Shown in pieces: positions 1 through 64,000 of a DNA stretch of 64,000 bases; the first letter of the stretch is position 1, and each line of letters begins with the position of its first letter. Under the pieces are notes generated by a model. The model was not told the origin of the DNA, ran no database searches, and worked only from the letters and a program-made list of their open reading frames with translations. The translations under genes and the position numbers were made by a program. The DNA lies in NCBI GenBank assembly GCA_944338165.1, contig CALVLN010000001.1, forward strand, positions 186,001 through 250,000. Reading direction: 5' to 3'. This DNA comes from an uncultured Clostridia bacterium. Its GTDB lineage: Bacteria > Bacillota > Clostridia > Christensenellales > Borkfalkiaceae.

Positions 1-341
1 GCCTTTTTGAACACGCCGCCCGCCGCCTTGACCGCCATCAGGCGGCTTTTGACGCATTTCCCGTCCAGCAGAATGCGCGTATGCGGCGTAAAATACGTCT
101 CCCAAGGGACGGCGCGCGCTCCCTCAAAGAGCTCGTCGAACGTCTCCGCGCGGAATTCCGCCAGCTCGATCAGCACGCGTTCGCCCGTGCGCAAAAAGAC
201 GTTGAGGCGGGCGACGTCGGAAAAATCGCCCGTGAGGGATACCCTGCCCCGCTCGGCGGGACGGTCGCCGTAGCCGAGGCGGATGAGTTCGCGCTTGAGC
301 GGCGCCTCCGTCCCCGCGGCGGCGGGAATGAGCAGTTTCAT
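1..341 (-). CDS. THUMP-domain class I SAM-dependent RNA methyltransferase (RlmL/YpsC type), 5' part only
   Basis: The N-terminal 113 residues are inside the window; the rest lies beyond the left edge, so the catalytic methyltransferase domain is not seen. The protein opens MKLLIPAAAGTEAPLKREL and continues through an LNVFLRTGERVLIEL segment, DELFEGA and a VPWETYFT segment, the pattern of the ferredoxin-like and THUMP region of RlmL/YpsC proteins that methylate a guanine N2 in 23S rRNA. The ATG is preceded by GGAGG-like sequence at 346-352. A terminator for the upstream gene lies just ahead, so this gene either has its own weak promoter or depends on read-through. Family assignment is good; the exact rRNA target is not shown. 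Confidence 0.72.
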   Translation of the reverse strand, partial: MKLLIPAAAGTEAPLKRELIRLGYGDRPAERGRVSLTGDFSDVARLNVFLRTGERVLIELAEFRAETFDELFEGARAVPWETYFTPHTRILLDGKCVKSRLMAVKAAGGVFKK

Positions 342-352
342 GCGTTTCCTCC

Positions 353-377
353 AAAAAAAAGAGCGGCAAACGCCGCT
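353..377 (-). terminator. Intrinsic terminator after the CNNM/CorC-type gene
   Basis: On the minus strand the stem AGCGGC/GCCGCT with a GTTT loop (362-377) is followed by eight U (353-360). It lies between the CNNM-like gene and the RNA methyltransferase gene. Confidence 0.7.
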
Positions 378-404
378 TTTTCCCGTACATGGGTATGCCG
401 TATG

Positions 405-1463
405 TTACGATCCCGTCTCCTCGTCCCCTTCGGGCGGCTCGGGTTCCGGGATAAACGGCGTAATGGGCTCGGTATCGGGCGTGAGATCGTAGCGGTCGTC
501 CACGTCGCCGAGCAGTTCCTCGATGATGTCCTCGCGGGTGATGATGCCAAGCGCGTTCCCCTCGCTTCCGACGATCGCCATCTGCTCGCGCATGCTCTGC
601 ATGCGGCGGAGCTGGTCGGAGATCTTTTCCTCCGCCGTCGTCCACGAAACGGGATGCAGGATGTTGGCAAAATCCTCCCTGCCGGAGAGCATGTTCTCGT
701 AAAAGTCGGCGCGGTACAGGATGCCGACGATGTTCGTCTTGCTCCCCTTGAATACGGGAATGCGCGAAAAATTGGTCTCGCGGAAGATCTTGCCGACGGC
801 GCGCGGATTGGCGCGCACCTCAACGAGCACCACCCGATCGAGCGGGATCATGCACGACCCGACGTGCAGATCGTCAAAGCGCAGCGTCTTGGTGATGAGT
901 TCGTGCTCCGTCTCGTTGAGGACGCCTTCCTCCTTGACGTCGGAGACGATCATTTTAAATTCCTCTTCCGTGAACTTCGGCTGCTTTTTATTGCGCCGGA
1001 ACATGCGGAAGAGCAGCTTTTTCCACAGCCCGAAGAGGAAGGAAAGGGGCAGCAGAACGACCTCGCACGCATATACGGGATACGCCGCAAAGCAGGCAAA
1101 CGCCTCCGGCGATTCCTTGGCGAGCGTTTTTGGCGTGATCTCCCCGAAAATAAGCACCACGACCGTCAGAACGATCGTGGAGAGCGTCACGCCGATATCG
1201 CCCCAAAGATTGGTAAACAGCACGGTGCCCAGCGAGGCAGCCGTGATGTTGACGATGTTGTTACCGATGAGCAGCGTGGTCAGAACTTTGTTGTAGTCTT
1301 CACTGATGCGCAGCGCGAGGCGCGCCGTGCGCCTTTTCTGCGCATACCTGCGCATGCGGACCGTACTGAAGCTCGTATATGCCGTTTCCGTAGCGCTGAA
1401 GAACGCGGAAAAACACACGAGCACGAGGATCGCGACGAGCAGACCTATGTCTATGGCATCCAT
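405..1463 (-). CDS. CNNM/CorC (HlyC-type) DUF21-CBS membrane protein
   Basis: 352 residues. The N-terminus is a DUF21/CNNM transmembrane domain: a hydrophobic first helix, then SAFFSATETAYTSF, the family signature, and further hydrophobic segments to about residue 165. A tandem CBS pair follows (about 200-325, with IPLDRVV and ARTS-like nucleotide contacts), and the tail is rich in Pro, Glu and Asp (about 330-352). This family is linked to Mg2+/Co2+ efflux or homeostasis. The CorC_HlyC C-terminal domain of longer members is absent; the short acidic tail stands in its place. It lies 38 bases after the small Cys protein and probably shares its promoter. The ribosome site is weak. Confidence 0.85.
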   Translation of the reverse strand: MDAIDIGLLVAILVLVCFSAFFSATETAYTSFSTVRMRRYAQKRRTARLALRISEDYNKVLTTLLIGNNIVNITAASLGTVLFTNLWGDIGVTLSTIVLTVVVLIFGEITPKTLAKESPEAFACFAAYPVYACEVVLLPLSFLFGLWKKLLFRMFRRNKKQPKFTEEEFKMIVSDVKEEGVLNETEHELITKTLRFDDLHVGSCMIPLDRVVLVEVRANPRAVGKIFRETNFSRIPVFKGSKTNIVGILYRADFYENMLSGREDFANILHPVSWTTAEEKISDQLRRMQSMREQMAIVGSEGNALGIITREDIIEELLGDVDDRYDLTPDTEPITPFIPEPEPPEGDEETGS

Positions 1464-1501
1464 ATCTTATCCGTATCTTACCGCAAGACCCCGCAGCGTT
1501 T

Positions 1502-1789
1502 TCAGCCCTGTCTGCGGACAAAGGAGAGAATGCAGTAGCGCGGCGCATCGTCCCCGTTCTTCAGCGAAAGGACGCGGAGCGACCGCTCCTTCTTTTCTGC
1601 GATGGGCGTGCCGTTGGCGCCTTCGATCTCCTCCATCATGAGCTGCGCGTGGGCGCACGGATATTCCAGATACCGCTCGCAATAGCGGCAGCGCGGGTAA
1701 TTCCCGCACATGTCGTACCCGCGCCATGCGCTTTCATACCACTTCTCGACGTCGAACTGTTCCTGTAACTTTGCAAGATCCTGTTCCAT
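1502..1789 (-). CDS. Small cysteine-cluster protein, function unknown
   Basis: 95 residues. The start ATG at 1789 was chosen because GGAGGAAGAGT precedes it at 1790-1800; an upstream in-frame ATG at 1822 lies inside the promoter. After a charged N-terminus (MEQDLAKLQEQFDVEKWY) comes a CGNYPRCRYCERYLEYPC cluster of four Cys, likely a structural zinc or iron site, then a basic C-terminus. I do not recognise the family. It has its own promoter and is the first gene of a probable unit with the CNNM-type gene. Confidence 0.7.
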   Translation of the reverse strand: MEQDLAKLQEQFDVEKWYESAWRGYDMCGNYPRCRYCERYLEYPCAHAQLMMEEIEGANGTPIAEKKERSLRVLSLKNGDDAPRYCILSFVRRQG

Positions 1790-1833
1790 ACTCTTCCTCC
1801 GTCCCTTATCTTTCGGTACCATTGGGTAATTCT

Positions 1834-1862
1834 ATTATACTATATCTTTTTTCATTTTTCAA
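1834..1862 (-). promoter_or_regulatory. Sigma-A promoter for the small Cys protein
   Basis: Reading the minus strand: -35 TTGAAA (1857-1862), 17-bp AT-rich spacer, -10 TATAAT (1834-1839). The predicted transcript starts about 38 bases before the 1789 ATG. Confidence 0.75.
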
Positions 1863-1881
1863 CCCTTGCGGCACGATTTTT

Positions 1882-2715
1882 TTAATTTTCTTCATCTTCC
1901 CCGTAAACGGCGGTGAACGGCGTGAGCACGCCCCCCTTCCGCCAGCCCGGCACGGAATCGAGATTGACGTTGTGCATGCTGCGGAAGATGTTTTTTCCCG
2001 CATCGGGATTGACGCGTTCGAGCGAAGCGATGAGCGCCTTCATCTCGCGGCGCTTGCTCTCCTCTTCCTTTGAGGCGACGCGTTCGGTAAAGCGGCAGGC
2101 GCAGTTTAAAAAGCGCAGCCCGTTGTATGCCGCCCAGGAACGGATATCCGCCTCCTTGACCGCGTACATGGGGCGGATGAGCTGCATGCCGGGATGGGAC
2201 GTGGAGCGGAGTTTCGGCATCATCGTTTTGATCTCCGCGCCGTAGAGCATACTTAAAAGCGTGGTCTCGATGACGTCGTCGAAATGGTGGCCGAGGGCGA
2301 TCTTGTTGCAGCCGAGCGAAGCGGCGTATTCGTACAAATGCCCCCGCCGCATGCGCGCGCAGAGATAGCAGGGCGAACCCTCCGTCACCGACGTGACCAC
2401 CTCGAAGATATTGCTCCGGAACACGCGCACGGGCACGCCGAGGAGCGCCGCGTTTTCCTCGATGAGGGCGCGGTTCACCGGGGCGTAACCGGGATCCATG
2501 ACGATAAACTCCAAGCCGAACCGGAATTCACCGTGTTTTTCCAGCTCCTGCATGCACTTGGCGAGCAAAAAAGAATCTTTCCCGCCGGAGATACAGACGG
2601 CGATCTTATCTTCGGGGGAGATCAACCCGTATTGTTTGACAGCCTTTACAAAGGGGCACCAGATCTGTTTGCGGAACTTTTTGATGATGCTGCGCTCGAT
2701 CTCGGCCGTGCTCAT
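1882..2715 (-). CDS. TtcA-family PP-loop ATPase (tRNA 2-thiolation type)
   Basis: 277 residues. It carries the PP-loop SGGKDS (residues about 48-53) that adenylates the target base, two CxxC pairs (CYLCARM about residue 121 and CACR about 212), and the GHHFDDVIET motif of the TtcA/TtuA group, which thiolate tRNA bases and often use an Fe-S cluster. The start ATG at 2715 overlaps the stop of the thioredoxin-reductase-like gene by four bases (ATGA), so translation is coupled; a longer reading frame upstream has no support. Being paired with a disulfide reductase fits a sulfur- and redox-dependent enzyme. Whether it makes s2C32 or another thiolated base cannot be told. Confidence 0.82.
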   Translation of the reverse strand: MSTAEIERSIIKKFRKQIWCPFVKAVKQYGLISPEDKIAVCISGGKDSFLLAKCMQELEKHGEFRFGLEFIVMDPGYAPVNRALIEENAALLGVPVRVFRSNIFEVVTSVTEGSPCYLCARMRRGHLYEYAASLGCNKIALGHHFDDVIETTLLSMLYGAEIKTMMPKLRSTSHPGMQLIRPMYAVKEADIRSWAAYNGLRFLNCACRFTERVASKEEESKRREMKALIASLERVNPDAGKNIFRSMHNVNLDSVPGWRKGGVLTPFTAVYGEDEEN

Positions 2716-3587
2716 GTTCGCGCCCCTCTCTTCTGCGCATTCAGGTAGGAAAGCACGGAATAGGCGGCAACGCATCCCTCCCCCGCCGCTTTGACAAACT
2801 GATAAGGCCTGCCCGTCACGTCGCCCGCGGCAAACAGCCCGGGAAGGTTTGTAGACAGATCGCGCGAAACGCGGACATGCCCCCCGTCCGTCTCCAGGCC
2901 GCCGACCAGAGACGCGGGCGGAGCCGACTCGCGCAAAAAGAACACGCCGTCCGCCGAGACGGCGGCCCCGCTCTGCAGAATCAGCCGCCTGACGCGCAGA
3001 TCGCCTTCGACCGCACGGGGCATGTCCGAACTGACGCGGATATTGTTTGCCGCAAAGGGCGGCAGCGCCGCCTTGCAATAGACGGTGACTTCGGCCGCAA
3101 AGCCGGCAAGATACTCCGCCTCGCGGGAGAACTCCGCCGAGGAAAGCACGGCGGCCACTTTTTTGCCGCGGTAGAGCGCGCCGTCACAGACGGCGCAGTA
3201 GCTTACGCCCCTGCCCAAAAACGCCGCCTCGCCCGCGATGCTCCCGCTTGCCGAGACGCCCGTGCAGAGGATGACGGTACGGGAAAAAAACTGCCTCTCC
3301 CCCGCGGTGACGAGGTATCCCCCTTCGACCGCATACACGCCGTCCGCCCTGCCCGCAGTAAAAGGGACTGCTTCTTCAACGGCCTGCCGCGAGAGCGCCG
3401 CCGCAAATTCGGCGCCGTCCCCCGTAAAGGCGGGATAATTGCGCACGTACTCCGACCGCGCAAGCTTCCCGCCGAAGGCGTTATCCCCCAGCCAAAGCGC
3501 ATTCAGGCGCAAACTCTTCAGCGTGAGCGCGGCGGAATACCCCGCGATCCCGCCGCCGATGACGGCGGCATCAAACTGTTGTTCCAT
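2712..3587 (-). CDS. Thioredoxin-reductase-like FAD/NAD(P)-disulfide oxidoreductase
   Basis: 291 residues. The FAD-binding GGGIAGYSAA lies near the N-terminus; the redox-active CAVCDG (about residue 136) is in the position typical of TrxB; the second FAD motif GDVTGRPYQFVKAAGEG is near the C-terminus. The pyridine-nucleotide motif is divergent (AAVLSSAEFSREAE in place of GxGxSAxE), so the electron donor may not be NADPH; some clostridial TrxB-like proteins use ferredoxin or F420. The start at 3587 has AAGGAG upstream (3594-3600). It is translationally coupled to the TtcA-like gene and has its own promoter. Confidence 0.85.
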   Translation of the reverse strand: MEQQFDAAVIGGGIAGYSAALTLKSLRLNALWLGDNAFGGKLARSEYVRNYPAFTGDGAEFAAALSRQAVEEAVPFTAGRADGVYAVEGGYLVTAGERQFFSRTVILCTGVSASGSIAGEAAFLGRGVSYCAVCDGALYRGKKVAAVLSSAEFSREAEYLAGFAAEVTVYCKAALPPFAANNIRVSSDMPRAVEGDLRVRRLILQSGAAVSADGVFFLRESAPPASLVGGLETDGGHVRVSRDLSTNLPGLFAAGDVTGRPYQFVKAAGEGCVAAYSVLSYLNAQKRGART

Positions 3588-3614
3588 AAACGCATTCTCC
3601 TTGTTGACGGGGCA

Positions 3615-3644
3615 ATTATACCATCCCCGCCCGCGCTTTGTCAA
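3615..3644 (-). promoter_or_regulatory. Sigma-A promoter for the thioredoxin-reductase-like gene
   Basis: -35 TTGACA (3639-3644), 18-bp spacer, -10 TATAAT (3615-3620), minus strand. The GC-rich spacer GCGGGCGGGGATGG is almost the same as that of the promoter at 12086-12114. Confidence 0.85.
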
Positions 3645-3723
3645 GAAAACGGCGGCGGACGCGGACGGACGGAAAAAAGCGCGGTTTTTTGCAAAAACAA
3701 GCGCCTATCTTTCCTTAATATAA

Positions 3724-3752
3724 TTGACATTCTGTCCCGGGAAGGCTATAAT
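3724..3752 (+). promoter_or_regulatory. Consensus sigma-A promoter of the Gx transporter-rnf operon
   Basis: TTGACA (3724-3729), 17-bp spacer, TATAAT (3747-3752): a perfect match. Only eight bases separate the -10 box from the ATG at 3761, so transcription should start one to four bases before the start codon, giving an essentially leaderless mRNA. Confidence 0.9.
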
Positions 3753-3760
3753 TGTGACGT

Positions 3761-4330
3761 ATGAAGAAAAGAACCGCATTCAACGCGAAAAAAATTTCCG
3801 TGCTCGCATTGATGACGGCGCTGGGACTTATCATGTTCATGATCGAAAGTATGTTTCCGCCCCTGTTTTTCCCGGGGGCGAAAATGGGGCTTTCCAACAT
3901 TTTTTCCCTGCTCACGCTCATCCTTTACGGGCTGCCGGAGGCGCTCCTCGTCGCAGCGGCGCGCACCGTGCTCGGGAGTCTTTTTGCGGGGAACGCGTCT
4001 CTTCTCTTGTACAGCCTGACCGCCGGGATCGTCAGCGTCTGCGTATCCCGCCTGCTGCTGTTCGCCTTTCCGAAGATCAGCATCCTCTGCGTGAGCATCG
4101 TCTCTGCCGTCGTGCACAACTGCGTGCAGCTGTTTGTGTATTTTCTGCAGACGCAGACGCCGCTCATCTTCAGCGAACTGCCATACCTCGTCCTTTTGGG
4201 CGTCCTTGCGGGCGTCATCGTGGGCATTACGGTCATCGTCACGGTCAAGGCGATCCCCCTCTCCGTCTTTGAGCGGGTGGCGGGGGAAAAAGAAAAAAGT
4301 CAAACTAATCAAATGGAGGAGTCAAATTGA
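3761..4330 (+). CDS. Gx transporter family membrane protein (Hpre_diP_synt_I family)
   Basis: 189 residues with five or six hydrophobic segments after a short basic N-terminus (MKKRTAFNAKKIS). ALMTALGLIMFMIES and LPEALLVAAARTVLGSLFAGN fit the Gx transporter/heptaprenyl-diphosphate-synthase-component-I family, a group of ECF-S-like membrane proteins of unknown substrate often found beside rnf or FMN-binding genes. It is the first gene of the rnf operon and overlaps rnfC by four bases. There is no Shine-Dalgarno sequence: the start codon sits almost at the expected transcription start. A role in supplying a cofactor precursor to Rnf is possible but inferred only from position. Confidence 0.8.
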   Translation: MKKRTAFNAKKISVLALMTALGLIMFMIESMFPPLFFPGAKMGLSNIFSLLTLILYGLPEALLVAAARTVLGSLFAGNASLLLYSLTAGIVSVCVSRLLLFAFPKISILCVSIVSAVVHNCVQLFVYFLQTQTPLIFSELPYLVLLGVLAGVIVGITVIVTVKAIPLSVFERVAGEKEKSQTNQMEESN

Positions 4331-5619
4331 AAGCAGCAAACGGTAGACTGTTTTTCCGCGGAGTGCATCTGCGGGACAAAAAGTCGCTTTCCTCCGCCGC
4401 AGCCGCAGAGGCGCTCGCCCCCGTGCGGGAAGTGGCCATCCCGCTCTCCCAGCACATCGGCAAACCCGCGCTTCCAGCCGTCGAGGTCGGCGAGAAGGTC
4501 AAGCGCGGGCAGCTGATCGGCAAAGCGGACGGATACGTGAGCGCGAACGTTCATGCGAGCGTCGCGGGCACGGTGAAGGCGATCGAGGCGCGGTCCGACG
4601 GGCGCGGCGGCAACGTCACGTGCATCGTCATCGAACGGGCGGAGGAAGACGAGACGGAGTTTCTGCCCCCGCTCAACGATCCTTCGGCGGAAGCCGTCCT
4701 GCAGCGCGTGCAGGACGCGGGCATCGTCGGCATGGGCGGCGCGGGGTTCCCCACGCACGTCAAGCTCAAGCCCGCCAGCCCCGTGGATACGCTCATCCTC
4801 AACGGTGCGGAATGTGAGCCCTATCTCACCTGCGACCACCGCATCATGCTGGAGGAGACGGACAAGATCGTCCGCGGCGCCAAGTATATCGCCAAGGCAA
4901 TCGGCGTCACGAACATCGTCATCGGCATCGAAAAGAACAAGCCCGACGCCATCGCCGCCTTTGAAAGCACCGATCTTAAGGTGGTGGCGCTGAAAAAGCA
5001 ATACCCGATGGGTTCGGAAAAGCACCTCATCTACGTGTGTACGGGCAGAAAGGTGCGCGTGGGCAAGCTCCCTGCGGATGCGGGCGTCATCGTGCAGAAC
5101 GTCGCCACGGCGCTTGCCGTATGCAGCGCGGTCGAGGAGGGAAAACCGCTCATCGAGCGCGTGGTCACCGTCTCGGGCGCAGGCATTGAGACGCCGAAGA
5201 ACCTGATCTGCCCCGTCGGCGCGCCCATGGCGGCGCTCGCAGAGGCGTGCGGCGGCATCAAGGACGGCGCGGTCAAATTTGTGGCCGGCGGCCCCATGAC
5301 GGGTGCGGCGCTCACAGGGCTTGCGGGTCCCGTGACCAAAACCTCCTCCGGGCTGCTCTTTCTGACGGCAGAAGAAACGAATGCGGACGAACCCACCAAC
5401 TGCATCAACTGCGGCAAGTGCGCGGACGTATGCCCCATGCACCTCATGCCCATGCAGACGGCGTTCTTTACGGCGGCAAAGGAATACGAGAATGCGGAAA
5501 AGTACGGCGGCGTTTTAAGCTGCATCGAATGCGGCGCCTGCTCGTACATCTGCCCCGCCCGTCGTCCGCTGGCGCAGATGATCAAGACGGCGAAAGCCGA
5601 ACTCCGCAAGAAGAAATGA
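4327..5619 (+). CDS. rnfC: Rnf complex subunit RnfC
   Basis: 430 residues. RnfC is the peripheral NADH-binding subunit of ferredoxin:NAD+ oxidoreductase (Rnf). The sequence has the N-terminal RnfC barrel-sandwich region (FFRGVHL, YVSANVHASVAGTVKAIE), the flavin/NADH motif GMGGAGFPTHVKL (about residues 136-148) and ILNGAECEPYLTCD, and two C-terminal 4Fe-4S motifs, CINCGKCADVCP (about 359) and CIECGACSYICP (about 399). The start is TTG at 4327, chosen because GGAGGA ends seven bases upstream; the TTG overlaps the TGA of the preceding gene, so translation is coupled. Confidence 0.95.
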   Translation: MKAANGRLFFRGVHLRDKKSLSSAAAAEALAPVREVAIPLSQHIGKPALPAVEVGEKVKRGQLIGKADGYVSANVHASVAGTVKAIEARSDGRGGNVTCIVIERAEEDETEFLPPLNDPSAEAVLQRVQDAGIVGMGGAGFPTHVKLKPASPVDTLILNGAECEPYLTCDHRIMLEETDKIVRGAKYIAKAIGVTNIVIGIEKNKPDAIAAFESTDLKVVALKKQYPMGSEKHLIYVCTGRKVRVGKLPADAGVIVQNVATALAVCSAVEEGKPLIERVVTVSGAGIETPKNLICPVGAPMAALAEACGGIKDGAVKFVAGGPMTGAALTGLAGPVTKTSSGLLFLTAEETNADEPTNCINCGKCADVCPMHLMPMQTAFFTAAKEYENAEKYGGVLSCIECGACSYICPARRPLAQMIKTAKAELRKKK

Positions 5620-5635
5620 GGAGGAAAAGAATCGT

Positions 5636-6649
5636 ATGAATCAAACGTTGATCCTCTCGACCGCGCCTCACGTCAAGACGGCGAGAACCACCAAAACGAT
5701 CATGCTCGACGTGCTGATCGCCCTTCTTCCCGCGACGGTGGCCGGCATCGTCTTTTTCGGCTGGCAGGCGCTCGTCATGATCTTCCTGTCGCTCGTCTCG
5801 GCGGCGCTGACCGAGTTTGTCTACTACATCGTCCAGAACAAGATCTGGCAGGATCCCAAGGGCGTCTGTGTGAAGTTCCTGAAACAGTTCGACTTCTCGT
5901 CGCTCGTCACGGGGCTTCTGCTTGCCCTCGTCATCCCCTCCAACATCGAGGGATGGTACATGCCCATCCTCGGATCCGTGTTTGCCGTCGCCGTCGTCAA
6001 GATGCTCTTCGGCGGCACGGGCAAGAACGTGGTCAACCCCGCCCTTGCGGGCAGAGTTTTCCTGTTTATCTCCTTTGCGCTGATGATGCAATACCCCGCC
6101 CCCAACTTCGGCGCCCTGCTGGATACGACCGGCGACGTCATGACGGGCGCGACCTCGCTCACGAGCGGGCTTGCGGGGGAAGGCACGCTCTCCGCGCTCG
6201 ACTTGTTCCTGGGTACGGGCGTTGCGGGCTGCATCGGCGAGACGTGCAAGCTCGCCCTGCTGGCTGGCGGCGTATACCTGTGCGTACGCGGCGTCATCAA
6301 GTGGTATCTGCCCCTCATCTATATCCTCGTCACCGGGCTGTTCGCAGTCTGCCTCGAAGGATTTGACTTCGGGGCCTTCCTGCCCTCCGTGTTCGGCGGC
6401 GGCCTCATCCTCGGCGCCATCTTTATGGCGACGGATTACACCACCACCCCCAAGAGCACGCTCGGCAACGTCATCTACTTTATCCTGCTCGGGCTTCTGA
6501 CGGCGGGGCTGAGAAAGGCGACGGGCATCGAAGTGGTATCCTTCTGCATCCTGCTCATGAACTTCCTCGTGTTCCTCATCGACAAAGCCATCCCCGCGCG
6601 CCCCTTCGGTTCCGTGTGGAAAAAGGCAGACAAAAAGGAGGGCAAATAA
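5636..6649 (+). CDS. rnfD: Rnf complex membrane subunit RnfD
   Basis: 337 residues, polytopic, about nine hydrophobic segments. RnfD is a membrane subunit with a covalently bound FMN; the attachment motif DVMTGATSLT (about residues 167-176) is intact, the second Thr of TGAT being the usual FMN ester site. The TGA of rnfC is followed by GGAGG 10-14 bases before this ATG. With RnfG it relays electrons across the membrane, coupled to Na+ or H+ export. Confidence 0.95.
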   Translation: MNQTLILSTAPHVKTARTTKTIMLDVLIALLPATVAGIVFFGWQALVMIFLSLVSAALTEFVYYIVQNKIWQDPKGVCVKFLKQFDFSSLVTGLLLALVIPSNIEGWYMPILGSVFAVAVVKMLFGGTGKNVVNPALAGRVFLFISFALMMQYPAPNFGALLDTTGDVMTGATSLTSGLAGEGTLSALDLFLGTGVAGCIGETCKLALLAGGVYLCVRGVIKWYLPLIYILVTGLFAVCLEGFDFGAFLPSVFGGGLILGAIFMATDYTTTPKSTLGNVIYFILLGLLTAGLRKATGIEVVSFCILLMNFLVFLIDKAIPARPFGSVWKKADKKEGK

Positions 6650-8074
6650 ATGACTGTTAAGCAATTTTTCAAGAGCAACGCATTCAAGAGTCTTGCCGTC
6701 CTCCTCGCCATCGTCATCATTGCGGGCGGCCTGCTCGCCATCTTCAACGATCTGCTGTTCGTTTCCGATGAAGAGCGCTTCAACCGCACCATCGAGAAGA
6801 TCTACGGCGGCTCGGCGACCGTGGAAGAGACGCTGACGATCACCGACGAAAACGGTACGTTTGACAAAGGCGCCGTCAGCGCTGCGTACAAGATGAGCGA
6901 CGGCAACTACCTCATCCATTCGAGCGGCAAGGGCGGCTACGGCGGCGACGTGTATCTGTGGGTCGTCGTGATCGCGGAAAACGGCAAATTCGGCGGCATT
7001 GAAAAGGTGCTGCTGGATACGAGCGACGGCGAGACGCTGCTCGGCAACTTCCGCGACAGCTTCTACGAAAACTTCACCAAACACAACGACGAGCTCGTCG
7101 AAGGCAAGTACTTCGGGACTTCCGGAAGCGACGTCATCAACAACGTCGTCACGGGGACGACCCTCTCGTCCAACGCCATGTGCAACGCCGTCAATACGGC
7201 GATCGACTTCTTCAAGAGCGCCGTGCTCGGCGAAGAAGTGGTAAGCTATACCTACCTCTACGAGAAGTACGTGGACATGACGCAGACGACCATCGAGCGC
7301 GACTTTGCGGCAAACAGCGTAACGCTCCGCATCGTCATGCAGGCAAACGGCATTGCACCTTCCATCGCCTTTGACGTCACCGTGAAAGACGGCGCCATCA
7401 CCGCCTTTGAGGCGACGAAACCCTTCGTACAGCAGTACGACGAGACCAAGATCGACGAATCCCTCCGCAACGGCACCTACTTTGTCGGCAAGACGGCGGA
7501 AGAGATCGCCGCGGCGCTGCCCGACGGCGAAACGCTGGATCCTGCCAAGCTGGAAGGTCTCGGCCTTGCCACGGGCGCGAGCCGCTCGAGCGAATCTTTC
7601 TTCCGCGCGGCGGCGTTTGCAACGGCAAACTTCGAGGCGTTCTTTGCACCGGAAAACCTGACTTATGCCTCCTATGTGGACTTCGAGCAGTCGACGTTCA
7701 CCTGGAACTATACGGAAGGCAACGAAGTGAAGATGCACATCGTCATGCAGGCAAACGGCATTGCACCTTCCATCGCCTTTGACGTCACCGTGAAAGACGG
7801 CGCCATCACCGCCTTTGAGGCGACGAAACCCTTCGTACAGCAGTACGACGAGACCAAGATCGACGAATCCCTCCGCAACGGCACCTACTTTGTCGGCAAG
7901 ACGCTGGAGGAGATCGCCGCGGCGCTGCCCGACGGCGAAACGCTGGATCCTGCCAAGCTGGGAGGCCTCGGCCTTGCCACGGGCGCGAGCCGCTCGAGCG
8001 AATCTTTCTTCCGCGCGGCGGCGTTTGCGCTCAGCAATTACACGTTCTATCTTACGGGAGGTGAACAGGCATGA
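6650..8074 (+). CDS. rnfG: Enlarged RnfG with three FMN-binding domains
   Basis: 474 residues; ordinary RnfG is about 180-220. One N-terminal anchor helix (about residues 15-35) is followed by a normal FMN_bind domain with attachment motif T168-G-T-T-L-S-S. Two extra domains follow, each beginning near IVMQANGIAPSIAFDV and each ending in TGASRSS (T308 and T444). In DNA these two are a tandem repeat of 290 bp (7331-7620 and 7739-8028, offset 408 bp) with only about five mismatches. In all three motifs the fourth position (T171, S311, S447), where ApbE attaches FMN, is a hydroxyl residue. The start abuts the rnfD stop, and the end overlaps rnfE (ATGA). The protein could carry up to three covalent FMNs outside the cytoplasmic membrane. 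Confidence 0.9.
   Translation: MTVKQFFKSNAFKSLAVLLAIVIIAGGLLAIFNDLLFVSDEERFNRTIEKIYGGSATVEETLTITDENGTFDKGAVSAAYKMSDGNYLIHSSGKGGYGGDVYLWVVVIAENGKFGGIEKVLLDTSDGETLLGNFRDSFYENFTKHNDELVEGKYFGTSGSDVINNVVTGTTLSSNAMCNAVNTAIDFFKSAVLGEEVVSYTYLYEKYVDMTQTTIERDFAANSVTLRIVMQANGIAPSIAFDVTVKDGAITAFEATKPFVQQYDETKIDESLRNGTYFVGKTAEEIAAALPDGETLDPAKLEGLGLATGASRSSESFFRAAAFATANFEAFFAPENLTYASYVDFEQSTFTWNYTEGNEVKMHIVMQANGIAPSIAFDVTVKDGAITAFEATKPFVQQYDETKIDESLRNGTYFVGKTLEEIAAALPDGETLDPAKLGGLGLATGASRSSESFFRAAAFALSNYTFYLTGGEQA
7331..8028 (+). repeat. Near-perfect intragenic tandem repeat in rnfG (2 x 290 bp, 408-bp period)
   Basis: Copies at 7331-7620 and 7739-8028 differ at about five positions (near 7496-7502 and 7552-7559 in copy 1). 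The 118-bp linkers after each copy are only loosely alike, so the identity stops sharply at the repeat edges. Confidence 0.95.
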
Positions 8075-8748
8075 ACAAGTATGTTAAGACCGCCGTTGAC
8101 GGCCTTATTACCAACAATGCGACCTTCAAGCTCGTCCTCGGGACGTGCGCCACGCTCGCGCTGACGACCTCGGCGATCAACGGCGTGGGCATGGGGCTTT
8201 CGGTGACCGCAGTGCTGCTTTTGAGCAACGTCGTCATCTCGCTCCTGCGCAAGGTCATCCCCAACACGGTGCGCATCCCCGCATTCATCGTCATCATCGC
8301 CACGATGGTCACAATCCTGCGCATGGCGCTCGATAAATTCCTGCCCGATCTGTACGACTCCATGGGCGTGTTCCTGCCCCTCATCGTCGTCAACTGCATC
8401 ATCCTCGGCAGGGCGGAGGCATTTGCGAGCAAACAGCCCGTCCTGGACAGCGCCATCGACGGCGTCGCCACCGGGCTCGGGTTCACCGCAGCGCTCACGA
8501 TCATGGGCGTCATCCGCGAACTTCTTGGCAGCGGCAGCTTCTTCGGCATCCAGCTGTGGGATTTCAAGATCGGGTTCTTTACCAGCTCCGCGGGCGCGTT
8601 CTTCGTCTACGGCATGTGCATCGCCCTCTTCACCCTCATCTCCAATCGGGTAGAGTATGCACACCGCGCAAGAAAGGCGCGCGAACTGCGCGTGCCCGCC
8701 GAAGGGCCGCTTGACGCGCCCGGGATCTCTGCGAAGGAGGAAGCATAA
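8071..8748 (+). CDS. rnfE: Rnf complex membrane subunit RnfE
   Basis: 225 residues with about six hydrophobic segments; RnfE/NqrD family. Recognised by NNATFKLVLGTCATLA near the N-terminus, FLPLIVVNCIILGRAEAFA (about 111-129) and GLGFTAALTIMGVIRELLG. The conserved Cys in LGTC and VNC are those that hold the membrane-embedded Fe-S cluster between RnfA and RnfE. The start overlaps the rnfG stop (ATGA). The C-terminal tail (about 190-225) is hydrophilic. Confidence 0.95.
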   Translation: MNKYVKTAVDGLITNNATFKLVLGTCATLALTTSAINGVGMGLSVTAVLLLSNVVISLLRKVIPNTVRIPAFIVIIATMVTILRMALDKFLPDLYDSMGVFLPLIVVNCIILGRAEAFASKQPVLDSAIDGVATGLGFTAALTIMGVIRELLGSGSFFGIQLWDFKIGFFTSSAGAFFVYGMCIALFTLISNRVEYAHRARKARELRVPAEGPLDAPGISAKEEA

Positions 8749-9360
8749 ATGTTAGGCACCATCATCACCATCATCGTCGCTGCGCTCTTCTCGCAGAACT
8801 TCATCCTCGTCAAATTCCTCGGCATCTGCCCCTTCCTCGGCGTGTCGAAAAAGACGAGCAGCTCCGTCTCCATGGGCATCGCCGTGACGCTCGTCATGGT
8901 TTTGGCGACGCTCGTCACCTACCCGCTGTATGAGTACATCCTCGTACCGCTCAAGATCGAATACCTGGAGATCATCTTCTTCATCTTCATCATCGCCGCA
9001 CTCGTGCAGATGCTGGAAAAGATCATCGAGAAGCTCTCCCCTTCCCTCTATCAGACGATGGGCATCTACCTGCCGCTCATCACGACCAATTGCGCCATCC
9101 TCGGCGTGGCGGAGCTCGTCATCGGCAGCGGGTTCTATGCGGACATCGGGCTTGCCGCGGCGGCGGACATGAACCTCTGGTTCGCGCTGCTGTATGCGCT
9201 GTTCGCCGGGCTCGGCTTCACGCTCGCCATGGTGCTCATGGGCGGCATGCGCGAACGCATCGAGAAGCTCCCCATCGCCAAATGCATGAAGGGCTTCCCC
9301 ATCACCATGGTGGCGGCGTGCTTCATGGCGATGGCGTTCTACGTCTTCACGCTGATTTAA
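8749..9360 (+). CDS. rnfA: Rnf complex membrane subunit RnfA
   Basis: 203 residues, about six hydrophobic helices; RnfA/NqrE family, inverted-topology partner of RnfE. Signatures are NFILVKFLGICPFLGVSKK near the N-terminus and YLPLITTNCAILGVAE in the middle, each with the Cys that ligates the shared Fe-S cluster. The start follows the rnfE stop directly, with AAGGAGG about six bases upstream inside rnfE. Confidence 0.95.
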   Translation: MLGTIITIIVAALFSQNFILVKFLGICPFLGVSKKTSSSVSMGIAVTLVMVLATLVTYPLYEYILVPLKIEYLEIIFFIFIIAALVQMLEKIIEKLSPSLYQTMGIYLPLITTNCAILGVAELVIGSGFYADIGLAAAADMNLWFALLYALFAGLGFTLAMVLMGGMRERIEKLPIAKCMKGFPITMVAACFMAMAFYVFTLI

Positions 9361-9373
9361 CGGAGGTATTACG

Positions 9374-10192
9374 ATGAAATTCTTGCTTTTACAGCCCGTT
9401 CAGTGGGCGCAGGTCGGGATCGTCATCGGCATCTTTGCCGCCATCTCCGTCCTCCTCACCGTCTGTATCCTTCTCGTTGCCAAATTCTGCAAGACGAACG
9501 CCGACGAGAAGATGGAAAAGATCCTGGAAAATCTCGCCGGCGCCAATTGCGGCGGCTGCGGCTGCACCGGCTGTGCCGGCTTCGCTGCCAAGCTGTGCAA
9601 GGGCGAGGCGACCCTTGCCGACTGCCACGTCACGGGCGACGACAAGAAGGAAGAGATCGCCAAGATCCTCGGCGTCACCGTGGAGGCGAGCAAGCCTACG
9701 GTGAGCGTCTGCCGCTGCGCGGGCGGGAAAAACGCCGCGGACAAATTTGTGTATTCCGGTGCGCAGGACTGCGCGGAAGAGGCAAAGCTTGACGGCGGCG
9801 CCAAGGCATGCAAATACGGCTGCCTCGGCGACGGCAACTGCGAACGCGTCTGCCCCGAATCGGCGATCAGCCTTCCCGAAGGATGCGCCTGCGTCGATCC
9901 CGACCGCTGCACGTCCTGCGGGGCGTGCATCCGTGCCTGCCCCAAGGATCTGTTCATGCGCATCCCCGCCGACGCGAAGGTATACGTCGCCTGCGCCAAC
10001 CACGACCGCGGCAAGGCGGTCATGGACGTCTGTTCCGTCGGGTGCATCGCCTGCGGAAAATGCGCCAAGGTGTGCCCTTCGGGCGCGATCGCCATGGTGG
10101 ACAATCTGCCCGTCATCAATTACGACCTCTGCACCAAGTGCGGCAAGTGCGCGGAAGCGTGCCCCCGCCACACCATTCAGACGAGATATTAA
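9374..10192 (+). CDS. rnfB: Rnf complex ferredoxin-accepting subunit RnfB
   Basis: 272 residues. One N-terminal membrane anchor (about 12-38), the CGGCGCTGCAGFA cluster-binding domain (about 59-71), then several Cys groups: CKYGCLGDGNCERVCP, CTSCGACIRACP, CIACGKCAKVCP and CTKCGKCAEACP, i.e. about four 4Fe-4S sites after the first. RnfB takes electrons from reduced ferredoxin and passes them into the complex. It is the last gene of the rnf operon, preceded by GGAGG and followed closely by a strong terminator. Confidence 0.95.
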   Translation: MKFLLLQPVQWAQVGIVIGIFAAISVLLTVCILLVAKFCKTNADEKMEKILENLAGANCGGCGCTGCAGFAAKLCKGEATLADCHVTGDDKKEEIAKILGVTVEASKPTVSVCRCAGGKNAADKFVYSGAQDCAEEAKLDGGAKACKYGCLGDGNCERVCPESAISLPEGCACVDPDRCTSCGACIRACPKDLFMRIPADAKVYVACANHDRGKAVMDVCSVGCIACGKCAKVCPSGAIAMVDNLPVINYDLCTKCGKCAEACPRHTIQTRY

Positions 10193-10206
10193 AAAGGGCA
10201 ACCAAA

Positions 10207-10241
10207 AAGGCCCTGCCGCGTTTGCGGCAGGGCCTTTTTTT
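10207..10241 (+). terminator. Strong terminator of the rnf operon
   Basis: A 13-bp perfect stem (10207-10219 with 10224-10236), GTTT loop and seven U. The A-run on the left arm lets it also serve the convergent gene at 10254. Confidence 0.9.
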
Positions 10242-10253
10242 GTTGCAGTGGAA

Positions 10254-10553
10254 TCATACCATGTTGATGAGCTGCTGGTAGGTCCCGGGGAAGAAGAGGA
10301 AGATAACGATGAGCGCGACCAACAGGCAGAAGATCAAAAAGAAGATGAAGTTGCGCTTGCACATCGCCTCCAGCCCGACGACGCCGATGAGCAACAGACC
10401 GCCGTATTCCTTGATGATGGTGAGGATGTTCATCACCGTCGCATTGGTGATAAACTCAAAATTCGAGTTGATGATGAGCACCGCCCAGACCACGACAAGC
10501 AGGACCGCGAGGATCTCGCCGATGATGTCAAAGATGGGTTCGAGTTTTTTCAT
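10254..10553 (-). CDS. Small three-helix membrane protein, function unknown
   Basis: 99 residues: a short polar N-terminus, then hydrophobic segments at about 12-29, 52-60 and 69-88, and a polar tail. I do not recognise a family. GGAGG lies eight bases before the ATG, and it has its own consensus promoter. It converges on the rnf operon and shares its terminator. Confidence 0.75.
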   Translation of the reverse strand: MKKLEPIFDIIGEILAVLLVVVWAVLIINSNFEFITNATVMNILTIIKEYGGLLLIGVVGLEAMCKRNFIFFLIFCLLVALIVIFLFFPGTYQQLINMV

Positions 10554-10599
10554 GTGATACCTCCATGGATGTAATACGGAAATCTCCCGTACGCCCTAA

Positions 10600-10628
10600 A
10601 TTATAGCAAACGAGACATTGTTTGTCAA
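10600..10628 (-). promoter_or_regulatory. Consensus sigma-A promoter for the small membrane protein
   Basis: TTGACA (10623-10628), 17-bp spacer, TATAAT (10600-10605), minus strand; leader of about 40 bases. Confidence 0.88.
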
Positions 10629-10658
10629 CGGTATCGCAAAAATTGCGCGCAAACATTT

Positions 10659-12050
10659 TTACAGGCTGAACGCCTCCAATTCGCGGATGCGATGGTGATC
10701 GATGGCATAAATGAGATTGACGAGCTCGTCGTCGCCGAAAGAACTGTTGCGCCCTTCCTCGTATTCCGCGTCGATGCGTTCCTTCATTTTGACCACGAGC
10801 GGATCGCGTTTGTCCACCTTGTGCTCCTCGGGGAGCTTGTAATAGTCGTTGATCCAAAAGGCGATGCCGGCAAGGCCGCTCGTCTTATTGACGGATACGC
10901 GCGCGGGGCGGTTGAGGATGGCCGCCGTATCGAAGATGTTATAGATCTCCTCGTCCTTGAGCATGCCGTCGGCATGGATGCCGGCGCGCGTCGAGTTGAA
11001 CGCTCTGCCCACAAAAGGCGTTTTGGGCGGGATGTTATAGCCGATCTCCCGCTCGAAATAGTCGGCGATCTCGGTGATGGCGGTAAAATCCATGCCGTCC
11101 ATGCCGCCGCGGAGGGACGCGTATTCCATCGCCATCGCCTCGAGCGGACAATTGCCCGTGCGCTCGCCGATGCCGAGCAGCGAACAGTTGACGGCGGAAG
11201 CGCCGTACAGCCATGCCGTCGCCGCATTCGGGACGACTTTGTAAAAATCGTTGTGACCGTGCCATTCGAGCTGCGCGCTCGGCACGCCCGCATAGTGATG
11301 CAGCCCGTAGACGATGCCCTGTACGCTGCGCGGCAGCGACGCCCCGGGATAGGTCACGCCAAACCCCATCGTGTCGCACATGCGGATCTTGACGGGGATG
11401 CCGCTCTCGCGGGAAAGCGCCATGAGCTGCGTCGCAAACGGCACCACGAAGCCGTAAAAATCGGCGCGGGTGATGTCCTCGAAATGGCAGCGCGGCGTGA
11501 TGCCGTGGGAAAGCGCGCTCTTGACGATGCCGAGGTATTTGTCCAGCGCCTGACGGCGCGTCAGATGCATCTTTTTGAAGATATGGTAATCGGAACAGCT
11601 GACGAGGATGCCCGTCTCCCGGACGCCCGCCGCCTTAACGAGTTCAAAATCCCGCTCGTCGGCGCGGATCCACGTGGTGATCTCCGGAAATTTCAGCCCC
11701 GTATCCTGGCAGGCGTGCAGCGCTTCTTTGTCCTTGTTGGAATAGACGAAGAATTCCGACTGGCGGATGAGCCCCTTCTCGCCGCCGAGACGCGCCATCA
11801 GGCGGTACAGATCGACGATCTGCTGCACGGTAAAGGGCGACGTGGACTGCTGTCCGTCGCGGAAGGTCGTATCCGTGATCCAGATCTCGTCCGGCACGCA
11901 CATGGGCACGTGACGGTGGTTGAACGCCGTCTTGGGAATGCTCTTATAGTCGAACAGGTCGCGGAAAAGTTCCGGCTCCTGCACGTCCTGCAATTCGTAA
12001 TGGTAGATGACGTCCTCCAAGAGATTGGAATGTCCGTTGTAGTAGATCAT
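10659..12050 (-). CDS. Isopropylmalate/homocitrate-synthase family enzyme, probable Re-citrate synthase
   Basis: 463 residues. DRE-TIM metallolyase fold: the metal and base motif is TDTTFRDGQQ (about residue 61), with HFEDITRADFYGF, RMCDTMGFGV and EWHGHNDF (HxH metal site) following. The version WHGHNDFYKV with LGIGERTGNCPLEAM and the GLIRQSEFFVYS motif match, from memory, the Re-face citrate synthases of Clostridium kluyveri and relatives, which are usually mis-annotated as isopropylmalate or homocitrate synthase. There is no leucine-type allosteric domain at the C-terminus. The start at 12050 was chosen for AGGAGG eight bases upstream; an ATG seven codons earlier has none. It would condense acetyl-CoA with oxaloacetate. 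Citramalate or homocitrate synthesis is the alternative. Confidence 0.72.
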   Translation of the reverse strand: MIYYNGHSNLLEDVIYHYELQDVQEPELFRDLFDYKSIPKTAFNHRHVPMCVPDEIWITDTTFRDGQQSTSPFTVQQIVDLYRLMARLGGEKGLIRQSEFFVYSNKDKEALHACQDTGLKFPEITTWIRADERDFELVKAAGVRETGILVSCSDYHIFKKMHLTRRQALDKYLGIVKSALSHGITPRCHFEDITRADFYGFVVPFATQLMALSRESGIPVKIRMCDTMGFGVTYPGASLPRSVQGIVYGLHHYAGVPSAQLEWHGHNDFYKVVPNAATAWLYGASAVNCSLLGIGERTGNCPLEAMAMEYASLRGGMDGMDFTAITEIADYFEREIGYNIPPKTPFVGRAFNSTRAGIHADGMLKDEEIYNIFDTAAILNRPARVSVNKTSGLAGIAFWINDYYKLPEEHKVDKRDPLVVKMKERIDAEYEEGRNSSFGDDELVNLIYAIDHHRIRELEAFSL

Positions 12051-12085
12051 GCGCCTTGCCTCCTTCCGCATCGCTGCGTTCTTTC

Positions 12086-12114
12086 ATGGTACCATCCCCG
12101 CCCGCATTTGTCAA
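12086..12114 (-). promoter_or_regulatory. Sigma-A promoter for the Re-citrate-synthase-like gene
   Basis: TTGACA (12109-12114), 17-bp spacer, TACCAT (12086-12091). The spacer and first bases of the -10 repeat GCGGGCGGGGATGGTA, also found in the promoter at 3615-3644. Confidence 0.78.
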
Positions 12115-12225
12115 GCGCACAGCGCCGCATCCGTAAATTTTTTCATAAATTTTTAAAATACGGGCGTTACTTTGTATAATCATGTATTTATATGCCGTTC
12201 CGTCAATAAACATTCATGGAGCAGG

Positions 12226-12254
12226 AAAAGGGAGCGGGCGATGCGCCCGCTCCC
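12226..12254 (-). terminator. Probable terminator of the first feo operon
   Basis: An 11-bp perfect stem (12230-12240 with 12244-12254) and a short UUUU tract on the minus strand. The short U-run makes it moderate. Confidence 0.6.
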
Positions 12255-12283
12255 TTTCCGGGATTTATGAAGATTTGTGATGG

Positions 12284-12475
12284 TCATGTGTTTGCAGATC
12301 CGTCCGCTGCGTCCTTCCCGTGCTTCCGGTGCGCGCCGCAGCAGCCCGTACAGCCGGAACAATCGCAGCCGCAGCAGCCGCCCTTGCCGCGCTTTCTGCG
12401 GATGACGGAATAGACGATATAGCCCGCGACGAAACCGGCGGCGGCAATGATGATAAGGATCTCCCACCAGCTCAT
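12284..12475 (-). CDS. FeoB-associated Cys-rich membrane protein
   Basis: 63 residues: one transmembrane helix (about 5-24), a basic stretch IRRKRGKGG, then the cluster CCGCDCSGCTGCC with seven Cys. This matches the FeoB_associated family (small Cys-rich proteins encoded after feoB, thought to help or gate iron transport). The ATG overlaps the feoB stop by four bases. The short His/Lys/Asp tail is not conserved. Confidence 0.88.
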   Translation of the reverse strand: MSWWEILIIIAAAGFVAGYIVYSVIRRKRGKGGCCGCDCSGCTGCCGAHRKHGKDAADGSANT

Positions 12476-14895
12476 CGCTTCCCCTCCTCTGCGGCGGCCT
12501 GCATCTGCTGTGCGGCGCTTTCCGCTTTCAGCGGATGCCGCTTGTTCCAGACGACGATGCCTGAAACCGCCGCGGCGATGACCGCCGCGAAGATGAAGCA
12601 GGTCCACCACCACGAACCGATGAGATAGATCATCGCCGACACGAAATACGACGTGCACAGCCAGAAGAGAAGCGTCCATTTGAACTTGCCCTTCGGCAGC
12701 TCCGCGCGCGCCGTGGCGCAGGCCGCGAAGCAAGGGATCGTGAGCATGTTGAAGGCGATGAAGGCGATGAGCGCGGGAACGGTGATGCCCGTGGCGCCGA
12801 TCATGGCGGTGACTTCCTCGACGCCCGTATCCGTGGCGATGTACGCGCCGGCGACGGCGGAAGCGAGGGTGCCGAACGTCGCGATGACGTTTTCCTTGGC
12901 GACGAGACCCGTGATCGCGGCGACGGTGAATACCCAACCCGCCGCAATGCCGAGCTGCGAGCCGAACCCGAGCGGCGTAAACAGCGGCTGGATGAGCATG
13001 CCGAGCGAACCGAGGATGCTCTCGTTCATGCGCATGTTGACGAGGCCTTCCACCCCTTCAAGCGACGCATATACGGCGTACGCGGAGTTTGCGGGATCGC
13101 CCTCGTACAGCGAGAACAGCTCCTGCGCGTCCTCGAGGAGGAACTGCCAGTTCCAGCTGAAGCTGGAAAGGAACCAGATGACGATGGTGGAAACGAGGAT
13201 GATGGTAAACGCCTTTTTGATGTAGTGCTTGGTCTTATCCCAAAGGTGGACCATCAGGCTCTGGAAGCGGGGCGCGTGGTAGGCGGGCAGCTCCATGATG
13301 AACGGAGGCGTCTCGCCGCGCAGCGTCGTCGACCGCATGAGGATGACGGCGGCGACGGCGACGAGAATGCCCAGAAGATACATGCAGAGCGTGATGACGT
13401 CGGCATTCCCCACGCCCGCCGCCGAGACGATCGCCCCGGCGACGGCCGTCAGGATGGGGAGTTTCGCCCCACAGGAGAAGAACGGGATCACGCGGATGGT
13501 CGAGGTGCGCTCCTTCTCGTCGGCGAGGGTGCGCGTATTGATCATGGCAGGCAGCGAACAGCCGAAGCCCATGATCATGGGCATGAACGCGCGGCCCGAA
13601 AGCCCGAACCGACGGAAGATGCGGTCGAGGATAAAGGCGATACGCGCCATATAACCCGTGTCCTCAAGGATGGAGAAGAACAGGAACAGCGTGAGGATCT
13701 GCGGGATAAACCCGAGGACCGCAAACACGCCGCCGAGGACGCCGTCCACGAGGAAGCTTCCCACCCAGCCGGGCGCGTTGGCGCATGCCATGTCCGCAAG
13801 GACGTTGATCCATTCCAGGCACCAGTTTAAAAGGTTTGTTAAGATCACGCCCGGAGAGAAGACGGCGCCGTCGTAAAAGCAGGCGAGCAGCGTGGTCGCG
13901 CCGTTTTCCGCAAGCCCCAGGCCGCCGTCGGAGACGGGGTCGAAGAGCGTGGGCAGACTGCCGCCCGAAAGCGCGCTTATGTAAAAGAGATCTTCGGCAA
14001 AAGTCAGGTGAAAGATGGCAAAGAGGATGGCGATGAAGATGGGGATCCCCCAGATGCGGTGCGTGAGCACCCTGTCTGCCTTATCGCTCCTCGTGAGCGT
14101 TCCCGTCCCCTTGCCGCCCTTGCGGTGATAGGCGCCGGAATAATTGGCGGAAATATACCGATAGCGCGCATCGGCGACGATCGCCTCAAAGTCCGTACCG
14201 AAGGTATCGTCGGAAAAAGTCGCCTTGAAGGCGTCTACCATGGGCACGAGTTCGGGGTGCATCTTCACCTCGATCTCGTCCATCTCCGAAAGTTTGACGG
14301 CATGGAAGAGCGGCGCCTCCACCTTCTGCCCCTCGAGGGCGATGGAAACATCCCGCACGAGGTGGGCAATGGGCGAATCCTTGAGCACCGTCTCCCCCTT
14401 GCGCGGCCGCTTGGAGGCGGCAATGGCGCGGTCCATAAGTTCCTTGATGCCCGTGCCGCGCAGCGCGGAGATGGAGACGACGGGAAGCCCCAGCTTTTTT
14501 TCCAGCGTCGCCGCGTCGATGGCATCCCCCGCCTTTTCCACCGCATCCATCATGTTGAGGGCGATGACGACGGGAACGTCGATCTCCATCAGCTGCGTCG
14601 TCAGATACAGGTTTCGTTCCAGATTGGTCGCATCGACGACGTTGATGACGCAATCGGGTTTTTCGTCGAGGATAAAATTGCGCGAAATGATCTCCTCGGG
14701 CGTGTACGGGGACAGCGAATAGATGCCGGGAAGATCGACGATATCCACGGGTTCGCTCCCGCGCTTGTACGTCCCCTCCCGCTTATCCACGGTGACGCCG
14801 GGCCAGTTGCCGACGTACGCCGTCGCGCCCGTCAAAAGGTTGAAAAGCGTCGTCTTGCCGCAGTTCGGATTGCCTGCCAAAGCAAATTTTTTCAT
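12472..14895 (-). CDS. feoB: Ferrous iron transporter FeoB
   Basis: 807 residues. The N-terminal GTPase domain has all G motifs intact: GNPNCGKTT (8-16), GNWPGVTV (29-36), DLPG (54-57), NMMD (114-117) and SALRG. The GDI-like helical domain follows, then the membrane region with both gate motifs, MGFGCSLPAMINTRTL and SCGAKLPI, and later AKENVIATFG. It imports Fe2+ across the membrane. The start at 14895 has GGAGGTG upstream and overlaps the feoA stop; an earlier ATG at 14919 lies inside feoA. It is the third gene of feoA-feoA-feoB-Cys protein. Confidence 0.95.
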   Translation of the reverse strand: MKKFALAGNPNCGKTTLFNLLTGATAYVGNWPGVTVDKREGTYKRGSEPVDIVDLPGIYSLSPYTPEEIISRNFILDEKPDCVINVVDATNLERNLYLTTQLMEIDVPVVIALNMMDAVEKAGDAIDAATLEKKLGLPVVSISALRGTGIKELMDRAIAASKRPRKGETVLKDSPIAHLVRDVSIALEGQKVEAPLFHAVKLSEMDEIEVKMHPELVPMVDAFKATFSDDTFGTDFEAIVADARYRYISANYSGAYHRKGGKGTGTLTRSDKADRVLTHRIWGIPIFIAILFAIFHLTFAEDLFYISALSGGSLPTLFDPVSDGGLGLAENGATTLLACFYDGAVFSPGVILTNLLNWCLEWINVLADMACANAPGWVGSFLVDGVLGGVFAVLGFIPQILTLFLFFSILEDTGYMARIAFILDRIFRRFGLSGRAFMPMIMGFGCSLPAMINTRTLADEKERTSTIRVIPFFSCGAKLPILTAVAGAIVSAAGVGNADVITLCMYLLGILVAVAAVILMRSTTLRGETPPFIMELPAYHAPRFQSLMVHLWDKTKHYIKKAFTIILVSTIVIWFLSSFSWNWQFLLEDAQELFSLYEGDPANSAYAVYASLEGVEGLVNMRMNESILGSLGMLIQPLFTPLGFGSQLGIAAGWVFTVAAITGLVAKENVIATFGTLASAVAGAYIATDTGVEEVTAMIGATGITVPALIAFIAFNMLTIPCFAACATARAELPKGKFKWTLLFWLCTSYFVSAMIYLIGSWWWTCFIFAAVIAAAVSGIVVWNKRHPLKAESAAQQMQAAAEEGKR

Positions 14896-15125
14896 GCTTT
14901 CACCTCCAACGTCACGCATGCCGCCTCCGTCTTGCGGAGGGTGAGTTCGTAGCCGCGGATGTTGACTTCCAGCGGATCGCCGAGCGGCGCCCGCTTGCGC
15001 AGAAGCACTTCCGCGCCGGGCGTCACGCCCATGTCAAACAGCCTGCGGCGGATCCTGCCTTCGCCGGAAACGGAGACGATGGTACCCCGTTCCCCTACGG
15101 CAAATTCATCGAGATTCTTTTTCAT
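14892..15125 (-). CDS. feoA: FeoA (second of two)
   Basis: 77 residues with the SH3-like FeoA fold signature: GERGTIVSVSGEGRIRRRL, DMGVTPGAEV and RGYELTLRKTEA. FeoA is a cytosolic partner of FeoB. The stop overlaps the feoB start (ATGA), and the gene lies 42 bases after the first feoA. Two non-identical FeoA proteins before one FeoB is a common clostridial arrangement. Confidence 0.92.
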   Translation of the reverse strand: MKKNLDEFAVGERGTIVSVSGEGRIRRRLFDMGVTPGAEVLLRKRAPLGDPLEVNIRGYELTLRKTEAACVTLEVKA

Positions 15126-15167
15126 ATATACTGTCTATGACCTCCTGTCCTGCTTTATGCGCCGCCT

Positions 15168-15380
15168 TCAGGCGACGAAGATATGCCCCGCGACGCCGCG
15201 GTCGAGGGCCAGGCGGCCCTCCTTGACGATACAAGTGACGCTGCCGCCGCACGCCGAAAGCACGGTCACCTTCTCCCCCGCAACGAGCCCCAGGTTGTAA
15301 AGGTGCTTTTTCGTCTTGTCATCCGCGGCGATGCGCACGATCGTCATTTGCTGCCCGCACGGGGCCAGATATAACGGCAT
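15168..15380 (-). CDS. feoA: FeoA (first of two)
   Basis: 70 residues: MTIVRIAADDKTKKHLYNLGL and GEKVTVLSACGGSVTCIVKEGRLALDRGVA match the FeoA family, with the terminal GHIFVA strand. It differs clearly from the second FeoA, so this is not a recent duplicate. AGGAGG is seven bases before the ATG at 15380. It is the first gene of the feo operon, behind a long leader with three palindromes. Confidence 0.9.
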   Translation of the reverse strand: MPLYLAPCGQQMTIVRIAADDKTKKHLYNLGLVAGEKVTVLSACGGSVTCIVKEGRLALDRGVAGHIFVA

Positions 15381-15397
15381 ATGTCCTCCTTTCTCTT

Positions 15398-15505
15398 GTT
15401 CGCATATCCGAACCGCACGTCAAAAAAAGAGCGGCACCGCACGTTCGCTTCCGCGAACCATACGGCAAAAAAATATGCCGCGGCGGCTTGTTCGCCTATG
15501 CGAAC
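15398..15505 (-). promoter_or_regulatory. Three copies of a 16-bp palindrome in the feo leader
   Basis: GTTCGCNNNNGCGAAC at 15443-15458 and 15490-15505 (both perfect) and a one-mismatch copy at 15398-15413. Start-to-start distances are 45 and 47 bp. All lie downstream of the predicted transcription start (about 15514) and upstream of feoA. They could be DNA operators for a metal-responsive repressor, or RNA hairpins with four-base loops. The sequence does not match the Fur or DtxR boxes I know. Confidence 0.75.
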
Positions 15506-15520
15506 CTGATTTTCATGCAA

Positions 15521-15550
15521 AGTATATCACCTCTCCCCGCCCCTTGTCAA
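15521..15550 (-). promoter_or_regulatory. Sigma-A promoter of the feo operon
   Basis: TTGACA (15545-15550), 18-bp GC-rich spacer, TATACT (15521-15526). It is divergent from the GntR promoter; the two -35 boxes are 40 bp apart. Confidence 0.82.
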
Positions 15551-15590
15551 CTGTTTGACGGGAAAAAATAAATTTTTTTTCTGCAAATGC

Positions 15591-15619
15591 TTGACATTCT
15601 TCCATCAACTGTATATACT
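15591..15619 (+). promoter_or_regulatory. Sigma-A promoter of the GntR-ABC operon
   Basis: TTGACA (15591-15596), 17-bp spacer, TATACT (15614-15619). The -10 box lies inside a palindrome, see 15609-15631. Confidence 0.85.
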
Positions 15620-15631
15620 GTTTATATACAG
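15609..15631 (+). promoter_or_regulatory. Palindromic operator over the -10 box
   Basis: A perfect inverted repeat, CTGTATATA (15609-15617), five bases, TATATACAG (15623-15631), covering the -10 box and the start point. Its position suggests auto-repression by the GntR/YtrA-type regulator encoded immediately downstream. Confidence 0.75.
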
Positions 15632-15650
15632 TATGCATTTGGGCGGCAAC

Positions 15651-16028
15651 ATGAACATTTATATCGACAATCGGGGCGGGACCCCCATCTACGACCAGAT
15701 TTATTCGCAGATCAAGGCGCAGATCGCCGCGGGGACGCTCAGAGAAGACGCTCCGCTCCCCTCCATCCGCAGCCTCGCCAAGGACCTGAAGATCAGCGTC
15801 ATCACCACCAAACGCGCCTATGACGAACTGGAACGGGAAGGTTACCTCTATACGGTGGCGGGCAAGGGCTGCTTCGTGGCAAAAAAGAACCTCGAACTCG
15901 TGCGGGAAGGTATGCTCCGCGAGATCGAAGCACACCTTGAAGAAGCCGTACGGCTGGCAGGCGCCTGCGGCGTGCGCAGAGAGGAGCTTGCCGCCATGCT
16001 GCAATATCTCTCGGAGGATATCTCATGA
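15651..16028 (+). CDS. GntR-family (YtrA subfamily) transcriptional regulator
   Basis: 125 residues. A winged-helix GntR domain (about 8-75: TPIYDQIYSQIKAQIAAG, LPSIRSLAKDLKIS, TTKRAYDELEREGYLYT, GKGCFVA) is followed by a short helical tail of about 50 residues instead of a large effector domain, as in YtrA. Such regulators repress adjacent ABC operons. The ATG at 15651 is the first in frame after the promoter; the ribosome site (GGGCGG) is weak. It overlaps the ABC ATPase gene by four bases. Confidence 0.9.
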   Translation: MNIYIDNRGGTPIYDQIYSQIKAQIAAGTLREDAPLPSIRSLAKDLKISVITTKRAYDELEREGYLYTVAGKGCFVAKKNLELVREGMLREIEAHLEEAVRLAGACGVRREELAAMLQYLSEDIS

Positions 16029-16873
16029 ATGCATTGGATGTCTCGCAACTGAAAAAAACATACAAGGATTTTACCTTCGGCGAAGTCACCTTTTCCCTGC
16101 CGCAGGGGTGTATCCTGGGGCTGCTCGGCGAAAACGGAGCGGGCAAAAGCACGCTCATCAAGCTGCTGCTAGGGCTCATCCGTCCGGAAAGCGGCTGCGT
16201 TTCGTTCTATGGAAAAGCCCTCTCGCCGAATGACGCCGCCTGGCGGGAAGACGTAGGCGTTGTGCTCGACGAAGTGGGCATGCCCGGCTGCCTGACCGCA
16301 AAGGAGATCGGGCGGGTGCTCGCGCCGATGTATCGGAATTGGGATGCGGCAACCTATTCTGCCCTGCTTTCCCGCCTCTCCGTGCCGGCAGACCGGCCGT
16401 TTGAGGCGCTCTCTCGCGGGATGAAGATGAAGCTCGGCATCGCCGCCGCCCTGGCACACAGCCCGAAGCTGCTCCTCCTCGACGAAGCGACGAACGGGAT
16501 CGACCCCGTCTCGCGGGATGACGTAAACGACCTGCTTTCCGAATTTACGCGGGACGAGACGCACGCGGTGCTCATCTCCTCGCACATCGTCAGCGACCTG
16601 GAGAAGATCTGCGATTACGTCGCCTTTCTGCACAACGGCAAGCTCGTCCTGTGGGAAGAAAAGGACCGCCTGCAGGAAGAATACGCCCTTCTGCACTGCC
16701 CGAGGGAAGCGCTTTCGGACTACGACCGCGTCGCGATCGTAGCCGAAACGCATACGCCGTACGGGGCAAAAGCGCTTGTCAGGCGTGACATGGTCCCTTC
16801 GGACGCGCCCCTCTCGCCCGTATCGCTGGAAGAACTTTTTGTCCTGCTCGTCAAAGGAGGTACACGCGCATGA
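16025..16873 (+). CDS. ABC transporter ATP-binding protein
   Basis: 282 residues. Walker A GENGAGKST (about 38-46), signature LSRGMKMKL (about 134-142), Walker B LLLLDEATNGID (about 155-166) and the switch His in ISSHIVSD. It is of the YtrB/CcmA-like group that serves drug or peptide exporters. It is translationally coupled to both neighbours by four-base overlaps. The substrate is unknown; YtrA-type systems often answer cell-envelope antibiotics. Confidence 0.9.
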   Translation: MNALDVSQLKKTYKDFTFGEVTFSLPQGCILGLLGENGAGKSTLIKLLLGLIRPESGCVSFYGKALSPNDAAWREDVGVVLDEVGMPGCLTAKEIGRVLAPMYRNWDAATYSALLSRLSVPADRPFEALSRGMKMKLGIAAALAHSPKLLLLDEATNGIDPVSRDDVNDLLSEFTRDETHAVLISSHIVSDLEKICDYVAFLHNGKLVLWEEKDRLQEEYALLHCPREALSDYDRVAIVAETHTPYGAKALVRRDMVPSDAPLSPVSLEELFVLLVKGGTRA

Positions 16874-17502
16874 AAGGACTGCTCAGAAAAGACCTGTACA
16901 TGGCATGGAGGTACTGCCGCTCCTATCTGCTCATCCTCCTCGTATTTTCCGTGCTCTCCATTTGGGGAGAAAGTTCGTTTCTGCTCAGCTACCCCATGTT
17001 TTTTGCGGGGATCATCCCCGTTACGCTCATCTCTTACGATGAAAAGAGCAGATGGAACGCGTACGCGGCGACGCTCCCCTGCTCGCGCGCGCAATGCGTT
17101 TCCGTCAAATACCTCGTCACCCTGCTCTGCATCTTGGGCACGACGCTCGTGCTTCTGCTTTTCCAGACGATCGGCATGGCCGTACGCGACGGTTTTTCCG
17201 CCGATCGGTACATGCTGACGGGATGCTTGATCCCCGCGGCGGGCATCCTCGTCCCCGCGCTGCTTCTCCCCGCCGTGTTCCGCTTCGGCGCGGAAAAAGG
17301 CAGGATCGCATACTTTGCCGTCGTCATCGCCTTCTTTGTGCTGCTTGCCCTGCTCGATCTGTTTCTGCATCCCGAGGACGCGGCGGCACCTGCGGGCTTT
17401 CTCCCGACATGGGTATGCCTGACGGCGCTTGCCTGTGCGGCGCTCCTGTTTGCCGCCTCCTGGATGCTTTCCGTCCTGCTCTACAAAAAACGCGATCTCT
17501 GA
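16870..17502 (+). CDS. ABC-2 type permease
   Basis: 210 residues, six hydrophobic segments; starts MKGLLRKDLYMAWR, typical of ABC-2 (ABC2_membrane_2-like) permeases paired with YtrA regulators. The YDEKSRWNAYAATLPCSR segment after the second helix is the family hallmark. It is last in the three-gene operon and is followed by a strong shared terminator. Confidence 0.87.
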   Translation: MKGLLRKDLYMAWRYCRSYLLILLVFSVLSIWGESSFLLSYPMFFAGIIPVTLISYDEKSRWNAYAATLPCSRAQCVSVKYLVTLLCILGTTLVLLLFQTIGMAVRDGFSADRYMLTGCLIPAAGILVPALLLPAVFRFGAEKGRIAYFAVVIAFFVLLALLDLFLHPEDAAAPAGFLPTWVCLTALACAALLFAASWMLSVLLYKKRDL

Positions 17503-17526
17503 TCGCAGAGGCGCTGCCGCATACAC

Positions 17527-17562
17527 AAAAACCCGCCTTGCATTTTGCAAGGCGGGTTTTTT
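17527..17562. terminator. Bidirectional terminator between the ABC and gua operons
   Basis: A 13-bp stem with T-runs on both sides; it serves the ABC operon (plus) and the gua operon (minus). Confidence 0.88.
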
Positions 17563-17626
17563 ACCGATCTCAATTGCGCACGTTTTTACTTCTTGCTCAC
17601 GAAGCCGGCAAAACAATTTTGTGAAC

Positions 17627-18604
17627 TCACTCCCACTCAATGGTGCCCGTGGGCTTGGGCGTCAGATCGAAGCAGACGCGGTTGACGCCCTTCACCTCGC
17701 GGGTGATGCGCTCCGTGATATGCTGCAAAAGGGCAAAGGGAACGTCCTCTACCGTGGCGGTCATGGCGTCGCGCGTGTTGACGGCACGGATGATCACGGG
17801 CCACTCAAAGGAACGCTTGCCTTCCTTAACGCCGACGGATTTAAAGTCGGGAACGATGGTAAAGTACTGCCACACCTTGCCTTCGAGCCCGTTTTTGGCA
17901 AATTCTTCGCGCAGAATGGCGTCGCTCTCGCGCACGGCCTCCAAACGGTCGCGCGTGATGGCGCCCAGGCAGCGCACGCCCAGCCCGGGGCCGGGGAACG
18001 GCTGACGGAAAACCATGCCGTCGGGGAGCCCGAGCGCTTTCCCGACGACGCGGACCTCGTCCTTATAGAGGAATTTCAGCGGTTCGACGAGCTCGAATTG
18101 CAGATCGTCGGGAAGTCCCCCCACGTTGTGATGCGCCTTGACGGGGCCGCTTTCCAGAATATCGGGATAGATGGTCCCCTGCGCGAGAAACTCGATGCCC
18201 TCCTGTTTTCTCGCCTCTTCCTCAAATACGCGGATGAATTCGGCGCCGATGATCTTGCGCTTCTTTTCCGGCTCGGCGACGCCCGCAAGCTTATCGAGGA
18301 AACGGTCGACGGCGTCCACATAGACGAGATTGGCGTTCATTTCATGGCGGAATACCTTGACGACCTGTTCGGGTTCCCCTTTCCTGAGAAGCCCGTGGTT
18401 GACGTGCACGCAGACGAGCTGCTTGCCGACCGCCTTGATGAGAAGCGCGGCGACGACGGAAGAATCCACGCCGCCCGAAAGGGCAAGCAGGACTTTTTTG
18501 TTCCCGATCTGCGCGCGGAGCGCTTCTACCTGCTCCGCGATAAACGCCTGTGCGAGCGCTTCCGTCGTGATGCGCTCCATGCTTTCCGGTCTTACATTGC
18601 TCAT
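17627..18604 (-). CDS. GMP synthase-like protein lacking the glutaminase domain
   Basis: 325 residues. The ATP-pyrophosphatase PP-loop LSGGVDSS (about 43-50), [28 protein letters not shown] and the GMP-synthase dimerisation domain ending in TGTIEWE are all present, but there is no glutamine amidotransferase domain; the protein begins about 40 residues before the PP-loop. It resembles the synthetase half of the complete GuaA encoded next to it but is clearly diverged. It may aminate XMP with free ammonia, use a separate glutaminase as archaeal GuaAa/GuaAb do, or act on another nucleotide. AAGGAG precedes the ATG at 18604. Confidence 0.88.
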   Translation of the reverse strand: MSNVRPESMERITTEALAQAFIAEQVEALRAQIGNKKVLLALSGGVDSSVVAALLIKAVGKQLVCVHVNHGLLRKGEPEQVVKVFRHEMNANLVYVDAVDRFLDKLAGVAEPEKKRKIIGAEFIRVFEEEARKQEGIEFLAQGTIYPDILESGPVKAHHNVGGLPDDLQFELVEPLKFLYKDEVRVVGKALGLPDGMVFRQPFPGPGLGVRCLGAITRDRLEAVRESDAILREEFAKNGLEGKVWQYFTIVPDFKSVGVKEGKRSFEWPVIIRAVNTRDAMTATVEDVPFALLQHITERITREVKGVNRVCFDLTPKPTGTIEWE

Positions 18605-18655
18605 ATCGTTCTCCTTTGATGTTTTTTATCCTTGATAAAATATGATTTACCCTTT

Positions 18656-18840
18656 CCCCTCACGGAATTTGTTTTGCGTAAGCAAAAGAAATTCGCATTC
18701 CGTCTGCGCCGCGGCACCCGATTTGCGCATGCCTGCGCTTCTCGTTTGCAAAGACGACTTTGCCGGCGGCCGAACGGCACATGGATCCGAGCAGGCTCGT
18801 CCCCTCACGGAATTTGTTTTGCGTAAGCAAAAGAAATTCG
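18656..18840. repeat. Pair of identical 40-bp repeats between the two GMP synthase genes
   Basis: The identical 40-mers are at 18656-18695 and 18801-18840, separated by 105 bp of unrelated sequence. Each contains an imperfect hairpin (GAATTT...TTTTGC, GTAA loop, GCAAAA...AAATTC). The right copy extends the stem by CAC/GTG up to the guaA stop; the left copy does not. A looser version of the same hairpin follows the second GMP synthase at about 17590-17626. No open reading frame is present. Confidence 0.9.
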
Positions 18841-18845
18841 TGAAT

Positions 18846-20381
18846 TTACTCCCACTCGATCGTTGCGGGCGGTTTTCCCGTGATATCGTAAACGATGCGA
18901 TTGGCGTGCGGCACCTCGTTGGCGATGCGGTTGGAGACGCGTTCCAGCACCTCATACGGGATGCGCGCCCAATCTGCCGTCATGGCATCCACGCTGGTGA
19001 CGGCGCGCAGGGCGATGACGTTCTCATACGTGCGGAAATCCCCCATCACGCCCACCGTCTTACAGCTGGTGAGTACGGCAAAATACTGCCAGATCTGCCC
19101 GTCCAGCCCCGCCTTGGCGACCTCGTCGCGGAAAATAAAGTCCGCGTCGCGCAGCGTTTCCAGCTTTTCGCGCGTGATCTCGCCCATGATGCGCACGGCA
19201 AGTCCGGGGCCCGGGAACGGCTGGCGGCGGACGACGCTGTCGGGAAGCCCGAGTTCCGTCCCCACGCGCCGCACTTCGTCCTTAAACAGATCGCGCAGCG
19301 GCTCGATGATCTCCTGAAAATCGACGACGGAAGGGAGCCCGCCCACGTTGTGATGCGATTTGATGACGGCGCTCTTTCCCTTGCCGCTCTCGATGACGTC
19401 GGGATAAATGGTACCCTGTACGAGGAAGTCGACGGCGCCGATCTGTTTGGCCTCCGCCTCGAACACTTTGATGAATTCCGCGCCGATGATCTTGCGCTTC
19501 GTTTCGGGGTCGGAAACGCCGGCAAGTTTTTCGAGGAAGCGTTCGCCGGCATCCGCCTTGACGAGATTCATGCCCAGCCCGTCGCGGAAGACCTGCATGA
19601 CCTCCTCCGCCTCGTACTTGCGCAGAAGCCCGTGATCGACGAACACGCAGGTGAGCTGACTGCCCACGGCGCGATGGATCAGCGTCGCCGCGACGGCGGA
19701 ATCCACCCCGCCCGACATGGCGCACAGCACCTTTTTATCCCCGATCTTTTCGCGGAGCCTGCCGATCTGCTCGGCGACGAAATTCTTCATCGTCCAGTCC
19801 CCTTTCGCCTTGCAGACGGAAAAGAGGAAATTTTTGAGCAGCAGGTTGCCGTACTCGGAATGCACGACCTCGGGGTGGAACTGGATGCCGTAAATATTCT
19901 TTTCCGCACAGCCGAACACCGCCGCGGGGCAGCTTTCCGTCGTAGCCAGAACCTCAAACCCCGCCGGAACTTCCGTGACGCGGTCGGTATGGCTCATCCA
20001 GCAGATGCTGCGTTCGGGCACGCCCACGGAAAGCGGAGACGCCTTGCCGAAGCGCACTTCACGCTTGCCGTATTCGCTCGTCGGAGCGTGCTCCACCTTT
20101 CCGCCCAGCGTATAGGCGATGAGCTGGCAGCCGTAACAGATGCCGAGCACGGGGATCCCGAGGGAAAAGATCGCCTCCGGCACGTGCGGAGACGCCGGAT
20201 CGTAGACGCTGTTCGGCCCGCCCGTAAAGATGATGCCGATGGGATCGTATGATCTGATCTCCTCCACGGTCATATCGCAGGGCTTTAAATCGCAGTAGAC
20301 GTTGAGGTCGCGCACGCGGCGGGCGATGAGCTGATTGTACTGCCCGCCGAAATCGAGCACGAGGACTCTTTCGTGTTGCAT
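18846..20381 (-). CDS. guaA: GMP synthase (glutamine-hydrolysing)
   Basis: 511 residues, normal length. The glutaminase domain (about 1-190) has the nucleophile in GICYGCQ and the His/Glu pair in FHPEV; the PP-loop MSGGVDSA and the dimerisation domain to TIEWE follow. It converts XMP to GMP with glutamine and ATP. The start at 20381 was chosen for AAGGAG upstream; a longer reading frame would begin 13 codons earlier without a ribosome site. It lies 60 bases after guaB in the same operon. Confidence 0.95.
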
Positions 20382-20441
20382 ATGCACTCCTTTTCTTCTT
20401 CCACCGAAAAACGCCCGCACGGGGCGTTCTTCGTTCTTCTG

Positions 20442-22509
<2,068 letters not shown>

Positions 22510-22540
22510 TCTCTTGTTTCCATGGATATTAGTTCCCTAT

Positions 22541-22569
22541 ATTTTACCATACCGCAAAAAAAAATGCAA
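22541..22569 (-). promoter_or_regulatory. Sigma-A promoter of the gua operon
   Basis: TTGCAT (22564-22569), 17-bp spacer with a T-tract, TAAAAT (22541-22546); leader of about 25 bases. Confidence 0.72.
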
Positions 22570-22696
22570 GGAAATCAAGGGAAAAAGCCCGCCTCCGCGC
22601 GCGGAAAGTATGCGTTTTTCCGTATATTTGCGGCAAGTCGCCGCCATGCGGCGCAAAGGCGGCATGTTTGGCTGCGCTGCCGCATATGGTAATAGC

Positions 22697-23350
22697 ATGA
22701 AAAAGTCATTTCTCTCCCTGATCTTACTGTGCGGACTCATGCCCGTGCTGAGCGCCTGCGGCGGCGGTGACGACACCGCATATCTTTCGGAAGCGCGCAG
22801 CGACCTGTTCTGCGCCGAGACGGAGGCGTTCTCCCTCGCCCTCGCCTGCGTCTCCCGCGAATATCCCTACATCGCCGACGGCATCCCCTGCGAGATGAGC
22901 GACCTCGTGGAGATCACGCTGGAAGACAGGCAGGACGCCGAGGACTACCGCGTGTTCGTGCTCGGGGAGCGCGAATACGGCGGGGAAATGTCCTACCGCA
23001 GCATCCGCGACGACTACTTCTATTCCCAGGGCGTGGACGTCTTCCCCCAAGGGAGCGTTTCCCTGCGCGTGGAATGGGAGGGCGGAAGCTGCGAAGTGGC
23101 GGCGACCTCGGTAAAGACGGCGGATACCCTCTCCGTAAAGGATGCCCTGAAAAAAGCGGAGGAGGCCGTTCCCGAACAGATGAAAGCGCTGCGGCAGGAC
23201 GGGCGGCTGAACGCCGAATTTTACGTGCGGCTTTTAAAACGGGATAAACCCTATTATTACGTGGGCATCACCGACCGCGACGGCAACACCCTCTCTCTCC
23301 TGTTGGACGGCGCGACGGGCGAAGTGCTTGCGCGGCGGGATCCCAAATAA
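22697..23350 (+). CDS. Lipoprotein of unknown function
   Basis: 217 residues. Signal peptide MKKSFLSLILLCGLMPVLSAC with lipobox LSAC at residue 21, then GGG. The mature part has alternating acidic and aromatic segments; the end, YYYVGITDRDGNTLSLLLD followed by GATGEVLARRD, resembles a PepSY-type repeat. The start at 22697 is set by the signal peptide; no Shine-Dalgarno sequence or convincing promoter is visible just upstream. A good terminator follows. Confidence 0.78.
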   Translation: MKKSFLSLILLCGLMPVLSACGGGDDTAYLSEARSDLFCAETEAFSLALACVSREYPYIADGIPCEMSDLVEITLEDRQDAEDYRVFVLGEREYGGEMSYRSIRDDYFYSQGVDVFPQGSVSLRVEWEGGSCEVAATSVKTADTLSVKDALKKAEEAVPEQMKALRQDGRLNAEFYVRLLKRDKPYYYVGITDRDGNTLSLLLDGATGEVLARRDPK

Positions 23351-23355
23351 AATTT

Positions 23356-23386
23356 ACGCGGAGAAATTTTCTCCGCGGATTTTTTT
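23356..23386 (+). terminator. Terminator after the lipoprotein gene
   Basis: A 7-bp GC stem CGCGGAG/CTCCGCG extended by A-T pairs, then a T-run to 23386. The T-run overlaps the next gene's -35 box. Confidence 0.8.
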
Positions 23387-23412
23387 GCTTTTTTGTGAAA
23401 ATGTGGTATACT
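23385..23412 (+). promoter_or_regulatory. Promoter for the papain-like hydrolase
   Basis: TTGCTT (23385-23390), 16-bp spacer, TATACT (23407-23412); leader about 40 bases. Confidence 0.6.
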
Positions 23413-23457
23413 TACTGTATCCGGCAAAACGCACTCTGCCGGAAAACGGGAATCACG

Positions 23458-24333
23458 ATGAAACATACGCAAGTAAAAAAAGGGTTCTTCCCCGCGCTGC
23501 GGCGCATCCTCTTCCGCGTCCTCTGCGTCGTCTGCGCCCTTACGGTTACGCTCGCCTTTGCGGCGTTTTTCTGCCTCATCAGCGACGAGGTATGCGCAAA
23601 CAACGCGCGCACGCTGCCGCCTTACGCGCGGGAAAACATATTGCCCGTACTCGAAAAACAGACGTGGACGGAGGAAGATTACGACTTTCTGTACCGCCAG
23701 ACGGGGCTTGGGAGGGCGCCGCTCGACGCGCTCAAGGGGCAGACCCAGCGCATCCTCGCCTTTCAGGACGCCCTGTTTTACGACGCGGAGCTCGCCTGCT
23801 CGTGGACGACGCCCACCACCCCGCACGAATACACGGTGAATTACATCGCGCCGCTCGCGCCCATTGAGGACGGCGATATCTTCATCACGTCCTCCTGCCA
23901 TACCTACGGCTGGCAGCACGGGCACGCCGCCATCGTCACCGACGCCGAACACGGACGGCTGCTGCAATCGCTCGCTTTGGGGCTGCTCTCCGCCGAACAA
24001 AGCCCCGATTGGTTCCGCCAGTCGGCAAACTTCCTCGTCCTGCGCCTCAAAGGCGTTTCCGCCGAGGAACGCGCCGCCATCGCGCAGCACGCGCAAGAAC
24101 ATTACGTCGGCGTCCCCTACGACGTCTTCACGGGGATCTTTTCGCCGAGGGATCAGGGGGACGATCTCGTTTCCACCAACTGCTGCCATCTCGTCTGGCA
24201 GGCATTTTACGCCTTCGGATACGACCTGGACACGGACGGCGGGCTCATCTGTTCCTGCCGCGACATCGCAGCCTCGCCGCTGCTGGAAGTCGTGCAGGTA
24301 TACGGCTTCGATCCCCTCACCCTCTGGAATTGA
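23458..24333 (+). CDS. YiiX/YebB-like (NlpC/P60 superfamily) cysteine hydrolase
   Basis: 291 residues. An N-terminal membrane anchor (about 17-43) follows a basic start (MKHTQVKKGFF). Catalytic-type motifs are HGHAAIVTD (His, about residue 157) and STNCCHLVWQAF (Cys, about 240), with DIFITSS before the His: the circularly permuted papain-like (YiiX, C92) order of His before Cys. These proteins cleave amide or acyl bonds in envelope peptides or lipids; the substrate is not known here. The start is the first ATG after the promoter; the ribosome site (GGGA) is weak. Confidence 0.75.
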   Translation: MKHTQVKKGFFPALRRILFRVLCVVCALTVTLAFAAFFCLISDEVCANNARTLPPYARENILPVLEKQTWTEEDYDFLYRQTGLGRAPLDALKGQTQRILAFQDALFYDAELACSWTTPTTPHEYTVNYIAPLAPIEDGDIFITSSCHTYGWQHGHAAIVTDAEHGRLLQSLALGLLSAEQSPDWFRQSANFLVLRLKGVSAEERAAIAQHAQEHYVGVPYDVFTGIFSPRDQGDDLVSTNCCHLVWQAFYAFGYDLDTDGGLICSCRDIAASPLLEVVQVYGFDPLTLWN

Positions 24334-24344
24334 CGGCCATACGC

Positions 24345-24378
24345 AAAAGGCACGGCGATCGCCGTGCCTTTTTTTTTG
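24345..24378. terminator. Terminator between the hydrolase gene and hemW
   Basis: An 11-bp stem AAGGCACGGCG/CGCCGTGCCTT and ten T to 24378; the A-run on the left is shorter, so it is stronger on the plus strand. Confidence 0.85.
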
Positions 24379-24389
24379 CTGCCGCAGCC

Positions 24390-25502
24390 TCAATCTACCA
24401 TGTACTCGGTGAGGATCTGATTCTGCACGTAAAGATATTCCCCTTTGATGCGCGTGACGTCCCCTGCCTCTTCGAGGTACGCCTTCGTCTTTTCATAGGC
24501 TTCCTTGAAATCCTGCTTCCAGTCGCTGCCGAACTGCGCGCGGTATTCCGCCGAAGAAATGCCGTATGCCGTGCGCATGCCGAGCATGATAAACTCAAAT
24601 TTGGCGTCCTGCTCGGCGACGTCTTCGCTTTCGATGACGGGCAGAAACCCCGAGAGGATGCACTTCATGTACTCGTCCAGATCGAACGTATTGGTGAAGC
24701 GCTTGCCGCACGAAAAGGAGCTTGCCGAAACGCCGAGGCCGATGTACTCGCCCCGCCGCCAATAGTTGAGGTTATGGCGGCTCTCATATCCTTCCCTGCA
24801 GAAGTTGGACACCTCGTAGCGGTAAAATCCCAGCTCTTTCAGTTTGGCGTATCCCGCATCGTAAAGTGCCGCGACTTCGTCGGCGTCGGGCAGCTCCCCG
24901 TTAAGGTAATCCGTATAGACGGGCGTGCCGTCCTCGGGCGTGAGCGCATACATGGAGATGTGTTTTGCCCCGCTCCCCGCCGCCAGGGCGATGGTCTTTT
25001 GCACCTCGTCCGCCGTCTGGCCTTTCAGGCCGATCATGACGTCGGCGGAAAAATTCTCCCCCTTCAGGAGGGAGGTACAATACAGATAATCGCGCACGGT
25101 ATGGACTCTCCCCAATTCGCGCAGCTGCTCGTCGTACGCGGTCTGCAGCCCGACGGAAAAGCGGTTGATGCCCGCGCGTTTGTACGTCGCGATCTTCTGT
25201 TCGCTGACCGTGCCGGGATTCATCTCGATGGTGACCTCGGGACGCTTGCCGAGCGAAAAACACCTGACGATCTGTTTCATCGCCCCGTAAATGTATTCGG
25301 GCGGGATGAGCGAAGGCGTGCCGCCGCCGAAATATACGGTATCGAAGGTCATGCCCTCGAGCTGTTTCCCGCGCATCTCGATCTCCTTATACAGACACGC
25401 CATATAGGCCTCGGCAAAAGAAAGACGGTTGGGGAAAGAAGTAAAATCGCAATACCGGCACTTCTGCTTGCAGAAGGGAATATGAAGATAGATCCCTGCC
25501 AT
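24390..25502 (-). CDS. hemW: HemW-like radical SAM protein
   Basis: 370 residues. The radical SAM motif CKQKCRYC is at 11-18, followed by YFGGGTPS, EMNPGT and RFSVGLQ, and the HemW C-terminal domain (RHNLNYWRRGEYIGLGVSA). HemW proteins are heme chaperones or insertases related to HemN; they lack coproporphyrinogen oxidase activity. The extra Cys of true HemN (CxxxCxxCxC) is absent (CDF instead), supporting HemW. The start overlaps the previous stop by one base (TGATG). The lepA-hemW neighbourhood is classical in Bacillota. Confidence 0.9.
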   Translation of the reverse strand: MAGIYLHIPFCKQKCRYCDFTSFPNRLSFAEAYMACLYKEIEMRGKQLEGMTFDTVYFGGGTPSLIPPEYIYGAMKQIVRCFSLGKRPEVTIEMNPGTVSEQKIATYKRAGINRFSVGLQTAYDEQLRELGRVHTVRDYLYCTSLLKGENFSADVMIGLKGQTADEVQKTIALAAGSGAKHISMYALTPEDGTPVYTDYLNGELPDADEVAALYDAGYAKLKELGFYRYEVSNFCREGYESRHNLNYWRRGEYIGLGVSASSFSCGKRFTNTFDLDEYMKCILSGFLPVIESEDVAEQDAKFEFIMLGMRTAYGISSAEYRAQFGSDWKQDFKEAYEKTKAYLEEAGDVTRIKGEYLYVQNQILTEYMVD

Positions 25503-25807
25503 CAGTTCTCCCTCCAGAGATAGCGCGAAAGATCGACGGCGCCCTCCCGCACCTCGACGCCCTCCGCGCGGAGCAGATCCGCCTGCACGTTTTTGCCGCC
25601 GAAGGCGAACGCGGCGGCGAGCCTGCCCGCACGGTTGACCACGCGGTGGCAGGGAATCTCGCCCGGGCGGGGATTGCGGTGCAGCGCCGTCCCCACCGCG
25701 CGCGCCGCGCGCGGCATGCCTGCCCCCGCCGCCACCTGACCGTACGTCGCCACCTTCCCCGCAGGGATGCGGCAGACGTACGCATACACTCGTTCGGAAA
25801 AATTCAT
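25502..25807 (-). CDS. Minimal MGMT-family DNA alkyltransferase
   Basis: 101 residues: only the DNA-binding, active-site domain of O6-alkylguanine-DNA alkyltransferase. IPAGKVATYGQVA (helix-turn-helix), RAVGTALHRNP and the active site IPCHRVV are all present, so the acceptor Cys of PCHRV is kept; in alkyltransferase-like proteins it is replaced (PWHRV). The N-terminal domain of full-length Ogt is missing. It sits inside the lepA-hemW unit, four bases after lepA and coupled to hemW. It could be a true suicidal repair protein. Confidence 0.87.
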   Translation of the reverse strand: MNFSERVYAYVCRIPAGKVATYGQVAAGAGMPRAARAVGTALHRNPRPGEIPCHRVVNRAGRLAAAFAFGGKNVQADLLRAEGVEVREGAVDLSRYLWREN

Positions 25808-25811
25808 CTCC

Positions 25812-27620
25812 TCAGTCCTTGTTCGTCTTTAAGATCTCCATGAACACCTCGCTCGGCACCTCCACGGAGCCGACCTGGCGCATGCGTTTTTTGCCTTCCT
25901 TCTGCTTTTCCAAAAGCTTTTTCTTGCGCGTGATGTCGCCGCCGTAACATTTGGCGAGCACGTCCTTGCGCACCGCCTTGACCGTCTCGCGCGCGATGAT
26001 CTTTCCGCCGACCGCCGCCTGGATGGGGATCTCGAACAGCTGCCGCGGGATGGCCTTTTTCAGATTCTCCGCAAGCGTCCTGCCCCGCTGATACGCCCTG
26101 TCCTCGTGCACGATGGTGGAAAGCGCGTCGCACACCTCCCCGTTGAGGAGAATGTCGAGCTTGACAAGCTTGCTGCGTTCGTACCCCGCGATCTCATAGT
26201 CAAAGCTCGCATAGCCCTTGGTGCGCGATTTGAGCTCGTCGAAGAAATCGTAAACGATCTCGTTGAGGGGCAGGCGGTATTCCAGGCGGACGCGGTGCGC
26301 ATCCAGATAGGTCATATCCTTGAATACGCCGCGCTTGTCCCGGCAGAGATCCATGATGGGCCCCACGTAGTCGGGCGGGGAATAGATCTCCGCCTTGACG
26401 ATGGGCTCCTCCATATATTCGATCTCAGACACGGGCGGCAGATGCGAAGGGTTGTCCACGGCAAATTCCGAACCGTCCGTCTTGTGCACGTGATAGCTGA
26501 CGGAAGGCGCCGTGGTGATGATGTCAAGGTTGAATTCCCGCTCGATGCGCTCCTGAATGATCTCCATATGCAGAAGACCCAGAAACCCGCAGCGGAACCC
26601 GAACCCGAGCGCGACCGAGTTGTCCGGCTCAAAGACGAGCGACGCGTCGTTGAGCTGAAGCTTCATGATGGCGTCCTTGAGGTCGCCGAACTTGCTGCCG
26701 TCGAGCGGATAGATGCCGCAGAAGACGACGGGCTGGACCTTTTTATAGCCGGGAAGCGGCTCCGGGGCAGGCATGTCCGCGTTGGTGACGGTATCCCCCA
26801 CCGCGACGTCCTGAATGGACTTGATGGAGGCGGCGATGTAGCCCACCTCGCCCGCGGCGAGCACTTCCTTGGGCTGAAGATGCGGGGCGAACGCCCCGAC
26901 TTCCACCACTTCGTAGGTTTTTTCGGAGAGGAAGGTACGGATCCGATCGCCCGCCCTTACGCTGCCGTCCTTGATGCGGACGAAGAGGATGACGCCCTTG
27001 TAATTATCGTAATAACTGTCAAAGATGAGCGCGCGCAGCGGCGCTTCCGTATCCCCTTTGGGAGGCGGGATGAGTTTTACCACCGCCTCCAGGATATCCT
27101 TGATGTTCGTACCTTCCTTGGCGGAAACGCAGGGGCATCCCGCCGTATCCAGGCCGATAACGTCCTCGATCTCCTTCTTCGTCTCTTCCACCTGCGCGGA
27201 GGCGAGGTCGATCTTGTTGATGACGGGCACGATCTCCAGGTCGTTGTCGAGCGCGAGGTAGACGTTGGCAAGCGTCTGCGCCTCGATGCCCTGCGTGGCG
27301 TCCACCACGAGGAGCGCTCCCTCGCATGCAGCGAGCGAGCGGCTGACCTCATAGGTAAAGTCGACGTGCCCGGGCGTATCGATGAGATTGAATTCGTATT
27401 CGTTGCCGTCGTCCGCCGTATAATACATGCGGACGGGCGTAAGTTTGATGGTGATGCCCCGCTCCCGCTCGATATCCATGCTGTCGAGAAGCTGCTCTTC
27501 CATATCCCGCTTGCTCACCTGCCCCGTGAGCTCCATGATGCGGTCGGCGATGGTGCTCTTGCCGTGGTCGATATGGGCGATGATGCAGAAATTGCGTAAA
27601 TATTTGTTCGGCGCTGCCAT
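25812..27620 (-). CDS. lepA: Elongation factor 4 (LepA)
   Basis: 602 residues, normal length. GTPase motifs [17 protein letters not shown] and NKIDL; EF-G-like domains follow; the C-terminal LepA-specific domain ends with the basic [22 protein letters not shown] typical of the family. It back-translocates or remodels stalled ribosomes. The start at 27620 has GGAGGACGCT upstream. It is the first gene of lepA-MGMT-hemW. Confidence 0.96.
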
Positions 27621-27660
27621 AGCGTCCTCCTGCGGACAATCCCGCCTCCGTAATGCCTTT

Positions 27661-27689
27661 ATTATACATTTTTTTGCGGCGTTTGGCAA
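27661..27689 (-). promoter_or_regulatory. Sigma-A promoter of lepA
   Basis: TTGCCA (27684-27689), 17-bp spacer, TATAAT (27661-27666), minus strand. Confidence 0.8.
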
Positions 27690-27739
27690 TCGTTCTTGCC
27701 GCCCTGCGGGCAAATTCTCGGTCAGCCTTCCCCGTTCCG

Positions 27740-27768
27740 TTGACAAACCTGCCCGAAAAGCGTATAAT
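27740..27768 (+). promoter_or_regulatory. Consensus sigma-A promoter of ilvA-ridA
   Basis: TTGACA (27740-27745), 17-bp spacer, TATAAT (27763-27768). The leader is about 24 bases, too short for an attenuator or T-box. Confidence 0.9.
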
Positions 27769-27798
27769 CATACAAAATACACACAAGAGGGTACGCTT

Positions 27799-28995
27799 AT
27801 GCTGACACTCGAGAAGATCCGCGACGCTGCCGAGGTGCTCGGCGGCGCCATCTACCGCACGGACGTCATCCATGCGCCCGCGCTCTCCACCCGCTGCGAC
27901 GTCTTCCTCAAGACGGAAAACCTGCAGAAAACGGGCTCCTTCAAGATCCGCGGGGCATATTACAAGATCGCGCGGCTGAGCGAAACAGAAAAAAAACGCG
28001 GCGTCATCGCCTGCTCGGCGGGCAACCATGCCCAGGGCGTCGCCCTCGCCGCGCAGAAAAACGGCATTCCCGCGCTCATCTGCCTGCCCGACGGCGCGCC
28101 CATCTCCAAAGTGGAAGCGACGAAGAGCTACGGCGCGGAGCTCTGCCTCGTGCCGGGCGTATACGACGATGCCTATGAACGGGCGCTGCGGCTGAAAGAC
28201 GAGCGCAAGATGACCTTCATTCATCCCTTCGACGACGAGGACGTCATCGCGGGGCAGGGAACGATCGGGCTGGAGATCTTATCCCAGCTTGACGGCGTAG
28301 ACGCCGTCCTCGTCCCCGTGGGCGGCGGCGGGCTCATCTCCGGCATCGCTTACGCCATAAAATCCGTCGATCCCTCCGTGCGCGTATACGGCGTACAGGC
28401 GGAGGGCGCCCCGAGCATGTACAATTCCATCCGCGACCATCAGATCGGATCGCTCCCCTCCGTATCCACCATCGCCGACGGCATTGCCGTAAAGCAGCCC
28501 GGCGCGCAGACGTTTGCGCTGTGCGCAAAGTATGTGGACGGCATCGTCACCGTCTCCGACGACGAGATCGCGGAAGCCATCCTCGCCCTCATTGAAAAGG
28601 AAAAGATGATCGCCGAAGGCGCCGGCGCGGTGCCCGTCGCCGCCGTCCTTTCGGGCAAGCTCCCCGAACTCGACGGCAAAAAGGTATGCTGCGTCGTCTC
28701 CGGCGGCAACATCGATGTCACCATTTTAAGCCGCGTCATCCAGCGCGGGCTGCTCATGTCCGGCAGGCAAATGACCGTCAACATCGAACTTCTGGACAAG
28801 CCGGGCCAGCTCGTGCGGGTCTCCGAGATCATCGCGGACTGCGGCGGCAACGTGACGGGCGTGCATCACGAACACGCCAACGCGGGAAGCGCCGTGATCG
28901 GCTGCTTCTTGCGCATCGAGATCGAAACGAGGGATTTTGCGCACATCGCGCTCATCCGCAGGAAGCTCACGGACGCGGGCTTCCGCCTCAGCTGA
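27799..28995 (+). CDS. ilvA: Threonine ammonia-lyase (PLP) with C-terminal ACT domain
   Basis: 398 residues. The PLP lysine is in TGSFKIRGAYYK (about residue 54), the phosphate loop in SAGNHAQG, and the GGGGLISG loop near 178. After the catalytic domain (to about 320) comes one ACT-like domain (MTVNIELLDKPGQLVRVSEII, VTGVHHEH). It deaminates threonine to 2-oxobutanoate and ammonia. The length and single short regulatory domain fit the YgeX/TdcB-like anaerobic type better than the long biosynthetic IlvA, so catabolic and isoleucine roles are both possible. It is paired with ridA. Confidence 0.9.
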   Translation: MLTLEKIRDAAEVLGGAIYRTDVIHAPALSTRCDVFLKTENLQKTGSFKIRGAYYKIARLSETEKKRGVIACSAGNHAQGVALAAQKNGIPALICLPDGAPISKVEATKSYGAELCLVPGVYDDAYERALRLKDERKMTFIHPFDDEDVIAGQGTIGLEILSQLDGVDAVLVPVGGGGLISGIAYAIKSVDPSVRVYGVQAEGAPSMYNSIRDHQIGSLPSVSTIADGIAVKQPGAQTFALCAKYVDGIVTVSDDEIAEAILALIEKEKMIAEGAGAVPVAAVLSGKLPELDGKKVCCVVSGGNIDVTILSRVIQRGLLMSGRQMTVNIELLDKPGQLVRVSEIIADCGGNVTGVHHEHANAGSAVIGCFLRIEIETRDFAHIALIRRKLTDAGFRLS

Positions 28996-29015
28996 ACGAA
29001 CGGGAGGACTTTGAT

Positions 29016-29390
29016 ATGCAGATCATTCGTACAAAACAAGCGCCCGAGGCGATCGGGCCGTACAGCCAGGCCGTCACGGCAGGCGGATTTCTGTTCACGT
29101 CGGGGCAGATCGCGCTCGACCCCGCGACGGGCGAAGTCGTGCAGGGCGGCATCGAAGCGCAGGCGGAACGCATCCTCGAAAACCTCTGCGCCATCCTGAA
29201 AGCGGCGGGCGCCTCGCCCGAAAAAGTCGTCAAGACGACCTGTTTTCTCGCAGACATGGCGGATTTTGCCGCCTTCAACCGCGTATACGGGCGCTATTTT
29301 CCCCATTGCCCCGCGCGTTCCTGCGTGGCGGTAAAAGAGCTTCCCAAGGGCGTGCTTGCCGAAGTGGAAGCGATCGCCGAACTTTCCTAA
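29016..29390 (+). CDS. ridA: RidA enamine/imine deaminase
   Basis: 124 residues; YjgF/YER057c/RidA family: KQAPEAIGPYSQAV, FLFTSGQIALDP, VVKTTCFLADMADFAAFN and PARSCVAVKELPKGVLAEVEAIA, with the active-site Arg in ARS. RidA removes the reactive enamine and imine released by PLP dehydratases such as the threonine ammonia-lyase encoded 20 bases upstream, so the pairing is functional. GGGAGGA lies upstream, and a clear terminator follows. Confidence 0.95.
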   Translation: MQIIRTKQAPEAIGPYSQAVTAGGFLFTSGQIALDPATGEVVQGGIEAQAERILENLCAILKAAGASPEKVVKTTCFLADMADFAAFNRVYGRYFPHCPARSCVAVKELPKGVLAEVEAIAELS

Positions 29391-29395
29391 ATCTT

Positions 29396-29422
29396 ACCGC
29401 CGCAGCCGCGGCGGTTTTTTTT
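29396..29422 (+). terminator. Terminator of ilvA-ridA
   Basis: An 8-bp stem ACCGCCGC/GCGGCGGT, AGCC loop and eight U. Confidence 0.9.
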
Positions 29423-29485
29423 ATCCGCTCGCGCGCGGACATAGAATGTGAATTTTGTCATTTTTCTGTTTTTTTGCAATTTTTG

Positions 29486-29514
29486 TTGAAACCGAACCTG
29501 TTTTATGATACAAT
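29486..29514 (+). promoter_or_regulatory. Sigma-A promoter of the hydrogenase operon
   Basis: TTGAAA (29486-29491), 17-bp spacer, TACAAT (29509-29514). The 85-base leader holds two strong hairpins. Confidence 0.8.
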
Positions 29515-29527
29515 ATAACCAATGTGT

Positions 29528-29584
29528 GTGCGGGCGCGCGGAGAAAACGCGCCCGCACTCCCTGCAAGCGCCGCGATGCGGCGC
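29528..29584 (+). promoter_or_regulatory. Two GC-rich hairpins in the hydrogenase mRNA leader
   Basis: Hairpin 1: a perfect 11-bp stem (29528-29538 with 29548-29558), nine-base loop, starting about eight bases after the predicted transcription start. Hairpin 2: a perfect 7-bp stem (29568-29574 with 29578-29584), GAT loop. Neither has a U-run, so they are not terminators; they may stabilise the mRNA or bind a regulator. Confidence 0.75.
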
Positions 29585-29606
29585 ACAGAGATTTCAGGAG
29601 GGATTT

Positions 29607-30101
29607 ATGGAACACCATTCTGCTTTTCACGGAACGGCGGAGCAGGAAGCCAAACTCAGAGCCGTGATCGAGGAATCGCGCTCCGTCCCCGGGTGCCTCA
29701 TGCACATCCTGCAGGAAGCACAGGGGATCTACGGTTATCTCCCCATCGAGGTGCAGAAGATCGTAGCCGAAGGGCTGGATATCTCGCTTTCCGAGGTGTA
29801 CGGCGTCGTCACGTTCTATTCGCAATTCTCGCTCAACCCCAAGGGGAAGCACCGCATCAGCATCTGCCTCGGCACGGCGTGCTACGTCAAAGGGTCGGAC
29901 AAGATCCTGGAAGAACTGGAAAAACAGCTCAACATCAAGTGCGGCGAATGCACGCCCGACGGGCTGTTTTCCATCGACAGCTGCCGCTGCGTGGGGGCCT
30001 GCGGCCTCGCGCCCGTCATGATGATCGACGACGAGGTATACGGCAAGCTCAAGCCCGACATGGTAAAGGGCATCCTCGAAAAATACAAGGAGGAGAAGTA
30101 A
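29607..30101 (+). CDS. hydC: Electron-bifurcating hydrogenase subunit HydC (NuoE-like)
   Basis: 164 residues; thioredoxin-like [2Fe-2S] protein of the NuoE family. The cluster ligands are CLGTACYVKG (about 90-99) and CRCVGACGLAPV (about 132-143), and the N-terminal helical part YGYLPIEVQKIVAE with VYGVVTFYSQF is typical. AGGAGG is upstream. It is the first gene of a three-gene operon, spaced zero to five bases from the next. It relays electrons between the FMN subunit and the hydrogenase. Confidence 0.93.
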   Translation: MEHHSAFHGTAEQEAKLRAVIEESRSVPGCLMHILQEAQGIYGYLPIEVQKIVAEGLDISLSEVYGVVTFYSQFSLNPKGKHRISICLGTACYVKGSDKILEELEKQLNIKCGECTPDGLFSIDSCRCVGACGLAPVMMIDDEVYGKLKPDMVKGILEKYKEEK

Positions 30102-31991
30102 ATGACCATTCAGGAACTTGACGCCATCCGCGCCAAAAAGAGCGACCTTGTCCGCGTGCGCCGCATCGTCCGCGAAGAGGGCGAAAAACTCGCCAAAAAG
30201 ACGGGCTACCGCAAACAGGTCCTCGTCTGCGGCGGTACGGGCTGCACCTCCTCCCATTCCATGAAAGTCATCGCCCAGCTTGAAGAATCGCTCAAAGAGC
30301 TGGGGCTTTCCGACGTGCTGATCGTCAAAACGGGCTGCTTCGGCCTGTGCGCGCTCGGCCCCATCATGATCGTCTATCCCGAAGGCGCGTTCTATGCGCA
30401 GATGACGCCCGAGCACGCCAAGACGATCGCCGAAAAGCACCTGATCCCGGGCGGACAGATCGTGACCGAACTTCTGTACCAGGGCACGGTGACCAAGGAC
30501 GGCATCATCCCCTTCTCGGAGACGGCTTTCTATAAAAAACAGCTGCGCATCGCGCTGAGAAACTGCGGCGTCATCGCGCCCGAGGACATCGAAGAAGCGA
30601 TCGCCGCGGGCGACTATGCGGCGCTGGAAAAGGTACTTACGGGCATGACGCCCGACGACGTCATCAACGAGATGCTCGCTTCCGGGCTGCGCGGGCGCGG
30701 CGGCGCGGGCTTCCCCACCGGGCGCAAATGGGCGTTTGCAAAGGCCTCGCAGGGGAACGTAAAATACGTCTGCTGCAACGCCGACGAGGGCGACCCCGGC
30801 GCATTCATGGATCGTTCCGTGCTGGAAGGCGACCCGCACTGCGTGCTGGAAGCCATGGCGATCGCCGGATACGCCATCGGCTCTTCCCACGGCTTCATCT
30901 ACGTCCGCGCGGAATATCCCGTGGCGGTGGAACGCCTGAAGATCGCCATCCGCCAGGCGCGCGAATACGGCCTGCTCGGCAAAAACATCCTGGGCAGCGG
31001 CTTTGATTTCGACATCGAGATCCGCCTCGGCGCGGGCGCATTCGTCTGCGGCGAGGAAACGGCGCTCATGCGCAGCATCGAAGGGCACCGCGGCGAACCG
31101 CGTCCCCGCCCGCCCTTCCCCGCCGTCAAAGGCCTGTTCGGGAAACCCACCATCCTCAACAACGTGGAGACGTGGGCAAACGTCAACCCCATCATCATGA
31201 ACGGCGCGGCATGGTTCTCCTCCATCGGCACCCCCACCTCCTCCGGCACCAAGGTGTTCGCGCTGGGCGGGAAGATCACCAACGTCGGCCTCGTGGAAGT
31301 TCCCATGGGAACGACGCTGCGCGAGATCGTGGAAGAGATCGGCGGCGGCATCCCCAACGGCAAAAAGTTCAAAGCGGCGCAGACGGGCGGCCCTTCGGGC
31401 GGCTGCATCCCCGCCGAATACATCGACATCCCCATCGATTACGACAGCCTCCTTTCCATCGGCTCCATGATGGGCAGCGGCGGCATGATCATCCTCGACG
31501 AAGACACCTGTATGGTGGATATCGCCAAATTCTACCTGGAATTCACGGCGGACGAATCGTGCGGGAAATGCACGCCCTGCCGCATCGGCACCAAGCGCCT
31601 TCTGCAGCTGCTCACCAAGATCACGGAAGGCAAAGGCGAACCGGAAGACCTGGAAAAGATCGAGGAGCTTTCCAACCACATGAAGCAGTCCTCGCTGTGC
31701 GCGCTCGGCCAGTCGGCGCCCAACCCCATCCTCTCGACGCTGCGCTATTTCCGTGAGGAATACGTTGAGCACATCGAGAAGAAGATCTGCCGCGCGGGCG
31801 TGTGCAAGGCGTTGTTCACCTATTACGTCGACCCCAAAAAGTGCAAGGGCTGTACGCTCTGCGCGCGCAACTGCCCCGTACATGCGATCAGCGGCTCCGT
31901 CAAGCAGCCGCACGTCATCGATACGGCAAAATGCGTCAAGTGCGGGCTCTGCATCGCCAACTGTAAGTTCGGCGCGATCGAAAGGAGGTAA
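30102..31991 (+). CDS. hydB: Electron-bifurcating hydrogenase subunit HydB (NuoF-like, NADH/FMN)
   Basis: 629 residues. In order: an N-terminal [2Fe-2S] domain (CGGTGCTSSHS about 43, CFGLCALGP), the NuoF core with NADH/FMN loop GRGGAGFPTGRKW (about 196) and NADEGDPGAFMDR, the SLBB domain, the 4Fe-4S motif CGKCTPCRIGTKR, and a C-terminal pair of 4Fe-4S clusters (CKGCTLCARNCP about 581, CVKCGLCIANCK about 610). This full layout is that of HydB in trimeric HydABC hydrogenases, the site where NADH and ferredoxin electrons merge. Confidence 0.95.
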   Translation: MTIQELDAIRAKKSDLVRVRRIVREEGEKLAKKTGYRKQVLVCGGTGCTSSHSMKVIAQLEESLKELGLSDVLIVKTGCFGLCALGPIMIVYPEGAFYAQMTPEHAKTIAEKHLIPGGQIVTELLYQGTVTKDGIIPFSETAFYKKQLRIALRNCGVIAPEDIEEAIAAGDYAALEKVLTGMTPDDVINEMLASGLRGRGGAGFPTGRKWAFAKASQGNVKYVCCNADEGDPGAFMDRSVLEGDPHCVLEAMAIAGYAIGSSHGFIYVRAEYPVAVERLKIAIRQAREYGLLGKNILGSGFDFDIEIRLGAGAFVCGEETALMRSIEGHRGEPRPRPPFPAVKGLFGKPTILNNVETWANVNPIIMNGAAWFSSIGTPTSSGTKVFALGGKITNVGLVEVPMGTTLREIVEEIGGGIPNGKKFKAAQTGGPSGGCIPAEYIDIPIDYDSLLSIGSMMGSGGMIILDEDTCMVDIAKFYLEFTADESCGKCTPCRIGTKRLLQLLTKITEGKGEPEDLEKIEELSNHMKQSSLCALGQSAPNPILSTLRYFREEYVEHIEKKICRAGVCKALFTYYVDPKKCKGCTLCARNCPVHAISGSVKQPHVIDTAKCVKCGLCIANCKFGAIERR

Positions 31992-31996
31992 CCTTG

Positions 31997-33724
31997 ATGG
32001 AGACGAAACTCGTAAATCTGAAGATCAACGGCATCCCCGTGACCGTTCCCGAAGGGACCACGATCCTGCAGGCGGCGCGCCAGGCGCACGTGGAGATCCC
32101 CACGCTGTGCTTCCTCAAAGATGTCAACCGCATGGGCTCCTGCCGCATGTGCGTCGTGGAAGCGACGGGCGCGCGCGGGCTGGTCGCGGCATGCGTTTAC
32201 CCCGTTGCAGAGGGGATGGAAGTGCGCACCAACACGGATAAATGCCGTCAGTCGCGCAAGATGACCCTCGAGCTCATCCTGAGCAAACATAAGAAAAAAT
32301 GCCTCTCCTGCGAGCGCAACCACAGCTGCGAACTGCAGCGGCTTTCGCTCGGCTACAGCGTGGACGAAGACCGCTTCAAGGGGGAAGATTTCGTGCTCCC
32401 GCTCGATTGCTCCACCCCTTATCTCATCCGCGACAACGACAAATGCATCAACTGCATGCGCTGCGTGGCGGCATGCCGCAAGCAGGGCATCAACGCCATA
32501 GGCCCCATCGGACGCGGCTTTAACCTGCACATCGGCTGCGCATTCGACCGCGCACTTGCCGAGTCGCCCTGCGTCGGCTGCGGCCAGTGCGTCGTCGACT
32601 GCCCCGTGGGCGCGCTCTACGAGCAGAGCAACATCGACGACGTATGGAAAGCGCTCTCGGATACCTCCAAGAAGGTCGTATTCATCACGGCGCCTTCCGT
32701 ACGCGCTACCCTCGGCGAGGCGTTCGATATGCCCATCGGCACCAACGTGGAAGGCAAGATGGTGGCGGCCATCCGCCGCTTCAATCCCGCGGCGGTATTC
32801 AACATGGACGTGACGGCAGACCTCACCATCATGGAGGAAGCGAGCGAACTCATCAACCGCATCAAGACGAACAAGCCCATGCCCATGTTCACGAGCTGCT
32901 GCCCCGCGTGGGTGAAATTCGTGGAACAGACCTTCCCCGAACTCATCCCCAACCTCTCGACCTGCAAATCGCCGCAGCAGATGTTCGGCGCGCTGCTCAA
33001 AAGCTACTGGTGCGAAAAGAACGGCATCGACCCCAAATCGCTCTACGTGGTCAGCGTCATCCCCTGTACGGCGAAAAAATACGAGCGCGGCAGGGAAGAA
33101 ATGCTCGGCGACGTGGACGCAGCGATCACCACGCGCGAACTTGCGCGCATGATCAAGACGGCGGGAATCAAGTTCACCGAACTTCCCGACGAGGAATTTG
33201 ACAATCCCTTCTCGACGGCGACGGGCGCAGGCGCCATCTTCGGCGCGACGGGCGGCGTCATGGAAGCGGCGCTCCGTACCGCGGCGCACATGATGGACGG
33301 CAACTTCGAGGTGCTCGACTTCTTCGCCGTGCGCGGCAGCAACCCCATCAAAGAGGCGACGTACCTCGTGGCGGGGCACACCATCCGCGTCGCGGTGGCG
33401 AGCGGCCTGGACAACGCGCGCAAGATCTGCAAGAGCATCCTCTCGGGCGAAAAACAATACGATTTCGTGGAGATCATGTCCTGCCCCGGCGGCTGCGTGA
33501 ACGGCGGCGGACAGCCCACTCTGCCCGACAGCGTGCGCAACTCCGTCGAGCTCAAAGAGGCGCGCGCCAAGGCGCTGTACGCCTGCGACAACGGCAACTC
33601 CTACCGCCGTTCGGCAGACTCGCCCACCATGGATATCATCTACAACGATTACCTCGGGTTCCCGAACAGCCACAAGGCGCACGAGATCCTGCATACCTCC
33701 TACAAAGACAAGCGCACCATCTGA
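31997..33724 (+). CDS. hydA: [FeFe]-hydrogenase catalytic subunit HydA (group A3, bifurcating)
   Basis: 575 residues. An N-terminal [2Fe-2S] plant-type domain (CFLKDVNRMGSCRMC), the His-ligated cluster (CLSCERNHSCELQ), two 4Fe-4S motifs (CINCMRCVAACRKQ, CVGCGQCVVDCPVG), then the H-cluster domain: L1 TSCCPAW (about 299), L2 IPCTAKKYE (about 355) and L3 SCPGGCVNGGGQP (about 494). The proton-relay Cys of L1 is present. In L2 the usual Met before Pro is Ile. The start is ATG 31997, three bases after a possible TTG, because AAGGAGG ends eight bases before it. It makes or consumes H2 with NADH and ferredoxin as partners. Confidence 0.95.
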   Translation: METKLVNLKINGIPVTVPEGTTILQAARQAHVEIPTLCFLKDVNRMGSCRMCVVEATGARGLVAACVYPVAEGMEVRTNTDKCRQSRKMTLELILSKHKKKCLSCERNHSCELQRLSLGYSVDEDRFKGEDFVLPLDCSTPYLIRDNDKCINCMRCVAACRKQGINAIGPIGRGFNLHIGCAFDRALAESPCVGCGQCVVDCPVGALYEQSNIDDVWKALSDTSKKVVFITAPSVRATLGEAFDMPIGTNVEGKMVAAIRRFNPAAVFNMDVTADLTIMEEASELINRIKTNKPMPMFTSCCPAWVKFVEQTFPELIPNLSTCKSPQQMFGALLKSYWCEKNGIDPKSLYVVSVIPCTAKKYERGREEMLGDVDAAITTRELARMIKTAGIKFTELPDEEFDNPFSTATGAGAIFGATGGVMEAALRTAAHMMDGNFEVLDFFAVRGSNPIKEATYLVAGHTIRVAVASGLDNARKICKSILSGEKQYDFVEIMSCPGGCVNGGGQPTLPDSVRNSVELKEARAKALYACDNGNSYRRSADSPTMDIIYNDYLGFPNSHKAHEILHTSYKDKRTI

Positions 33725-33730
33725 CGCACG

Positions 33731-33760
33731 GCCGCCCCGCATATGCGGGGCGGCTTTTCT
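33731..33760 (+). terminator. Terminator of the hydrogenase operon
   Basis: A 10-bp perfect stem GCCGCCCCGC/GCGGGGCGGC, ATAT loop, then TTTTCTTT. Confidence 0.88.
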
Positions 33761-33784
33761 TTCCTGCGGACATGCCCGTACCGT

Positions 33785-33813
33785 TTGACATTTTTCCTTT
33801 GCCGTCATATAAT
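33785..33813 (+). promoter_or_regulatory. Consensus promoter abutting the EamA start codon
   Basis: TTGACA (33785-33790), 17-bp spacer, TATAAT (33808-33813); seven bases then ATG at 33821, so the mRNA should begin at or one base before the start codon. Confidence 0.9.
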
Positions 33814-33820
33814 GGGATAT

Positions 33821-34780
33821 ATGCAGACCAACGGAAAAAAAGGGCTCGGGATCCTCATGATCTTAGGGGCGGCGCTTTGCTTTGCGCTGATGAACCTCTT
33901 CGTGCGGCTGGCGGGAGATCTGCCCGTCATGCAGAAGGTGTTCTTCCGCAACCTCATCGCCGCCTTTATCGCCGCGGCGGCGCTGCTGCGCGAAAAGGAA
34001 AAATTCCGCATCCATACGCGATGCCTTCCCTTTCTCCTGCTGCGCGCGGGGCTCGGGTTTTTGGGCGTCGTGCTCAACTTCTATGCCATCGACCGCCTCA
34101 ACATTTCCGACGCGTCCATCTTAAACAAACTTTCCCCCTTTTTCGCCATCCTTTTCTCCCTGCTGCTCCTGAAAGAACGGCCGACGGGAAGGGATCTCTT
34201 CTTTGTCCTGCTCGCTTTTTCCGGCGCCGTCTTCGTCATCAACCCCTCCTTCAGCTGGGAAGTCCTCCCCGCCGTTGCGGGGTTCTTCAGCGGCGCATGC
34301 GCCGGCTTTGCCTACACCTGCGTGCGCATGCTGGGCATCCGCGGGGAACGCGCAAACATGACGGTCTTTTTCTTTTCCGCCTTTTCCACGCTCGCATCCC
34401 TCCCCTTCGTCATCGCCTTTTATCAGCCGATGGACGGCTGGCAGCTCACTTCGCTGCTGCTTGCGGGCGTCTCCGCCGCGGGCGGGCAATTCTGCATCAC
34501 CGCCGCCTACCGCATGGCGCCCGCCAAGGAGATCGCCGTCTTTGATTACGCGCAGGTCCCCTTTGCCGCCATCCTGGGCTTTTTCTTCCTCGATCAGATC
34601 CCCGGCTGGAACAGCTACGTCGGCTATGCGATCATCATCGGCGCCGCCGTGCTCAAATGGCTGTTTCAGCGCCGAAGCGAGAAGAAAGCGCCGCGGCGGC
34701 AAGAAGACGGCGCAAACATGCCTGAAGCGTCCGCCCCTCCCGAACCAACAGAAGAAACAAAAAAAGACCCCTCGCCATAA
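33821..34780 (+). CDS. EamA/DMT-family membrane exporter
   Basis: 319 residues with ten hydrophobic helices in two EamA repeats (about 8-145 and 155-290), family hallmarks ALCFALMNLFVRLA, FFRNLIAAFIAAAALL, YAIDRLNISDASILNKLSP and AAYRMAPAKEIAVFDYAQVPFAAILG. It is a drug/metabolite transporter of unknown substrate. The C-terminal 40 residues are hydrophilic and rich in Glu, Pro and Lys. No Shine-Dalgarno sequence: an ATG at 33812 lies inside the -10 box, so 33821 is the first usable start and lies at the predicted transcription start. Confidence 0.88.
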   Translation: MQTNGKKGLGILMILGAALCFALMNLFVRLAGDLPVMQKVFFRNLIAAFIAAAALLREKEKFRIHTRCLPFLLLRAGLGFLGVVLNFYAIDRLNISDASILNKLSPFFAILFSLLLLKERPTGRDLFFVLLAFSGAVFVINPSFSWEVLPAVAGFFSGACAGFAYTCVRMLGIRGERANMTVFFFSAFSTLASLPFVIAFYQPMDGWQLTSLLLAGVSAAGGQFCITAAYRMAPAKEIAVFDYAQVPFAAILGFFFLDQIPGWNSYVGYAIIIGAAVLKWLFQRRSEKKAPRRQEDGANMPEASAPPEPTEETKKDPSP

Positions 34781-34799
34781 GGCGAACGGGCCTTTTTTA
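34761..34799. terminator. Bidirectional terminator between EamA and the phosphoesterase gene
   Basis: An imperfect stem around CTCGCC-ATAA-GGCGAA with A-run left and six T right. It overlaps the last codons of both convergent genes. Confidence 0.7.
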
Positions 34800-35270
34800 T
34801 TCCAGAGAAAGCGGCACGACGGTCTCCGTCACCTTGCCGCGATGTACGACGAGGTAACAATAACTCGGGTCGGCGTAAGCGCCGGCGCTGCCCGGGTTGA
34901 TGCAGAGCACGCCGTTCACCCGCTCGCTGCCGGCCTTATGCGTGTGGCCGTACAGAGCGACATCGCAGTCAAGTTCCGCGGCGCGGGCGGCAAGCCGTTC
35001 AAGCCCGCTCTTGACGCCGTATTTGTGCCCGTGGCAGCAGAAGATGCGCACCTGTTCCGCTTCCAGCACCCCTTCCTCCGCCCCGTAGGCAAAATCGCAG
35101 TTCCCGCAGAAGAGATAGGTCTTTTCGGGATACTGCGAAAAAACTTCCCTAAGGTCGGAAGAACCGTCGCCGAGATGGACGATAACGTCGTTTTCGGCAA
35201 ACAGCGGGGCGAGCTTTTCCGCGACGCCGCGCCGCCCGTGCGAATCGGACAAAACGACAAACGTCTTCAC
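34797..35270 (-). CDS. YfcE/MJ0936-type metallophosphoesterase
   Basis: 157 residues. All calcineurin-like metal motifs are present: DSHG (9-12), HLGDG, FCGNCD (the GN motif), CHGHKYG and YGHTHKA. This family has Mn2+- or Ni2+-dependent phosphodiesterase activity on model substrates; the physiological one is unknown. The start overlaps the RdgB-domain gene by four bases; RdgB next to this phosphoesterase is frequent in Clostridia. Confidence 0.9.
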   Translation of the reverse strand: MKTFVVLSDSHGRRGVAEKLAPLFAENDVIVHLGDGSSDLREVFSQYPEKTYLFCGNCDFAYGAEEGVLEAEQVRIFCCHGHKYGVKSGLERLAARAAELDCDVALYGHTHKAGSERVNGVLCINPGSAGAYADPSYCYLVVHRGKVTETVVPLSLE

Positions 35271-36346
35271 AGCATTTGCTCCAGCGCGCGAAGCGCGCGG
35301 CCGCGGTGGGACACGCCGTTCTTTTCCGCATCCGACGCTTCCCCGAAACTCTTTTGCAGATCGCAGCTGAAAAACAGACAGTCGTAGCCGAATCCGTTTT
35401 CGCCGCGCTCCTCTTCGAGGATCTCCCCTTCCGTGCGGCCTTCGGCGAGCAGTTCCCTGCCATCGGGGAAACAGAGCGCGATGGCGGACGCAAAGTAGGC
35501 GCGGCGATCGCTCACGCCCTGCATGTTTTTGAGAAGCAGCGCGCGGTTATCCGCATCGTCTCCGCCCGAATAGCGCGCGCTGTATACGCCCGGAGCGCCG
35601 CCGAGCGCCGCCACGCACAGGCCGCTGTCATCCGCGAGCGCGGGAAGATGCGTCGCCGCCGCGACGGCACGCGCCTTGATGAGCGCGTTTTCCGCAAACG
35701 TACTGCCGGTCTCTTCCACGTCGCCGGAAAACCCGGCTTCCGCCGCCGTGAGCACCGTCCATCCCTTCAGGACTTCGCGGAACTCCCTTACTTTGTTTTT
35801 ATTGCCCGTTGCGGCAACCACCTTCTTTTCCATCGCATGCTCCTGTGTGCAGATTTTTTCAAATGCAAGCCGCTCTTCGCTGCCGCCGAGGAATACCCTT
35901 CCGCAAAAGACGAACCCGTTGCGCGCAAACACGCGCCGCATGCGCGCGTTGTCCCGATGGGTATCCGCGCGCAGAGACGCCGCCCCGCACGATCCTGCCA
36001 GCGCTTCCGCGCCGCGATAAATCACATCGGGGATACCGTGTCCGCGATATTCGGGCGCGACCGCCACACGGTGCACGGCAAGGTACTTCCCCTGCGTCAG
36101 CCACGCTCCCTCGATCGCATCGTAATCGGGATCGCGGTCAAGGATGATACAGACGCCCGCGACCGCGCCGTTCTCCGCGCGGACAAGGTACTGCACGCCG
36201 CGCGAAATATGTTCTGACGTCTCCTCGGGCGTCGGGCCGTTCTGCTGCCATTGGTCGACGCCCTGCGATGCAAGGAAGCGGCGCGCTTCCTGCAGAATGC
36301 GGCCGATCGCCGCCGCGTCCGCCTGTGTTGCCCGCTCAAACCTCAT
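35267..36346 (-). CDS. GNAT acetyltransferase fused to RdgB/HAM1 XTP/dITP pyrophosphatase
   Basis: 359 residues in one frame. Residues 1-168 form a GNAT domain (MRFERATQADAAAIGRIL, VAVAPEYRGHGIPDVIY for acetyl-CoA, RVFARNGFVFCG); residues 172-359 are a complete RdgB: ATGNKNKVREF, DVEETGSTFAENA, PALADDSGLCV, GGAPGVYSARYSG, GFGYDCLF and SHRGRALRAL. RdgB removes deaminated purine nucleotides (XTP, dITP). No stop separates the halves, but an internal ATG at 35833 has AGGAG seven bases upstream, so RdgB may also be made alone (188 residues). The start at 36346 is 13 bases after the ade stop. Confidence 0.85.
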   Translation of the reverse strand: MRFERATQADAAAIGRILQEARRFLASQGVDQWQQNGPTPEETSEHISRGVQYLVRAENGAVAGVCIILDRDPDYDAIEGAWLTQGKYLAVHRVAVAPEYRGHGIPDVIYRGAEALAGSCGAASLRADTHRDNARMRRVFARNGFVFCGRVFLGGSEERLAFEKICTQEHAMEKKVVAATGNKNKVREFREVLKGWTVLTAAEAGFSGDVEETGSTFAENALIKARAVAAATHLPALADDSGLCVAALGGAPGVYSARYSGGDDADNRALLLKNMQGVSDRRAYFASAIALCFPDGRELLAEGRTEGEILEEERGENGFGYDCLFFSCDLQKSFGEASDAEKNGVSHRGRALRALEQML

Positions 36347-36359
36347 ACATGCCCCTGCC

Positions 36360-38090
36360 TTATGCATCGAGATCGACAAATGAATACTTGGTCAGGTCAA
36401 ACAGCCCTTTATCGGAAAGCTTGAGATCGGGAATGACGAGCAGGGACAAAAAGACGAGCGTCATGAAGGGCTCGTAACAAGCCTTCACGCCGCAGGCTCG
36501 GGCATGGGCGGCGATCTCCCGCGTCCGTTCGATGACTTCATCCGCGGGGGCAGAGCTCATCAGCCCCGCGATGTCAAGCGGAAACACCTCTTCTTTCCCG
36601 TTCGCGACGAGCGCCATGCCGCCGCCCGAACGCTGCAGCAGCGCAACGACGCGGGCCATGTCTGCGTTGTCGTCGCCAAGCACGACGATATTATGGCTGT
36701 CGTGCGCGACGGTGATGCCGAGCGCGCCGCCGCGGAATCCGTACCCTTTGACGACGCCGAGCCCGACGTTGCCCGTGGCAAAATGCCGTTCCACGACGGC
36801 AAGCTTGCACAGATCGCTTCCCTTGACACAGATATCGCCGCCGCTGACGGCAACGGGAACGATCTCTTCATGCGTCGTCAGGCTGTAAGGCTCGACGGCA
36901 ATGGCGCGCAATTTCCCCGTTCTGCCCGCAATGCGGAAGCTTTCCGCCGTGACGGGCGCAATGTGAACGGTGCTCCGGACCGCATCGGGAAAATAGCGCT
37001 GCGTGTGGGAAAAACACGGGTCCCCCGCTTCGGCGACGAGTTCGCCCCGTTTATAGACGCGGCGAACGCGGAAGGACTGCAGATCGTCGACGAGGACGAT
37101 GTCCGCGTCATACCCGGGCGCAAGCGCGCCCTTCCCTTTGATGCCGTAGCATTCGGCGACGTTGCTCGTCGCCATACAGACGGCTTCCGCCGCGGGGACG
37201 CCGCAGGATACGGCGAGCCGCAGCGCGTCGTCCAGGTGTCCCTTATCGCGCAGATCGGCGGCGTTTTTATCGTCCGAACAAAGCAAGAAACGCCGGAAAT
37301 TAAAGCGCGTGACCGCCTTGCAATTGCGTTCGAGGTTGCGCGCGGAGGAGGCGTTCCGCAGCTGCACGTACATGCCCCGCGCCACGCGCTCGCTGCATTC
37401 CTCCGCGCTCAGCGGCTCGTGGTCGGTCAGGATGCCGGCGCAGCTGTAGGCGTTGAGCGCGTCTCCGCTCACCCCGGGGGCGTGGCCGTCGACGGGCTTC
37501 CCCGCATCGCGGGCGGCGCGGATCTTCCGCAATGCGTCCTCTTCCCCCGCGATGACCGAGGGGAACGCCATCATCTCACCCAAGCCGAAAAAGAGCGGGC
37601 GGGCGATCTCCCGCGCGGTCTCCTCGCCGCCGAGCGAAGCGCCGCTCGTTTCAAACGGCGTTGCCGGCACGCAGGAAGGCAGCTGTAAATATACGTCAAG
37701 GGGGACGTTCCCGCCCTCCGTTTTCAATCGCGCGAACGCCTCCGCGAGGTATTCCGCCCCTGCGATGCCGCAGACGTTGGTAAGCTCGTGCGGGTCGGCG
37801 ACGATGCCCGTCGTGCCGCGCGGCACCGCCAGCGCCGCGAACGCTTCGGGGGAAAGCATGCTGCTTTCCACGTGGATGTGCGAGTCGATGAGTCCGGGGA
37901 TGGCGAACAGTCCCTCGCAGTCGATTTCCCGTTCCCCGTGATAGCCGCTGCCGATGCCGCAGATCTTTCCGTCCAGAACGGCGATCTCCCCCGGTTGCGT
38001 CTCCCCCGTAAAGACGTTAAAAATTTGCACGCCGCGCAGCACGAGGTCGCACGGCTTGCGCTTCATGGCGCAGTCGATGTATGCTTTCAT
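36360..38090 (-). CDS. ade: Adenine deaminase
   Basis: 576 residues. Amidohydrolase-superfamily AdeC type: IPGLIDSHIHVESSML carries the first metal-binding HxH, followed by VPRGTTGIVADPHELTNV, PVDGHAPGVSGDALNAY, HEPLS and CSDDKNAADL. It converts adenine to hypoxanthine and ammonia, feeding salvage. It is the first gene of ade-GNAT/RdgB-phosphoesterase, all three dealing with nucleotides or phosphoesters. The start at 38090 has no Shine-Dalgarno sequence; a -10 box lies six bases upstream, so the message should begin at the start codon itself. Confidence 0.93.
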   Translation of the reverse strand: MKAYIDCAMKRKPCDLVLRGVQIFNVFTGETQPGEIAVLDGKICGIGSGYHGEREIDCEGLFAIPGLIDSHIHVESSMLSPEAFAALAVPRGTTGIVADPHELTNVCGIAGAEYLAEAFARLKTEGGNVPLDVYLQLPSCVPATPFETSGASLGGEETAREIARPLFFGLGEMMAFPSVIAGEEDALRKIRAARDAGKPVDGHAPGVSGDALNAYSCAGILTDHEPLSAEECSERVARGMYVQLRNASSARNLERNCKAVTRFNFRRFLLCSDDKNAADLRDKGHLDDALRLAVSCGVPAAEAVCMATSNVAECYGIKGKGALAPGYDADIVLVDDLQSFRVRRVYKRGELVAEAGDPCFSHTQRYFPDAVRSTVHIAPVTAESFRIAGRTGKLRAIAVEPYSLTTHEEIVPVAVSGGDICVKGSDLCKLAVVERHFATGNVGLGVVKGYGFRGGALGITVAHDSHNIVVLGDDNADMARVVALLQRSGGGMALVANGKEEVFPLDIAGLMSSAPADEVIERTREIAAHARACGVKACYEPFMTLVFLSLLVIPDLKLSDKGLFDLTKYSFVDLDA

Positions 38091-38096
38091 ACTAAC

Positions 38097-38125
38097 AGTA
38101 TACCACAAAGCGGCCCCCTGCGCAA
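38097..38125 (-). promoter_or_regulatory. Promoter abutting the ade start codon
   Basis: TTGCGC (38120-38125), 17-bp spacer, TATACT (38097-38102), then six bases and ATG. The seventh base after the -10 box is the A of the ATG. Confidence 0.8.
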
Positions 38126-38143
38126 TCGTTTGCAGAGGACCGC
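38110..38143 (-). terminator. Possible terminator of the P-type ATPase gene, overlapping the ade promoter
   Basis: A hairpin of about 12 bp with one or two mismatches (38110-38121 region with 38131-38143) and only UUU after it on the minus strand; the -35 box of ade lies within it. Confidence 0.45.
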
Positions 38144-38168
38144 CTGCGTTTTATCGGCCATAAACCCG

Positions 38169-40265
38169 TCAGCGTATTTTCGCGCGCATGCGCAGCGAAT
38201 TGAGCACGGCGAGCAGCATGACGCCGACGTCGGCAAATACCGCCAGCCACAGCGGCATGAGATGCAAGAGCGAAAGGATCATGAACGCCGCCTTGACGGC
38301 GATGGAAAAGGCGATGTTTTCAAAGACGATGCGCCGCGTCTTTTTTGCCGTGCGCAGCGCCTTGGGGAGCGCGGAGAGCGAATCGGATACGAGCACCAGG
38401 TCGCTCGCCTCGATCGCCGCATCGCTGCCCAGTTTGCCCATGGATACGGCGACGTCGCTCACCGTCATCACGGGCGTATCGTTGATGCCGTCGCCCACGT
38501 AGAGAAGCGCGCCTTCCGCCTTTAACGCCGCCGCGCGTTCCGGCTTCTGCATGGGCAAAAGCCCCGCATACACCTCGTCGACGGGAAGATCTTTTACGAC
38601 CGCCTCCGCTCTGTCAGGCGTATCGCCCGTGAGCATGACCGTCCGCCGGACGCCCTCCCGCTTGAGCGCAGAAAGCGCCGCGGCGGCGTCTTCGCGCACC
38701 GCATCCTCGATCTCGATGCTGCCGATCGGCTCCCCTTCTTCCGCCACGTAGACGACGGACGCCGGAGTTTTCAGAGGCGTGATAGAGATACCGCGTTCGC
38801 GCATCAGGCGCTCGCTCCCCACAAGCACCTGCTTGCTGCCAACTTCCGCCGCAAGCCCCATGCCCGCGATCTCCGTGCAGTTTTCCGCAAGAAACGCGGA
38901 GGGGATGCCGTCAAACGCCCGCGCAAGCGGATGCGAAGACTTTCGCTCGAGCGCCGCCGCGATGGCGAGCGCGCGCTCCTGCCCGTGCGTACGGGCGACG
39001 GAAAACTTCCCCTTGGTGAGCGTGCCCGTCTTGTCGAACGCGGCGACTTTGACGCGGGCGAGCGCGTCGAGGTATACCGCCCCCTTGGCGAGCACGCCGA
39101 TGCGCGCCAGCGATCCGACGCCCGAAAAATAGGTGAGCGGCACGGAGATGACGAGCGCGCAGGGACAGGAGATGACGAGCAGATTGAGCGCCGTCATGAT
39201 CCAGCCCGCAAAATCAAACCCGTCGAACAAAGGCGGGATGACGGCGATGCAAAGCGCCAGAAGGACGACGACGGGCGTATAGACGCGCGCAAAGCGGGTG
39301 ATGAACTTCTCGGGCGCAGCCTTCTGCGACGCGGCATTTTCCACCATGTCCAGGATCTTTGCAACGGCGCTCTCCGACGCGGGGCGCAAAACTTCCGCCT
39401 GTACCGCGTTCCCTTCGTTGACGAACCCCGCGAGGACCTCTTCGCCCGCGGCGCAGTCGCGCAGATACGCCTCGCCCGTCAGCGATTTGGTGTCAAACTG
39501 AGACCCCGAAAGAAGCCTGCAGTCGGCGGGCACTTTATCGCCCCGCCGCAGCAGGATCTCGTCGCCCGCCGTAAGCTCCTCGGGGGAGACTTCCCGCTGC
39601 GAGTCCCCTTTAAGAAGGATGCAGCTTTCGCTTTTCATTTCCAGAAGTTTCCCGATCGCATCGCGCGAGGAGCCGACGGCAAGCGCCTGCAACAGTTCGC
39701 CCAGCTGATAGAGCAGCATGACGGCGGCGCCTTCCATCGTCTCCCCCAAGGCGAACGCGCCCACGGCAGCGATGAGCATCAGCGTGTTTTCATCGAGCAG
39801 CAGGGAAAGGCGGAATCCCTCGCGGAACGCAGAAAAGACGTTTTTGAAAAAAGAGAGGACGACCTGCCAGCCCGCCGCTGCAAACGACGCAAAATACAGG
39901 CCGAAGATCAGCCATTCAGAGCTGCCGCCGACGAGCTGCAAAATGAGCGCGGGCAGGAAAAAAACCGCCGCCGCGCACAGAGAGACGATCTCCGCCGTAT
40001 GGCGTTCGGCGCGGGGCGGCGCGCCTTCAACGATCTCCACGCGGTCAAAGTGCGTGATGAGCCGGATACATGCCTTGTATGCCGCCTCCGTCGTACAGGA
40101 AAGCGTGACCTTTTGGTTGAGAAAATCCACCTGCGCCGACGTGACGCCGTCGATCTCCGCAAGCTCCTCCTGCATTTCCAGCGCGCAGTTTGCGCAATGC
40201 AGGTTGCGGATGCGCAGCACGTGCCGTTCTTCAGGGGGCTGCTCCCCTTCTTCCCGTTTCATCAT
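38169..40265 (-). CDS. Heavy-metal P-type ATPase (P1B, Zn/Cd/Pb-type CadA/ZntA-like)
   Basis: 698 residues. An N-terminal HMA domain with LHCANCALEMQ, then membrane segments, the SLTGEA actuator motif, the ion-binding ISCPCALVISVP helix (CPC), phosphorylation site DKTGTLTKG, the P1B-specific SSHPLA, and the hinge GDGINDTPVM. CPC plus the SmtB-type operator suggests Zn2+/Cd2+/Pb2+ export, though Cu+ is not excluded. The start at 40265 has GAAGGAG eight bases upstream. No regulator gene is adjacent. Confidence 0.92.
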   Translation of the reverse strand: MMKREEGEQPPEERHVLRIRNLHCANCALEMQEELAEIDGVTSAQVDFLNQKVTLSCTTEAAYKACIRLITHFDRVEIVEGAPPRAERHTAEIVSLCAAAVFFLPALILQLVGGSSEWLIFGLYFASFAAAGWQVVLSFFKNVFSAFREGFRLSLLLDENTLMLIAAVGAFALGETMEGAAVMLLYQLGELLQALAVGSSRDAIGKLLEMKSESCILLKGDSQREVSPEELTAGDEILLRRGDKVPADCRLLSGSQFDTKSLTGEAYLRDCAAGEEVLAGFVNEGNAVQAEVLRPASESAVAKILDMVENAASQKAAPEKFITRFARVYTPVVVLLALCIAVIPPLFDGFDFAGWIMTALNLLVISCPCALVISVPLTYFSGVGSLARIGVLAKGAVYLDALARVKVAAFDKTGTLTKGKFSVARTHGQERALAIAAALERKSSHPLARAFDGIPSAFLAENCTEIAGMGLAAEVGSKQVLVGSERLMRERGISITPLKTPASVVYVAEEGEPIGSIEIEDAVREDAAAALSALKREGVRRTVMLTGDTPDRAEAVVKDLPVDEVYAGLLPMQKPERAAALKAEGALLYVGDGINDTPVMTVSDVAVSMGKLGSDAAIEASDLVLVSDSLSALPKALRTAKKTRRIVFENIAFSIAVKAAFMILSLLHLMPLWLAVFADVGVMLLAVLNSLRMRAKIR

Positions 40266-40314
40266 GGCGTATGCTCCTTCCCGCGGCAGCAGCCGCGCGT
40301 CCTCCGTCAATATC

Positions 40315-40340
40315 AATATATGAACAACTATTCATATATT
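40315..40340 (-). promoter_or_regulatory. ArsR/SmtB-family operator of the metal ATPase
   Basis: A perfect palindrome AATATATGAA, six bases, TTCATATATT. This is the 12-2-12 site type bound by CzrA/CadC/SmtB repressors (TGAA...TTCA). It overlaps the -10 box. Confidence 0.88.
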
Positions 40341-40364
40341 AACAGAAAGAAACGGCGCTGTCAA
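40336..40364 (-). promoter_or_regulatory. Promoter of the metal ATPase gene
   Basis: TTGACA (40359-40364), 17-bp spacer, TAATAT (40336-40341), overlapping the operator. The -35 box lies in the 3' arm of the upstream gene's terminator. Confidence 0.85.
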
Positions 40365-40380
40365 GTGTTTGACGGCGCCG
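40353..40380 (-). terminator. Terminator of the pseudouridine synthase gene
   Basis: Stem CGGCGC-C-GTCAA / TTGAC-A-GCGCCG with an ACAC loop (one internal mismatch), then UUUCUUUC. It shares TTGACA with the ATPase promoter. Confidence 0.65.
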
Positions 40381-40390
40381 CAGGCAAATT

Positions 40391-41215
40391 TCAGATGAGT
40401 TCCCATTCCTCCCCGCCGTGCGCGGAGACGAACGTACGCTCTCCCAGGTAGGAAAGCCCGCCGCCGGGAAAGACGCGCAGCTGTTTGGCGATGAGCCGCT
40501 GGCGGGACGCGTGGAGCTCGCGGTTGAGCGCACCGTCGCCGTACTTGGTATCCCCGACCACAGGGTGCCCGAGAAAAGCGAGGTGCGCGCGGATCTGATG
40601 CGTTTTCCCCGTGTGCAGCGTGACGGAAAGCAGGCTGGTCCGCGCCCCTTCGCGCAAAACTTCGTACTCCGTCACGATCTTCTCGCCGACGGGACGGGAG
40701 GATATGCTCACGCGCGAGCGGGCAGCGTCTTTGCAAAGATAGGCATTGCACACGGCATGACGCGCGGGCATGTGCCCTTTGACCTGCGCCAGATACCGCT
40801 TTTCCGTCCGATGGGTGCGGAAGGCGTCAAGCAGCGCCTGTGCCGCGCAGACGTTCCTTGCAAACAGCAAAAGCCCCTGCGTATTGCGGTCGAGGCGGTG
40901 CAGAAAATAAAACTCTCCGCGCTCGCACAATTCCGAAAAGACCGCCTCCGAATTGACGCCGCTTTCCTTGTCGGCGACAAAGACGTTTTCGTCTTCAAAC
41001 ACGCGGGAAAACGCCGCGCGGGACTGCTGCGCAGGGGTGAGATAGTAAACGACTTCATCCCCTGCCCGGACGGGCATGTCTGAAGTCACCCGCGCACCGT
41101 TGACGCGGATGCCCTTTTCCCGCAACAGACGGGACCAACAGAATGACGCCTGCGCGCAGGTATCATCGGTGAATTTTTTCAGCGATCCGTCTTCGCGGAC
41201 GGTGTACTTTTTCAT
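40391..41215 (-). CDS. RluA-family pseudouridine synthase
   Basis: 274 residues. An N-terminal S4-like RNA-binding region (FCWSRLLREKGIRVNGARV), then the catalytic motif HRLDRNTQGLLL with the essential Asp (about residue 107), RYLAQVKG, and GKTHQIRAHLAFLGHPVVGD. It makes pseudouridine in rRNA or tRNA; the target is not evident. The start overlaps the end of the second feoB by 53 bases; the S4 region begins right after the Met, so a later start is unlikely. Confidence 0.9.
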   Translation of the reverse strand: MKKYTVREDGSLKKFTDDTCAQASFCWSRLLREKGIRVNGARVTSDMPVRAGDEVVYYLTPAQQSRAAFSRVFEDENVFVADKESGVNSEAVFSELCERGEFYFLHRLDRNTQGLLLFARNVCAAQALLDAFRTHRTEKRYLAQVKGHMPARHAVCNAYLCKDAARSRVSISSRPVGEKIVTEYEVLREGARTSLLSVTLHTGKTHQIRAHLAFLGHPVVGDTKYGDGALNRELHASRQRLIAKQLRVFPGGGLSYLGERTFVSAHGGEEWELI

Positions 41216-42965
41216 AGGCGTGCTTCCCCAAAAGCGACGCTGCGGCGATCAGGCACAGCAGCAAAAAGAAATAAACGGCGCCCCCCTGCAGCGAGAAATA
41301 GACGGCATAGGAAAAGAACAGCGCAAGGATCGTCTGACAGGCGGCGGCAGCGAGCGCAAACCGCCAGCCCGTTTCCCGCGCGGATGCGGCGATCGCCGAC
41401 ACGCAGGGGGAGCATGTCAGGATAAACACTGCAAACGCAAAGGCGCTCTGCGCGGAAAAAGGCAGCGCGTCCCCGTAAAATACGGCGAGCATGCCCGCGA
41501 CGTTTTCTTTGGCAATGAGCCCGGAAAAGGCGGCATAAGCGATCTTCCAGTCGCAGCAGCCGATGGGCGCAAACAGGTATTTGAACCCGCCGCAAAATCC
41601 TGCGAGCATGCTCTCCTCCACCGTGCAAAGCCGCAGGCGGAAGTCGAACGAAGAGAGCAGCCAGGAAAAGAGAAAAAAGGCGAGAATGACCGTTGCGGTC
41701 TTCATTATAAACTGTTTGATCTGAAAAAGCAAGGATCTGAGCACAAAAAGCGGCTGCGGGATCTGAAGCGGCGCGAGTTCCAGCACAAACGACGCCTCCC
41801 CTTCCCGCTTTTGCAGGAGCGCGGCAAGAAACGAGATGCCCACGCCCGTCGCATACAGGAGTACGACCGCGGCAAACGGATGCTCGAACAGGGATGCGGA
41901 CAAGGTGAGGAAGACGGGAAGTTTGGCGCTGCAGGCAATATACGGCAGACAGAGAATGGTGCGGCGCTGTATGCGCTTATCGTCCAGGCCGCGCGTAGTC
42001 ATGATCGCCGCCGCCGTGCAGCCAAACCCCATGAGCAGGGAAAACACCGCCCGCCCGTTCAGCCCCACCGCCGCAAATATGCCGTCCGTATGCATGGCGA
42101 GGCGGGATAAAAATCCGCTTTCCTCCATCAACAGAAGCGCAAGAAAGAGCAACGCGATCTGAGGCAGAAAGCACAACACGCCGCCCATGCCCGAGAGTAC
42201 GCCGTCCACGAGGAAGGAACGCAGCACGGGTGAGGAGACCGTCTCCGCGCGCGCGGCGAGGAACGAGGTAAAGAACGCCTCGATGCAGCCCTTCATGCTG
42301 TCCCCCAAAAGTCCGGGGGCAAAGGTGACGAAAAAACAGGCAAACAACAGCAGAAAAAAGAAAGGCACGCAAATCATGCCGTTTGAAAGCAGGGAATCCA
42401 CGCGCGAAAGCCCCGCCCGGACGGGCCGCCACGCATCGGCGGGCAATTCCCCGCCCGCCATCCCGCTGCAGACATGCCCCTTCAGAATGCGCCCGAGCGC
42501 GGCGCAGAAATCGCGTACGCTCCTGCGGCTGCGGCCGTCGACGCTGAAAACGGGAACGCGCAGAAAGGAGGAGAGACGCGCCTCATCCGCAAACCCGCCG
42601 CCGCGCAGAAACGCTTTCTTTTTGGTGAGGACGATGCCAAGCAGAACGCCGCGGGCGGAAAGCGCGCGCATGAGCTCCAGCGCGCGCGGAAGCGCCGCGT
42701 ATTCACAGACGAACAGTACGCGGGCGGAAGGATGCGCATACAGATAGTCGCGCGTGAACGCCTCCTCCATGCTCATGCAGTCGAGCGAATAGATGCCCGG
42801 AAGATCGCTGACGAGGACGCGCTCGCCGCCCAACTGCGCCTCGCGCTCGCAGGCCCCGACCGTCACGCCGTGCCAGTTCCCCACTTTGGCATGTCCGCCG
42901 GTCAGGGCATTGAAGAGCGTGCTCTTGCCCGCATTCGGCGCGCCCACAAGCAACAGCCGCTTCAC
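41163..42965 (-). CDS. Divergent short FeoB-like transporter
   Basis: 600 residues, about 200 shorter than the other FeoB. G1 (GAPNAGKST, 8-16) and G3 (DLPG, 54-57) are intact, but G2 reads GNWHGVTV with His for Pro, G4 is LTKKK (113-117) instead of NxxD, and G5 is not recognisable, so guanine specificity is doubtful. The membrane part keeps the gate motifs GFGCTAAAIMTTRGL and ACSAKLPVF and the KENVAGM segment. It follows a feoA gene (four-base overlap). It may move Fe2+ or another divalent metal such as Mn2+ with altered nucleotide use. Confidence 0.88.
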   Translation of the reverse strand: MKRLLLVGAPNAGKSTLFNALTGGHAKVGNWHGVTVGACEREAQLGGERVLVSDLPGIYSLDCMSMEEAFTRDYLYAHPSARVLFVCEYAALPRALELMRALSARGVLLGIVLTKKKAFLRGGGFADEARLSSFLRVPVFSVDGRSRRSVRDFCAALGRILKGHVCSGMAGGELPADAWRPVRAGLSRVDSLLSNGMICVPFFFLLLFACFFVTFAPGLLGDSMKGCIEAFFTSFLAARAETVSSPVLRSFLVDGVLSGMGGVLCFLPQIALLFLALLLMEESGFLSRLAMHTDGIFAAVGLNGRAVFSLLMGFGCTAAAIMTTRGLDDKRIQRRTILCLPYIACSAKLPVFLTLSASLFEHPFAAVVLLYATGVGISFLAALLQKREGEASFVLELAPLQIPQPLFVLRSLLFQIKQFIMKTATVILAFFLFSWLLSSFDFRLRLCTVEESMLAGFCGGFKYLFAPIGCCDWKIAYAAFSGLIAKENVAGMLAVFYGDALPFSAQSAFAFAVFILTCSPCVSAIAASARETGWRFALAAAACQTILALFFSYAVYFSLQGGAVYFFLLLCLIAAASLLGKHAYEKVHRPRRRIAEKIHR

Positions 42966-43186
42966 TTTTTCACCACACGGATCTCTGCGGCGACGGCGCG
43001 GCGCAGCGCGAGGCGGACGCCGCCCGCGTCCAGCAGGAACGTCCGGCGGAACAGAGACGCCTTTAAAAGCGTCACGGAGGCGCGCGGATAGACGTTGAGG
43101 GCGCGCAGGCGCTCCTTTACGGCAGGCACAACGCCGAGCCCGAGCACGATGGCGCTCTCTCCGCGCTTCAGATCGAGGATCGTCAT
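42962..43186 (-). CDS. FeoA-like protein of the second feo unit
   Basis: 74 residues: LKRGESAIVLGLG, VKERLRALNVYPRASVTLLKAS and LALRRAVAAEIRVV fit the FeoA fold, with an unusually hydrophobic, Arg-rich second half. The stop overlaps the feoB-like start (ATGA). There is no Shine-Dalgarno sequence and no clear promoter; a terminator-like hairpin with a U-run ends five bases before the ATG. Confidence 0.8.
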   Translation of the reverse strand: MTILDLKRGESAIVLGLGVVPAVKERLRALNVYPRASVTLLKASLFRRTFLLDAGGVRLALRRAVAAEIRVVKK

Positions 43187-43190
43187 ACTA

Positions 43191-43228
43191 TAAAAAATGC
43201 GGGCGGAGCCTTTTTTATGCTCCGCCCG
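43191..43228 (-). terminator. Terminator ending just before the second feoA
   Basis: A 9-bp perfect stem GGGCGGAGC/GCTCCGCCC, then GCAUUUUUU; the U-run ends five bases before the feoA ATG at 43186. Confidence 0.78.
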
Positions 43229-43244
43229 CCCGCACAGATCCCGT

Positions 43245-43484
43245 TCAGTGCGCTTCTTCCGACCGCTTGGATCCCTGCAATCTGAGCACGCCGTCCGTGA
43301 TCAGCGGGGATACGATCAGCCACAGCGCCGCGAGGGCGATCAGCGAATACACGACGATCGCGCCCACCGTACGCGGGCCGCGGAAGATCGCCGAGACGAG
43401 ATTGAAATCAAAGATCCCGTACATTCCCCAATTGACCGCGCCGATCAGCACAAGGATGTATGCGATGACGTTGGCAATTACCAT
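43245..43484 (-). CDS. DUF378 small membrane protein
   Basis: 79 residues with two transmembrane helices: NVIAYILVLIGAVNWGMYGIF, then a polar FRGPRT loop and VVYSLIALAALWLIV. This is the DUF378/COG2155 signature (GAxNWG). Function unknown across the family. The start at 43484 has GGGAGGT upstream; the hydrophilic tail of about 15 residues is not conserved. Confidence 0.88.
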   Translation of the reverse strand: MVIANVIAYILVLIGAVNWGMYGIFDFNLVSAIFRGPRTVGAIVVYSLIALAALWLIVSPLITDGVLRLQGSKRSEEAH

Positions 43485-43570
43485 GGTTACCTCCCGAGCG
43501 GCAGGCATCCCCGCCGCTTACACCCTTACTATGCGCAGCAGCAGGCAGTTTTATGCAGGGCGTACGAGCG

Positions 43571-43858
43571 TTACAGCGTGCCGCCGCAATACGGGCAGCG
43601 GCGGCAGCCGCACGTCCGTTCCGCGTTGCAGCCTGTTTCCGGGCAGAAAAGATTTTTCAGCGCAGAAGCGATGAGGGAAGGATCGAACAGCGCAACGCCG
43701 CAGCCGCATGCGCTCTGTGTGCGCGCTTCCCGGCAGGACGACGCGGGGACGCGTCCGTAAACGCACGCCTCGCAGCGGCAGATACAGCGGCAATGCTCCT
43801 CCTGTGCGGAAGCGACGCAGGGATGGCGATATTGGTTCCTGTTGCAGTAAAACGACAT
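43571..43858 (-). CDS. Cysteine-rich small protein, function unknown
   Basis: 95 residues with about 17 Cys: HCRCICRCEAC in the first half, then CGCG, and near the end CPETGC and CGCRRCPYCGG. No signal peptide or helix is seen. The last CxxC pairs look like a zinc ribbon or rubredoxin-like knuckle. The start at 43858 has GAGG about seven bases upstream. I do not recognise a family. It sits between rny and the DUF378 gene without a clear promoter, so confidence rests on composition and ribosome site. Confidence 0.62.
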   Translation of the reverse strand: MSFYCNRNQYRHPCVASAQEEHCRCICRCEACVYGRVPASSCREARTQSACGCGVALFDPSLIASALKNLFCPETGCNAERTCGCRRCPYCGGTL

Positions 43859-43961
43859 AATTGACCTCTTCGGATGGTGATTCGGCGTTTGTCCGCCTGT
43901 GCGTACAGTCCGCCGTACTACAGGATATGCCGCCTGCCCGCAGGCGCGTGCGTTCTGCACG

Positions 43962-43996
43962 AAAAAAACGCCGCGCAGGAATTTTCCTGCGCGGCG
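43962..43996 (-). terminator. Terminator of rny
   Basis: A 12-bp perfect stem CGCCGCGCAGGA/TCCTGCGCGGCG (43969-43980 with 43985-43996) and seven U on the minus strand. Confidence 0.9.
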
Positions 43997-44010
43997 CGAT
44001 CCGCTCTCTT

Positions 44011-45627
44011 TTACTTTGCGTATTCCACACTGCGGAATTCGCGGATGACGTTGACCTTGATCTGGCCGGGATACTCCAGCTCCGCCTCGATCTTCTTGGC
44101 GATATCCTTGGCGAGGAAGAGCGCCTTGGCGTCGTCCACCTGATCGGGCTTGACGATGACGCGCACCTCTCTGCCCGCCTGGATGGCGTACGCCTTGTCC
44201 ACGCCGCCGAACCCGGAGGCGATCTCCTCGAGTTTTTCCAGACGCTTGACGTAATTGGAACCCGTCTCGCGGCGCGCCCCGGGACGTGCGCCGGAGATGG
44301 CGTCCGCCGCCTGTACGAGCACCGCCTCGATGGTCTTGGGCTCCACGTCGCCGTGATGCGCCATGATGGCGTTGACGATCATCGCGTTTTCCTTGTATTT
44401 CTTTGCAAGATCCGCGCCGATCTGGATATGCGTGCCCTCCTGTTCGTGGTCGACCGCCTTGCCGATATCGTGCAGAAGGCCCGCGCGCTTGGCAAAGTTG
44501 ACGTCCAGCCCGAGCTCCTGCGCCATCAGGCCGGCAAGCTGCGCGACCTCGATGGAATGGCGGTACACGTTCTGCCCGTAACTCGTACGGAATTTCAGAC
44601 GGCCGATGAGTTTGATGAGTTCGGGATGCAGGCCGAAAATGCCGACCTCGAACATGGCGTTTTCCCCCGCCGCCTTGATCTGCTGTTCCAGCTCGCGGGT
44701 GACCTTTTCCACCGTCTCCTCGATGCGGGCGGGATGAATGCGCCCGTCGGCGATCAGGCGTTCGAGCGTCAGCCGCGCGATCTCGCGGCGGACGGGGTCG
44801 AACCCGGAAAGGATGACGACCTCGGGCGTATCGTCGATGATAAGTTCAATGCCCGTAGCGTTCTCGATGGCGCGGATGTTCCTGCCCTCGCGGCCGATGA
44901 TGCGCGCCTTCATATCGTCATTGGGCAGCGGCACCACGGACACGGTGCTCTCCGACGCATGTTCGGACGCGCAGCGCTGAATGGCGAGGGAGATGATGTT
45001 CTTGGCGTTGAGCTCGGCATCGTCCTTTGCCTGCTGCTCCATGTTGCGGACCTCGACCGCGACGTCACGGCGGGTCTCGTCGAGGATCTCCTCCGTGAGG
45101 AGTTTTTTCGCCTCCTCCTTGGTGAGCTGGGCGATGCGTTCGAGCTCCTCCACCATCAGTTCGTGCTGGCGGGAGACCTGCTCCTGCGTCTTGCTCACCT
45201 CTTCGATGCGCTTCTGCAGGGCAGCGCGCTGCTGTTCAAGGGATTCCGACTTTCTGTCCAGTTCGGACTCCTTCTTTTCAAGGAGATCCTCCTGGCGGTT
45301 GAGACGCTGTTCCGCGCGCTGAAGTTCGGCGCGCTTTTCCTTCATCTCGCGGTCAAATTCGTTTCTGAGTTTGAGATCCTGTTCCTTTGCTTCTAAGATC
45401 GCCTCTTTTTTCAGTTGCTTACACTTTGCTTCCGCATCCGCAAGTTTCTGTTCGATGAGCTTATCCGTCTCATCGAGCTTGAGTTCCGCTTTGCGCTTTG
45501 CGATCTTTTTGAGAATGAGAAAGGTCACGCCGAAGCCGATCGCCCCGCCCACCAGGAAGAGCACGACCATAAGGCCAACGGCAAGTCCCGTTTCCATTGC
45601 AAGGAGCAGGCTGTTGAATGCATACAT
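44011..45627 (-). CDS. rny: Ribonuclease Y
   Basis: 538 residues, normal length. One N-terminal membrane anchor (about 12-40), a long charged coiled coil (about 45-210), a KH domain ([16 protein letters not shown]), and an HD domain ([27 protein letters not shown]). RNase Y is the membrane-bound endonuclease that starts mRNA decay in Bacillota. It has its own consensus promoter and terminator. Confidence 0.97.
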
Positions 45628-45720
45628 ACTACAGCCTCCGTTGAAATTATTTTTGACTCATATCCACAAAGAAGCCCGTTTCGGGAAAAAACGGGCATAT
45701 TTATGCCATTGTCGCTTCTC

Positions 45721-45749
45721 ATTATACAATATTTTGTCTTGCTTGTCAA
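45721..45749 (-). promoter_or_regulatory. Consensus sigma-A promoter of rny
   Basis: TTGACA (45744-45749), 17-bp spacer, TATAAT (45721-45726). The leader of about 90 bases contains a hairpin GCCCGTT/AACGGGC region near 45674-45696. Confidence 0.88.
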
Positions 45750-45794
45750 CAGGAAACGAAAAATAGACATGCTGTCAGGCAAATTTTTTTTGCA

Positions 45795-45823
45795 GAAAAA
45801 AACCGCCCGCAGGCGGTTTTTTC
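45795..45823 (-). terminator. Terminator of the ftsK-nadE unit
   Basis: Stem AACCGCC/GGCGGTT (loop CGCA) with U-runs on both sides; it overlaps the nadE stop codon. Confidence 0.82.
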
Positions 45824-47744
45824 ATTCGCGTTTCAGCCGATCCAGCTCGGCAAGCCATACCGCTGCGGAGGCATCGGACGGCATGCGCCAGTCGCCGCGC
45901 GGCGAGAGGGAGACGGAACCCACCTTCACCCCGTCCGGCACGCAGCTGCGCTTGAACTGCTGCGCAAAGAAGCGGCGGAAGAAGCGTTCCAGCCATTTCA
46001 GGCGCTCCGCCCTTGAATACCGTTCCCCGAAGGCGAGCCCCGCAAGATACAGCATTTTAGAGGGCGCGTCGCCGCGGCGCAGAAATCGGTAGAGATAGAA
46101 GTCATGCAGCTCGTACGGACCGACGATCTCCTCCGTCCGCTGTGCGATGCCGCCGCCCGCGTCGGGCGGGAGCAATTCGGGGGAGATCTCTGTTGCGAGG
46201 ATATCGGAAAGGATATGCTCCGCCCTGCCGCCGAGGCGCGCTGCCTCCGCGCGGACGAGATATTTCACGAGCGTCTTGGGAATGCCGCAGTTGACCGCAT
46301 ACATACTCATGTGATCGCCGCCATACGTACACCAGCCGAGGGCGAGTTCGGAAAGATCTCCCGTGCCCACCGCAATGCCGCCAAGTTCGTTGGCTGCGTC
46401 CATCAGAATCATGGTGCGATAGCGCGCCTGCGCGTTCTCATAAGCGGTATCCGTGACGGCGGGGTCGTGCCCGATGTCCTTAAAGTGCCTGAGGACGGCC
46501 GCCGTGATGCGCACCGTGCGCGGCGTGACGGAAAGCGCCTTCATGAGGGAAAGCGAGTTGTTTTTGGTGCGGCCGGTCGTGCCGAACCCGGGCATGGTAT
46601 AGCCGATGATGTTTTTCCTGTCGTACCCGAGCAGGTCAAAGGCGCGCACCGTGACGAGCAGCGCGAGCGTGGAATCCAACCCGCCCGAGATCCCGAGCAC
46701 GGCAGATCCGGCGCCCGTATGCAGCAGACGCTGTTTCAGCGCCTGTGCCTGCATGTTTAAGATCAGCTCCGCGCGGTCGGCTCGCTCTTCTTCCGCAGGG
46801 ACAAACGGATGCGCGGATACCTCGGGCACGGGGTCCTCGTCGTTCGTGAAATTGAGGTCCACCATGAGGTATTCCGCCCCGCGCTCCGCCGAGGAAGGCA
46901 CGGTGTTCATGCGCTCCCGTTCGCGGGTGAGAAATTGCACGTCGAGGCAGGCTTCCGCCGTCTGCCCCGAAAAAGGCGCCGCTTCGCGCAAAAGCACGCC
47001 GTTTTCGCAGATGAGGTGATTGCCCGCAAACACGAGGTCTGTGGTACTCTCCCCCATGCCCGCGTCGCAATAGACGTAAGCGCAGGCACATTTGCCGGAC
47101 TGTGCGCAAACGATCGTCTTGCGGTATTCGCGTTTGCCGACCGTCTCGTTGCTCGCCGAGAGATTGACGACGACCGTCGCCCCGGCCGCCGCATGGCCGA
47201 GAGAAGGCGCATCCGCCGCCCAGAGATCCTCGCAGATCTCCGCGGCGACGCATACTTTGGGGTGCGACGCATCGCGGAAAAGCAGCTTTGCCGAAAAGGG
47301 AACGGCCGTTCCGTCCCGGAGCGCGATCGAATGATGCCCCGCGGGCGCGGGCGTAAATTGCCGCGTCTCATAAAATTCCGCGTAACAGGGAAGATGCGTC
47401 TTGGGCACGATGCCGCGCACCTTTCCGCCCGAGACCGCCGCCGCGCAATTGTACAGCTTCCCCGCAAAGAGAACGGGCAGCCCGACAAAGACGAGCATCT
47501 TCTTGCCCTCCGTCGCCCGCGCCACGGCAAGGAGCGCCGCAAAACAGGCGTCCGTGAGCGGCTTCTGCAAAAAGAGGTCGCCGCAGGTATAGCCGCAGAG
47601 CGAAAGTTCGGGAAAGACCAGAAGCTCCGTCCCCTTTTCTGCCTGACGCGCGATCTCTTCGCAGATGCGCGCCGCATTGTAGGCGGGGTCGGCGACTTTG
47701 AGCGCGGGGCTTGCCGCCGCCGCCCGCAGATATCCGTATTTCAT
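45822..47744 (-). CDS. nadE: NAD synthetase, glutamine-dependent
   Basis: 640 residues: an N-terminal nitrilase-type glutaminase (about 1-290; Glu in LVFPELSL, Lys in KTHLPCY, Cys in VAAEICEDLW) and a C-terminal NAD synthase with the PP-loop GISGGLDSTLAL (about 349) and GYTMPGFGTTGRTKNN. It amidates deamido-NAD+ to NAD+. This is the long glutamine-using form. It lies three bases after recA and is the last gene of the ftsK-rimO-pgsA-cinA-recA-nadE run. Confidence 0.94.
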   Translation of the reverse strand: MKYGYLRAAAASPALKVADPAYNAARICEEIARQAEKGTELLVFPELSLCGYTCGDLFLQKPLTDACFAALLAVARATEGKKMLVFVGLPVLFAGKLYNCAAAVSGGKVRGIVPKTHLPCYAEFYETRQFTPAPAGHHSIALRDGTAVPFSAKLLFRDASHPKVCVAAEICEDLWAADAPSLGHAAAGATVVVNLSASNETVGKREYRKTIVCAQSGKCACAYVYCDAGMGESTTDLVFAGNHLICENGVLLREAAPFSGQTAEACLDVQFLTRERERMNTVPSSAERGAEYLMVDLNFTNDEDPVPEVSAHPFVPAEEERADRAELILNMQAQALKQRLLHTGAGSAVLGISGGLDSTLALLVTVRAFDLLGYDRKNIIGYTMPGFGTTGRTKNNSLSLMKALSVTPRTVRITAAVLRHFKDIGHDPAVTDTAYENAQARYRTMILMDAANELGGIAVGTGDLSELALGWCTYGGDHMSMYAVNCGIPKTLVKYLVRAEAARLGGRAEHILSDILATEISPELLPPDAGGGIAQRTEEIVGPYELHDFYLYRFLRRGDAPSKMLYLAGLAFGERYSRAERLKWLERFFRRFFAQQFKRSCVPDGVKVGSVSLSPRGDWRMPSDASAAVWLAELDRLKRE

Positions 47745-47747
47745 GAT

Positions 47748-48770
<1,023 letters not shown>

Positions 48771-48783
48771 ATCGTTCTCCTTG

Positions 48784-49860
48784 TCAATTGATCTCTTTAT
48801 AAGCATAGAACAGCGCGTGATTGACCGCTGTCTGCGTGATCGTTTCGCGGTCGCCGCTCAGATTCAGGCGGTACACGCGCACGCGCTCCCGCGTGCCCAC
48901 GGCGATGTAGCAGAGCCCGACGGGCTTGCGCGAGCCGTCCGACTGCGGCCCCGCGATGCCCGTGGTGGACACGGCGACGTCGCAGCGGCCCGTCTTGATG
49001 AGCCCGGCTGCCATCTCGTAAGCGACTTCATCGGAAACCGCCCCGTGCGTCTTCAGCGTATACGGGGAGACCCCTAAGCGCGATTCCTTGGATGCGTTGT
49101 CGTACGTATTCAGCCCCTCGTAAAACACGGCGCTTGCCCCCGGGATGCTGACGATCGCCTGTCCCACGCGCCCCGCCGTAAACGATTCCGCGGTAGAAAT
49201 ATGCAGGCGGTGCAGGATGAGCGCATCGTAAAGCCGCCTGCCGAGCGATACGTCCTCCGTGGCATAAACGTATTCGTTCAGCCGCGTCGCCAGCATGCGC
49301 AGCACGTCGTCTGCGAGCATTTTCGGCGTCTCCGAATCGTATACCGCCTCGATGCGAGCCTCGCCGAAGCGTTCGCGCACGTTGTAGACGATGGTGCTCC
49401 CGCTGCATTGCTTTGCCGCCGCCACGGCGGCAGACACTGCCTGCGCGGGCGCCCCCACGGTGCGCACGACCATGCGGTCGTAACGCTTTTTGCGCTTTCC
49501 GTCAAGGGCGGGCAGGATCTCCGCGCGCACGATCTGCGCGCCGCGCTCCCCCGCCGGAAGCACGCAATACATGCAATCCGCACCTTCGAGCAGATATTCC
49601 GACGTAAACCCGCCGTATTGCGCCGTGAGCGTTTCCCGCGCATACGGGATGAGCGGCGCGTCGCAGATGACGGCGACGGCGCTGCATTCGCTGCCCAGCC
49701 GCTCCAGCGCCGAAAGAAACCGGGCGGGCGCATCGTAGGGCAGAAGCGCGATCTCGTCAAAGAAGACGCCGCCCGAAAGAAACGCGTCCGTGACCGCGCC
49801 GTAAGCGACGGAATCCGCCGCGTTTTTGCAGTTTCGCAAGACGATCGCAGAAAATTTCAC
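48784..49860 (-). CDS. CinA-like protein with degenerate N-terminal domain
   Basis: 358 residues. The C-terminal domain (about 205-358) is a good CinA/PncC nicotinamide-mononucleotide deamidase: [57 protein letters not shown] and [11 protein letters not shown]. The N-terminal 200 residues replace the usual MoaB-like pyrophosphatase domain and lack its GTELLxG and TGGLGPT motifs, so ADP-ribose pyrophosphatase activity is unlikely. It lies between pgsA and recA, the classic position. Confidence 0.85.
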
Positions 49861-49875
49861 ACGCCGCTCCCGCGC

Positions 49876-50460
49876 TCAGGATCTGAGCACTTCCCTGTTT
49901 TTCACGATGTAATTGATGCCGGAAAGCACGGTAAGCAGCGCGCAGAGCGCGAAACAGCCGAGGCCGATCCAGGCAATGACCTCCCCTGCCGCGCTGTCCA
50001 AAAACGACATGCCCGCAAGCAGCAGAGCGATGCAGGCATCCTGGAACACCGTTTTGATCTTGCCGAGCGCATCCGCGGCGAGGACGACGTTCTGCCCTGC
50101 CGCGATCATGCGGAAGCCGCTGACGATGAGTTCCCGCGCCAAAATGAGCGCGACGAGGATCCCCGCGACGGTGAGCCCCCATTCCCCGGCGAGCAGAAAC
50201 GCCTGCGGGCGGGTGAGGAGCAGGATGAATGCCGTGGATACGAGTACCTTGTCCGCAATGGGGTCGAGAAACTTGCCGAGGTTGGTGACGAGGTTCCGCG
50301 AACGGGCAATGTGGCCGTCAAGCGCGTCGGTGAGCGCAGCCAGCACGAAAACGATCGCCGCGATCAGGTAATTGCAGGGGACCATGTCCAGATAAAAGAA
50401 GAGAACGAATACGGGGATCATGCAGATCCGCGTCAGAGTGATCTTGTTGGGTAAATTCAT
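49876..50460 (-). CDS. pgsA: CDP-diacylglycerol-glycerol-3-phosphate phosphatidyltransferase
   Basis: 194 residues, about four to five helices. The CDP-alcohol transferase motif is present as TDALDGHIARSRNLVTNLG, followed by FLDPIADK, i.e. D-x2-DG-x2-AR-x8-G-x3-D-x3-D. It makes phosphatidylglycerophosphate. GGAGGAATCGTT lies before the ATG at 50460, and the start overlaps the rimO stop by four bases. Confidence 0.95.
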   Translation of the reverse strand: MNLPNKITLTRICMIPVFVLFFYLDMVPCNYLIAAIVFVLAALTDALDGHIARSRNLVTNLGKFLDPIADKVLVSTAFILLLTRPQAFLLAGEWGLTVAGILVALILARELIVSGFRMIAAGQNVVLAADALGKIKTVFQDACIALLLAGMSFLDSAAGEVIAWIGLGCFALCALLTVLSGINYIVKNREVLRS

Positions 50461-51806
50461 AACGATTCCTCCGCCGTCCCGTACAGATCGTATGCATCCG
50501 TACGGTCTATCTTCACGCGGTAGCGTTTTCCCGTCTCCGCATGCGCAGCCTGAAAGTAAGTCACGCCGTCGATCTCCGGCGCCTGGAACCACGTGCGCCC
50601 GACAAAACACGACTTTTCGTAATCGATGCCGTCGCACAAGACGTCGAGCGTGCGGCCCGCATAACGGGCAAGGTTGCGGCGCGACACCTCTTCCTGCACC
50701 GCGTACAGTTCGCGTACGCGGCGCGCCTTCGTCTGCGCGCGGATCTGGCCGGGAAGACGATAAGCGGGCGTTTCCTCCTCGCGAGAGTAGGCAAAAAAGC
50801 CGCAGTTGAAAAATGTTTGTTCGCGCAGAAATTCCTGCAAGGCGCGGTGCTCCTCCTCCGTTTCCCCCGGGAAGCCGCTGATAAAAGTGGTGCGGACGGC
50901 GATCTCCGGGATCTCGCGGCGGAGCTTTTCGAGCAGCGCGGCAAGGGAGGCGCGCGTCCCCTTCCTGCCCATGCGCTTTAAGACGGCGTCCTCCGCATGC
51001 TGCAGCGGGATATCGAGATATTTGAGTACTTTGGGATTCTCGCGCACCTCGGCGATGAGCGCATCCGTGATGCGTTCCGGATAACAGTATAGCAAACGTA
51101 TATGACAGATGTTGTCTAATTGAGAAAGTTTTTTGATGAGTTCGGGCAATTTATTTTCGCCGTAAAGGTCCTCGCCGTACCGCGTGGTATCCTGCGCGAC
51201 GAGGATGAGCTCCGCAAGCTCCCCCAGCGACGCCGCTTCCGCGACGAGATCCTCCATGGGGTAGGAACGGAACGGCCCGCGGATCTTGGGGATGAGGCAG
51301 TAGGTACAGTGATTGCTGCATCCGTCCGAGATCTTGAGATACGCGTAATGCGGCGGCGTCGTGAGCACGCGCTCGCGCGGGGGCGGCAGTTTGGCGCGGC
51401 GGACGTAATCCGCGCGCACGCCGCGATACGCTTCTTCCAGCGCCGCAAAGAGCGCGGAAGCATCCCCGATGCCGAGAAGCACGTCCGCCTCCGTCAGATA
51501 TTTCACGAGGTCCCCTTCAAATTTTTCCGGAAGGCACCCCGAAACGACGATCTTTTCCAGTTTGCCCGAACGGTACGCATCGCATTCGAGCACCGTATCG
51601 ATCGCCTCCTTGCGCGCCGCTTCGAGAAAGGCGCACGTATTGACGATGAGGACGTTGACTTCGGACAGATCGTCCGAAACGGCACAGCCGCGGCGGCGGA
51701 CTTCTGCGAGCAGACGCTCGCCGTCCACGCGGTTCTTATCGCAGCCGAGCGAGATCATGCCGAAGATCTTGCCCTGCAATCCGTCCCCTTCCTTGCGTTC
51801 TTCCAT
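50457..51806 (-). CDS. rimO: Ribosomal protein S12 methylthiotransferase RimO
   Basis: 449 residues. An N-terminal UPF0004 domain (MISLGCDKNRVDGE with its cluster Cys), the radical SAM motif CSNHCTYC (about 150-157), RFRSYP-like and EETPAYRLPGQI segments, and a C-terminal TRAM domain (TLDVLCDG, VGRTWFQAPEIDG). It methylthiolates Asp of ribosomal protein S12; it needs two Fe-S clusters. The start overlaps the ftsK stop by one base (TGATG). Confidence 0.95.
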   Translation of the reverse strand: MEERKEGDGLQGKIFGMISLGCDKNRVDGERLLAEVRRRGCAVSDDLSEVNVLIVNTCAFLEAARKEAIDTVLECDAYRSGKLEKIVVSGCLPEKFEGDLVKYLTEADVLLGIGDASALFAALEEAYRGVRADYVRRAKLPPPRERVLTTPPHYAYLKISDGCSNHCTYCLIPKIRGPFRSYPMEDLVAEAASLGELAELILVAQDTTRYGEDLYGENKLPELIKKLSQLDNICHIRLLYCYPERITDALIAEVRENPKVLKYLDIPLQHAEDAVLKRMGRKGTRASLAALLEKLRREIPEIAVRTTFISGFPGETEEEHRALQEFLREQTFFNCGFFAYSREEETPAYRLPGQIRAQTKARRVRELYAVQEEVSRRNLARYAGRTLDVLCDGIDYEKSCFVGRTWFQAPEIDGVTYFQAAHAETGKRYRVKIDRTDAYDLYGTAEESL

Positions 51807-54800
51807 CAGTCGAGACTCCCGAATTTACTCTCAAATTCCTCTTTGGTAAGCAGGACGGTGCGCGCCTTTGCCTTGCCGTCGAACGGGGAGATATACCCCA
51901 TGGAATCCATCCATTCGATGATCTTACCCGCATGGTTGTACCCCACCGAACACTTGCGCTGGATGAGGGAAATGGAAGCCGTGCCGAGCTGCACGACGAT
52001 ACCGAGCGCCTTGATGTATTCGGGCCCGACTTCGCCGCCTTCCCGTTCGTCCGTGCTTCCCGTACCCTCCTGGCTGGTGTTGTTGATGTAGTCGGCGACG
52101 GTCGGATCGAAATACGACTCGTTGTTCGACTTGACGTCCTGCACGATCGCCTGCACCTCCCCGGGTTCGAGGAAGGCGCCCTGCACGCGGCTGCACGAGA
52201 ACATGCCCTCCATACGGTAGAGCATATCGCCGTTGCCGAGCAGTTTTTCCGCGCCCGATTCGTCGAGAATGGTGCGCGAGTCAACTTCCTGGATGACGCG
52301 GAACGCCATACGCGTGGGCAGGTTCCCCTTGATGACGCCCGTGATGACGTCCACGGACGGACGCTGGGTGGCGATGACGAGGTGAAGCCCCGCCGCGCGC
52401 GCCTTCTGGGTCAGGCGCTGGATGCGTTCCTCGATATCCTTTTTGGCGACGGACATGAGGTCGGCAAGCTCGTCGACGACGATGAGGATCTTAGGCAGCT
52501 TCCCCTCTTCCGGCGTGCAGCAGCGGTTGTATTCCTGAATGTTATGCACCAGCGTCCCCGAACGCGTCTTGGCCTCGAAGAGCAGATAGCGGCGCTCCAT
52601 TTCCTTGATCGCCCAGTTGAGCGCGGTCACCGCCTTCTGCGAATCGGCGATGATCTCGTTGATCATGAGGTGCGGCAGCCCGTCGTAGACGGCGAACTCC
52701 ACCTTTTTGGGATCGATGAGGATGAGGCGCAGATCTTCCGGCGAATATTTGCAGATCAGGCTGATGAGCATGGCGTTGAGGCAGACCGATTTACCCGAAC
52801 CGGTCGCGCCGGCGACGAGCACGTGCTTCATCTTGATGATATCCTCGCAGACCGCGCGCCCCTCGACGTCCTTGCCGATGGCAAACGTGAGCGATTCGGG
52901 CTTGGCGTTGCGGAAGGCGTCCGATTCCATGACCGAACGCAGCCCCACGGTGGCGCGGACGCGGTTGGGCACCTCGATGGAAATGGCGCCGCGTTCGCGG
53001 TTGGGGTACATGTTCACGCCGTCGCGGGCGTGCAGGCGCATGGCGATCTCCTCGCTGCGCTTGGTGACGGTGGAAACGGGGATATCTTTGGGGATATCGA
53101 TATCGTAGCGCGTCACGGCGGAACCCGTCGTCACGCGGATGACGGAGGCGTCGACGCGGAAGCCGGCAAGCGTGTCCACGATGATGGCGGAATTGCGGTC
53201 GATCTCCTCCTGCGTGACGGTCACGCCGTCGTTGCGCGCCTTCAGTTTTTCGATGGAAGGACAGACGTATGCCTTATAGATGTGGCGCGCGGGCGCAGGC
53301 GCGGGCGCATCGGGGATGGGCGTGAGCGGCGCTTCCGTACGGCGGGCGGCGCGGTCGCGCGAAGGCGGCAGCGGCACTTCTTCCTCGGGGCCGTCGTCAT
53401 CGAAAATATCCGCATCCGATTCCTCCGGCTCCGCGGCGCGCAGCCCGTCGAGCGCGCGGCTCTGCGGCACGGGCGCATCGTCGCGGGCGGGGAAGCCCGT
53501 CCCCTGCCCGTCAAACCTGATGGGATCGCCCTGCGCGGCTGCCCCGCGCGAAAAATCGCGGGAAGGCGGCTGCGGAAGCGGATCTTCTGCGGCCGGGCGG
53601 GACAGATCCGGCGAGACCGCATCTCTGCGGAACGCATCCTCTGCGGGGAGTTCCCTCCGCGTCACGCGATCCGCGCCGAACGAACTGCGGGGAAGCTCGG
53701 CGGGCCGTTCCTCCTCCGCCGCGGGCATAGCGGCGGCAGGGGCAGCCTCCTCTTCCCCCCGCATGCCGTCGCGCGGCGGTTCCGTGTATTCCGTCTCGCG
53801 CGCGGAAAATTCGGCGGCGCGGGAAGGCCCCTCTTCGGGAAGATCGTCAATGTTGGGCGCGGAAGAAAATTCGCCGTAATCTTCGTCCGACGCCTCCTGC
53901 AGAGGCACGTCCTGCCGATAATAATCGACCGGACGGCTCTCCTCCACCTCCTCGGCGCGATAGGCGGGCGTCTGCGGATAGTTGAGGTCGGGATCGGAAG
54001 GCGTCTGCATCTCCACCTTGCGCGGCATGGCGGGGCGCGGCGCCTCCGTCTCCCGCAGGAAACTTTCCTGATAGCTTGCAGGCGCATCCGCAGGGCGCTC
54101 AGGCACGGGCGGCACGCTCACGTTGGAGCCGCGCGGCTGCGAATTAAAGCGCGAATCGCGGTCAAAGATCAGGTTATCGCGGTAGCTGCTCGCGGGCGTG
54201 GAAGAAAAGAGGATCTCCCGTCCCGTACGCGACGAGGTCTGCGGCTTCCCCTCCTCCGGCGCGGCAGGGCGGGACCATGCCTGCTGTGAAGGCTGCGCAG
54301 GCATCGTATAAGAAGGCGCAGCGGGCTCCTGAACGGGCGGCTGCCCGTATTGCTCGCCCTGATAAGACTGCGGCGGATAGGAAGGCCGCTCGGATCCCTG
54401 CCGGGCATACAGCGAGCCTGCCACGCGCGACGGGCCGGAAAGTTCGTCAAACGTATCGGGATATGCGCGCGTGCCTTCTTCGGAAGGCGTTTTGCGCGAA
54501 GACGTGTCCCTGCGCCGCTCCACGGCGTTCAGGATGACGTTCCACAGCGGCGTCGTGCGCACGCAGAGGAACAAAAGCACCGCGAGAAGAAAGGCAAAGA
54601 CGACATACGCGCCCGCCACGGCGAGCATCGCCTGCAGCGGGTAGACGATCAGGCCGAAAAGGATCCCGCCCGCGGTCGAACCGGCGATCCCCGGCTCCCC
54701 CGCCGTAAAACAGGCGGCGAGATACGCCCCGTACGACGCGCCGTCCCCGAGGAAGCGCGTGCTCGTGGCGAGGTGCACGATGAGGAAGACGGCGCTGACG

Positions 54801-55090
54801 AGCGCAGCCCCCCATAACACCCATTTGCGCGGCAAAAAGCGCTTCCCGGAAACAAGTTCCAGAGAACCGCAGATGAGAAGGATGAGAAGCGGATAAGCAA
54901 GGTAGCCGCAGCAGCCGAGCAGGAACGCCGTGATGGCGACCCCGACTTCCCCGAACATGAGCGAACGGGTCAGCGCGATGAGCAGCGCGACGGCGCTGAA
55001 CAAGAGCAGCGTCATACCCACCGTTTCCCGCGTGATGAGCGAATGTTTTTCCTTTTTATCGTTTTGATCGCCTCGTCCAAGACCGTTCAA
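51806..55090 (-). CDS. ftsK: DNA translocase FtsK/SpoIIIE
   Basis: 1094 residues. Four N-terminal membrane helices (about 23-180), a very long low-complexity linker rich in Pro, Arg, Glu and Ser (about 200-610, with several RDxxS-like repeats), the alpha and beta motor domains with Walker A GATGSGKS (about 760) and LILIDPKKVEF, and a C-terminal gamma winged helix (SLIQRKCSVGYNHAGKIIEWM). It pumps DNA during septation. It starts with TTG at 55090, chosen for GGGAGG eight bases upstream. It heads the ftsK-rimO-pgsA-cinA-recA-nadE unit. Confidence 0.94.
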   Translation of the reverse strand: MNGLGRGDQNDKKEKHSLITRETVGMTLLLFSAVALLIALTRSLMFGEVGVAITAFLLGCCGYLAYPLLILLICGSLELVSGKRFLPRKWVLWGAALVSAVFLIVHLATSTRFLGDGASYGAYLAACFTAGEPGIAGSTAGGILFGLIVYPLQAMLAVAGAYVVFAFLLAVLLFLCVRTTPLWNVILNAVERRRDTSSRKTPSEEGTRAYPDTFDELSGPSRVAGSLYARQGSERPSYPPQSYQGEQYGQPPVQEPAAPSYTMPAQPSQQAWSRPAAPEEGKPQTSSRTGREILFSSTPASSYRDNLIFDRDSRFNSQPRGSNVSVPPVPERPADAPASYQESFLRETEAPRPAMPRKVEMQTPSDPDLNYPQTPAYRAEEVEESRPVDYYRQDVPLQEASDEDYGEFSSAPNIDDLPEEGPSRAAEFSARETEYTEPPRDGMRGEEEAAPAAAMPAAEEERPAELPRSSFGADRVTRRELPAEDAFRRDAVSPDLSRPAAEDPLPQPPSRDFSRGAAAQGDPIRFDGQGTGFPARDDAPVPQSRALDGLRAAEPEESDADIFDDDGPEEEVPLPPSRDRAARRTEAPLTPIPDAPAPAPARHIYKAYVCPSIEKLKARNDGVTVTQEEIDRNSAIIVDTLAGFRVDASVIRVTTGSAVTRYDIDIPKDIPVSTVTKRSEEIAMRLHARDGVNMYPNRERGAISIEVPNRVRATVGLRSVMESDAFRNAKPESLTFAIGKDVEGRAVCEDIIKMKHVLVAGATGSGKSVCLNAMLISLICKYSPEDLRLILIDPKKVEFAVYDGLPHLMINEIIADSQKAVTALNWAIKEMERRYLLFEAKTRSGTLVHNIQEYNRCCTPEEGKLPKILIVVDELADLMSVAKKDIEERIQRLTQKARAAGLHLVIATQRPSVDVITGVIKGNLPTRMAFRVIQEVDSRTILDESGAEKLLGNGDMLYRMEGMFSCSRVQGAFLEPGEVQAIVQDVKSNNESYFDPTVADYINNTSQEGTGSTDEREGGEVGPEYIKALGIVVQLGTASISLIQRKCSVGYNHAGKIIEWMDSMGYISPFDGKAKARTVLLTKEEFESKFGSLD

Positions 55091-55151
55091 AATTACGTCC
55101 TCCCGTTTTCTGTGCTGATCTCTTTTTAGACCTTATTATAATACAATTTAC

Positions 55152-55180
55152 AGTATACCATTTTTCCGAAAACATTTCAA
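55152..55180 (-). promoter_or_regulatory. Promoter of ftsK
   Basis: TTGAAA (55175-55180), 17-bp spacer, TATACT (55152-55157). A second TATAAT at 55135-55140 lies downstream without a good -35 box. Confidence 0.75.
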
Positions 55181-55207
55181 CGATATTGGGGAATTATTTT
55201 GCGGGAA

Positions 55208-55238
55208 TTAAAAAATCCCGCAAGGTTTCCCCTGCGGG
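55208..55238 (-). terminator. Terminator of spo0A
   Basis: A 9-bp stem around CCCGCAGGG-GAAA-CCTTGCGGG with one mismatch, then AUUUUUU on the minus strand. Confidence 0.85.
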
Positions 55239-55254
55239 CGAAGAAAAGCGCCGT

Positions 55255-56013
55255 TTACGCCATGCTTTCCAAAATAAGCTTATCGGCGACGAGGGCGATG
55301 AACTCGCTGTTGGTCGGTTTCTCCGTGCCGATGTAGACGCGGACGCCGAAAATGGCATTGATGGCGTCGATGCGGCCGCGGTTCCACGCGACTTCGATGG
55401 CGTGACGGATGGCGCGCTCGACCTTGCTTGCAGACGTAGCAAACTTTTCGCCGATGCGCGGATACAAGCCCTTGGTGACGTTGTTGATGATGGACGGATC
55501 CTCCACCGCCATTTTGATCCCCTCGCGCAGGTATTGATATCCCTTGATGTGCGGCGGGATGCCGATGGAAATAAAGATGCTGCTGATGCGTTCGTCCAGC
55601 GACCCCGCGCGGCGCAGGGCACGCCCTTCCTTCGCGGGGAGATGCGCCTCCTCCGCCAGAAGTTCGCCGATGCGCTCGCAGACGACTTCCGCAGAGACCG
55701 GCTTCATGAAATAATAACGCGCCCCGAGCGCGATCGTCCGCGCGACGATCTTATCGTCGGAGAAATTCCCCATGGCGAGAAAAAGCGGGCCGCGCCCGCC
55801 GCGCGCACTCTTTTCCAGGATGGTAAACCCGTCGAGGTTCTTCAGCAGCAGACTGACCAGAACGACGTCCGGCTTACAGGTCTCCATCAAGCGCAGCGCT
55901 TCCGCGCCGTCGTCTGTTACACCGCAGACGGAAAATCCGTCTTGTTCTGCAAAATACGCCTTCAGCTGCTGTGCAAATTCCGGATTGCTTTCAAGGATCA
56001 ATAATTTTGTCAT
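55255..56013 (-). CDS. spo0A: Spo0A homologue with a degenerate receiver domain
   Basis: 252 residues. The C-terminal Spo0A effector domain (about 135-252) is excellent: IGIPPHIKGYQYLREGI, ASKVERAIRHAIEVAWNRG and KPTNSEFIALVADKL. The N-terminal receiver (1-118) has lost key residues: the acidic pair is E8-S9, the phosphorylated Asp is replaced by S54 (VVLVSLLLKNLDG), and the conserved Thr is A80; only K104 (YFMKPVS) is kept. It therefore should not accept phosphate from Spo0B or kinases. No spoIVB gene, the usual neighbour, is present. Two 0A-like boxes lie upstream. It may bind DNA constitutively or answer another signal. Confidence 0.92.
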   Translation of the reverse strand: MTKLLILESNPEFAQQLKAYFAEQDGFSVCGVTDDGAEALRLMETCKPDVVLVSLLLKNLDGFTILEKSARGGRGPLFLAMGNFSDDKIVARTIALGARYYFMKPVSAEVVCERIGELLAEEAHLPAKEGRALRRAGSLDERISSIFISIGIPPHIKGYQYLREGIKMAVEDPSIINNVTKGLYPRIGEKFATSASKVERAIRHAIEVAWNRGRIDAINAIFGVRVYIGTEKPTNSEFIALVADKLILESMA

Positions 56014-56049
56014 ACTCCTTTCCTTCCCTAACTTGAAAATCGTGAGACT

Positions 56050-56078
56050 ATTATAAAACAAAATCTTATCCTTGTAAA
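56050..56078 (-). promoter_or_regulatory. Promoter of spo0A
   Basis: TTTACA (56073-56078), 17-bp spacer, TATAAT (56050-56055), minus strand. A sigma-H-type sequence is not convincing. Confidence 0.72.
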
Positions 56079-56119
56079 TCAATATTTGTAAAATATAGGA
56101 ATTTTTATTTTACAAAATA

Positions 56120-56146
56120 AGTCGAAATCCGTGAAAAAATGTCGAA
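56120..56146. promoter_or_regulatory. Two 0A-box-like sites upstream of spo0A
   Basis: TGTCGAA at 56140-56146 (full consensus TGNCGAA) and AGTCGAA at 56120-56126 (one mismatch), 20 bp apart in the same orientation, 40-70 bp upstream of the -35 box. They suggest autoregulation by the Spo0A homologue. Confidence 0.6.
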
Positions 56147-56226
56147 CCGGCAATTATTTTCATTGATATCCGAATTTTCGCGCGAATCGGAGGCCAACGG
56201 GAGCCGACAAAATCGGCGCAAGCGGC

Positions 56227-56265
56227 AAAAAGATCCCCGCGGGAAGTTTTTGCTTCCTGCGGGGA
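56227..56265 (-). terminator. Terminator of asnS
   Basis: A 13-bp stem with one mismatch (56234-56246 with 56253-56265), six-base loop, then UCUUUUUG on the minus strand. Confidence 0.85.
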
Positions 56266-56283
56266 AACCGTCTCGATCCGAAA

Positions 56284-57654
56284 TCACATGATGTTGCCTA
56301 CGGCGCGGGGGAAGAGCGTGACGTCGCGGATATTTTCCACGCCCGTGACGTACATGACGAAGCGTTCAAACCCGAGCCCGAACCCGCTGTGCGGCACCGA
56401 GCCGAACAGCCGCAGGTCAAGATACTGTTTATAGGCGGAAAGATCCATCTTGCGCGCCTTCATAGCGGAGAGCAGCTTTTCGTAGTCTGCCTCGCGCTCG
56501 CTGCATCCGATGATCTCGCCGATGCCGGGCACCAAAAGGTCGGTCGCCGCCACCGTTTTGCCGTCCGGATTCTGCTTCATATAGAAGGACTTGATCTCCT
56601 TGGGATAATTGGTCACGAACACCGGCTTTTTGAATACGACGTCGGTCAGATATTTCTCATGCTCGGTCTGCAGATCGCACCCCCACTCCACGGGGTATGC
56701 AAACTTCACGTCCGCCTTTTTCAGCAAGCCGACGGCGTCCGTATAGTCGAGCACGGCAAAATCGCTGTTGACCACGTTGAGCAGCTTTTCTTTGAGCCCT
56801 TTTTCCATGAACTTATCAAAAAAGTCCATCTCGTCGGGGCATTCGTCGAGCACGGCGCGGATAAGATATTTGATCATATCCTGCGCGATCTCGATGATAT
56901 CGGGAAGTTCGGCAAACGCCACCTCCGGTTCGATGTGCCAGAATTCGGCGAGGTGCCGCGTCGTATTGGATTTTTCGGCGCGGAAAGACGGGCCGAAGGT
57001 GTAGATCTTGGAAAACGCCATCGCCGCCACTTCGCCTTCGAGCTGACCGGAGACGGAAAGCCCCGCTTTCTGACCGAAAAAGTCGTTTTTGAAATACGCT
57101 TCTTCCGAGGCGTACGCGGCGTTGAACGGCTGTGTGGTGACGCGGAACATCTCTCCCGCGCCCTCGCAGTCGCTCGCCGTGATGATGGGCGTATTGACGT
57201 ACACGTAATGCCGCTCGTGAAAATACCGGTGGATGGCCTGCGCCGCCACCGAGCGGACGCGGAACACCGCATTGAAGGTGTTGGTGCGCAGCCGCAAGTG
57301 CGGGATGGTGCGCAGAAACTCGAGCGTCGTGCGTTTTTTCTGGATGGGATATTCGGGCGGGCATTTGCCGAGCAGCGCGACGGTATCCGCGTTCAGTTCA
57401 ACACCCTCTCCCTTGAACGCCTTGACCACCGCACCCGTGACGCAGACGGAAGCGCCGTTTTTCATGCATTCGGGGTCGGGTGAAAGTTTTGTCTTATCGA
57501 TCACGATCTGCAGACGGGCAAAGCATGTCCCGTCCGAAAGTTCAAGGAAGGCAACGGAAGCAGATTCCCTGCTCGTGCGGACCCAGCCGCACACGGTGAC
57601 CTGCTTGCCGAGGAAATCCCCTTTCAAAAGATCTGCAATATCAGTATGCTTCAT
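56284..57654 (-). CDS. asnS: Asparaginyl-tRNA synthetase
   Basis: 456 residues. An OB-fold anticodon domain (VTVCGWVRTSRESASVAFLEL), then a class IIb core: motif 2 FRAEKSNTTRHLAEFWHIEPE, and motif 3 GFGLGFERFVMYVTG with VENIRDVTLFPRAVGN. The NIRDV ending distinguishes it from AspRS. GAGGTG precedes the ATG. It lies 33 bases after proS, so the pair is co-transcribed; there is no room for a T-box in the gap. Confidence 0.95.
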   Translation of the reverse strand: MKHTDIADLLKGDFLGKQVTVCGWVRTSRESASVAFLELSDGTCFARLQIVIDKTKLSPDPECMKNGASVCVTGAVVKAFKGEGVELNADTVALLGKCPPEYPIQKKRTTLEFLRTIPHLRLRTNTFNAVFRVRSVAAQAIHRYFHERHYVYVNTPIITASDCEGAGEMFRVTTQPFNAAYASEEAYFKNDFFGQKAGLSVSGQLEGEVAAMAFSKIYTFGPSFRAEKSNTTRHLAEFWHIEPEVAFAELPDIIEIAQDMIKYLIRAVLDECPDEMDFFDKFMEKGLKEKLLNVVNSDFAVLDYTDAVGLLKKADVKFAYPVEWGCDLQTEHEKYLTDVVFKKPVFVTNYPKEIKSFYMKQNPDGKTVAATDLLVPGIGEIIGCSEREADYEKLLSAMKARKMDLSAYKQYLDLRLFGSVPHSGFGLGFERFVMYVTGVENIRDVTLFPRAVGNIM

Positions 57655-57687
57655 AATTCACCTCGGACACGGTATATCCGTATGCTT

Positions 57688-59118
57688 TTAATACGCGCGC
57701 GCAAAGATGACGGTATGCGCGGACTTCTTGCCGCAGGCGACGCAGCGTTCCGCCGTGTCCTCCTTGGCAAACACGCGCGCCGTCGCCTGAGCAAATTCCT
57801 TGACCTTATCTTCGCAGGCGCGGCAGCCGCACCAGCCCGCCCGCACGAAGTTGCCTTGATTGACGCCGTCCAGAAGTTCATCGAGCGTCTCCGCAGAAAC
57901 GATGCGGCTCTCCATGCGCGCCTTGGCGCGCAGATACAAATTCTGCTGAACGTCGTCGAGCAGCGCAGCAACCGCAGCCTCCGCGCATTCCAGGGAAGCT
58001 TCCGACTTCTCATGCGTATCGCGGCGGGCAAGAAGAAGTTTCCCCGCCTCCAGATCGCGCGGGCCGAGCTCGATCCGCACGGGAACGCCCTTCATCTCCC
58101 ACTCGTTGAACTTCCAGCCGGGGGAATTGTCCGAATCGTCGAGCGTGACGCGCACGCCCGCTTCGGCAAGCCGACCTTTCAGGGCGCGGCACGCTTCGAG
58201 CACGCCGGGCTTTTTGGAAGCGATGGGCACGATGACCGCCTGCACGGGCGCGATGACGGGCGGCAGCACGAGGCCGCGCTGATCGCCGTGCGTCATGATG
58301 ATGCCGCCGATGAGACGGGTGGAGACGCCCCACGACGTCGTATAGCCGTATTTGAGCGCGCCGTCCTTATCGGAAAACTGAATGTTGAACGCCTTGGAGA
58401 AATTCTGCCCGAGGTAATGGCTGGTGCCCGCCTGCAGGCTCTTGCCGTCGTGCATCATGGCCTCCATGCCGTACGTCGCCACGGCGCCCGCAAATTTTTC
58501 CTTCTCCGTCTTGCGGCCGGTGAGCACGGGCATGGCAAGGCAGGTGCGCGCAACTTCCTCGTAGACGGAGAGCATCTTCATCGTCTCCTCCATCGCCTCT
58601 TCTTCCGTCGCGTGCACGGTATGCCCTTCCTGCCACAAAAACTCGCTGGTGCGCAGGAACGGGCGCGTCGTCTTTTCCCAGCGCATGACGTTGCACCACT
58701 GATTCATGAGCACGGGCAGATCGCGGTAAGATTGGATCCACTTGGCATACATGGTGCCGATGATCGTCTCCGACGTGGGGCGGATGCAGAGCGGTTCGGC
58801 GAGTTTTTCGCCGCCCGCGTGCGTGACCACGGCAACTTCGGGCGCAAAGCCCTCCACGTGTTCCGCCTCTTTCGTCATAAAGCTCATGGGGATCAGGAGC
58901 GGAAAATACGCGTTCTCGTGCCCCGTCTCCTTAAACCGCTTGTCAAGTTCCCGCTGAATGTTTTCCCAGATCGCATACCCGTAAGGGCGGATGACCATCG
59001 TCCCGCGGACGGGCCCGTAATCGACGAGCTTGGTCTTCAGGACGACGTCCGTATACCACTGCGGAAAATCCGTCTCGATATCGGCGATCTGCGATACAAA
59101 TTCATTCTCTTTCGCCAT
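57688..59118 (-). CDS. proS: Prolyl-tRNA synthetase, archaeal/eukaryotic-type (ProS3)
   Basis: 476 residues, the short form without the bacterial editing insertion. Motif 1 region GTMVIRPYGYAIWENIQ, motif 2 RWEKTTRPFLRTSEFLWQEGHT, motif 3 THGDQRGLVLPP, an anticodon-binding domain, and the C-terminal zinc-binding end with CGCRAC and CVACGKKSAHT, ending in Tyr as in this subtype. The start at 59118 follows its own promoter; the ribosome site (CGGAG) is modest. Confidence 0.95.
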   Translation of the reverse strand: MAKENEFVSQIADIETDFPQWYTDVVLKTKLVDYGPVRGTMVIRPYGYAIWENIQRELDKRFKETGHENAYFPLLIPMSFMTKEAEHVEGFAPEVAVVTHAGGEKLAEPLCIRPTSETIIGTMYAKWIQSYRDLPVLMNQWCNVMRWEKTTRPFLRTSEFLWQEGHTVHATEEEAMEETMKMLSVYEEVARTCLAMPVLTGRKTEKEKFAGAVATYGMEAMMHDGKSLQAGTSHYLGQNFSKAFNIQFSDKDGALKYGYTTSWGVSTRLIGGIIMTHGDQRGLVLPPVIAPVQAVIVPIASKKPGVLEACRALKGRLAEAGVRVTLDDSDNSPGWKFNEWEMKGVPVRIELGPRDLEAGKLLLARRDTHEKSEASLECAEAAVAALLDDVQQNLYLRAKARMESRIVSAETLDELLDGVNQGNFVRAGWCGCRACEDKVKEFAQATARVFAKEDTAERCVACGKKSAHTVIFARAY

Positions 59119-59148
59119 AATCTGCTCCGTAATCTTAAGATTGAACCA

Positions 59149-59178
59149 ATTATATCATATCTTTTCCGTTTCGTCCAA
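59149..59178 (-). promoter_or_regulatory. Promoter of proS-asnS
   Basis: TTGGAC (59173-59178), 18-bp spacer, TATAAT (59149-59154). The 5' leader is under 30 bases, so no T-box controls these synthetases. Confidence 0.72.
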
Positions 59179-59902
59179 CGTTTACGGGCGGTTTTTTGCC
59201 GTATGCACGCCTTTGCAGACAAAATACCTGCTTCAGCGGCGGAAAGAGCAGGCAGACGCTGACGACGGCGCAGATGGTCTGCGGCACCATGGCGAGGAAT
59301 CCCGCATAAAAATAAGCGACCGCCGCATCCGGCGCATAGCCGTACCAAAGCGGCGTCAGAACGTCGTCGATGAGCGTAAAACACACCGTGAACAGCGCGG
59401 CGAGCGCAGCAAGGGACGCCGTTTCCCGCCAGGCGCTCCCCCGCCCGGCACACGGCAAAACGAGGCTGAACAGAAAGAGCGCCGCAAACAGCGCGAACAG
59501 CGCCCAGAGCATGCCGGAAAGGCGCGCCGCATTTAAAACGCTCACGGGGACGCCCGCAACGGCAAAGTACAGGCACGCCCCGCCAAGACAAAGCAAAAGG
59601 CATGGGCATGCCCAAAACGAAAGCGGTTTTTCCCGCTTGCCGAGCATGCCGAACACAAAGGCGAACGCGGGGTAGTAGAGCAGATACAGAACAAGCGCCG
59701 TCGGCGAAAAGGGATATAGCAGACAGCGCAGCAGCGAAAAGGCCGCCGCCGCGGTCGTACCCATGCGCGCGCCGAAGCAATAGCTGAACGCGAGCAACAG
59801 CACGGTGACGAGCTCTACGCCGGAGACGGCGGAAAGCGCATACTGCACGGCGAGCAGCAGCGCCGTCATGACGGCGCAGACGGTGAGCGAACGGACGCGC
59901 AT
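59150..59902 (-). CDS. ECF transporter S component, probably for a cobalamin-type compound
   Basis: 250 residues, about six to eight hydrophobic segments: LTVCAVMTALLLAVQYALSA, FSYCFGARMGTTAAAAFSLLRC, then LYYPAFAFVFGML and a C-terminal FYAGFLAMVPQTICAVVSVCLLFPPL. This is the S-component (substrate-binding membrane subunit) layout; no energising EcfA/EcfT genes are in the window, so it would share them with other S proteins. The ATG overlaps the lipoprotein stop (TGATG). Control by a cobalamin riboswitch indicates B12 or a precursor as substrate. Confidence 0.82.
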   Translation of the reverse strand: MRVRSLTVCAVMTALLLAVQYALSAVSGVELVTVLLLAFSYCFGARMGTTAAAAFSLLRCLLYPFSPTALVLYLLYYPAFAFVFGMLGKREKPLSFWACPCLLLCLGGACLYFAVAGVPVSVLNAARLSGMLWALFALFAALFLFSLVLPCAGRGSAWRETASLAALAALFTVCFTLIDDVLTPLWYGYAPDAAVAYFYAGFLAMVPQTICAVVSVCLLFPPLKQVFCLQRRAYGKKPPVNVGRNGKDMI

Positions 59903-60351
59903 CAATAGCTGCTCAGCGCCACGGCGTAGAGCATGCCCTCCACGAGCGGAAGGGAGGAAACGCCGTAAGATGCGCTTGCAAGCTGCGTCTCCCCGTAATG
60001 GTACGTGCCGTATGCCTCGTCCGAATAGCGGACGCCCCCGTATTCTCCGAGGGTGGTATAGACCGCCCAAAATTCGTTCCCCGCCGCCGTATGGCCGTTG
60101 ATCTGCGTCAGAAAGGCGCCGTATTCGCCCTCTTCGTAGGAAAAACGCAGCTCCCCTTTCTCCTGCAAAGCGGCGAGCGCGTCGAACAGGCTTGCCGACG
60201 TGTCCGTCTCCTCCGCGCGCAGCACGACGCGCTCCCCGTCCCCCGCAAGCAGCGTGACGGACGGAGCATCCTCTCCTCCCGCCGGCTGTGCGCAGGCGGC
60301 CGAGAACAACGCGCATGCGAGCACCGCGGCGGATATGATCTGTTTTTTCAT
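59902..60351 (-). CDS. DUF4430 (transcobalamin-like) lipoprotein
   Basis: 149 residues. Signal peptide MKKQIISAAVLACALFSAAC with lipobox Cys at 20, then a domain with TSASLFDALAALQEKGELRFSYEEG, FLTQINGHTA and NEFWAVYTTLGEYG: the DUF4430/transcobalamin C-terminal-like fold, which binds cobalamin or cobinamide in related surface proteins. GGGGAG precedes the ATG at 60351, just after a strong hairpin. It is the first gene after the riboswitch and probably captures B12 for the S component that follows. Confidence 0.85.
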   Translation of the reverse strand: MKKQIISAAVLACALFSAACAQPAGGEDAPSVTLLAGDGERVVLRAEETDTSASLFDALAALQEKGELRFSYEEGEYGAFLTQINGHTAAGNEFWAVYTTLGEYGGVRYSDEAYGTYHYGETQLASASYGVSSLPLVEGMLYAVALSSY

Positions 60352-60363
60352 AGGCTTCTCCCC

Positions 60364-60412
60364 GCGGGATGCATTGCCTGCATCCCGCAAAAAAAAATAA
60401 ACCGCCCTGCGG
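60364..60412 (-). promoter_or_regulatory. Expression platform between riboswitch and lipoprotein gene
   Basis: On the minus strand: a short stem CCGC-AGG-GCGG (60402-60412), then UUUAUUUUUUUUU, then a perfect 10-bp hairpin (60364-60373 with 60379-60388) ending just before the GGGGAG ribosome site. The U-run suggests termination; the hairpin may affect translation. Confidence 0.6.
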
Positions 60413-60499
60413 AAACAGAACGGCAAAAGACGGGAACCGCACCGTGCGGCCCCGAAGCTTTTCCTCGCTTTTTCCGACCCGAAAAAGCCAAGACAGGCG

Positions 60500-60680
60500 C
60501 GGATGCGGGCAGGTCTCCTGGCTTCCGCCTTCCGGCGGCGAAGCGGCGTTTCATCCGTTCCCTTCCCGCTTGCGCAGTGGGAGCGGATCCGTCTTCGTAC
60601 AGTAGCGGGGGCTGCGGAGGTGCGACCTCTCTTCCCTTTTCAGCCTCCGCCACGGCGGAGGCGCCCTCATCCGTCTGAAC
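60500..60680 (-). ncRNA. Cobalamin riboswitch
   Basis: Reading the minus strand from just after the degV stop: AAAGGGAA, CGCAGCCCCCGCTACTGT, GGATCC, CCACTG, GGGAAGGG and finally GCCAGGAGACCTGCC (about 60506-60520), in the order and spacing of the cobalamin riboswitch. The ending GCCAGGAGACCTGCC is diagnostic. It controls the DUF4430 lipoprotein and ECF S component downstream. Confidence 0.93.
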
Positions 60681-60684
60681 TTGT

Positions 60685-61581
60685 TTAAAACTCGTTGCGT
60701 TCGCTCTTGGAAAGATACCCGAGCGCAAAGGCGTTCGGCCCGACGTGCGAACCGATGGTGGGCCCCATGATCTGCACATGCGGTTCAAGGCCGAACTTGC
60801 TGCGCACGAATTCCGCAAGCTCTTCGGCGACGGGCTCGTTATCCGTATGCACGATAAACACGTACCCGTGCTCGTCCGGGCCCTCCGTCTCCAGTTTGTT
60901 TTTGATGAAGGAGATCGCCTTTTTGACGCCGCGCACCTTGGCAATGTTGACGAGCTTGCCCTCCTTGTCAAAGGAAAGGATGGGCTTGATGCCGATCACG
61001 CTGCCGATCGCCGCGACGGCGGGCGAAAGCCTGCCGCCCCGCGCCAGAAAGCCCAGATCGTCGGCGACGACGAAGTGCTGGATGTGCAGGCGCAGGCCCA
61101 TCACGTAATCATACGCTTCCCTGACGGACATGCCCTTGTCCCTGCACTCCACGGCATACCGCACGAGCAGCCCCTGCCCCACCGTTGCCGTGAGCGGGTC
61201 GACGACCATGACGTTGAGCTTCGGATACAGCTTCTTCACGTCCGCCGCCGCCTGTTCGGCGACTTCGTGCGTGCGGGCGAGCCCGCTGGAAATGGTGAAG
61301 TGCAGCACGTCCTCCGCGCCCTGCTCCGCAAGGGAGGTAAAGTGGCTGACATGCGCCTCGTAATTGAGCATCGCCGTCTTGGGCTTGATCTTCGGATTGC
61401 GCAGCTTGTTGTAAAACTCCACGTACTGGCCGTATTCCGTGAACGCATCCAAATATTCGGTGATCGTCCCGTTCTCCTCCAGCGTAAAGGTAAGGGGCAC
61501 GTAGGCAACGCGGTGCTCCGTCACATAGTCGTGATACAGATCACAGGTAGAATCCGTTGAAACGATAAATCGCTCTTCCAT
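60685..61581 (-). CDS. DegV family fatty-acid-binding protein
   Basis: 298 residues. DegV fold: VSTDSTCDL near the N-terminus, FTISSGLARTHEVAEQAA, VDPLTATVGQGLLV, DDLGFLARGGRLSPAVAAIGSVIGIKPIL and GPTIGSHVGPNAFALGY. DegV (FakB-type) proteins hold a fatty acid for phosphorylation by FakA or a similar kinase; none is in the window. The start is ATG 61581, nine bases after GGAGA; an in-frame GTG at 61590 is too close to that site. Confidence 0.92.
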   Translation of the reverse strand: MEERFIVSTDSTCDLYHDYVTEHRVAYVPLTFTLEENGTITEYLDAFTEYGQYVEFYNKLRNPKIKPKTAMLNYEAHVSHFTSLAEQGAEDVLHFTISSGLARTHEVAEQAAADVKKLYPKLNVMVVDPLTATVGQGLLVRYAVECRDKGMSVREAYDYVMGLRLHIQHFVVADDLGFLARGGRLSPAVAAIGSVIGIKPILSFDKEGKLVNIAKVRGVKKAISFIKNKLETEGPDEHGYVFIVHTDNEPVAEELAEFVRSKFGLEPHVQIMGPTIGSHVGPNAFALGYLSKSERNEF

Positions 61582-61606
61582 AAGTTTCACTCTCCAATTT
61601 GGTTAA

Positions 61607-61635
61607 ATTATATCACAACTCGCCCGGATGTGCAA
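61607..61635 (-). promoter_or_regulatory. Promoter of degV
   Basis: TTGCAC (61630-61635), 17-bp spacer, TATAAT (61607-61612), minus strand. Confidence 0.8.
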
Positions 61636-61704
61636 GAATATTTTGTAAATTCCTCTTGCAAATTGCCTTTTTTCGCGGAAATTCTACAAACATCTGAAAA
61701 TCTC

Positions 61705-61733
61705 TTGATAAAAACGGGGAAAAAAGGTATAAT
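61705..61733 (+). promoter_or_regulatory. Promoter of the phosphohexomutase-transketolase unit
   Basis: TTGATA (61705-61710), 17-bp spacer, TATAAT (61728-61733); AAGGAG before the ATG at 61768. Confidence 0.82.
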
Positions 61734-61767
61734 ATTGCACGGAATTTAGCAAAGGAGACGGGCGGCT

Positions 61768-63270
61768 ATGACGCATGAAGCTTGGCTGAAACTCAAAAAC
61801 GGGACGGACATCCGCGGCACGGCGATCGCCTGCGAAAACGACCCCGTGACGCTGACGGATGACGTCGTGTTCACGCTCGGCAGGGCGTTCTGTGCCTTCG
61901 TGCGGGAGAGGACGGGCATCGTCTCCCCCACCGTCGCGGTGGGGCATGACAGCAGGCTTTCCGCCGACCGCCTGGTCCGAAAGACGGCGGAAGGCATCAC
62001 GTCGGCGGGCGGGAACGTCATCCTGACCGGCCTTTCCTCCACGCCGTCCATGTTCATGCTGCTGCAGGATGATTTCGGCGCGGACGCCTCGGTCATGGTC
62101 ACTGCGAGCCATCTGCCCTATCAGAAAAACGGGCTCAAATACTTTTTGAAAGAAGGGGGGCTTGAAGGCAGCGATATCTCTGCGCTGCTCTCCATCGCCG
62201 AACGGGGCGAATTCCCTGCGGGCAGCGGCTCCGTCAGCGAACAGCGTTATCTCCCCGCCTATGCGGAGCATCTCGTCTCCCTCGTGCGCAGGGCATGCGG
62301 GACGGAACGGCCGCTCGCGGGAAAACGCATCCTCGTGGATGCGGGCAACGGCGCGGGCGGATTCTATGCAGAGCTCGTCTTGAAGCCCCTTGGCGCGGAC
62401 ACGACGGGTTCGCAATTTCTCGATCCGGACGGGAACTTCCCCAATCACATCCCCAACCCCGAAAATGAGGACGCCATGCGCTCGGTCTGCGCGGCGGTCG
62501 TAAAAAACCATGCCGATTTCGGGATCATCTTCGATACCGACGTCGACCGCGCGGGCGCGGTCGGCCCCGACGGGGAGGAGATCAACCGCAACCGCCTCAT
62601 CGCGCTCATCTCCGCCATCCTGCTCAAGGAACGCCCCGGGGCGACCATCGTCACGGATTCGGTGACGAGCGACGGGCTGGCGCAGTTCATCGCGGCCCGC
62701 GGCGGCGTCCACCGCCGCTTCAAGCGCGGCTACAAAAACGTCATCAACGAGAGCAAACGCCTGAACGAAGCCGGCATCGATTCCCCCCTCGCCATCGAGA
62801 CGAGCGGGCATGCCGCCTTGCGCGAAAATTATTTCCTTGACGACGGGGCTTACCTCGTGACGCGGCTCCTCATCGCGCTCGCCGGATGCGCCGCCAAGGG
62901 AGAAGACCTCCTCGGCCTTATCCAGGATCTGCCCTGCCCCGCGGAAGCGGCGGAGGTGCGCCTCACCTTTTCCCCGGGCTGCGACTTCAAAGCGCTGGGA
63001 ACGAAAGTCATCGAGGATCTTACCGCCCTTTCGGCCGCGCTGCCGCATTGTGCGCCCGCGCCCGAAAACTGCGAAGGCATCCGCATCAATTTTGACAAAA
63101 CGCACGGCGACGGCTGGGCGCTCGTACGGCTGAGCCTGCACGAACCCATCCTGCCCGTCAACATCGAGAGCAACAGAAAAGGCGGCGTTTCGCTGATCGC
63201 CGCGCAGCTGAAAGACATGATGAAGGGATATCCCTTCCTCGATACCCGATTGTTTGAATCCTATATTTAA
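61768..63270 (+). CDS. Phosphoglucomutase/phosphomannomutase family protein
   Basis: 500 residues, four-domain alpha-D-phosphohexomutase. The phosphoserine loop is [16 protein letters not shown] (Ser about residue 113), the Mg2+ loop is DTDVDRAG (about 257-264), the sugar-binding loop is [11 protein letters not shown], and the C-terminal phosphate loop is in the NIESNRKGG region. NG-LKYF rather than NG-IKFF and the longer C-terminal part leave the sugar (Glc, Man or GlcN) open. It is 19 bases upstream of transketolase, so probably co-transcribed. Confidence 0.88.
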
Positions 63271-63289
63271 TTTCCGGAGGAGCATACCC

Positions 63290-64000
63290 ATGAAGCAACT
63301 CACCATCAATTCCATCCGCGTTCTGGCGGCCGACGCCATCCAGAAAGCAAACTCCGGGCATCCCGGGCTGCCGCTCGGCAGCGCGCCCATTGCCTATGCG
63401 CTGTGGCAGAACTTCCTCAAGTTCAACCCCAAAGATCCCGCCTGGGACGACCGCGACCGCTTCGTCCTCTCCGCGGGGCACGGGTCCATGCTTGAATATG
63501 CCCTCCTTTACCTGTATAAGTTCGGGCTGAAAAAGGAAGATCTGACGGAGTTCCGCCAGCTCGGCTCCAAAACGCCGGGGCACCCCGAATATCGCCACAC
63601 GCCCGGCGTGGAAACGACGACCGGCCCCCTCGGCCAGGGCATCGCCAACGCCGTGGGCATGGCTGCCGCCGAAGCGCACCTTGCCGCGATCTTCAACCGC
63701 GAAGGATTCCCCGTCGTCGATCACTTCACCTACGCGCTGTGCGGGGACGGATGCCTGGAAGAAGGCATTTCCTATGAAGCATGCTCCTTTGCGGGCACGC
63801 ACGAGCTGGGCAAGCTCATCCTCTTTTACGACGACAACGACATCACCATCGAGGGCGACACGGACGTCACCTTCACGGAGGACGTGGGCGCGCGCTTTGC
63901 CGCACAGAACTGGCAGGTCATCAAGGTCGACCTCGTCGCCCATCCCGACAACGTAGTCATGCTCACCAACGCCATCCGCAAGGCACAGAAGGAGCGCAGG
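63290..64000 (+). CDS. tkt: Transketolase, N-terminal part (runs off the window)
   Basis: 237 residues of the TPP-binding domain are inside the window; the rest lies past the right edge. [53 protein letters not shown], the TPP/metal motif [14 protein letters not shown] and [12 protein letters not shown] match full-length bacterial transketolase. It moves two-carbon units in the pentose phosphate pathway. GGAGG lies 10 bases before the ATG. No change in frame is seen. Confidence 0.95.

Follow-up and report, generated by a model that had tools for sequence, protein, structure and literature searches.

The promoter at positions 3724–3752 of the window, the stretch of 64,000 nucleotides analyzed here, drives a leaderless or near-leaderless first cistron of the rnf operon, and the rnf cistrons behind it are translated from their own Shine-Dalgarno (SD) sites, a reading to which we assign a probability of roughly 0.87. 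In this reading the site is also one member of a conserved class of similar starts. The evidence comprises the position of the promoter, the absence of an SD, and the distance and frame of the start codon, which are kept among homologous loci.

Promoter and start site of the first cistron

The -35 box TTGACA (3724–3729) and the -10 box TATAAT (3747–3752), both on the + strand, match all 12 consensus positions and are separated by a 17-nt spacer, ttctgtcccgggaaggc. The -10 box ends 8 nt upstream of the ATG at 3761, the intervening bases being tgtgacgt, and no SD is found between the box and this ATG. A gggaagg stretch is located inside the promoter spacer and hence upstream of any mRNA made from this promoter. 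The perfect TTGACA-17-TATAAT pair and the missing SD are as described in the original prediction and can be read directly from the sequence. Its further claim, that transcription starts at the first ATG, holds only approximately. In the established sigma-70 geometry, the canonical +1 is the seventh base past the -10 box, which here is G3759, two bases before the AUG.

Counting by this geometry, the 5′ end of the transcript is predicted to fall within 3757–3761 on the + strand, and the predicted leader of the first cistron is 2 nt long for a +1 at G3759. An exactly leaderless geometry corresponds to 6 nt between the -10 box and the ATG, the distance kept by most members of the class described below; with 8 nt here and usually 7–9 nt in relatives, a leader of 1–4 nt is possible. 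We infer that the mRNA begins at the first-cistron AUG or about 2 bases ahead of it, and that this 5′-terminal AUG most likely recruits a 70S ribosome directly, together with initiator tRNA. In other systems, it is mainly 70S ribosomes that engage leaderless mRNAs, at an AUG located at or near the 5′ end (reviewed in PMC9031893).

An unrecognized promoter farther upstream would instead provide a leader of about 30 nt or more, leaving the TTGACA/TATAAT pair a minor role and requiring 30S subunits to start at 3761 independently of an SD. A second TATAAT at 3719–3724, overlapping the first base of the -35 box, could be part of such a promoter. However, it has no -35 box of its own, is absent from the promoter-scan list, and is missing in most homologues, whereas the ATG-proximal -10 box is kept in nearly all of them. 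Furthermore, the scan of the + strand listed no promoter-like site from 3300 to 10700 other than the 3724–3752 pair. We consider a longer leader of this kind very unlikely, and the promoter at 3724–3752 remains the preferred origin of the transcript.

The first cistron has no co-directional read-through leader, because the gene upstream of it is divergent. This gene encodes a TrxB-like oxidoreductase (2712–3587, - strand), and with its promoter at 3644–3615, a leader of at least about 20 nt, and the SD AAGGAGA, it forms an internal contrast to the first cistron within the shared intergenic region. In the genomes G018, G004, and G013 (loci L055, L058, and L061), TrxB-like homologues display TATACT-6-ATG. 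The gene is thus SD-led here and has the leaderless layout in relatives, and therefore the start mode can switch within the genus.

Conservation of the first-cistron start

The first cistron (3761–4330, + strand; 189 aa) encodes a membrane protein of family PF07456 (Hpre_diP_synt_I, Gx-transporter type; E 1.3e-32) and is not an Rnf subunit. We searched 103 genomes of the genus, found a match in 34, and used 29 clear-homologue loci; further homologues were taken from named uncultured Clostridia MAGs, and sequences identical to those of genus genomes were counted once. The share of genus genomes with a match indicates that the gene is patchy in the genus, as perhaps is the rnf operon too. The first gene adjoins rnfC in 37 of 38 loci. 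At L119, where the first-gene match is situated 33 bases from the contig end, rnfC was not found.

An in-frame ATG or GTG lies 6–10 nt past the -10 box in 32 of the 33 distinct first-gene loci (29 by script, with L002, L087, and L088 corrected by eye), 7 nt being the commonest distance. These 32 starts share the reading frame of the conserved region. Around this fixed point the loci vary: the spacer sequences have diverged, and between 8 and 15 codons separate the start from the first conserved residue. The one locus that departs from the pattern, L086/L103, starts at TTG behind a leader that contains the SD aaggagg, beneath a perfect consensus promoter.

The codon-usage gene caller placed the start of the first cistron at 3800 rather than at 3761, because the first codons are atypical. 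This choice would agree with a true start downstream, at GTG 3800 or ATG 3812, behind an ordinary leader of about 40–55 nt. However, neither 3800 nor 3812 is preceded by an SD, and an ATG or GTG close to the -10 box that stays in frame despite variable N-termini would be unexpected in untranslated sequence. We give such a downstream start still less credence than an upstream promoter, and regard the ATG at 3761 as the start of the first cistron.

A class of leaderless-type starts in the genome

We assembled a sample consisting of the window and twenty further 20-kb segments of this genome (464 kb in total), in which 395 genes were called from codon usage. Downstream of its 181 intergenic promoter-like sites, 11 ATGs that share the frame of a called gene occur at a distance of 6, compared with 0–2 at each of the other distances from 0 to 18, and none of the ATGs at distance 6 is out of frame. 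The in-frame peak at distance 6 also appears in seven relatives from the genus (8) and seven from the order (7).

The original prediction proposed that -10 boxes close to start codons be counted against shuffled controls. In the 464-kb sample, the promoter layout at exactly 6 nt precedes 16 of 363 genes versus 0.74 ± 0.83 in 100 dinucleotide shuffles, an excess beyond all 100 of them (shuffle maximum, 4). At distances of 6–8 nt there are 20 such genes versus a shuffle mean of 1.95, and at the control distances of 12–14 nt there are 7 versus 2.13. In the order sample, the count at exactly 6 nt is 8 versus 1.85 (shuffle maximum, 5), and the result for 6–8 nt is less clear (10 versus 5.1; shuffle maximum, 11). 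An SD-like motif is present before 1 of the 20 leaderless-type starts versus 232 of the 343 other genes, where the second figure counts genes with an SD at one or more candidate ATGs and is slightly favored by there being several candidates per gene. The class amounts to roughly 5% of the genes in this genome, a rough figure that depends on a simple caller and on motif thresholds. The 16S 3′-end sequence GGATCACCTCCTTTCT had no match in any of the 31 genomes searched, a zero so uniform that it is uninformative about the anti-SD.

The genome, 1.45 Mb at about 60% GC, contains 55 perfect TTGACA-16/18-TATAAT promoters and none of the reversed control pattern. That the -10 to ATG distance merely reflects chance or annotation in a genome so rich in consensus promoters, some of which are bound to fall near an ATG, is barely credible at this site and already refuted for the class as a whole, given that the 6-nt excess occurs in frame only, stands above every shuffle, and is kept gene by gene.

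Further members of the class

Two other genes of the window had been described as sharing the layout, and both sites are present. Ahead of the EamA transporter gene (33821–34780), a TTGACA-17-TATAAT-7-ATG layout spans 33785–33823 on the + strand, with TTGACA starting at 33785, TATAAT at 33808–33813, and the ATG at 33821. The adenine deaminase gene (36360–38090, - strand) is preceded by a TTGCGC-17-TATACT-6-ATG layout at 38088–38125 on the same strand, in which the -35 box (TTGCGC) is poor. A distance of 6–9 nt is found in 18 of 20 EamA transporter homologues and in 22 of 30 adenine deaminase homologues; the script used for these two genes set no limit on the -35 box, so a few of the matches may be weak. 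For polA, the layout is present in all 28 of 28 genomes read, at 6 nt in 27 and at 7 nt in one; 24 of these were read by script and four rows by eye, and in L123 the -10 box is cut by the contig end.

The adenine deaminase promoter is located inside a stem-loop followed by a T run (38097–38143, - strand) that resembles the intrinsic terminator of the upstream gene. This arrangement, in which the terminator, the promoter, and the leaderless ATG merge into one element, recurs in many homologues (for example L171, L177, and L156), and a terminator/promoter fusion is also seen in one other gene (L045). The evidence for a terminator-embedded promoter at adenine deaminase is suggestive. The broader proposal that leaderless promoters generally lie within the terminator hairpin of the upstream gene was rejected, the proportions being 4 of 23 and 2 of 21 for leaderless promoters versus 8 of 83 and 6 of 67 for leadered ones.

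The genes for polA, adenine deaminase, an EamA transporter, the first cistron of the rnf operon, and further members might constitute a dedicated conserved set of leaderless genes with 70S-based translation and joint regulation, a proposal we regard as speculative and rather unlikely. If it is true, translation of the leaderless set could rise or fall in concert, compared with the SD-led majority, in response to changes in ribosome state or initiator tRNA.

Distribution across genus, order, and phylum

To describe the reach of the class we counted perfect TTGACA-16/18-TATAAT promoters only, comparing those with an ATG at 6 nt with a 12-nt control. Five genus genomes yielded 29 at 6 nt versus 7 at 12 nt, and 116 other genomes of the order yielded 189 versus 71, whereas 148 other genomes of the phylum yielded 77 versus 88. 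The phylum count covers perfect promoters, and leaderless genes with weaker promoters may occur elsewhere in the phylum. The contrast between order and phylum has a Fisher p of 8e-8, with related genomes treated as independent. Under this strict definition the count in the present genome alone is small (3 versus 2), and the 6-nt excess is uneven between the families of the order. Taken from these genome comparisons, the putative class is conserved across this genus of uncultured gut Clostridia and enriched in its order. The statistics within this genome and the genus-wide conservation thus support the real leaderless class envisaged in the original prediction, its transcript 5′ ends being predicted ones.

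Leaderless genes as such are already known. Among 953 bacterial genomes, Zheng et al. 2011 (PMC3160421) predicted leaderless (TA-led) genes in 207, those in the Firmicutes being mainly in Lactobacillales and Mycoplasma, and the StartLink paper (PMC9581028) cites 21.6% of bacterial species as having leaderless genes. The TA-led genes of Zheng et al. (PMC3160421) and the first cistron described here both lack an SD and have a Pribnow box some 10 bp ahead of the start. Clostridia are not named in the searched text of that study; the present case concerns a GC-rich genus of Clostridia, with conservation gene by gene. Within clostridia, 15 leaderless genes have been mapped in C. difficile (PMC7438776), and leaderless transcripts account for about 2% in C. 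autoethanogenum (PMC6873888), 4% of TSS in C. phytofermentans (PMC5171806), and 2–3% in solventogenic clostridia (PMC9045289). The rarity of leaderless mRNAs in Bacillota, as stated in the original prediction, is consistent with these clostridial maps, although they were predicted in Lactobacillales and Mycoplasma (PMC3160421).

The clostridial maps (PMC7438776, PMC6873888, PMC5171806, PMC9045289) consist of measured 5′ ends, whereas those discussed here are predicted. In C. phytofermentans, leaderless genes generally retain a ribosome-binding site and another upstream TSS (PMC5171806); in contrast, the leaderless-type starts in our sample are almost without SDs, and their geometry is kept between species. 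In Mycobacterium and other Actinobacteria (PMC3898074, PMC4633059), the -10 box also lies directly ahead of the start and SD-led genes coexist. However, the fraction here is far smaller (about 5% of the sampled genes) and the -35 box is a strong TTGACA. In the open-licence papers searched we found no conserved leaderless class for this lineage.

This gut lineage is known from metagenomes only and lends itself to comparative study of why certain genes retain leaderless starts. Gains and losses of the start mode are visible within a single genus, as in the first gene of L086 and in the TrxB-like gene between species. The class also bears on annotation: start prediction based on codon usage or on SDs can misplace leaderless starts, as happened at the first cistron.

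Translation of the rnf genes

The operon has the order rnfCDGEAB, with all genes on one strand and a strong SD ahead of each. The SD of rnfC, GGAGGAG (4315–4321, + strand), is contained within the end of the first cistron, and the TTG start of rnfC (4327–5619, +; TIGR01945, E 6.3e-150) overlaps the first-cistron stop in the sequence TTGA. There follow, all on the + strand, rnfD (5636–6649; SD gaggagg), rnfG (6650–8074; SD aaggaggg; PF04205), rnfE (8071–8748; SD gggagg), rnfA (8749–9360; SD aaggagg), and rnfB (9374–10192; SD cggagg). An SD precedes rnfC in all 37 of the 37 homologous loci that reach this gene.

The original prediction went on to make translation of the rnf operon dependent on initiation by whole ribosomes. 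This is not supported: the leaderless cistron is the PF07456 gene, and rnfC, rnfD, rnfG, rnfE, rnfA, and rnfB have SDs. The leaderless layout in this operon is limited to the first gene and leaves the rnf genes unaffected. We propose that the six downstream cistrons would each be translated from their own SD sites; having these, the Rnf complex is translatable by the standard route. Coupling to translation of the leaderless cistron would concern rnfC at most, perhaps through its overlapping start.

RnfG is unusually long in this genome (474 aa) and matches RnfG models weakly. Its gene contains a 300-nt direct repeat (7319–7618 and 7727–8026, 97% identical), a duplicated stretch 3′ of the FMN_bind domain that accounts for the length of the protein.
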